Notes under the pieces: generated by a model
The model's database searches: none
What the model was told of the DNA's origin: nothing
Seen by the model: the letters and a program-made list of their open reading frames with translations, nothing else
Part shown: in pieces, positions 1 to 25,274 of the stretch
Position numbering within the stretch: the first letter of the stretch is position 1
How the letters are laid out: each line of letters starts with the position of its first letter
IMG/VR virus record: IMGVR_UViG_3300032293_000326
Location: 1 to 25,274 of that record
Length of the DNA stretch: 25,274 nt
Reading direction: 5' to 3' (one strand)
Origin: a virus
Position numbers and translations under genes: made by a program

Positions 1-1
1 T

Positions 2-121
2 AAAGCAAAATCTCACTGCACTCCTTTAGATAATTGGTCAATGTATTTCGAACATTTACTCGGTGGTTTGCCATGTGAAACTTGTGTTGATTGGTCTACT
101 TTGGTTTTGGAGGCTAAATAA
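2..121 (+). CDS. C-terminal end of a gene open at the left edge, function unknown
   Basis: An open frame runs in from the left edge and stops at TAA 119-121. The visible 39 codons end in GLPCETCVDWSTLVLEAK and contain one CxxC pair. An in-frame ATG at 41-43 could be a start giving only 26 residues, but the frame is open upstream of it, so a longer gene is as likely. The stop overlaps the next start (TAATG), which supports it as the first visible member of the plus-strand operon. No family is recognised. Confidence 0.5.
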   Translation, partial: KAKSHCTPLDNWSMYFEHLLGGLPCETCVDWSTLVLEAK

Positions 122-294
122 TGCGCGGACAAACAGTTAGCAAGGTTGCTGGTCTTCCTGATTGCGATGCCTGCGATGGTCGCTGGCAGGCGCTTTACAA
201 GCGTCAATATCAACATCCAAATGGCGAGCGTTACTGGATGAATGTCTGTGTCTTCTGTGCTCGCAAGAACTGGGATTTCGAGGTGAAGTCATGA
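121..294 (+). CDS. Small two-CxxC (zinc-ribbon-like) protein, 57 aa
   Basis: The ATG at 121 overlaps the previous stop (TAATG) and follows GGAGG at 109-113 with 7-nt spacing, a strong ribosome binding site. The 57-residue product carries C15-x2-C18 and C43-x2-C46 in a basic, aromatic context, a layout expected of a single zinc ribbon. Such proteins often bind nucleic acid or a protein partner, but no specific family is recognised and the role is unknown. It ends in ATGA shared with the next gene. Confidence 0.7.
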   Translation: MRGQTVSKVAGLPDCDACDGRWQALYKRQYQHPNGERYWMNVCVFCARKNWDFEVKS

Positions 295-407
295 AATACA
301 CAATAACTGCAGAAGTCGATCAGCAATGGCTCGATATTCTAGGGCAGATTACTCGTTACCAAAATGGGTTTATCTGGATTCAGGTTGAGAAAAGTGAGGA
401 TAACTAA
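291..407 (+). CDS. Hypothetical microprotein, 38 aa
   Basis: This short frame starts at the ATG of an ATGA overlap and ends in a TAATG overlap with the next gene, so it fills the space exactly. GAGGTG lies upstream as ribosome binding site. The product starts MKYTITAEVDQQWLD and is rich in Trp, Ile and Gln, with no transmembrane segment or cysteine motif. A longer frame upstream at 162 is in the same register but overlaps the zinc-ribbon gene for its whole length, so the short start is preferred. Function unknown. Confidence 0.6.
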   Translation: MKYTITAEVDQQWLDILGQITRYQNGFIWIQVEKSEDN

Positions 408-580
408 TGGGTGCGATGAAGTCTTTGCTTATTGATATCAGCGATGCCATGACTTTGGCTGGTCGCAATCTTGTTGATGCTTCGGATTCTCAGGATCCTG
501 AATTAATGGAGGCGGTCTTGGTAAATGTCTTGCATGCGCTCCCTTCTTATCTGGAAGTTTTGCGCCAGGTGAAGCCATGA
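407..580 (+). CDS. Hypothetical acidic helical protein, 57 aa
   Basis: The ATG at 407 overlaps the preceding TAA (TAATG), with GAGGA a few bases upstream. The 57-residue product is mostly predicted helix (MKSLLIDISDAM, then a leucine-rich second half ending SYLEVLRQVKP) and acidic in its middle. Nothing in it suggests a catalytic site. It ends in ATGA shared with the next start. Position and coupling argue for a real gene; no family is recognised. Confidence 0.6.
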   Translation: MGAMKSLLIDISDAMTLAGRNLVDASDSQDPELMEAVLVNVLHALPSYLEVLRQVKP

Positions 581-744
581 ATATGGATCCTAAGTTTGTC
601 CGTCGTCGTCGGATCGTAGCTGTGATCGTCGGTGCTCTGGTGCTTGGCTTGTTTACCTACGCCACCGGCGATGTCTGCTGGACTGAATCTGGCTACGGTT
701 CTTGCTCTAAAATGATTGAAGAGGAGGCTAATCGTGGCCGTTAA
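577..744 (+). CDS. Small single-pass membrane protein, 55 aa
   Basis: ATG at 577 sits in an ATGA overlap, with AGGTGA upstream. After a short N-terminus with four arginines (residues 9-12) comes one hydrophobic segment at about residues 13-29 (IVAVIVGALVLGLFTYA), then a polar tail with two cysteines. The charge pattern predicts the N-terminus inside the cell. Role unknown; a small inner-membrane phage protein such as an exclusion or signalling factor is possible but not shown. It overlaps the next gene by 11 bases. Confidence 0.6.
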   Translation: MNMDPKFVRRRRIVAVIVGALVLGLFTYATGDVCWTESGYGSCSKMIEEEANRGR

Positions 745-865
745 GAAGGCTCGTTCTGTCCGAGTTTCGGATTCTCTTTGGTCTGCCGTCAAAGCCAAAG
801 CAGCTGCGGATAAGGTTTCCGTTTCCGAGGTCATCGTTGATGCGCTAAAGGCGTATATCCGATGA
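734..865 (+). CDS. Ribbon-helix-helix (CopG/Arc-like) DNA-binding protein, 43 aa
   Basis: The start is GTG at 734-736, preceded by AGGAGG with near-ideal spacing, so initiation should be efficient despite the non-ATG codon and the 11-base overlap with the upstream gene. The pattern is that of a ribbon-helix-helix repressor: basic N-terminus, one strand (RSVRVSDSLW), a first helix (SAVKAKAAADK), the turn V-S-V-S-E, then a second helix (VIVDALKAYIR). RHH proteins bind operators as dimers, and small ones often autoregulate. Its operator is not visible here and may lie upstream of the window. Confidence 0.7.
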   Translation: MAVKKARSVRVSDSLWSAVKAKAAADKVSVSEVIVDALKAYIR

Positions 866-1104
866 GCTGGTGGAACCTTCTGGCTGCGCCGATCGCTGGC
901 GTTCTAGCTCTGGCTTATGGTCGCCGTCTTTCCTTCTGGATTATCTTTGCCCTTTGCTTTGGCTTCTGGTCTTTGCTGATCGTTCTGCTACCGCGCAAGG
1001 AGTTGCGCATTCCTACTCTTCCTTCCTGGTTGCTTGTTTTCTGGGGCAACCGCCAGATCGCTCGAATCATGCGTCCGATTCGAAATCCGTCCGATCTGAT
1101 CTAG
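862..1104 (+). CDS. Membrane protein, 80 aa
   Basis: ATG at 862 overlaps the RHH stop (ATGA). The protein has two hydrophobic stretches, about residues 5-19 and 24-43, then a basic C-terminal part with IPTLPSWLLVFWGN and several arginines. It is the last gene of the plus-strand operon, 13 bases before the terminator hairpin. The two-pass layout is compatible with a holin-like or membrane-docking protein, but its distance from the endolysin on the other strand argues against a simple lysis role. Confidence 0.6.
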   Translation: MSWWNLLAAPIAGVLALAYGRRLSFWIIFALCFGFWSLLIVLLPRKELRIPTLPSWLLVFWGNRQIARIMRPIRNPSDLI

Positions 1105-1117
1105 GGACAGGGACGCG

Positions 1118-1155
1118 AAAGCCCCCCATCGTTTGTAGACGCGATGGGGGGTTTT
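1118..1155. terminator. Bidirectional hairpin terminator between convergent operons
   Basis: A perfect 10-bp inverted repeat, CCCCCCATCG (1122-1131) and CGATGGGGGG (1142-1151), has a 10-nt loop and extends outward as AAAG/TTTT. On the plus strand it is followed by TTTT, and on the minus strand by CTTTC after an A-rich lead. It lies between the last plus-strand gene (ends 1104) and the last minus-strand gene (stop 1156-1158), where convergent transcripts must both stop. Confidence 0.9.
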
Positions 1156-2019
1156 CTATTGCGCTAATGCTCTGGCAATGCCTTCTTCTAGGCTGATCTT
1201 TGGCGTGTAAATTTCCAGCATCTTTGCTGGGTTGCCCACTCTGTATTCGACTCCGCTTGGCTTGTTTGGGTGGTTCTTAATTGGCGCTAGGTAGCCTGCC
1301 TGCATCATCGCCATCTCTGCCAGTTCGATGAACGATGTGGCTCGGCCGGTGCAGAGGTTTAAGGTCTTCACGCGGTTTGTTATGCACTCAAACGTAGCTG
1401 CGACGATGTCGTCAATGTGTATGAAATCTCTGGTTTGTTGCCCTGTTCCCCATACTTCGAATGGAGTTTGTTGCGCCTTTGCGCGTGCAATCAGCGATGG
1501 GAATGGGTAGTCCAGCGCCTGATCGCTGCCGTATCCGCTGAATGGGCGAAGGACGGTGACGTTTAGCCCTTCATTCCTGGCGTATCTGGCTAGGGTTTCT
1601 CCGGTCAATTTTGCCCAACCGTAGCTGAGATCTGGCGTGCGAATGTGGTCTAGATCGATGTCGCCTTCTCGGAGCTGTTGCTTGTATGCCAATCTCTGTA
1701 GGTAGATTGGGTAGGCTGCTGAGCTGCTGAAATAAACTAGGTGCTTTGGCTTCGTCCTTATCGCCCACTGGAACATGTCGGAATCGATGGCGAGGTCGCT
1801 GGCGACGGCCAATGGATTGCCTTCGATCGTGGCCCTGCCCCCGACAATCGCCGCCAGATGGATGACGACGTCGTATCTGGTGTCGTCGGTCTTGAAGAAA
1901 TCTCGGCAATCTTTGCCATTGGCTAGATCGATGCCGGTGATGTCGTTGCCTTTGTCATCTAGCGCTCGGTGGAATGCTCTGCCTACGAATCCTGCGTCGC
2001 CTGTTATGAGTATCTTCAT
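1156..2019 (-). CDS. NAD-dependent epimerase/dehydratase (extended SDR family)
   Basis: The 287-residue product has the nucleotide-binding motif GDAGFVG at residues 7-13, the acidic residue at the end of the second strand (GIDLANG), the serine of YFSSSAAY near residue 99 and the catalytic Y133-x3-K137 (SYGWAKLTGE). That is the full set for an extended short-chain dehydrogenase acting on nucleotide sugars, such as a hexose epimerase or dehydratase; the exact substrate cannot be read. The start at 2019 is chosen because its ATG overlaps the upstream stop as ATGA; a start four codons earlier is possible. It is the last gene of the minus-strand operon, directly after two glycosyltransferases. Confidence 0.9.
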   Translation of the reverse strand: MKILITGDAGFVGRAFHRALDDKGNDITGIDLANGKDCRDFFKTDDTRYDVVIHLAAIVGGRATIEGNPLAVASDLAIDSDMFQWAIRTKPKHLVYFSSSAAYPIYLQRLAYKQQLREGDIDLDHIRTPDLSYGWAKLTGETLARYARNEGLNVTVLRPFSGYGSDQALDYPFPSLIARAKAQQTPFEVWGTGQQTRDFIHIDDIVAATFECITNRVKTLNLCTGRATSFIELAEMAMMQAGYLAPIKNHPNKPSGVEYRVGNPAKMLEIYTPKISLEEGIARALAQ

Positions 2020-2738
2020 GCGAGCCATTCTGCCAGATATCTGTCGCTGCCTGTTTCGGCTTTGGCTCTTTGCTGGTCTACGTCGAAGATGTAGCGGTCG
2101 TTCTCGTCCAGAGCTGCGCCAATGTGATGCAAGGTTGCTTCTTTGACCATTGGGAATGTCTTTACGGCCGATATTCCTTCTGCCTGGCTGTCGTATGTTT
2201 CGTCATGGATTAGGCAGCTGTCCTTGATCCGGGGCCATATCTGCTCTGCCAGCCAGTCCTGGTCTTGCGTGTAATAATCTTTGCTCTGTTGCTCTTCGAT
2301 CAGCTGTGCTATCTCTGGAATTGCGCCCTTACGAGCTGCGAACATCCCTGCGCTGATCTTGTAATTGTGGCCGATCGGATGGTCTTTCATGATGTGAAAG
2401 TCTAGTTTGCTGGCTAGGAATTCTTCGTGGGCGATGCGTTCTCTTCGAGTTAGCCTGGCGTCTGCGTCTCTGCTTAGCACCACGTCTGCTTCTTCATCGG
2501 CTAGGGCGGCAAATCGCCAGAGTTTGGCTGTGTGGTCTTCGGAACCTTCGCACCTAACGATTTTAACGTTTGGAAGCAATTGCAACGTGCTTGTCACCCA
2601 TTCTGGCACGCTTGCCCCGGTGTAGAATCGAATTTCGTATCCGGCGAAGTGCTGCTGCGCCAGGATTGCGTTCTTGATCGCGCCGATTGTGTATCGTTCC
2701 TGGCTGCCGTATAGCGAATAGGCGATGACCTGCTTCAT
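2016..2738 (-). CDS. Glycosyltransferase-like protein (GT-A fold), 240 aa
   Basis: The N-terminus (MKQVIAYSLYG) and the segment ADVVLSRDADARLT, with a DxD-type motif at D91-A-D93 for metal and nucleotide-sugar binding, fit a GT-A glycosyltransferase. The middle contains a conserved-looking DQDWLAEQIWP and the end an HHIG segment, both common in bacterial and viral transferases of this size. Donor and acceptor are unknown. Overlaps of 4 bases with both neighbours put it in one cassette with another transferase and an epimerase, which suggests glycan decoration of the virion or of host surface structures. Confidence 0.75.
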   Translation of the reverse strand: MKQVIAYSLYGSQERYTIGAIKNAILAQQHFAGYEIRFYTGASVPEWVTSTLQLLPNVKIVRCEGSEDHTAKLWRFAALADEEADVVLSRDADARLTRRERIAHEEFLASKLDFHIMKDHPIGHNYKISAGMFAARKGAIPEIAQLIEEQQSKDYYTQDQDWLAEQIWPRIKDSCLIHDETYDSQAEGISAVKTFPMVKEATLHHIGAALDENDRYIFDVDQQRAKAETGSDRYLAEWLA

Positions 2739-3412
2739 CGCGTGATCTTCTTCTTCAGAGCTGCGTAGGCTTCGCTTTCGATGTAGTTCTTGTAAGCCAG
2801 GGCGTCAAATGAGTAGATTTCCTGCGCGTTTACCGCTTTGTAGCCTTCATCCCATTCGGCCTTGCCTGCCACCGGGTGCATGTGCTCTACGATCACGTCG
2901 TCCAGGTAGGTCAATGCGTCCAGATCTTCTCCGAGCTTCTTCCAGAAATTGTCCAGATATAGGTGCTTCATCTTTGGCGGAACCATTCCGTCTAACGCTT
3001 TAACAATGTCGCTGGTCATTGCGATCATCGTGGGCAGTCGCTTCCCCTGTAGTAGGTCGTTGCCGTAGGCCATTGACGGCCGCCGTTGCATTGCCGCTAT
3101 CAGCTGCGCATCCCACCCGGCTGTGCGTGGGCGATGGTCGTCGCCCAGGAAGGCGAAATATTGGTATTGATTTTGCTTTACGATCGCAGCTGCTGCCTTG
3201 TTGATTGGGTAGGCCATTCCCCTTGTTTCATTCTCGATCGTGATGCAGCGCTCTGCGCCTACTTCGTATTCGTATTGGTCATGCTCTGGGTCATTGGCAT
3301 CGATTACGAATAAAAGGTCGCTGGCTGTGGAGAGTTCTTCGTGGACGGCTAGTAGCTGTGTTGCGCTCATTGGGCGGCCGCGAGTGGGAACGAGGATGAT
3401 CATCTGGTTCAT
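2735..3412 (-). CDS. Glycosyltransferase family 2-like protein, 225 aa
   Basis: The start MNQMIILVPTRGRP (PTRGRP is typical of GT2-type N-termini) is preceded by GGAG with 6-nt spacing and overlaps the upstream stop as ATGA. A longer upstream extension of the frame only overlaps the preceding gene, so it was not used. Strand-helix pattern LLFVIDAND and the motif FAFLGDDHRPRT (G90-D-D-H93, a DxD equivalent) support a GT-A fold. The C-terminal half is charged and includes DDVIVEHMHPV, a common acceptor-side motif. Target unknown. Confidence 0.8.
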   Translation of the reverse strand: MNQMIILVPTRGRPMSATQLLAVHEELSTASDLLFVIDANDPEHDQYEYEVGAERCITIENETRGMAYPINKAAAAIVKQNQYQYFAFLGDDHRPRTAGWDAQLIAAMQRRPSMAYGNDLLQGKRLPTMIAMTSDIVKALDGMVPPKMKHLYLDNFWKKLGEDLDALTYLDDVIVEHMHPVAGKAEWDEGYKAVNAQEIYSFDALAYKNYIESEAYAALKKKITR

Positions 3413-3678
3413 TCCTGGCTCCAAGTTGCCAATTCGCCGGCTATCGCTGCGTAGGCGGCTAGATCTATGAACGAATCTTCTGTCTGGGTTTCCATCAGGC
3501 GTGCGACTTTGACCAGGGCCATGCATATCGCTACTTGCTCTGGTGCTATCTCTGTTTCCAAATATGTTGTCCAAAGCGCTGCTATCCGGCAGTGATTGGT
3601 TCTTGGATCCCCGTATGTTTTCTGGCGATCGGTGGCAGTGAGTCTTGCTGCTTCTTTAAGAATATCCCCCCGATTCAT
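3409..3678 (-). CDS. DUF6378-like small helical phage protein, 89 aa
   Basis: The motif RQKTYGDPRTNHCRIAALW, followed by PEQVAICMALVKVARL and then DSFIDLAAYAAI, matches the short all-helical phage family annotated as DUF6378 (my recollection of the family pattern, not a search). These proteins are widespread in phages and may relate to nucleotide metabolism, but no activity is established. GGAG lies 11 bases before the ATG, a loose spacing. It sits between the holin candidate and the glycan cassette and overlaps the latter by 4 bases. Confidence 0.75.
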   Translation of the reverse strand: MNRGDILKEAARLTATDRQKTYGDPRTNHCRIAALWTTYLETEIAPEQVAICMALVKVARLMETQTEDSFIDLAAYAAIAGELATWSQE

Positions 3679-3681
3679 AAA

Positions 3682-3876
3682 TTATTTTGCTCCGCGTCCG
3701 AACTCGCTGGACTTGCCGTCAAGTGCCTTTAGCACTGGCCCGGCGATGGCTGCCAATCCTGCTGCCAAATAGTTCTTTAGCGGCTGGTTTGGGCTGGCTA
3801 AATATAGAGCTGCTACGGCTGCAGCTGCTGCTCGTAGGTAGGTCTTTCCGATTGCTTCTAGCTTTGCTCTGTTCAT
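3682..3876 (-). CDS. Putative holin, 64 aa, two hydrophobic segments
   Basis: Two hydrophobic stretches, about residues 14-27 (AAAAAVAALYLA) and 35-51 (NYLAAGLAAIAGPVLKAL), are joined by a short proline-containing turn and flanked by lysines and arginines. This is the layout of small class II holins. It begins in a 4-base overlap with the CHAP endolysin stop. Holins permeabilise the membrane so that endolysin reaches the cell wall. Assignment rests on topology and position only. A second candidate lies on the other side of the endolysin. Confidence 0.65.
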   Translation of the reverse strand: MNRAKLEAIGKTYLRAAAAAVAALYLASPNQPLKNYLAAGLAAIAGPVLKALDGKSSEFGRGAK

Positions 3877-4376
3877 TCTGTCTCCTTAAAAGTAGGCTTG
3901 CCGAAGCCGACAATGGCGACCGCCAATGATGGCTTTAACTTGCCTCGGTTCTTTGCCTTGTACGCTCTGATCTTACGGCATACTTCGCCGCCATTGCGTT
4001 GATCGCCCTTCTTATCCGGCGCGGTGTTTCCTTCAATGGTAGTTACTGTGCCATCTCCATTGTCTTTGACGACGATCCCGACGTGGCTGATTCTGTCTAA
4101 CGCATCGCCTGGGAAGTCGAAGAATACGATGTCGCCTGGCTCTGGCGTTGCCACAGCTGCGTCTTGCCACTTCTTCTTCTCCATAAAGGCGACTGCCCCT
4201 GCCGGGGTGTAGGTGCAATTCGGGATCTTCACGCCTGCCTGCTTTGCCACCCAGTTCACAAATGCTCCGCACCAGGGGACGTTTGCCTTCTGGAACTTTG
4301 TGTGATTCTCGGCTGGCCCTTCGATGTATCCGATCTCAGCTGTTGCGATCGCGATCATCTGCTCTCTTTGGCTCAT
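3873..4376 (-). CDS. Endolysin, CHAP domain peptidase/amidase, 167 aa
   Basis: The catalytic cysteine motif VPWCGAFVNWV (C36), the histidine in DRISHVGIVV (H98) and the acidic/polar TTIEGNT (E115, N117) give the complete CHAP triad in the expected order and spacing, with GDIVFFDF between them. CHAP enzymes cut peptidoglycan peptides or the amide link to muramic acid. No signal peptide is seen, so export should depend on a holin. No separate cell-wall-binding domain is visible; the lysine-rich C-terminus (about 135-167) is short. It overlaps both neighbours by 4 bases. Confidence 0.9.
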   Translation of the reverse strand: MSQREQMIAIATAEIGYIEGPAENHTKFQKANVPWCGAFVNWVAKQAGVKIPNCTYTPAGAVAFMEKKKWQDAAVATPEPGDIVFFDFPGDALDRISHVGIVVKDNGDGTVTTIEGNTAPDKKGDQRNGGEVCRKIRAYKAKNRGKLKPSLAVAIVGFGKPTFKETE

Positions 4377-4591
4377 TTCCTGCCCCCTTTAGGTTTGTTA
4401 TTTTCTAGCAAAAGGCTGTATATGTCGTCGACTCTGTTTTCTACCCTGGTCATGCGGTCGTTCATCGAGCTGCCGCCGTTTGGCTTTAATTCTGCCAGGT
4501 AGTGCTTTACGAGCCATCTGGTTATCGTCGCGAATGCGCCGGCGATCGTAAGTATGGAAACGATCAGGGCTGCGTAGTCCTGCGCGGTCAT
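4373..4591 (-). CDS. Small membrane protein with C-terminal coiled coil, holin candidate, 72 aa
   Basis: One transmembrane segment near the N-terminus (about residues 6-28) is followed by a linker and a helical, heptad-like tail (MTRVENRVDDIYSLLLE) ending in lysines and arginines. Small proteins of this form stand beside endolysins in many actinobacteriophages and are annotated as holins or membrane proteins. It overlaps the upstream gene and the endolysin by 4 bases each. Whether it or the 64-residue protein downstream is the true holin, or both act together, cannot be told. Confidence 0.7.
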   Translation of the reverse strand: MTAQDYAALIVSILTIAGAFATITRWLVKHYLAELKPNGGSSMNDRMTRVENRVDDIYSLLLENNKPKGGRK

Positions 4592-4842
4592 TTTCCGACC
4601 GCCATGACCATCATCGTGACGGTTCCCGATGCTGTGATTGCCCAGATTCCGTTTGCTTTGTTTTCTATGCTGATCTTGTCGCCATTATCCATGCGGTATC
4701 CGGTCGATGTTGTTACGTCGCTGTTCCCTACAAAACACTGGCCTGAAGAGCTGTGTAAATAAACCATTTCGGCTTCTGCCGTCGCGTCAACGAGCGCTGT
4801 TGCTGTCGTTCCCACTGTTACTTGGCGTGTGCTGATTCCCAT
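4588..4842 (-). CDS. Hypothetical beta-rich small phage protein, 84 aa
   Basis: Alternating hydrophobic/polar residues with VTVGTTATAL, VGNSDVTTSTGY, GDKISIE and IWAITASGTVT indicate a compact beta-sandwich. Similar sequences (GTTATAL, GxSDVTTSTG) recur in phage structural regions near tail fibres, so it may be a minor virion decoration protein; that is from memory and unproven. Start ATG 4842 follows GGAAAG. It overlaps the holin candidate by 4 bases. Confidence 0.65.
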   Translation of the reverse strand: MGISTRQVTVGTTATALVDATAEAEMVYLHSSSGQCFVGNSDVTTSTGYRMDNGDKISIENKANGIWAITASGTVTMMVMAVGK

Positions 4843-4860
4843 TGATCTTTCCTGGTTTAT

Positions 4861-4947
4861 TTAGATTATTGATGCTTCGGCTTCGTCGACGGCGTCGTCT
4901 ATTGTCCTGGTTGGTTCCCTGGTGCAATTGCCATCGGCGTAGGTCAT
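4861..4947 (-). CDS. Microprotein, 28 aa
   Basis: ATG at 4947-4945 overlaps the previous stop (TAATG) and the frame ends at 4861, filling the gap between neighbours. The product is MTYADGNC, then TREPTRTIDDAVDEAEASII, short and acidic. It has no membrane segment. Gene status rests on the coupled start and the fit; the function is unknown and it may only be a translational bridge. Confidence 0.45.
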   Translation of the reverse strand: MTYADGNCTREPTRTIDDAVDEAEASII

Positions 4948-5180
4948 TAGTTTGTAATTGCTGCGATCTCTTCGCCAGTCAATCCAAGTGCCTGGAGTTT
5001 CGCCTGTGCTGCGAGCTTGGCGTCTGCCTTAGCTGCTGCTTCTGCTTCGCGTGTCGCCTGCTCTTCGGCGGCGGCTACGGCGTCTACTTCGCGCTGTTGG
5101 ATTTCGGCTGCTGTTAGCGGAACCTCTACGGCAATGCCTGTTTCGCAATTGACTTCGATCTTGATCGGTGTGTCAGACAT
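4947..5180 (-). CDS. Small coiled-coil protein of the fibre region, 77 aa
   Basis: The N-terminal part (MSDTPIKIEVNCETGIAVEVPLTAAE) leads into a long alanine/glutamate/lysine-rich helix (about residues 26-65) and ends LQALGLTGEEIAAITN. This pattern, PLTAxEI plus an Ala-rich helix plus GLTxEEIAA, is common in short phage genes directly after tail fibres and may serve as an assembly factor or small structural piece (family resemblance from memory). AAGGAG precedes the ATG. It overlaps its upstream neighbour by 8 bases. Confidence 0.7.
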   Translation of the reverse strand: MSDTPIKIEVNCETGIAVEVPLTAAEIQQREVDAVAAAEEQATREAEAAAKADAKLAAQAKLQALGLTGEEIAAITN

Positions 5181-5481
5181 TCTCTATCTCCTTGATTGTA
5201 TGGTCTTTGTTTGCGCAATCCCATTGGCAGGTTGCTTCATTTAGCGTTGCTTCTTCATGGCATTTAGGGGATATAAATGCGTCTCGATTGGCGTCGTAGG
5301 TATCTCCGATGCCTGCGTACTTCTTTCTAATTACTGAGTTGTAGCTTGTCTGTACCCAGACACCGCCCAGGCCAAGTTCATCGGCTAGGAATTCTTGTCC
5401 TCGGTGCTCTTCTTCGTTTGGTACAACCAAGACTCGCAATACGGTTCCACCGTTTGGATCAATCTCTGCAAAATGACTCAC
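5173..5481 (-). CDS. Conserved aquatic-phage hypothetical protein, 102 aa
   Basis: The start MSHFAEID with GGTVLRVLVVPNEE, the WVQTSYN segment, RKKYAGIGDTYD and the ending pattern ATLNEATCQWDC match a protein type recurrent in marine and freshwater phages, usually next to tail fibre genes (recognised from the pattern, not a search). It may be a fibre accessory or tip protein. Compared with relatives that I recall, the N-terminal strand region is followed by an insertion with GQEFLADELGLGG. It begins in a 4-base overlap with the large fibre gene. Confidence 0.8.
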   Translation of the reverse strand: MSHFAEIDPNGGTVLRVLVVPNEEEHRGQEFLADELGLGGVWVQTSYNSVIRKKYAGIGDTYDANRDAFISPKCHEEATLNEATCQWDCANKDHTIKEIENV

Positions 5482-6803
5482 GCTAAATACCTCACAATAA
5501 CTAGACCGCTGCCACCGTTGCCAGCAGTTACGGATGTGCTGCTTACACCGCCTGCACCTGAACCTGTGTTTGCTGTTGCGTTGCTTGATGCGGTGCTTAA
5601 TGAACCTGCTGTGCCGCCACCTGATCCAGCTGCGCCTTGAGTTCCTGCGTTAGTTGATGATCCGCCACCGCCGCCGGCGATGTATCCGCTAACGCCATAA
5701 TTTGTTGCTGTGAAAACTGCTGCCAGAGCGCCCCAGTTGGTTACGGTATTAACTCCATCGCCACCTGCGCCGCCCAAGCCGCTAGTTGCGTTTCCGTTGC
5801 CACCGGCGCTTCCCTTGCCGCCGCCGCCGCCATTGGCAAGATACGTTCCATTATTGGAAGTTCCACCTGCGTTGCCTTGACCCGATGTAGCTGCTCCTGC
5901 TGTTCCCGTCCAACCTGCTCCGCCACCCGAACCGCCTGTTCCGCCATTGGCTGTTCCTGATTGGCTTCCGCCTGCGCCACCGCCAACGGATGCAGTTAGA
6001 GATGCGAATTGTGAGTTAGTGCCACCGGCGTTGCTGGAGCCACCTGCTCCAACGGTTACTGTGTAAGAAGTTGCTGTTAAAGATTGAGAAGCAAATGCTA
6101 GAACGCCACCAGCTCCACCGCCGCCACCGTTGTTTCGCATTCCGCCACCGCCACCGCCTGCAACAACCAAGACATCAGCGGTCAATGAAGTTGTGGGAAC
6201 AAATGCACCTGTTGAGTTGAAAAGGTGATAATAATAATTTGAATCAGTATAAACAATGCCGCCTGTTGCCTTTGGCGCTTTTGTTGGTGTTACGCCAACG
6301 GCTGCGACACCGTAAAGAGAAAAAGTTGAGTATTGAAGCCAAGTGCCTGAAGCAGGAGCAAGACTAATGCTATTTATTGCAGTAGTGGTACTCCATAAAC
6401 CAGCAGTTATAGTTTGATAAGCTGTTGTTCCATTATTTTCAACTACTGAATCTATTGAAAATGATTTGTTATTTGAACCTGTATAGTTTGGAATATAAAT
6501 TGAAGCATTGCCAAATGTGGATGCGGTAGCGGCATTGCCTTGATAAACAAAACTTGTATTTACTGCGCCACCCGTACTAGAGGCCGATGACCCATTTCCA
6601 TAAGCATCTTTGTAAGAAAAAGTGGAAGAACTACCATTGAAAGTTATTTTTCCATAATCAGCGAAAGCGCCTACCTGACTTGAACGGCAAGAAATTTGCA
6701 TTACTAAATCGGTGTAGCCAGATGGGATACTGCTAAAAGTAATTGATGCTGCCCCGCCAGAACCAACAGGAATTGTTTCAATAAGTGTATATGTGTTTGG
6801 CAT
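5478..6803 (-). CDS. Tail fibre/adhesin with glycine-rich C-terminal domain, 441 aa
   Basis: Residues 1-170 form a beta-rich domain shared with the next two upstream genes (TFSSIPSGYTDLV, a central NKSF region, TTAINSISL, then FSLYGVAAVG). A linker with NYYYHLFNSTGAF follows, then from about residue 209 (ADVLVVAGGGGGG) to the end (GLVIVRYLA) a glycine-rich domain with many GGG runs and Asn/Ser/Thr loops. That domain resembles the glycine-rich phage domain in which polyglycine helices pack as a sandwich and loops contact the host receptor. Likely the receptor-binding tip. The last of three paralogues and the only one with the glycine-rich part. Confidence 0.8.
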   Translation of the reverse strand: MPNTYTLIETIPVGSGGAASITFSSIPSGYTDLVMQISCRSSQVGAFADYGKITFNGSSSTFSYKDAYGNGSSASSTGGAVNTSFVYQGNAATASTFGNASIYIPNYTGSNNKSFSIDSVVENNGTTAYQTITAGLWSTTTAINSISLAPASGTWLQYSTFSLYGVAAVGVTPTKAPKATGGIVYTDSNYYYHLFNSTGAFVPTTSLTADVLVVAGGGGGGMRNNGGGGGAGGVLAFASQSLTATSYTVTVGAGGSSNAGGTNSQFASLTASVGGGAGGSQSGTANGGTGGSGGGAGWTGTAGAATSGQGNAGGTSNNGTYLANGGGGGKGSAGGNGNATSGLGGAGGDGVNTVTNWGALAAVFTATNYGVSGYIAGGGGGSSTNAGTQGAAGSGGGTAGSLSTASSNATANTGSGAGGVSSTSVTAGNGGSGLVIVRYLA

Positions 6804-6816
6804 TTAGTTATTCCCC

Positions 6817-7314
6817 TTATGCTGCGGCTATGCCGTAGAGTGAAGCGGTACTACCAGCTGTAATGGTTGAACCTGAAGTGTATAAAGTAATTTGGTTGAT
6901 AGCAGATGTACTTCTATACAAGCCAACTATTGCTTGCGTAGCTTCGTCTGCTCTACCATTACGCCACAACATTGTTTTATTAGTTGTTGTGTTGGAATAG
7001 TTCATAAAGTTCATTATGTGTACAGAATCATTTGAGGTGTTTAATCCAACATAATAATCTGTAATGGATGTTTGACCTGAATTGCGTACTGAACCAGCGG
7101 TCGTACCTGTGCCAAACAAAACTGTTCTTGAATAAAGGGCGCTTGAATCGTTATTCAAATTGATGTAAAGGTTTGCGCCACCTGTTGTTCTTTTGCCAAC
7201 TAACACTAAAACTAAATCTGTGTAAGTGGTTGGAATAGAACTAAAAATAATGTCAGAAACGGCAGAACCAAGAGTGGTTGAGGCAATCTGTGTGTATGTA
7301 TTTCCTGCGGCCAT
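6817..7314 (-). CDS. Tail appendage protein, paralogue of neighbouring fibre domain, 165 aa
   Basis: Start ATG 7314 follows AAGGGG after a 5-base gap from the preceding gene. The protein shares IIFSSIPTTYTDLVLVLVG, NTTTNKTM, TSAINQITL and the C-terminal TASLYGIAA with the first 170 residues of the fibre gene downstream and with the gene upstream. It is almost entirely predicted beta structure, Ser/Thr/Asn-rich, with no catalytic motif. Presumably a fibre or tail-appendage subunit. The DNA is more AT-rich than the head genes. Confidence 0.7.
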   Translation of the reverse strand: MAAGNTYTQIASTTLGSAVSDIIFSSIPTTYTDLVLVLVGKRTTGGANLYINLNNDSSALYSRTVLFGTGTTAGSVRNSGQTSITDYYVGLNTSNDSVHIMNFMNYSNTTTNKTMLWRNGRADEATQAIVGLYRSTSAINQITLYTSGSTITAGSTASLYGIAAA

Positions 7315-7319
7315 TTTTG

Positions 7320-7883
7320 TTACCCCTTAATTCCGTATAGAGCCCAATGGCTGTTGGTGGTAAAATTAGGCCCATTTGCTGGAACAATGGTAATGGTGTT
7401 AATTGCTGCTGTGTTCATCCATAAGCCAGAACTAAGGCGAACTTGCCCTGCTCCATTGTTATCATATCCATTAAGCGAACGAACAGTTTTATATTTATTG
7501 GTGTTAGCATAATCAAGAATATCAATTATGCCTGCACCAAAGACTCCAGATGTAGCCGATGCTGCTGCTACTACTGAGCGAGTGTTAAATGTAATGGATG
7601 AGCCATCTGAAAAAGAACTAGCAGTTGCGCCATCACCATATAAAACGTGTGCCGCATAATTGCCAGCAGAGTCAGAATTAAAGCGCAATTGAATGTTATC
7701 TTCTTGGTTAGCTCTATCTGTTCTTCCTATAAATCGAATCTGCAAATGACGATAGGTAGCAGGAATTGAACTAAACACAACAGTTGAAGTGGTTGTGTAA
7801 GGTGTTATTGTCGCAATGCTTTCGTAGCTATTTGTAGCTAAATTGCCAGAAATGCTAGAGGCGATTATTCCTAAGTTTGGCAT
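7320..7883 (-). CDS. Tail appendage protein, third fibre-domain paralogue, 187 aa
   Basis: After an N-terminal extension (MPNLGIIASSISGNLATN), the protein has VVFSSIPATYRHLQIRFIG, RFNSDSAGNYAAHVLYGDG, YKTVRSL, NTAAINTITI and a terminal HWALYGIKG. These align with the same blocks in the two downstream genes, so it belongs to one paralogous family. The ATG overlaps the upstream TAA (TAATG). Function inferred as part of the host-contacting tail tip. Confidence 0.7.
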   Translation of the reverse strand: MPNLGIIASSISGNLATNSYESIATITPYTTTSTVVFSSIPATYRHLQIRFIGRTDRANQEDNIQLRFNSDSAGNYAAHVLYGDGATASSFSDGSSITFNTRSVVAAASATSGVFGAGIIDILDYANTNKYKTVRSLNGYDNNGAGQVRLSSGLWMNTAAINTITIVPANGPNFTTNSHWALYGIKG

Positions 7884-8584
7884 TATGCAATATCACCTGT
7901 CACCAGCCAGATGTCGGTTGCGATCTTGATGCAAGAAGCAACCGAATTGACCACCCGAAGTTTAGGCGCTGTGCTGGTTGCGCCGGTGCTGAGCACTGTT
8001 GTCGTTCCGCTTGTTACTGCGTTGATCGTTGGTTGTCCTGCGCCGGTGATCCAGGCGACGTTTATCTGCGTTCCAACAGGGTAGGCAACCGATGCGTTTG
8101 TTGGAATTGAGAGCGTTTGCGCCGAGGCGTTATTTGATGTTACTAGCTTGCCGTTATCAGCTAAAACGAAAGTGTAGGTTGTTGCGGTGTTTGCGTTGAT
8201 GCCAAGATTGATCAATGGCGAAGTCAAAGTCTTATTGGTTAGCGTTTGGGCAGTTGTCAGATCGACTGTTGTTCCGGTGTCGATTGAAAGGGTGACGGTT
8301 CCTGAGCTGCCGCCGCCGCTTAATCCTGTGCCGGCTGTTACGCCGGTGATGTCGCCAGGGTTGGAAACTGATTGCCAGGCTGCGCCGTCGTAGTATTCGA
8401 ATGCGTTGGTATCGGCCAGGTATGAGAACATTCCTTCGACTACGACTCCGCTAAGAGCTGTGGTTCTTGCTGCGCTGCTCGCAAAGAACATGATTGTCTG
8501 GTTTTGCAGGTTGTACTGCACCTGAGCTGCTGTTAGCACGTCGCCTGTGGCGAATGCTTTGTATCCGGCGTTTGCTGTTGGCAT
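7883..8584 (-). CDS. Tail fibre-like structural protein, 233 aa
   Basis: A strong site, AAGGAGA, precedes ATG 8584. The N-terminus (ANAGYKAFATGDVLTAAQV) is the form often seen in phage proteins that attach to the tail tip. It is followed by AFEYYDGAAWQSV, the typical fibre block ITGVTAGTGLSGGG and the repeat-like TAQTLTNKTLTSPLI, then a beta-rich C-terminus (GKLVTSNNASAQTLSIP). Such blocks are common in siphovirus and myovirus fibres. No chaperone domain or peptidase motif is seen. Confidence 0.8.
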   Translation of the reverse strand: MPTANAGYKAFATGDVLTAAQVQYNLQNQTIMFFASSAARTTALSGVVVEGMFSYLADTNAFEYYDGAAWQSVSNPGDITGVTAGTGLSGGGSSGTVTLSIDTGTTVDLTTAQTLTNKTLTSPLINLGINANTATTYTFVLADNGKLVTSNNASAQTLSIPTNASVAYPVGTQINVAWITGAGQPTINAVTSGTTTVLSTGATSTAPKLRVVNSVASCIKIATDIWLVTGDIA

Positions 8585-8592
8585 GGTTCTCC

Positions 8593-9855
8593 TTAGTAGC
8601 TCAGGATTCCTGAGTCTAGCAGTCCTTGTAAATTAGAATCTAAAATAAAGGCTTGAATGATTGGCTCAGAAGTTAGCAGCTTCGTTTGCCATGTTTGTGG
8701 GGTTATGTCGTGCTGTATTCCTTGTACGAATAGTTCTCTGGTCATTGCGGATCCGCCGGGGGCGGTTTTGGTTATATTTACCAGCCCAAATATGTCAAGG
8801 CTTAACCCTGCGTCTATTCTTGCTGGCTCTGTTGCTTCCATTAAGTTCAGAGTCATCGAGTCGATGCGTATCGTGGCATTCTCGCGTGATCCTAGAATCA
8901 TGCTTGCCTGGCTTAGCGCTTCATCGTCGGTTTCTACAAGGATCCCTTCTCGCTTTCCAGAATGGATGAAGAAGGTTTCGATGCTGCTTGTTGATTGAAC
9001 ATTCTGCGCCACGCCGTTTAGTCTAGTGACTGTCACATCGTTCAGAATAAGTGTGTCGTCGAAGGCGAAGTCGATGCCCTGGTACGAGATGCCTGTGCCG
9101 GTGTCGCTGAAAACTATGGGCGTTGCGTCTGCCTTCTTGCTTACTGTGTCGCGTGATAGGAATGTCGCGTTGCCTTCTGGGTCTAGGTAGAAGCCGCCAA
9201 ATTCGCTGTTCTCAACCGTTTGTATAGCTGTGAGCAGGTCGCGCTCGGTTCCTGGATCTGCCTGCATCTGGCTGTTTCCGGCATTGATCACTCGTTGCGA
9301 ATTCGGCCATGAAGCCACGTCAAGTAGGTTTTCGATTCTGGCTCCGCTGAGCTGCCCTGCACTGGTTCCTGCGACTGTGGATATGCCCACGCTGTTTAGC
9401 AGGCGGAATCCGTCTACGCAGGACAGGGTCACTGTTGATATATTTTCCGCGCCAAGCACGAATCCGGTGTCGTAGGAAATGATGTAGCCAGAATAAAGGT
9501 AGTACTGCTGCGTTCCTGTGCCGTCGTCGTAGTCTGCCCAGACTCTTATTTTGCGCAGCGGTAGCAGTTTGCCGTAGTAGGGCGATGCGGTATTGAGTGG
9601 ATTCCAGTCGCCTGTCGTATCTTCCAATACGATGGTTGCTGATCCTGCTTCGAACTTGTTGAGGATTCGGTTTCGACCGCGTCGTATGCTCACTCGTAGC
9701 GCGATGTCTGATACGTCGACGGTGTCTGCTGGCACATCAGCCAGGATTCCGAATCCGAGGCGTCCTGAGACGGTGTCGTCTAGTACGAGTGGGTTGCCGA
9801 ATGCCGGGCCGTTTGCAAAGTCAACGCTTACTCCGAGATGTGGCGTTCCTGGCAT
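8593..9855 (-). CDS. Minor tail protein (tail tip/hub), 420 aa
   Basis: Directly after the tape measure gene (TAATG overlap), where siphoviruses encode the distal tail and tail-hub proteins. Features include SIRRGRNRILNKFEAGSATIVLEDTTGDWNP near residue 55-85, a pattern recurrent in actinobacteriophage minor tail proteins, and a beta-rich body ending with WQTKLLTSEP. Only one such gene is present before the fibres, whereas two or more are usual, so it may combine hub and distal-tail roles. No peptidoglycan hydrolase motif is seen. Confidence 0.8.
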   Translation of the reverse strand: MPGTPHLGVSVDFANGPAFGNPLVLDDTVSGRLGFGILADVPADTVDVSDIALRVSIRRGRNRILNKFEAGSATIVLEDTTGDWNPLNTASPYYGKLLPLRKIRVWADYDDGTGTQQYYLYSGYIISYDTGFVLGAENISTVTLSCVDGFRLLNSVGISTVAGTSAGQLSGARIENLLDVASWPNSQRVINAGNSQMQADPGTERDLLTAIQTVENSEFGGFYLDPEGNATFLSRDTVSKKADATPIVFSDTGTGISYQGIDFAFDDTLILNDVTVTRLNGVAQNVQSTSSIETFFIHSGKREGILVETDDEALSQASMILGSRENATIRIDSMTLNLMEATEPARIDAGLSLDIFGLVNITKTAPGGSAMTRELFVQGIQHDITPQTWQTKLLTSEPIIQAFILDSNLQGLLDSGILSY

Positions 9856-12296
9856 TAGATCAAGATCGCATTCTTAACGATGGCTTGGCCATTATTTTGT
9901 CCTTGCAAGAGCGCGTTTCTAATTGTGTTAACCAGATCGCCTTCGCTGGTGACGCTGCCGTTAACTGTTAGGTTAATAGTCGTTCCGCCCATTGATCCCA
10001 TCTGTCCTAGTGGGATTACAGCTTCTGGCCCTGCTTCACCGATCATGGCGATCGTCGGTGTCTTTACGATGCCACCTGATGCTAGAGCTGGATATTCAAA
10101 GATGCCACCATAATTAGGCCCAATAGGTTGACCGCCAGCGCCAAAGCCAGGTGGCAAAATTTTTGGCGGTTCTACTGGCGGTATTACTGGCGGTGTCACG
10201 ATTGTTGCGTTTGCTGCCGCTGCTGCGTAAGCAGATAGAGCTGCTGCTGCCGAGATCCAGCCGATGGCAGCTGCGTCGGATCCGTCTGTGATGCTTGGAT
10301 CGTAAGTAAAGGTTCCTTCGGCAATTTCCTTGTACGCATCGACGGTTCCGTATGCCGCTATCCATCCTTCTTCGGCGGTAAGTGGCGCGTCGAAGAGTGA
10401 AGGGTCATATCCAAATTCTTCAAGGATCTTAGCTGCGTATGCCTTTGCTTCGTCAATTGTAAGACCCCACTTGTCAGCGAGTCCTACTATTTCGGTATAG
10501 TCAATCTTTCCGTCATCGGCTGCTGCGAATACTGCTGCGTAATCGACTACTGCTTTACTTGTAAATCCCCATTGAGTTTGAAGTTTGCCAATTTCCTCTG
10601 GTGATAAATAACCATCATTTAGTGCGTGGAAGAAGGATAGGTACTTCGCTGCTTGTTCGTATGTAACTCCCCATTGCTCAGCCAGAGCTGCTACGTCAGC
10701 AGCGCTAATCTGATTGTCTTGTATTGAGATTATTGATTGGACATAGAGTTGCGCTGCGTTTGTAGTGATTCCCCATTTCAGAGCAAGCACTTGAAATTCT
10801 TCAGATGTAATTTTGGTATCAGCAAGTGCTACGAGTATGTCGTTATATCGTTGCGCTGCTTTGGCTGCTTCTTCTGCTGCGATTCTAGCTTGTAATAGTT
10901 GTGTGATTCTTTGCGCTTCTGCCATGTTGCTTTGTTTGACCAGGTTGAGCCGAGCTGCTTCCAGTTGAATTGGATCTGTTTCGGTAGTTGCAGTTTTGCC
11001 ACCTAGTTTTGCAAGCGCTGCTTGTAACGCAATAAGTAGTTTCTGTTCTTTGGTAAGCGCCTTTGTTGCACCTGTTGCTTTACCAAGATTTATATTCATT
11101 CCCTTTAGGTTAGAAAGGAAATCAGCAGTGGTTCCATTTAATCCATCAAATGAAAATTCTAGATCCTTGCCAGTTGTTTCAAGTTTGTCCATCGCGCCAT
11201 TGGCGGTTTTCACTGCTAGATAAAGTCCACCGAGTGTCGCTGTGAAGGCTGCTACTCCGGCTACGGCTGCGGCTACGGAGATTCCACCTGTTGCTGCTGC
11301 CTGTGCCGCTGCCGCTGCCAGTGCTGCTGCTCGGATTGCTTTGTATGCTGCAACGAGCTTCTGTATCGCCATTACAAATGCAACCACCTTGCTGGCTACG
11401 AATGTAGCTGCGAAGATTGTGCCTAGCGCCGTAAAGATTGTTTTGTGTTTTGCAACAAATGAGAACACTTTAAATATAACAAAGCCAAATCCAACAACGG
11501 CTTTGATCGCGGCAGTGAATACTGCTATGAGTTTGTCGCCGTTCTCGGCAAGCCATCCCTGAATCGCTGGGATGATCTTGGTTGTTATAATTGTGAATAA
11601 CTCTTCCATCACCGGCATGAGTGCTGTGCCTAGTGTTTCCTTTGCTTCATCTAAGGCGATGTTTAAGCGTTTCATTCTGAATTCGAATGTGTTTGCCCTT
11701 GTCGCCGCTGCTCCGCCAAATGTCTTTGCTGTCAAAGCAAGTATTGCATTTAGGTCTTTGGATTTGATCATTGCGTCGGTAATTGGAACGCCTAGATTTT
11801 TTAGCGCTTTGTAGTTGCCTTGTAGCGCCTTGGTTACTGCGTTTGTCGCTGCGTTAAGATCTACGCTTCCGCCTGCTGAGATATCAAGAGCCAGTCCGAG
11901 AAGACCCTGGGCATCTGCCACGCTTCCTGTCATTGCGGCTAGTTTTGCTAGGGCCGGGCGAAGTTCGTCATCGACGACTCCGAATGCTCGCTGAGTCTGA
12001 TCGATCCATGCTTCTGTTGCGGCTATAGCTGCGTCTGTTGCCCCTGTGGTGTTCTTGAGTGAGTTCGCCAGAAGCGCCTGGGACTTCTCATCGGCTATCG
12101 CTGCCTTGACGGAATCGATTCCAATTTTGATCGCAAATGCCGCACTTGCCGCAGCTGCTAGTCCAAATGCTTTTGTTACTTTGCCGGCAAATTTGTCAAA
12201 GGATTTTCCCAGTTTGTCGATGTCTCTGGATGCTGCCTTGCTGCCCTTGTCCGAATACTGGGTGATGATCCGGGCTACTACTGCTCCTACTGCCAC
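9855..12296 (-). CDS. Tail tape measure protein, 813 aa
   Basis: This is the longest gene of the window. It starts at GTG 12296, preceded by AAGGGA. The N-terminal part has the helical pattern of tape measure proteins (DKGSKAASRDIDKLGKSFDKF), then hydrophobic segments at about residues 262-310 and 322-362. Residues 493-631 hold four 34-residue repeats listed separately. A proline-rich hinge (about 700-716) precedes the conserved C-terminal motif ASGGIVKTPTIAMIGEAGPE (739-758), typical of this family. Length sets tail length; at the usual scale of about 1.5 angstrom per residue, 813 residues implies a tail near 120 nm. Confidence 0.95.
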   Translation of the reverse strand: MAVGAVVARIITQYSDKGSKAASRDIDKLGKSFDKFAGKVTKAFGLAAAASAAFAIKIGIDSVKAAIADEKSQALLANSLKNTTGATDAAIAATEAWIDQTQRAFGVVDDELRPALAKLAAMTGSVADAQGLLGLALDISAGGSVDLNAATNAVTKALQGNYKALKNLGVPITDAMIKSKDLNAILALTAKTFGGAAATRANTFEFRMKRLNIALDEAKETLGTALMPVMEELFTIITTKIIPAIQGWLAENGDKLIAVFTAAIKAVVGFGFVIFKVFSFVAKHKTIFTALGTIFAATFVASKVVAFVMAIQKLVAAYKAIRAAALAAAAAQAAATGGISVAAAVAGVAAFTATLGGLYLAVKTANGAMDKLETTGKDLEFSFDGLNGTTADFLSNLKGMNINLGKATGATKALTKEQKLLIALQAALAKLGGKTATTETDPIQLEAARLNLVKQSNMAEAQRITQLLQARIAAEEAAKAAQRYNDILVALADTKITSEEFQVLALKWGITTNAAQLYVQSIISIQDNQISAADVAALAEQWGVTYEQAAKYLSFFHALNDGYLSPEEIGKLQTQWGFTSKAVVDYAAVFAAADDGKIDYTEIVGLADKWGLTIDEAKAYAAKILEEFGYDPSLFDAPLTAEEGWIAAYGTVDAYKEIAEGTFTYDPSITDGSDAAAIGWISAAAALSAYAAAAANATIVTPPVIPPVEPPKILPPGFGAGGQPIGPNYGGIFEYPALASGGIVKTPTIAMIGEAGPEAVIPLGQMGSMGGTTINLTVNGSVTSEGDLVNTIRNALLQGQNNGQAIVKNAILI
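10404..10820 (-). repeat. Four 34-residue EF-hand-like repeats in the tape measure gene
   Basis: Residues 493-631 of the tape measure are four units of exactly 34 residues, marked by the tryptophans W508, W542, W576 and W610 (K/Q-W-G-hydrophobic-T). Each unit begins with a degenerate EF-hand-like loop: DTKITSEEF, DNQISAADV, NDGYLSPEEI, DDGKIDYTEI. At DNA level the units are about 102 bases and have diverged, so this is an old protein repeat, not a slippage tract. Confidence 0.85.
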
Positions 12297-12301
12297 TTGG
12301 A

Positions 12302-12847
12302 TTATCCCTTCTCTTTATTCAGATTGGCTTGTAAAATCTTCTTTGCGTCGTCCATTGCGCTTCTTACGTTGCGAAGGATTCTATCTGAGTCGCGATCGAC
12401 GACGGCCCAAATGCCGCGTGATGCGCCCTTGAATCTTTCGTTGAGCACGCCGATCATGTTTCGGCCTCTGCCTTCGCCTGAGCTGCGTCGTCCTGCTACT
12501 TCCCAGATTGCACCTGCTGCGCTCTTCTGGGTTAGTGCTCCGGCGCTGGTCGTATAATCGCCTCTTACTTTGCCCTGGGATCTGGTCTTGACGATTCCCT
12601 GGCGGATGGTTCCGGCTTCCCATGCTGGCCAGCCTGCGCCACCGCGTGTCTTGCCATTGGTTGCGGCTACGGTGCGCCAGCCACTCATTGGCGGCTTGTC
12701 TTCTATCTTTGCACGTGCGTCTGTTTCGGCTAGGGACAGCTCGTCGTTTACCACTTTGTTTAACCGACGAGCTGCCGCCTTGTCGAACTTCTTTAGAGCA
12801 TCGGTGGTTTCTTTGATGCCGGAAATTACTACTGAACTATCCGCCAT
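12302..12847 (-). CDS. HK97 gp10-like/unknown virion protein, 181 aa
   Basis: The N-terminus (VVISGIKETTDALKKFDKAAARRLNK) and the following helix with TDARAKI resemble the start of HK97 gp10-like neck or tail-completion proteins. The rest (PPMSGWRTVAATNGKTRGGAGWPAW, then many Arg and Gly) is basic and not recognised. Its place between tail chaperone and tape measure is unusual for a neck protein, so a tail-assembly or DNA-contact role is possible. It overlaps the frameshifted chaperone reading frame by 11 bases. Confidence 0.75.
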   Translation of the reverse strand: MADSSVVISGIKETTDALKKFDKAAARRLNKVVNDELSLAETDARAKIEDKPPMSGWRTVAATNGKTRGGAGWPAWEAGTIRQGIVKTRSQGKVRGDYTTSAGALTQKSAAGAIWEVAGRRSSGEGRGRNMIGVLNERFKGASRGIWAVVDRDSDRILRNVRSAMDDAKKILQANLNKEKG

Positions 12848-13252
12848 GCTTCTTTGCCGCCTTTGCTCGTTCTTTCAGGTAAATCACGATTGCTTCTAGT
12901 ATGCCGTCTGGTGCATCTAGCAGGCTTATCGGGTCAATGCCTGTCTCCACAGAAACTGCTGCTATTGAATAGGTCAGGCTGTCTCTGTGGATTCGGAATT
13001 TGGGTCAGTGTCCAGAGATACAGCTTCTAGCGTATCAAGGAAGTCTGGCCCGAACGGTTTTACTACTTTTCCGTTTGCGCGAAGTGCGAGCCAACCTAAA
13101 TAATAGATGTGCTCTAACTTCTGTTCTTCGCCAAGAAGTTTGGCGAGTCCTTTTCCGTACTTCTGTTCAAAGTCAACGATGATTCTTGGTCGCAACGAAT
13201 ATGTTGCTTCCACTCCATCTGTTGTTTTTACTTTGACATGTAATCCATCCAT
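12837..13252 (-). CDS. Tail assembly chaperone, frameshifted GT-type product, 138 aa
   Basis: The first 85 codons are those of the short chaperone. A -1 slip at the heptamer C-CCA-AAT (13004-12998) moves translation into a second frame that opens exactly there (TGA immediately upstream in that frame) and adds 53 residues, FRIHRDSLTYSIAAVS through ERAKAAKKHGG, to TAG 12837-12839. RDSLxYxIAAVSxETGIDP is the familiar C-terminal part of actinobacteriophage fused chaperones. Minor product expected; it helps fold the tape measure and recruit tail tube subunits. The second frame has no start of its own. Confidence 0.85.
12974..13252 (-). CDS. Tail assembly chaperone, short G-type product, 92 aa
   Basis: The unshifted product, MDGLHVKVKTTDGVEATYSL then IIVDFEQKYGKGLAKLL and YYLGWLALRANG, is the usual tail assembly chaperone fold of siphoviruses infecting actinobacteria and lies between the tail tube and tape measure genes. 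It is preceded by an AAGGGGG ribosome binding site. Made in excess over the frameshifted form in characterised systems; the ratio controls tail assembly. Confidence 0.85.
   Translation of the reverse strand: MDGLHVKVKTTDGVEATYSLRPRIIVDFEQKYGKGLAKLLGEEQKLEHIYYLGWLALRANGKVVKPFGPDFLDTLEAVSLDTDPNSESTETA
12998..13004 (-). promoter_or_regulatory. -1 programmed ribosomal frameshift slippery site
   Basis: On the minus strand the heptamer is CCCAAAT, read C-CCA-AAT in the chaperone frame, a canonical X-XXY-YYZ site. After the shift the codons read CCC-AAA, with conserved pairing of the slipped tRNAs. The next codons (TTC CGA ATC) continue an open frame of 53 codons. Confidence 0.85.
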
Positions 13253-13270
13253 GAGTTCCCCCTTGTTTGT

Positions 13271-13681
13271 TTAGGCTGATGTTGTCTTTGTGATTGCGCC
13301 GCTGATTGGCCAGGTGACCGATGCGGTTGCTAGTTCACCAACGGATCCGTTTAGAGGAGTCCATTCGGAAACTAATGTTGAGAATGCGTATTGCGGATTT
13401 ACTGCACTTGTTGCTGTGTTGACTGGCTTGACTGCCACTGTCACTGCTGTTCCAAGTAGTGGATAGATTGTTTGTTCAACGCTGCTTGTTGCGTAGTCCT
13501 GGTGGAATTCGAAACTTACAGAATTGTCTGCTAATCCGGCAATACGTGTCTTTGCTGTGTTTCCGAAAGCAGTGGTTTCAACAATATCGTATGTCGTATT
13601 AATTGTGACTGATGAAATATGGTCGCTGAGATCGGTAGTTCCGAACACAACGTACGCGTTTGTGAGAACGATTCTTGCCAT
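13271..13681 (-). CDS. Tail tube protein paralogue 2, 136 aa
   Basis: Same length and layout as the gene upstream: MARIVLTNAY, TAKTRIAGLADNS, SFEFHQDYAT, TIYPLLG and a C-terminal block EWTPLNGSVGELATASVTWP. ATG 13681 overlaps the previous stop (TAATG), chosen over an in-frame extension that lies inside the first copy. The residue differences are spread over the whole protein, while the C-terminal block is nearly identical at DNA level. Either copy could be the main tube subunit. Confidence 0.8.
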   Translation of the reverse strand: MARIVLTNAYVVFGTTDLSDHISSVTINTTYDIVETTAFGNTAKTRIAGLADNSVSFEFHQDYATSSVEQTIYPLLGTAVTVAVKPVNTATSAVNPQYAFSTLVSEWTPLNGSVGELATASVTWPISGAITKTTSA

Positions 13682-14091
13682 TATGCGACCGCCTTTGTGA
13701 TTGCTCCGGTTACTGGCCATGTCACGCTTGCTGTTGCTAATTCACCAACGGATCCGTTTAGCGGAGTCCATTCTGAAATAACAGCGCTGCATGTATATGA
13801 CGGATTCTGTGCGCCTGTTGTTGCGCCGTTTGGCTTAACAATCACTGTCGCTACTGTTCCTAGTAATGGATAGATTGTTTGCTCTACTTCGCTTGTTGCG
13901 TAGTCTTGATGGAATTCGAGTGCAATTGAATTATCCGCCAAACCTGCAAGGCGAGTCTTAGCTGCTGTTGATGAGAATGCTGTTGTTTCGACAACGTCGA
14001 ATGTCGAATTGAGTGTTACTGATGCGACCAAATCGCTCAGATCCACTCCGCCGACGGAGATGTATGCGTTAGTTAGGACTAAGCGTGCCAT
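13681..14091 (-). CDS. Tail tube (major tail) protein paralogue 1, 136 aa
   Basis: Beta-rich 136-residue protein (MARLVLTNAYISVGGVDLSD, AAKTRLAGLADNS, EFHQDYATSEVEQTIYPLLG, EWTPLNGSVGELATASVTWP) placed between the neck genes and the tail chaperone, the position of the major tail protein. Compact tube proteins of this size are seen in actinobacteriophages. Starts in a TAATG overlap with the 65-residue gene. Confidence 0.8.
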   Translation of the reverse strand: MARLVLTNAYISVGGVDLSDLVASVTLNSTFDVVETTAFSSTAAKTRLAGLADNSIALEFHQDYATSEVEQTIYPLLGTVATVIVKPNGATTGAQNPSYTCSAVISEWTPLNGSVGELATASVTWPVTGAITKAVA

Positions 14092-14288
14092 TATGCGGTC
14101 GCTCCTTCTTTGGTTTCTTGTTTGATGGATGATACTACTGTTTGTGCTGTTCCTGCTATTGCTTTGATGTGGTTGCCAGCGATCAGAGTTTCTGCGCTGA
14201 CACCTGCGTCTTGCAATTCTTTGTTTGTGAGCGAATCGCCCTTTTGTTTTTCGCAGACAGTTCTGTCTGAAATTATTGTGTATGACAT
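14091..14288 (-). CDS. Hypothetical protein of the neck-tail region, 65 aa
   Basis: The start chosen is MSYTIISDRT at 14288, because AGGAGA lies 5 bases upstream; a longer TTG-initiated version overlaps the previous gene and lacks its own ribosome binding site. The product has no recognised motif (DSLTNKELQDAGVSAETLI, then HIKAIAG and a lysine/glutamate tail). Such a small gene just before the tail tube is common in related phages; the role is unknown. Confidence 0.7.
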   Translation of the reverse strand: MSYTIISDRTVCEKQKGDSLTNKELQDAGVSAETLIAGNHIKAIAGTAQTVVSSIKQETKEGATA

Positions 14289-14296
14289 TGGTTCTC

Positions 14297-14695
14297 CTAT
14301 CCCCAAATCGTTAGACGGTATCGGTAAGAAAGGAACAGATTGTCCTGCGATGTATAGGTTCCGGATTCGGCTCCTGTTACTCGCAATGTGTTTACTGTTC
14401 CGCCAAGCGTTCTGTCTCCTTCGATCGCTGTTTTTATTGAGCTGGAGCCGGAGCCTGCTAGGTATGCATCAAGTTTGTCCTGCCCTGCTCTATCTGAGAA
14501 GCGCTGGACGATCACATAGATATCAACGTTTGCCTGGTCTAGTCCTCTGGCATTATCGATATCGAATGTGAAATCTAATTGTCCTACGACCGCGCATGGT
14601 GGGGTCGGTGTTTCTGGTATCAGGTCATACACGCGTAGCCCTGTGATCGTCTGCAGGCGTGTTTTCAGACCGTCTCGGACTTGGCTTGGGTTCAT
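14297..14695 (-). CDS. Tail terminator-like protein, 132 aa
   Basis: The pattern VRDGLKTRLQTITGLRVYDLIP, the strand FDIDNARGLDQANVDIYVIVQRF, SDRAGQDKLDAYLAGSGS and SIKTAIEGDRTLGG fits the neck proteins that cap the tail tube in actinobacterial siphoviruses (tail terminator, gpU-like fold). It directly follows the head-tail connector stop with no gap. Head-closure or tail-completion is the alternative name for the same position. Confidence 0.65.
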   Translation of the reverse strand: MNPSQVRDGLKTRLQTITGLRVYDLIPETPTPPCAVVGQLDFTFDIDNARGLDQANVDIYVIVQRFSDRAGQDKLDAYLAGSGSSSIKTAIEGDRTLGGTVNTLRVTGAESGTYTSQDNLFLSYRYRLTIWG

Positions 14696-15304
14696 CTACT
14701 TGGCCAATCCGTTATTCTTCTTAAATGGGCGCAGGAGGGTTTCTACGTCTGCGTCTAGTTTTGCGCTGAGTCTTACTGTGCCTAAGTCTGGGCTTCCTGC
14801 TATTCCAAATGGCGACTGGCGTCTGGTGAATAGTCGAGCTGCCTGGATTAGCGTTGCCATGTTGACTTCGGCTGGTACGGCTTCCCATCCCCAGATTCCG
14901 GTGATTCGACAGGATTGCGGTAAATAATAAGGCCAGACGTATCGGCCAATCGCAAGGATGCGGTTGACTGGCCATCCGCGCTGTGGGTTATTTACTGGTT
15001 CTAGCATGTAGTCACTCGTTGCCCAGACCGTATCCCATGTCTGGTTAAAGTTGTCGTCTGTAGCCACCTGCGTGATCGTGTAGTTATCGTCCATGTTCAT
15101 CGTCCAGGGATCGAGTGGCGTGTAGTAGCGCGATACTGGTGTCTGAGCTGTGCCATTTCGATAGAAGAAGCGCCCGGTGTAGTCGTCGATCATGCGGCTT
15201 GTAGCTGTGATCGCTGCTTCTAGGGGTGTGTCGTCAATATTGTCTGCGATCGCAAGCGATGCCTTCAATTCGGCAAGAGTGCAGTAGCCGTTAGTTATTG
15301 CCAC
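14696..15304 (-). CDS. Head-tail connector protein (gp6-like adaptor), 202 aa
   Basis: The start is GTG 15304 with AAGGA 8 bases upstream. The N-terminal helices (CTLAELKASLAIADN, then PLEAAITATSRMIDDYTGRFFY) are the hallmark of connector proteins that dock below the portal ring. The middle contains RYYTPLDPWTMNMDDNYTITQVATD and a Pro/Trp-rich segment, and the helix ATLIQAARLFTRRQSPFG completes the fold. The N-terminus overlaps the 41-residue gene by 14 bases. Confidence 0.85.
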   Translation of the reverse strand: MAITNGYCTLAELKASLAIADNIDDTPLEAAITATSRMIDDYTGRFFYRNGTAQTPVSRYYTPLDPWTMNMDDNYTITQVATDDNFNQTWDTVWATSDYMLEPVNNPQRGWPVNRILAIGRYVWPYYLPQSCRITGIWGWEAVPAEVNMATLIQAARLFTRRQSPFGIAGSPDLGTVRLSAKLDADVETLLRPFKKNNGLAK

Positions 15305-15416
15305 GCTTCATCCTTCTTTCCAGTTTTGGCAACATTGCTCGCTCTAGTTCTGGTTGCGCTGTTGCCGTCTCTTTGTCTGGCCTTAGCCAGATTCGTTTAA
15401 TCTTTCCAAATATCAT
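15291..15416 (-). CDS. Basic microprotein bridging glycosyltransferase and connector, 41 aa
   Basis: ATG 15416 lies inside the end of the glycosyltransferase (20-base overlap) and the stop inside the start of the connector (14-base overlap), so the frame covers the whole apparent gap. The product starts MIFGKIKRIWLRPDKE and ends LPKLERRMKRGNN, with a strongly basic charge. No good Shine-Dalgarno is visible beyond a weak GATGAAAT. Likely translated by coupling; function unknown. Confidence 0.5.
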   Translation of the reverse strand: MIFGKIKRIWLRPDKETATAQPELERAMLPKLERRMKRGNN

Positions 15417-16080
15417 TATGGATTTCATCCATCCAAAAGGTCTTCTGGTGCGGTAGTACAGCTGCTGTGTTCACGTGGATCTTGAATCCTAGTGCCTTTG
15501 CCCTACGGCAGAATAATAGATCTTCTCCGATCCATTCGCCTGCTACTGGCCCATCCCAGAACCAGCACCAGTCTTGGCCTTGATTCGGATCTGCTACTTC
15601 GCGCATCTTCTCTAGGACGCTTCTGTGTACTAGCAGGCATCCTGTTCCTGCTGCGTCTATTTCAAAGACGGAGTTTTTATCGTATTTATAGAGTGGCAGG
15701 AATCCCTTATCAGAATCTTGAAAGATTGCTGGTACTGGTTTTGGGTAAGGTTTTCCTACCACTCCGAATCCTGCGAATACCAATCCGGCGACGATTGGTC
15801 GTTCTTTATCGTGCGCTGTGTCTATGAGCGCGTCAAACGCTGGCACTGTCAATTGCTCATCTGAGTCAATCATCAAAAGCCAATCTGAATTTGTGTTATC
15901 TAAAAATTGTTTGACTACTCTGTTGCGCTGTTTTGATAGTAGTCCTGATCCTTTAATTCTTACAAATGGGCCGAGTCTGCTGCTTCTTGCTTGTGCTAAT
16001 TGGATCAGTCGATATGCGAAGGATCCATTTACTGATCCTGGATCGCATGATCCGATTGTTACTTTGTGTCCTGATTTCAT
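15397..16080 (-). CDS. Glycosyltransferase (GT-A type) in the head operon, 227 aa
   Basis: N-terminal strand VTIGSCDPGSV, RNRVVKQFLDN, the catalytic DxD-type motif DWLLMIDSDEQL (D72-S-D74), then GTGCLLVHRSVLEKM and IGEDLLFCRRAKALGFKIHV (E186-D187) are characteristic of a metal-dependent GT-A transferase. It lies between capsid and connector genes, so it is expressed with the virion proteins; work on mycobacteriophages has shown glycosyltransferases near structural genes modifying capsid and tail. Start has a CAGGGGGAAAT leader. Confidence 0.85.
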   Translation of the reverse strand: MKSGHKVTIGSCDPGSVNGSFAYRLIQLAQARSSRLGPFVRIKGSGLLSKQRNRVVKQFLDNTNSDWLLMIDSDEQLTVPAFDALIDTAHDKERPIVAGLVFAGFGVVGKPYPKPVPAIFQDSDKGFLPLYKYDKNSVFEIDAAGTGCLLVHRSVLEKMREVADPNQGQDWCWFWDGPVAGEWIGEDLLFCRRAKALGFKIHVNTAAVLPHQKTFWMDEIHNDIWKD

Positions 16081-16098
16081 ATTTCCCCCTGTTTAGAA

Positions 16099-16141
16099 GT
16101 GCAGAGCGAGTGAGTCGGGGGGTGGCCCACTCGCTCTGCAC
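16099..16141. terminator. Long hairpin after the major capsid gene
   Basis: A perfect 14-bp inverted repeat, GTGCAGAGCGAGTG (16099-16112) and CACTCGCTCTGCAC (16128-16141), has a 15-nt GC-rich loop and lies 20 bases beyond the capsid stop on the minus strand. There is no strong T-tract (TTCTAAAC follows on the minus strand). It may be a terminator of the actinobacterial type, a partial terminator that lowers expression of downstream genes, or an RNA-stabilising structure. Confidence 0.7.
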
Positions 16142-16161
16142 AATTTATTGCTTGCCTTCTT

Positions 16162-17511
16162 TTAGAAGGTAGGTGCGCTTAGACCTGTGCCTGAGATGAT
16201 CGAGGCTGCAAGTGGGTAGCGCTCTGCTGTGAATGCGGCGTAGCCGTATACGACAGACTTGATTGTTAGGTTTCCAGCGCCTGTCGCATCGAAGCGAAGT
16301 GCGAATGGTGATCCTGGTTGTTCCCATAGATGAGCTTCGTTTGCTGTTACGCAATAGATTTCATCTTGGTTTGTTGTAGTTCCGTATGTTGTTCCGATGC
16401 TTGCATCGGTGATGATTGGAAGTCCAAGCATCTGGTAGCCGGAGTTACCGTATGCAGGTGCTCCGCCAACGCCTACTGCGTTTAGTGGGCCATTCGCTGC
16501 TGGCACTACTAGCGGACGGTTTGTGCTGTCCACAGCTGCAAGCAAGAATGCTAAACGACGTGGGTGTACTACCCAGTGTGTAGGTGATACGAATGCGTTT
16601 GTCTGGATCTGCTGGATCGCATCTGCGAGCTTTGGATATAGCAGACCGACTGTTGGCGCTGTTGATGTGAATGTAACTGCATTTCCGCCTGATGCACGAA
16701 GGCCCTTGATTGTGCCGGCTGTTCCTGCACCGTTAAGGATTTGTGAATCAAGTGTTGTATGCCATGACTTAATCAAGTCGGCAATTACGAATGAATCAAT
16801 TCCTGTTCCGCGCTCTAGAGCCTGGCGAGAAATATCTTGCTGGCCTGCGATTGTACGAACGTTGATTGTCAAAAGTGTGTCGTCAATATCAGTTTCTGAT
16901 ACTGCGTCGTTCTGTGTAACTTGTACAGCAGTCGAACTTCCGGTTGTCATGCGAGAAATATTCAGGGTCATTCCACTTTGTGGAAGTGCCATCTTGTTTG
17001 TCGCGAAGTCTGCGAATGGACGTCCTGCGCGTGCTAGGGGTGCTGCTAGTTCCACTAAATATTGTGGAATTACAAGACCTTCGAACTGTGGTGTGCCAAC
17101 ATCGCGGCGCTCAATTGATTCTTCACGCATGTGGCGTGCTAGACGCTCGTTTGCTGCATAGTCATTTGAGAATTGCGCGTTGAATGCATCCTTTACGAAT
17201 GATGTTCCTGAGTTGATTGAGTATGTGCGCTCTTCGCGTGTCACTGTTGCTCCGCCAACCTTTGGCATTGCTACATCGGCTACAGCTGCGCGGATCTCGT
17301 TTGTCTTTGCATCTGCATCTGCCTGTGCCTTCATTCTTTCAATCTTTGAATCAAGTGTGCGTGATTCTTCAACAAGGGTATCTACCTTTGCTGTTTCATC
17401 TGCTGTTAAGTCGGTGCGATCTTCGGTTGCTACTGCTTCCAAGATTGCGTCCATCTCTGTCTTAACTGCATCACGACGCTCGATCAATTTGTCAAGGAAA
17501 GTCTTTGACAT
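16162..17511 (-). CDS. Major capsid protein, HK97 fold, 449 aa
   Basis: The N-terminal 75 residues are a charged helical coiled coil (scaffold-like delta domain, KLIERRDAVKTEMDAILEAV onward), to be removed by the protease. Then the HK97 core: FVKDAFNAQF, the segment EGLVIPQYLVELAAPLARAGRPF, WHTTLDSQILNGAG, THWVVHPRRLAFLLAAVDS and a final YGYAAFTAERYPLAASI. The start ATG follows AGAAGGAGATC, an efficient site. Abundant virion shell protein. Confidence 0.95.
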   Translation of the reverse strand: MSKTFLDKLIERRDAVKTEMDAILEAVATEDRTDLTADETAKVDTLVEESRTLDSKIERMKAQADADAKTNEIRAAVADVAMPKVGGATVTREERTYSINSGTSFVKDAFNAQFSNDYAANERLARHMREESIERRDVGTPQFEGLVIPQYLVELAAPLARAGRPFADFATNKMALPQSGMTLNISRMTTGSSTAVQVTQNDAVSETDIDDTLLTINVRTIAGQQDISRQALERGTGIDSFVIADLIKSWHTTLDSQILNGAGTAGTIKGLRASGGNAVTFTSTAPTVGLLYPKLADAIQQIQTNAFVSPTHWVVHPRRLAFLLAAVDSTNRPLVVPAANGPLNAVGVGGAPAYGNSGYQMLGLPIITDASIGTTYGTTTNQDEIYCVTANEAHLWEQPGSPFALRFDATGAGNLTIKSVVYGYAAFTAERYPLAASIISGTGLSAPTF

Positions 17512-17604
17512 TTATTTGATCTCCTTCTGAGTTGGTTTTGTGTCAAGGTGGTGGCGGTGGTTTTCGCGGCGCTTTCAGGGTGCGAATGTCGCTCCGACTT
17601 TGTC

Positions 17605-17625
17605 TCTGTTGGGTTTTCCAACAGA
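17605..17625. promoter_or_regulatory. Hairpin in the capsid leader
   Basis: An 8-bp perfect stem, TCTGTTGG (17605-17612) and CCAACAGA (17618-17625), with a 5-nt loop, lies 4-24 bases beyond the protease stop and about 94 bases before the capsid start. No T-tract follows on the minus strand. It could be a weak attenuator, a processing site, or a structure that protects the abundant capsid mRNA. Confidence 0.55.
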
Positions 17626-17628
17626 ATT

Positions 17629-18939
17629 CTATTTTGTGTTATTTACGATTGCTTTAGCTAGGCGAAGGGAGATTGATCGCGGTTGCGCGTCTTCGATCAT
17701 TGGTTGATCTTCTAGCATTGGTTCATCTTCTGGCATGTCTTCTCCCGGTGCTTCTGGTTGTATTCCAAGAAGGGTTTCAAGGGTTGTCTTGCCTTCTCCT
17801 AGATATTCGTATGATTCGTCAATTTTATCTAAGATCGCCTGGATTACAAGCAGGCTTTCACCTGTGATCTCGCGGCCTTCTTTGATGGCTTGACGAGCTG
17901 CTGTGATCTGCTCGCGTGCTTCGACTGTTGTTGTCGGATAGGCCGGGTAAGTTACAACGCTTACATCGCCGTCTGCCAGCGATAATTCTGTGAGGGTGCG
18001 CTCGGTTCTTCCTTCGTTCCACTTCTGGCGAATCACTCTGAATGCGAAACTCATCTGGTCTACATCTCCGCGTTCTACTAATGTGTAGAGATCGCGTGCT
18101 GCCTGTGTATCTGGAAGATCTGCGTCCATGTAGAGACCGGTTTCATCTTCTTTAAGTCGAAGCGTTCCGTTCTTCGTTCTGGCCAAAGGTAATCCTTCGT
18201 GGTTAATTAATAACCTCACGTCTGGTGTTTCTGTCAGGGTCTTTCGGAATGCGCCGGGTGCGATTCTTTCGATGAATGGAAGTGGCACGCTGTCGTCGTT
18301 AAATACTGCTGCGTATCCAGAGAGGCGCATAGTTCCGTCGTCTGCCTGGCGTGCTTCTACGTTCTTAATTGTAAAAGTCCGGCGTTCAATTTTCTTTGTC
18401 ATTTTGCTCCTTGAGTCTTCCTCTGCGTCGAGTGCGTCTATTTTTCTTTGCGCCCAGTCTTGTGCTCGGTCGCTGAAGTTGGAATCTCCGCCCCATAAAA
18501 GCCAGGCGACTAATCCTGCGCCTGGATATCCTGGATCGGATTGGTTGCTGTTCTTCGGTGCTTGCCCATCAACTTTATGCCTGGCGAACCAGGGGGCCAT
18601 CTTCCTTACTTTATTTTCAGTTATTCTTCCTGCTGCCATCTCGCGTGCTTCACGTTTGGTTGCATCTGTGAGCCCATCTCCGCCATAGCCTTCTTGCAGA
18701 TATTTCAATCCGCGTTCTGCGTTTGCTCGAATAAATGCTGGCGCACTCAGATCTACTGCCCTGCTACTTACTTCTCCGCCTGGTTCCATGTCTTCTGCAA
18801 TCGAAACTGCGACCATCTGGTCAATTGCATCTTGCTTGTTTTCGTGGCATCCGATTGTCGTATATGTGCCGTCGGATTCTTCTTTGACGGTTGCCCATGC
18901 TGCGCAGTCGCTCTGGCTATCGCTTATGAAATATGGCAT
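17629..18939 (-). CDS. Capsid maturation protease with extra N-terminal domain, 436 aa
   Basis: Residues 1-55 (MPYFISDSQSDCAAWATVKE, CHENKQDAIDQMVAV) and 65-160 (ITENKVRKMAPWFARHKVD, GYPGAGLVAWLLWGGD) form an N-terminal part seen fused to phage proteases; its role is not established. The protease of the HK97 prohead class starts near residue 180 (MTKKIERRTFTIKNVE) with SGYAAVFND, the His in LLINHEGLPLA (H247), the Ser in DVDQMSFAF (S297) and acidic residues in TELSLADGDVSVVTYPAYP. It cleaves the capsid scaffold domain. An internal ATG with a strong ribosome binding site may make the protease alone. Confidence 0.9.
   Translation of the reverse strand: MPYFISDSQSDCAAWATVKEESDGTYTTIGCHENKQDAIDQMVAVSIAEDMEPGGEVSSRAVDLSAPAFIRANAERGLKYLQEGYGGDGLTDATKREAREMAAGRITENKVRKMAPWFARHKVDGQAPKNSNQSDPGYPGAGLVAWLLWGGDSNFSDRAQDWAQRKIDALDAEEDSRSKMTKKIERRTFTIKNVEARQADDGTMRLSGYAAVFNDDSVPLPFIERIAPGAFRKTLTETPDVRLLINHEGLPLARTKNGTLRLKEDETGLYMDADLPDTQAARDLYTLVERGDVDQMSFAFRVIRQKWNEGRTERTLTELSLADGDVSVVTYPAYPTTTVEAREQITAARQAIKEGREITGESLLVIQAILDKIDESYEYLGEGKTTLETLLGIQPEAPGEDMPEDEPMLEDQPMIEDAQPRSISLRLAKAIVNNTK
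18400..18412 (-). promoter_or_regulatory. Internal ribosome binding site and start inside the protease gene
   Basis: On the minus strand AAGGAG (18412-18407) stands 4 bases before ATG (18402-18400), codon 180 of the frame, exactly at the point where the conserved protease begins. A product from here would be 257 residues, the usual size of free prohead proteases. Codons before it encode a charged linker (DAEEDSRSK). Confidence 0.65.
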
Positions 18940-20331
18940 TTATTCCACCTCATAAACCGATGCTGGATCTGCTGGATCGATCGTTGAAACTTGCTGTAGT
19001 TGGCTGCTTGGTACGCCTGTGTGTGTCATCGCTGGCAATCCTACGGCTTCTGTTACTGCCTTTGGATCGAAGCCGACTTGGATCAGAGCTGCTGCTATCT
19101 CTGCGCGTAGCTTGAGTCCTACGTCGCGTGCGTCTGCTGCGTCGATGTTCTGTAGTGGCACTCGGTACTGATCGCCTGCTTCGCCTAGTGGTGCTAGATC
19201 TTCTACGGATCGCACATCGTTTAGGGATAGGAAGCCTTCGCGCAATCCCTTTGTGTACGCATCGAATCGCTCTAGTGTCGTTCCGCGTAGTAGTGCGTCC
19301 AGATTGAATTTAATAAATCCTTCTGGTTCTGGAAGTAGGGTCGAAAGTGCTTGTTCCAGTCTTTCCAATAATGGGCGCAGGCTGTGCTGTACGAAGGAAA
19401 GGTTCTGCGCTTCCACGCTGGCGAATGACATTGCGCCGGCGACCGGGTGTCCGAGAAGGCTTAGTGGCACTCGGAATAATCTGGCGATGTCTTCTACGTT
19501 GAAGCGCCGGGCTTCTAGTAGCTGTGCGTCTGCTGCGTTGAGTGTCAGCGGACGGAAGGTTGCTCCGCCTGAAAGGATTCCGATCTTGCCTGCTCTGTAT
19601 GGGCCTGTGTGGGTGATGTTCCAGTCGCGACCTATATCGCTTGCTTGCTCTTCGGTTAATTCGTTTGGTACTTCGATCACTCCGCCTGGGTTTGCCGCGT
19701 TGCCGAAGTACGCAGCTGCGTATGTGTCTGCTGCCATTGCTGCGCCGATTGTCAGACGAGCTGCGCCGATTGGCCCTAGACCGTATAACGATCCTGGCAA
19801 ACGGAACATCGGAATGTGAAGCATTTCCTTAGTTGTCAAAATTCTAGAATATGTTCCGACCGAATCGCGCATTTTGTAAACGATTGGTTCGCCTGGTGCT
19901 GGTCTTTCAATTCGAACGTCATCTGGGTGGATGCAATAAAGTTCTATCACTTCGTCCATGTCGTCACGCACTGTCAAGATGAATGCGTTTCCATGAATGT
20001 TCAGTGATGAAATTACTTGCTCAAAGAATTCCAGTCTTGTTGCTTCTGGGTTTGGGCGGTTGATCCACTCTGGCTGTTCTCCGAATGCTGATACATAAGA
20101 GATTCGGTTTCTTCCTCTTCGCACATATGCGCCAAGTGGCAGTGATGAAATTGTGTCGCCTAATAATCTTACGCAGGCATAGACCGTTGACATGCGGATC
20201 GCTGAGTCTGGAGTTACTTCGATTCCTGAAGGAGCCATATACGCCGGGCGTCCAGGGATCAATGGCTCAACCCATTGGCTGTTGTTGGTTCGCTTCTGCT
20301 CTGCTGCTTTTATTCTTTTCGATAGACTCAT
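18940..20331 (-). CDS. Portal protein, HK97 type, 463 aa
   Basis: The N-terminal pattern SAIRMSTVYACVRLLGDTIS, followed by SLPLGAYVRRG and EFFEQVISSLNIHGNAFI, and later FNVEDIARLFRVPLSLLG are hallmarks of HK97-family portals. The C-terminal third is helical and ends in a low-complexity tail. The dodecameric portal sits at one capsid vertex, is the packaging channel and docks terminase and connector. ATG overlaps the stop of the 46-residue gene (TGATG). The downstream protease starts immediately after its stop. Confidence 0.95.
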   Translation of the reverse strand: MSLSKRIKAAEQKRTNNSQWVEPLIPGRPAYMAPSGIEVTPDSAIRMSTVYACVRLLGDTISSLPLGAYVRRGRNRISYVSAFGEQPEWINRPNPEATRLEFFEQVISSLNIHGNAFILTVRDDMDEVIELYCIHPDDVRIERPAPGEPIVYKMRDSVGTYSRILTTKEMLHIPMFRLPGSLYGLGPIGAARLTIGAAMAADTYAAAYFGNAANPGGVIEVPNELTEEQASDIGRDWNITHTGPYRAGKIGILSGGATFRPLTLNAADAQLLEARRFNVEDIARLFRVPLSLLGHPVAGAMSFASVEAQNLSFVQHSLRPLLERLEQALSTLLPEPEGFIKFNLDALLRGTTLERFDAYTKGLREGFLSLNDVRSVEDLAPLGEAGDQYRVPLQNIDAADARDVGLKLRAEIAAALIQVGFDPKAVTEAVGLPAMTHTGVPSSQLQQVSTIDPADPASVYEVE

Positions 20332-20471
20332 CAGTTAGCCTTTTCCGTAATCCAGATTAAGAAAGATCCTAGCGCAATCATCGCAATTGGAAGTGAGAAC
20401 ATCGCAAGTCCTGCGCTGGCTAATGCTACTCCGGTGATCTCTGCGATCAGTGTGAAGTCTATTTTCTTCAT
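20331..20471 (-). CDS. Small membrane protein between terminase and portal, 46 aa
   Basis: TTTAGGAGCGCA before ATG 20471 is a good ribosome binding site. The product MKKIDFTLIAEITGVALASA continues with GLAMFSLPIAMIALGSFLIW and ends ITEKAN: a hydrophobic segment at about residues 12-42 (one or two spans), with charged ends. The stop overlaps the portal start (TGATG). A small gene in this slot recurs in some siphoviruses; no function is assigned. Confidence 0.7.
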   Translation of the reverse strand: MKKIDFTLIAEITGVALASAGLAMFSLPIAMIALGSFLIWITEKAN

Positions 20472-20478
20472 TGCGCTC

Positions 20479-22014
20479 CTAAAGTTCTAGTGAGAAGAAT
20501 CTGGCTACTGGTTTCTTTGGTTCTGCTGGTTGCGTTGCTCGGTCGTATCCAAAGATACTGGCAACAGCTGCGTCGACTTTGCGTTTGGAGCTTGCCTTTG
20601 CCACCATGACTCCGCGTGAAGATTGCTTTGTGACGCAGTTGGAGATGTGGCGAGCAAGGCGTTCATCGCCGTCATGAGTAAAGGATTGATTAACAACGGC
20701 TTCGTAAAACTTCTGAGTGGCTGGAACCATTCTTTCGGCTGAGTTTGGATATTGGACAACGGGTAGTCCTTCCTCATCCAGGATCATGAATGTTCTTTGC
20801 CATCTTGCTGGGTCGAATACTATTTCCTTGACTGAGAATCTGCCGTCTCTGGCTGTGTCAATAATTGTTTGCTCTACTTCTGCGACTGGCACGTGCCATC
20901 CTTGTTCTGCGTCGTCTGGTCTTTCCCAAAGTCCTACGACCATCAAGTGCGGTTTCTCTCCGCCTAGTAGCCATGCCACCAGTGCTGTGCTGTCGTTTGA
21001 GAACGCTCCGTCGAATGCCAGGATCACATCTTCGCCTGGCTCTGGCATGCGTTCTTTATCTACGAGCTGCTCCCATGATCCGGTTGGAAGCCATGCGGTT
21101 GCTGTTGAGACGAATGTGTTCGTTCTCTTCGTTCTGAATTCTGCTTCTGGCGTTCTCAGAACTGCGCTTTCGAAATCCTCTGCGTCCACGATGTCGCCAA
21201 ATCCTGGATTAGATTCGATCCACAGCTGCTTGTTTCGGTGATCTCCTTCTGGGTTATTCGGTTCCCACCAGGCGAAGAAGAACGATGGATCTACCAGTTC
21301 TCCCTTTACTAGCTTCTGTCCGTATTGGTAAAGCGAATAGCACAGGCTGTCTTGGCCATTGGATTGCGTCTTTACCCCTGCTGTTGTTATGCCGAGGAGA
21401 AGTGAATCGGCGCGTGCTCCGCCGGCGAGCGACATAACATCCCAGAGTTCTCGGTTTGGCTGCGCATGCACTTCGTCGAAGATAACGATTGGAGAAGGGT
21501 TGAGTCCTTCTTTCGTATATGCCTCTGCTGATAGCACTCGATAAACGGATCCCTTGTCTTTGTACTCAATTACGTCTTTGTAAAGAGTAAACATTGACGA
21601 CAGTTCTTCGTCTAGTTCAACCATTCTTCTAGCTGTGCCGAATACGATTCTCGCCTGATCTCGATCAGCTGCGCACGAATAAATTTCTGATCCGTTTCCG
21701 CCAAGTGTTAGCGCAGATAATCCTGCCGATGCTGCGAGTGCGGACTTTCCATTCTTTCGCGCCATTCCAATCAGGGCTACTCTGTGTTTGAAGCGTCCGT
21801 CTGATCTGCGTGCTAATGCGTGGTTTAGAAGTTCCTTCTGCCATCCTCGCAAGTCTAGAAGTTGTCCTGCTGGCGCTGCGACTGAGTCTTTGGTTACTCG
21901 ACATACTGCTTCGGCAAATTCTGAATAGAGTGGGCCGTCTCCGCGTTTGCGGTCGCGCCAATCTACTGGCGTCAACCAACGCGGTGGCCATGATTCTATT
22001 TTTTTACTAGCCAC
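20479..22014 (-). CDS. Terminase large subunit, 511 aa
   Basis: The ATPase half has Walker A GMARKNGKS (residues 83-91), Walker B PIVIFDEVHA (175-184) with catalytic E181, and motif III ITTAG near 209-213. The nuclease half begins with VILAFDGAFSNDSTALVAW (D335 is a metal ligand), with further acidic positions downstream. It is the motor and nuclease that cuts and packages the concatemeric DNA. The start is GTG 22014, overlapping the small terminase stop by 8 bases. Confidence 0.97.
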   Translation of the reverse strand: MASKKIESWPPRWLTPVDWRDRKRGDGPLYSEFAEAVCRVTKDSVAAPAGQLLDLRGWQKELLNHALARRSDGRFKHRVALIGMARKNGKSALAASAGLSALTLGGNGSEIYSCAADRDQARIVFGTARRMVELDEELSSMFTLYKDVIEYKDKGSVYRVLSAEAYTKEGLNPSPIVIFDEVHAQPNRELWDVMSLAGGARADSLLLGITTAGVKTQSNGQDSLCYSLYQYGQKLVKGELVDPSFFFAWWEPNNPEGDHRNKQLWIESNPGFGDIVDAEDFESAVLRTPEAEFRTKRTNTFVSTATAWLPTGSWEQLVDKERMPEPGEDVILAFDGAFSNDSTALVAWLLGGEKPHLMVVGLWERPDDAEQGWHVPVAEVEQTIIDTARDGRFSVKEIVFDPARWQRTFMILDEEGLPVVQYPNSAERMVPATQKFYEAVVNQSFTHDGDERLARHISNCVTKQSSRGVMVAKASSKRKVDAAVASIFGYDRATQPAEPKKPVARFFSLEL

Positions 22015-22444
22015 GTGATCGCTGCATTAATTCCTGGATGCGTGTTTGTGCTTGGACTTCGGCTAGTCCTAGTCGCGATCTTTCAACCGGGTTGAATGCG
22101 ATTAGTGAAAGCATGTTTGTGATCTGATAGTCCAATTGTCTAAGTGCTACGCGATCTCTCCATTCGCCACCGCGAAATACTACGGCGCGTAATTGGATTC
22201 GTTCATCCATAGTTTCGCAGAGCATCATCACTTGCTCGATGTCTGTCGTAGGCGAGATCCATGCGCGTCCTGCTTGCCAGATTCGTTCCCACATCTTTGT
22301 GCCTTCTGGCCCTAGTGGTCGCAGTGGATCTGGCGTGTGTTGCGCCATTGGCAGAGCTATTACTTTGTTCTTATCTGGCAATGGTCGCTTACCTGGGTTC
22401 CCCAATTTACGTTTCTGTTCTATTGGTTTAGGTGGATTAGCCAT
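22007..22444 (-). CDS. Terminase small subunit, P27-like, 145 aa
   Basis: The N-terminus KPIEQKRKLGNPGKRPLPDK is the signature of the P27-type small terminase subunit. Then come LGPEGTKMWERIWQAGRAWI, a helix with TTDIEQVMMLCETMDERI and a C-terminal helical region with GLAEVQAQTRIQELM. It recognises the packaging initiation site and recruits the large subunit. It overlaps the methyltransferase gene by 8 bases (ATGGCTAA), so translation is coupled with that gene. Confidence 0.92.
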   Translation of the reverse strand: MANPPKPIEQKRKLGNPGKRPLPDKNKVIALPMAQHTPDPLRPLGPEGTKMWERIWQAGRAWISPTTDIEQVMMLCETMDERIQLRAVVFRGGEWRDRVALRQLDYQITNMLSLIAFNPVERSRLGLAEVQAQTRIQELMQRSRG

Positions 22445-23762
22445 TTTCGCTTCCTATGAAATCGTATGTCTTTCCAGTGAGTTCATTGATTGGTTGAACT
22501 CCGGTTAGCTGCTGCCATCGTTTGCAGATTACATCGGCATAGATTGGGTCAAGTTCTACGATCGCTGCTTTCATTCCTAGTGAATGAGCTGCGATGAGTG
22601 TCGATCCTGATCCGCCAAATGGATCCAGCACTAGCGATTCGCTGTTTGCTGAATTGCTTAGGATTCTGGTTATCAAGTTTACTGGTTTCATCGTTGGATG
22701 TTCTGAGTTCCGACGTGGTCTTGGTTCTCTGATTATCGTTGATGTGCTTCGTGCTGTTTCAATAATGTTTACGAGTTCTGTTTTGCTTAGGGTTTCTAGT
22801 TCCTTTGTTGCGAAGTCTAGAACTGTTGAATCGTTGAATGGCCCGTACCAGGGATGTGCTGCGCCTGGTTTCCATCCGTAGATGATTGGTTCATGTTGCC
22901 AGTTGTAATCCTGGCGGCTAAGTACGAAGTTGTCTTTTACCCAAATCAGTATTTGTTTTAGCATCCATCCTGCACCGGAAAGTGTCGTTCTGAATGCTTG
23001 ACCACTTGAGTCTGCGTGGCAAACATAAATCGGGCATCCTGCTTTTGCGTTCTGATACATCGCTGCGTAGACCGCGAGCAGGAAGGATTCGAATTCTAAT
23101 TCTGTCATTGCGTCGTTCTGGATTGTTAGTCCTTCACTTGTTCCGCCTGTGTATGCGACGTTGTATGGTGGATCTGTGAAGATGCAATCTGCCAGTTTGT
23201 TATCTAGCGCCTTTGCCAGGATCGCTGGATCGGTTGAGTCTCCGACCACCAATCTGTGTGGCCCTAGAATCCATACGTCGCCTTCGATGCTGTGCGCGTT
23301 GCGTGGTTTAGCTGGTGCTTCATCTAGATCGCCGTCCATTGGTATTTCCTCGACCGGCATTTTAAGAATCTCTGCGATGGCTTCTGCGCTGTAGCCTGCG
23401 TCGCTTACCAGTTCTGGATCTACGTTTACGAGCTGCGAGATCATTTCGCGAAGTGCTTCTTCGTCGTATGTTCCTAATTCGGCTGTGCGGTTATCGGCTA
23501 GTGCGAATGCTTTGGCTGTGCTGTCGTCATCGTCTGTCCAGACGACCGCGATCTCTGTCCAGCCAAGTTGCTTCGCTGCTTTCCATGTGTGGTTGCCGGC
23601 GATGATGGTTCCGTCGCTGTGTCTGGCCACCACCGGCTTTCGCTGTCCGAAGCGTTCTAGCGATCGGGCTACGGCGGCCACGTCGCCTATGCGTGGGTTT
23701 CCTGGCAGTGGATGCAGATCGTCGATCGGCGTTGCCAGAGCTTGCAGGTTTTCATTGATCAT
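22437..23762 (-). CDS. ParB-like domain fused to a DNA methyltransferase, 441 aa
   Basis: Residues 1-110 are a ParB/sulfiredoxin-like N-terminal domain (LHPLPGNPRIGDVAAVARSL, TIIAGNHTWKAAKQLGW, ALADNRTAELGTYDEE). The C-terminal methyltransferase has catalytic TDPPYN (196-201), EHPTMKP (354-360), the SAM-binding motif LDPFGGSGST (379-388) and ELDPIYAD, in the order of a beta-group enzyme. DPPY suggests N6-adenine methylation. No partner restriction enzyme is present. It may protect or mark phage DNA. The start has an AAGGGGG site after a 169-bp noncoding gap. Confidence 0.93.
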   Translation of the reverse strand: MINENLQALATPIDDLHPLPGNPRIGDVAAVARSLERFGQRKPVVARHSDGTIIAGNHTWKAAKQLGWTEIAVVWTDDDDSTAKAFALADNRTAELGTYDEEALREMISQLVNVDPELVSDAGYSAEAIAEILKMPVEEIPMDGDLDEAPAKPRNAHSIEGDVWILGPHRLVVGDSTDPAILAKALDNKLADCIFTDPPYNVAYTGGTSEGLTIQNDAMTELEFESFLLAVYAAMYQNAKAGCPIYVCHADSSGQAFRTTLSGAGWMLKQILIWVKDNFVLSRQDYNWQHEPIIYGWKPGAAHPWYGPFNDSTVLDFATKELETLSKTELVNIIETARSTSTIIREPRPRRNSEHPTMKPVNLITRILSNSANSESLVLDPFGGSGSTLIAAHSLGMKAAIVELDPIYADVICKRWQQLTGVQPINELTGKTYDFIGSENG

Positions 23763-23931
23763 ATTTCCCCCTTGTTTTTATTCTATCGTGCCAACCCTAA
23801 AAATCCCTGAACTGCGCAGATGTGCGAAGTCGGGGCGTCGGGGTGAACTCCCCCCGTTCGATCTGGACTTTTAGACCGTACCGGGATATGCCGGGTGGGG
23901 GGTGTCGCGGTGGTTCTTTGTGAATCTGTGT
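23763..23931. other. Noncoding region: candidate cos/packaging site and promoter for the late genes
   Basis: The only 100-plus-base gap without a gene between the HNH and methyltransferase genes. It holds CCGGGATATGCCGG (23881-23894, nearly palindromic with one mismatched pair), a G-rich GTGGGGGGTGT run, and a CGGGG/CCCCG hairpin (23839-23856). On the minus strand a candidate -10 box TAGAAT precedes the gene by about 20 bases, but without a clear -35. Position beside HNH and terminase fits cos in HK97-like phages; this is an inference. Confidence 0.4.
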
Positions 23932-24243
23932 TTACTGATTGCCCTTGCTGCTGTTACATCGGCGGCAGAGCACCCATAAATTGGATGTGACGGTCAGCCC
24001 ACCGTCGGAGAGTGGGATCCTGTGGTCTACGGTCAGGTCTTTGGTCGACTGGCACTGGCTGCACCAGGGTTGCGCTTCTCGCATTGCTTTACTGAGTTTG
24101 CGCCAGGCGTAGTCGTATCCTCGTTGCGCCCTAGTGGGACGGGCAGACTCTTTGGCTTTGCTGTGTCTGGCTTGGCATTCGTTGCACCGAGCTGCGCGTG
24201 CAATCTCTCCGCACTCTAGGCATGGTCTAGGTAGCTGCGCCAT
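23932..24243 (-). CDS. HNH endonuclease, packaging-associated type, 103 aa
   Basis: Two metal-binding cysteine pairs at the N-terminus (C8/C11 and C20/C23) precede the HNH core: PWCSQC (C61, C64), LTVDHRIPLSDGG (D73-H74), SNLWVLCRRCNSSKG (N88, C93, C96). HNH proteins next to terminase are common in siphoviruses and in HK97 and phi-SLT stimulate terminase cleavage at cos. The extra N-terminal zinc ribbon is unusual in short members. It overlaps the endonuclease VII-like gene by 17 bases. Confidence 0.88.
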   Translation of the reverse strand: MAQLPRPCLECGEIARAARCNECQARHSKAKESARPTRAQRGYDYAWRKLSKAMREAQPWCSQCQSTKDLTVDHRIPLSDGGLTVTSNLWVLCRRCNSSKGNQ

Positions 24244-24622
24244 CGGTATCCATTAGGTACTTGATTGCCATTGCCAATCTTCCTGGCTGGTCTTTGAAGT
24301 ATCCGAGTCCGACGTTGCAGTTGCTGCATAAGATTCCGCGCACCAGATGCGTATCGTGATTGTGATCTATTACGAATGTTCTTTCATTCTTCTTAGCTGT
24401 GACGCCACAGATAGCGCACGCATTGTTCTGCGATTGAAGTATCGCTTCCTTATTCTTCTCAGCATCGCGAGTGATGCCACGATGAAGGATCCGGCACTGG
24501 CGACATATATCGTAGTGTCCATTGGGTGTTCTCTTATCTTTGTGATAGTTATCTAGAGTCTTGTCCTGCTTACATCTTCTGCACTTAGCAGTTGCTTCTT
24601 CATTCGTCATCTCCATCGTCAT
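24227..24622 (-). CDS. Endonuclease VII-like (recombination endonuclease) HNH protein, 131 aa
   Basis: C14/C17 and C40/C43 form a first zinc ribbon. The core has CAICG (C69, C72), the catalytic FVIDHNHDTHLVRGILC motif (D86-H87-N88-H89) and LCSNCNVGLGYFKD (C99, C102), the pattern of the phage recombination endonuclease VII family. T4 endonuclease VII resolves Holliday junctions and debranches DNA before packaging; that activity is inferred here. Starts at 24622, 24616 or 24610 are all possible; the third gives the smallest overlap with the upstream gene. Confidence 0.9.
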   Translation of the reverse strand: MTMEMTNEEATAKCRRCKQDKTLDNYHKDKRTPNGHYDICRQCRILHRGITRDAEKNKEAILQSQNNACAICGVTAKKNERTFVIDHNHDTHLVRGILCSNCNVGLGYFKDQPGRLAMAIKYLMDTDGAAT

Positions 24623-24794
24623 CGTAGTCCGATCCGAATGCTGCCAGCCTGTCTTCCTGTGGCAGTGATAGATATGACTGCAGCGTCGATGTCACTGCTC
24701 TGTTAAGTAGTGATTCGATTGCGTCGAAGGAGAGGCTGGCATCTGTGGTTATATCAGTTACAACGTCACCGATACTTATGCTGATGCTTAGCAT
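24600..24794 (-). CDS. Acidic hypothetical protein, 64 aa
   Basis: Starts in a 7-base overlap with the upstream microprotein stop (ATGCTAA). The product MLSISISIGDVVTDITTDAS continues to a helix SFDAIESLLNRAVTSTLQSYL and ends with a highly acidic tail (SDYDDDGDDE). No known motif; the tail recalls charged linkers. It then overlaps the endonuclease VII-like gene. Confidence 0.6.
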   Translation of the reverse strand: MLSISISIGDVVTDITTDASLSFDAIESLLNRAVTSTLQSYLSLPQEDRLAAFGSDYDDDGDDE

Positions 24795-24874
24795 TTTGTT
24801 TCCGCAGGCATGATGTCATCTGCTAACGCAAGTGTAACAGATGGCGGTGACATTCTTGTCAATTCAGTTGTCAT
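24788..24874 (-). CDS. Microprotein, 28 aa
   Basis: ATG 24874 overlaps the preceding TGA (ATGA), and the TAA stop overlaps the next start by 7 bases, so the frame fits the gap exactly. The product begins MTTELTRMSPPSVTLALA and ends DDIMPAETKC. A longer frame to 25084 in the same register overlaps the zinc-ribbon gene throughout and is not preferred. Function unknown. Confidence 0.45.
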   Translation of the reverse strand: MTTELTRMSPPSVTLALADDIMPAETKC

Positions 24875-25272
24875 GTTGTTCTCGCTTTGATGATGGCTGC
24901 TAGGTTGTATAGGTTTCCGCGTTTGTCTATCTCGTTCTTCTTTATCGTTCTGTAAACTTCTCTTTCGTTTATCCCTAGCCACAACGCTATTGCTTCTACA
25001 TCTAGGTAGAAGATCTTCTTTGGGTTGCTCATTGCTAGGGCCACCAATCGCAGTACCGTCCAGGTTTGTTTGCATCCGAAGCACGTTACTTCTGCTGTTA
25101 GGTTCTCTGCATCTACTATTACGAACTTCTTACAGTCATCGCTTGGACATGGGATTCGTCTTGGCTGTTCTGAGAATCGTTTGGCAGCTGCTCTTCCTTT
25201 GGCATGGATCGCGTTTACTTCGTTAGCAAAGTCTAACGCCCATGTCTGATTTAATGACCATTCCAGATGTGC
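24871..25272 (-). CDS. Zinc-ribbon and helix-turn-helix protein, N-terminus outside window
   Basis: An open frame enters from the right edge and reaches TGA 24871-24873. The 133 visible residues contain IPCPSDDCKKF and VTCFGCKQTW (a two-pair zinc knuckle), then a helix-turn-helix-like region, YLDVEAIALWLGINEREVYR and then TIKKNEIDKRGNLYNL. A zinc ribbon plus HTH suggests DNA binding, for example a transcription factor or terminase-associated recognition protein. The first residues lie beyond the edge. Confidence 0.75.
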   Translation of the reverse strand, partial: AHLEWSLNQTWALDFANEVNAIHAKGRAAAKRFSEQPRRIPCPSDDCKKFVIVDAENLTAEVTCFGCKQTWTVLRLVALAMSNPKKIFYLDVEAIALWLGINEREVYRTIKKNEIDKRGNLYNLAAIIKARTT

Positions 25273-25274
25273 CA

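Follow-up and report, generated by a model that had tools for sequence, protein, structure and literature searches.

A conserved internal start in a prohead protease gene of a freshwater phage points to a fused and a free form of the protease

In phage lambda, Nu3 is made from an internal start in C. The protease C and the scaffold Nu3 of lambda are encoded by one gene, and gp5 of Pseudomonas phage MD8 is a single-gene fusion of protease, scaffold, and capsid (PMC8508860). The lysA gene of mycobacteriophage Ms6 encodes Lysin384 and Lysin241, and its internal in-frame start with a consensus Shine–Dalgarno (SD) sequence has been demonstrated experimentally (PMC3111421). A search of the available literature found no nested starts in prohead proteases. 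The window analysed here is a stretch of 25,274 nt of a freshwater phage (IMG/VR record IMGVR_UViG_3300032293_000326, positions 1–25,274). It carries a 436-aa ORF on the minus strand (17629–18939) immediately downstream of the portal gene, and the major capsid gene comes next. The features of the locus are as follows:

18940–20331, minus strand: portal protein, upstream neighbour (PF04860, E 5e-85)
18945–18951, minus strand: SD for the start of the full-length protein, GAGGTGG, with 5 nt between it and the ATG (from the sequence)
17629–18939, minus strand: full-length ORF, 436 aa, N-terminal modules and S78 prohead protease
18766–18939, minus strand: N-terminal bbba module, residues 1–58 (AlphaFold2 and phrog_80)
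18445–18756, minus strand: helical N-domain, residues 62–165, ARHKVDG ... AWLLWGGD (phrog_2859 and AlphaFold2)
18407–18412, minus strand: internal SD, AAGGAG (conservation)
18400–18402, minus strand: internal start codon ATG, codon 180 (conservation and the N-termini of stand-alone proteases)
17629–18402, minus strand: predicted free prohead protease, 257 aa (Pfam and TIGR01543)
16162–17511, minus strand: major capsid protein, downstream neighbour (PF05065, E 8.7e-15)

The full-length ATG at 18939 abuts the portal stop codon. Its SD is weaker than the internal SD and differs among relatives. A preliminary description of this DNA had placed an AAGGAG at 18412–18407, four nucleotides before an ATG at codon 180, and these coordinates proved exact: the spacer to the ATG (18402–18400) is CAAA.

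The model PF04586 (Peptidase_S78) matched residues 193–344 (E 1e-43, model positions 2–158 of 165), and TIGR01543 (HK97 proheadase) matched residues 206–344 above its cut-off (E 5e-33, positions 3–140 of 142). The candidate catalytic residues H247 and S297, whose role we assume from knowledge of the family, are invariant across 50 aligned relatives. The stand-alone proteases of RHph_TM3_3_14B (a Rhizobium phage), Labrenzia phage vB_LagS-V1, and ctekg1 have N-termini that align with residue 180–181, and in Mycobacterium phage Typha the protease starts some ten residues ahead of the codon-180 position. These N-termini and the structural model place the internal start at the domain border, so that its product would be a complete canonical protease. 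The earlier suggestion that the ATG lies where the protease begins thus agrees with both the predicted border and the stand-alone proteins. The free form is predicted from these matches to be an HK97-type prohead protease. The C-terminal peptide R-x-ISLRLAKAIVNNTK, downstream of a highly variable acidic stretch, is conserved (17632–17667, minus strand) and is possibly an encapsidation or capsid-binding tail.

Pattern searches of IMG/VR matched at least 600 stretches, and from each search the 80 best loci were examined. Among these best loci, a first set contained 53 distinct junctions (51 ATG and 2 GTG), every one preceded by AAGGAG, and the enlarged set showed AAGGAG-N4-start in 66/66 distinct window-clade junctions (63 ATG and 3 GTG). 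The Met at the internal start was replaced solely by GTG-encoded Val. Homologues carrying the same fusion therefore keep the SD and an ATG or GTG, as the comparative check proposed in the preliminary description had demanded.

Constraint was analysed in 57 representatives with less than 92% nucleotide identity. Synonymous-site constraint had its gene-wide maximum at codons 176–181 (z 6.9 against the gene's own windows); because the relatives share ancestry, z values are descriptive and not probabilities, and the counts given here are not independent events. The codon of Arg-177 is AGG in 57/57, a codon that accounts for 6% of the Arg codons in these genes, and the Ser at the junction is encoded by TCA in 53 of 54 cases. 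On a tree constructed without the junction region, AGGAG underwent 0 changes in the 57 representatives, third codon positions averaged about 12.5, and 16 other conserved Arg codons changed 6–29 times each. The fewest changes among the 1242 12-nt windows of the gene were found in AGGAGCAAAATG. The residues flanking the site are variable on both sides, and an in-frame codon was gained or lost just 3′ of the ATG. Predicted RNA folding around codon 180 was the weakest of 136 windows (−3.6 versus a mean of −10.9 kcal/mol). In all 57 representatives, predicted pairing with the anti-SD favoured the internal over the full-length start (means −7.3 and −5.2). No promoter-like TA[TG]A[AC]T was present within 80 nt upstream in 77 distinct window-clade sequences. 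An in-frame internal AGGAG-type SD with ATG or GTG was absent from the 22 other window genes that were scanned. A scan of genome contigs found 2 relatives only. Comparison of the relatives shows selection on the site as an internal ribosome binding site.

It is very likely that the gene has two working in-frame starts and yields a long protein and a free protease, the latter probably in larger amounts. From conservation and constraint, which support the proposal of a fused and a free form made through a strong internal start, we strongly infer that both proteins are made. Both initiation events would occur on one mRNA. Ribosomes entering past the portal stop codon would produce the 436-residue protein with the bbba module, the helical N-domain, and the protease, and ribosomes binding AAGGAG would begin at codon 180 and release the free 257-residue protease, probably the more abundant product. 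The free form, in excess, may perform the bulk of the maturation cleavage. The fused form may have a separate role in the prohead, in which a smaller share of the protease would take the N-terminal modules to a specific site or interaction partner.

Other explanations of the junction were weighed against the two-start reading. Selection could act on the protein sequence S-R-S-K-M, either as a linker or as a point of self-cleavage, with the short form arising by proteolysis; self-cleavage of prohead proteases is already established, and the Arg is invariant in the window clade (R177) and nearly invariant at the junction of a sister clade (R236). However, the codons AGG and TCA are fixed beyond what the residues require, the Met gives way to nothing except GTG-encoded Val, and the neighbouring residues vary, including the codon gained or lost just after the ATG, and we consider proteolysis improbable. 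Synthesis of the short form alone, with an idle upstream start, would suit the anti-SD duplex, which is predicted to be stronger at the internal start in 57/57. Against this, the full-length start has its own SD and an ATG or GTG in 57/57 representatives, and the N-region is in frame with the protease. The changes at codon positions 1/2/3 are about 3/1.7/11.5 in the N-region and 2.8/1.5/13 in the protease, and from this resemblance the N-region appears to be translated. An idle upstream start is thus very improbable.

The SD-like sequence might also make ribosomes pause between the two domains, or contribute to a frameshift signal, without any initiation. Intragenic SD-like sequences can slow ribosomes and this one stands at a predicted domain border, but a pause does not account for the conservation of a start codon and its 4-nt spacing, including the exchange of ATG and GTG. 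The +1 frame is closed immediately in 51/57 representatives, and in 33/57 the −1 frame reaches a stop within 5 codons; the absence of a common open frame downstream argues against frameshifting, which was ruled out at this site. Pausing or frameshifting in place of a start has an even slighter chance. Gene fusion is a plausible origin of the arrangement because the stand-alone proteases start at exactly the codon-180 residue, and the same coincidence would be expected if the site were a neutral relic that retains the old start signals of the protease. Neutral relics decay, whereas AGGAG has not changed on the tree against about 12.5 changes per third codon position. This constraint refutes a neutral relic as the sole explanation, and we give it practically no weight.

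The N-terminal 179 residues had been described as a different, conserved-looking domain. Conservation of the motifs ARHKVDG and AWLLWGGD among relatives was confirmed, but the model divides the region into two modules, bbba (1–58) and helical (62–165). The AlphaFold2 model of the full-length protein had a mean pLDDT of 79.5 and a pTM of 0.42. The block pLDDT was 75–94 for the bbba module and mostly 89–96 for the helical domain, whose long terminal helix reaches residue 179; confidence drops at about residues 171–190, and the β-rich protease follows. Profile phrog_2859 (function unassigned) matched residues 62–164, and positions 1–61 of phrog_80 matched the bbba module. The helical N-domain was matched by phrog_2859 in 66/66 members of set A3 (E 4.6e-14 for the window member). 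No Pfam or NCBIfam model matched the 179 residues, and a PDB profile search gave no match; DUF2188 appeared only at E 0.036, in 2 members.

The helical module is also present in front of other head proteases and of protease-capsid fusions, and in Limnohabitans phage DC31 it lies ahead of an XkdF-type protease. Outside head cassettes, it was found as a stand-alone ORF of 105 aa on a Microbacteriaceae MAG contig (L313, 1498–1815), where the neighbouring genes, judged by eye, resemble replication genes. Since it occurs before varied proteases and as a stand-alone ORF, the helical N-domain is, by its distribution, a mobile module that is frequent before head proteases and not confined to them. The stand-alone ORF weakens a purely head-specific targeting role; the N-domain may be a targeting tag, an adaptor, or a cargo.

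Further modules were observed in the same gene. The Tudor-like module Hva1_TUDOR (PF11160) is inserted at different positions or absent: in the window clade it follows the protease, in the C-terminal part of the ORF (L134, L076, and other relatives of ~505 aa), and it is N-terminal in other relatives (residues 144–194 of the L229 fusion; L223 is also involved). In proteins of the phiPsal1 type, a Cys-rich module (ACGNCMFF...FCERW...YCNAW) separates the bbba from the helical module (for example, at residues about 60–112 of L001 3809–5263). An adjoining gene in L227 is annotated as 'high potential iron-sulfur protein'.

Pontimonas phage phiPsal1 and its relatives form a sister clade with the same fusion and about 40–45% identity to the window protein. 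The junction codon in 46 representatives is TTG (35), GTG (4), ATG (2), or a Lys codon (5). The junction Leu is TTG in 35/35, and TTG makes up 35% of the Leu codons. This usage indicates that the junction conserves an NTG codon and not a residue. In the enlarged set, 50 of 56 distinct junctions have NTG; 47 of these have an SD of at least 4 nt, and the remaining 3 are GTG codons whose SD is weak. In the other 6/56, GTG and its SD lie 15 nt upstream. The strongest synonymous constraint in the sister clade falls on NGT-AGA-(A/C)T and not on the start codon. TAGA[AC]T occurs within the coding sequence in 58/58 distinct sequences (for example, L231 4489, phiPsal1); it is preceded by TGn in 49/58, and its end is 37 nt from the NTG in 50/58. 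This element is a probable internal extended −10 promoter of the actinobacterial type, and, if so, transcription from inside the gene would offer the sister clade another way to make the free protease. An actinobacterial host of the window phage is suggested only by the host of phiPsal1 and the Microbacteriaceae MAG.

In a third lineage, the helical N-domain opens a single ORF in which protease and major capsid protein are fused, as in Roseobacter CRP phages and Synechococcus phage S-CBS1. In the sample of 45 representatives of these marine relatives, NTG follows the N-domain in 31/41, often behind AAGGAG or AAAGAGG, and ATG stands at the start of the capsid domain in 43/44, with an AAGGAG- or GAGGA-like sequence before it. 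The third lineage showed no synonymous-constraint peak at the internal starts, where the conserved elements are the NTG and the SD-like sequence, so its support is weaker; in S-CBS1, the scan used detected no SD-like internal start. In related lineages, such starts sit where fused head modules meet.

A structured RNA was found in the capsid-gene leader of the window clade (17515–17631, minus strand), lying between the stop codon of the protease gene and the capsid start. It comprises a variable hairpin and, after it, a long-range helix that encloses an inner stem; the strands AAG-CGGAG, CACCC, and GCGCCG are invariant. Covariation is strong in 37 aligned relatives: 95% of the pair cells were formed, 13 of 20 pairs had compensatory changes, and 0/500 shuffles scored as high. 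An Rfam search gave no match, and searches of phiPsal1-clade and marine-fusion loci did not detect the RNA. It is possibly a cis-regulator or an mRNA-processing element of capsid expression. Elsewhere in the window, a ParB-like nuclease domain is fused to a DNA methyltransferase (22437–23762, minus strand; phrog_498 and phrog_8071).

Phage annotation assigns one protein to each ORF, and many freshwater phage genomes appear to conceal a second, standard-sized protease within a longer gene. If both forms are made, capsid maturation would use a mixture of tagged and untagged protease, a possible means of controlling head assembly. The codon-level signature of fixed AGG, ATG/GTG exchange, and unfolded RNA provides a simple metagenome screen for nested starts. 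We also speculate, as a rather unlikely extension, that the protease is a vehicle whose minority chains bring interchangeable N-modules into the prohead as cargo or a portal-vertex tag, the nested start (and the promoter-like element of the sister clade) setting the ratio of loaded to empty protease. The modules would then be the bbba, helical, Tudor-like, and Cys-rich ones, and several lineages would have evolved starts at module borders that tune head-protein stoichiometry.

Compared with known systems, the free form is a complete member of the HK97-type prohead proteases (PF04586; TIGR01543) encoded between portal and capsid genes, and the window gene adds an in-frame N-region of 179 residues with a conserved internal start between the two parts. 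Ahead of its Pfam capsid domain, the capsid protein of the window carries about 155 N-terminal residues of its own, as in HK97. The preliminary description had compared the gene with lambda C/Nu3, and the principle of a nested start holds, a head-protease gene giving a long and a shorter in-frame product in each case. The polarity is reversed: the short product of lambda is the C-terminal scaffold, whereas that of the window is the protease, with a complete S78 domain and not a scaffold lacking protease. The third lineage resembles MD8 gp5 in fusing head modules in one ORF; the window differs in its separate capsid gene and in the conserved start between N-region and protease. The window gene shares with Ms6 lysA an in-frame internal start led by an SD, which in the window clade is conserved at the nucleotide level. 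In Ms6 this start frees the C-terminal part as a second protein, and the start in the window would do the same; the product is a lysis enzyme in Ms6 and a head protein here. Among the precedents considered, Ms6 lysA is the closest for which there is experimental proof.
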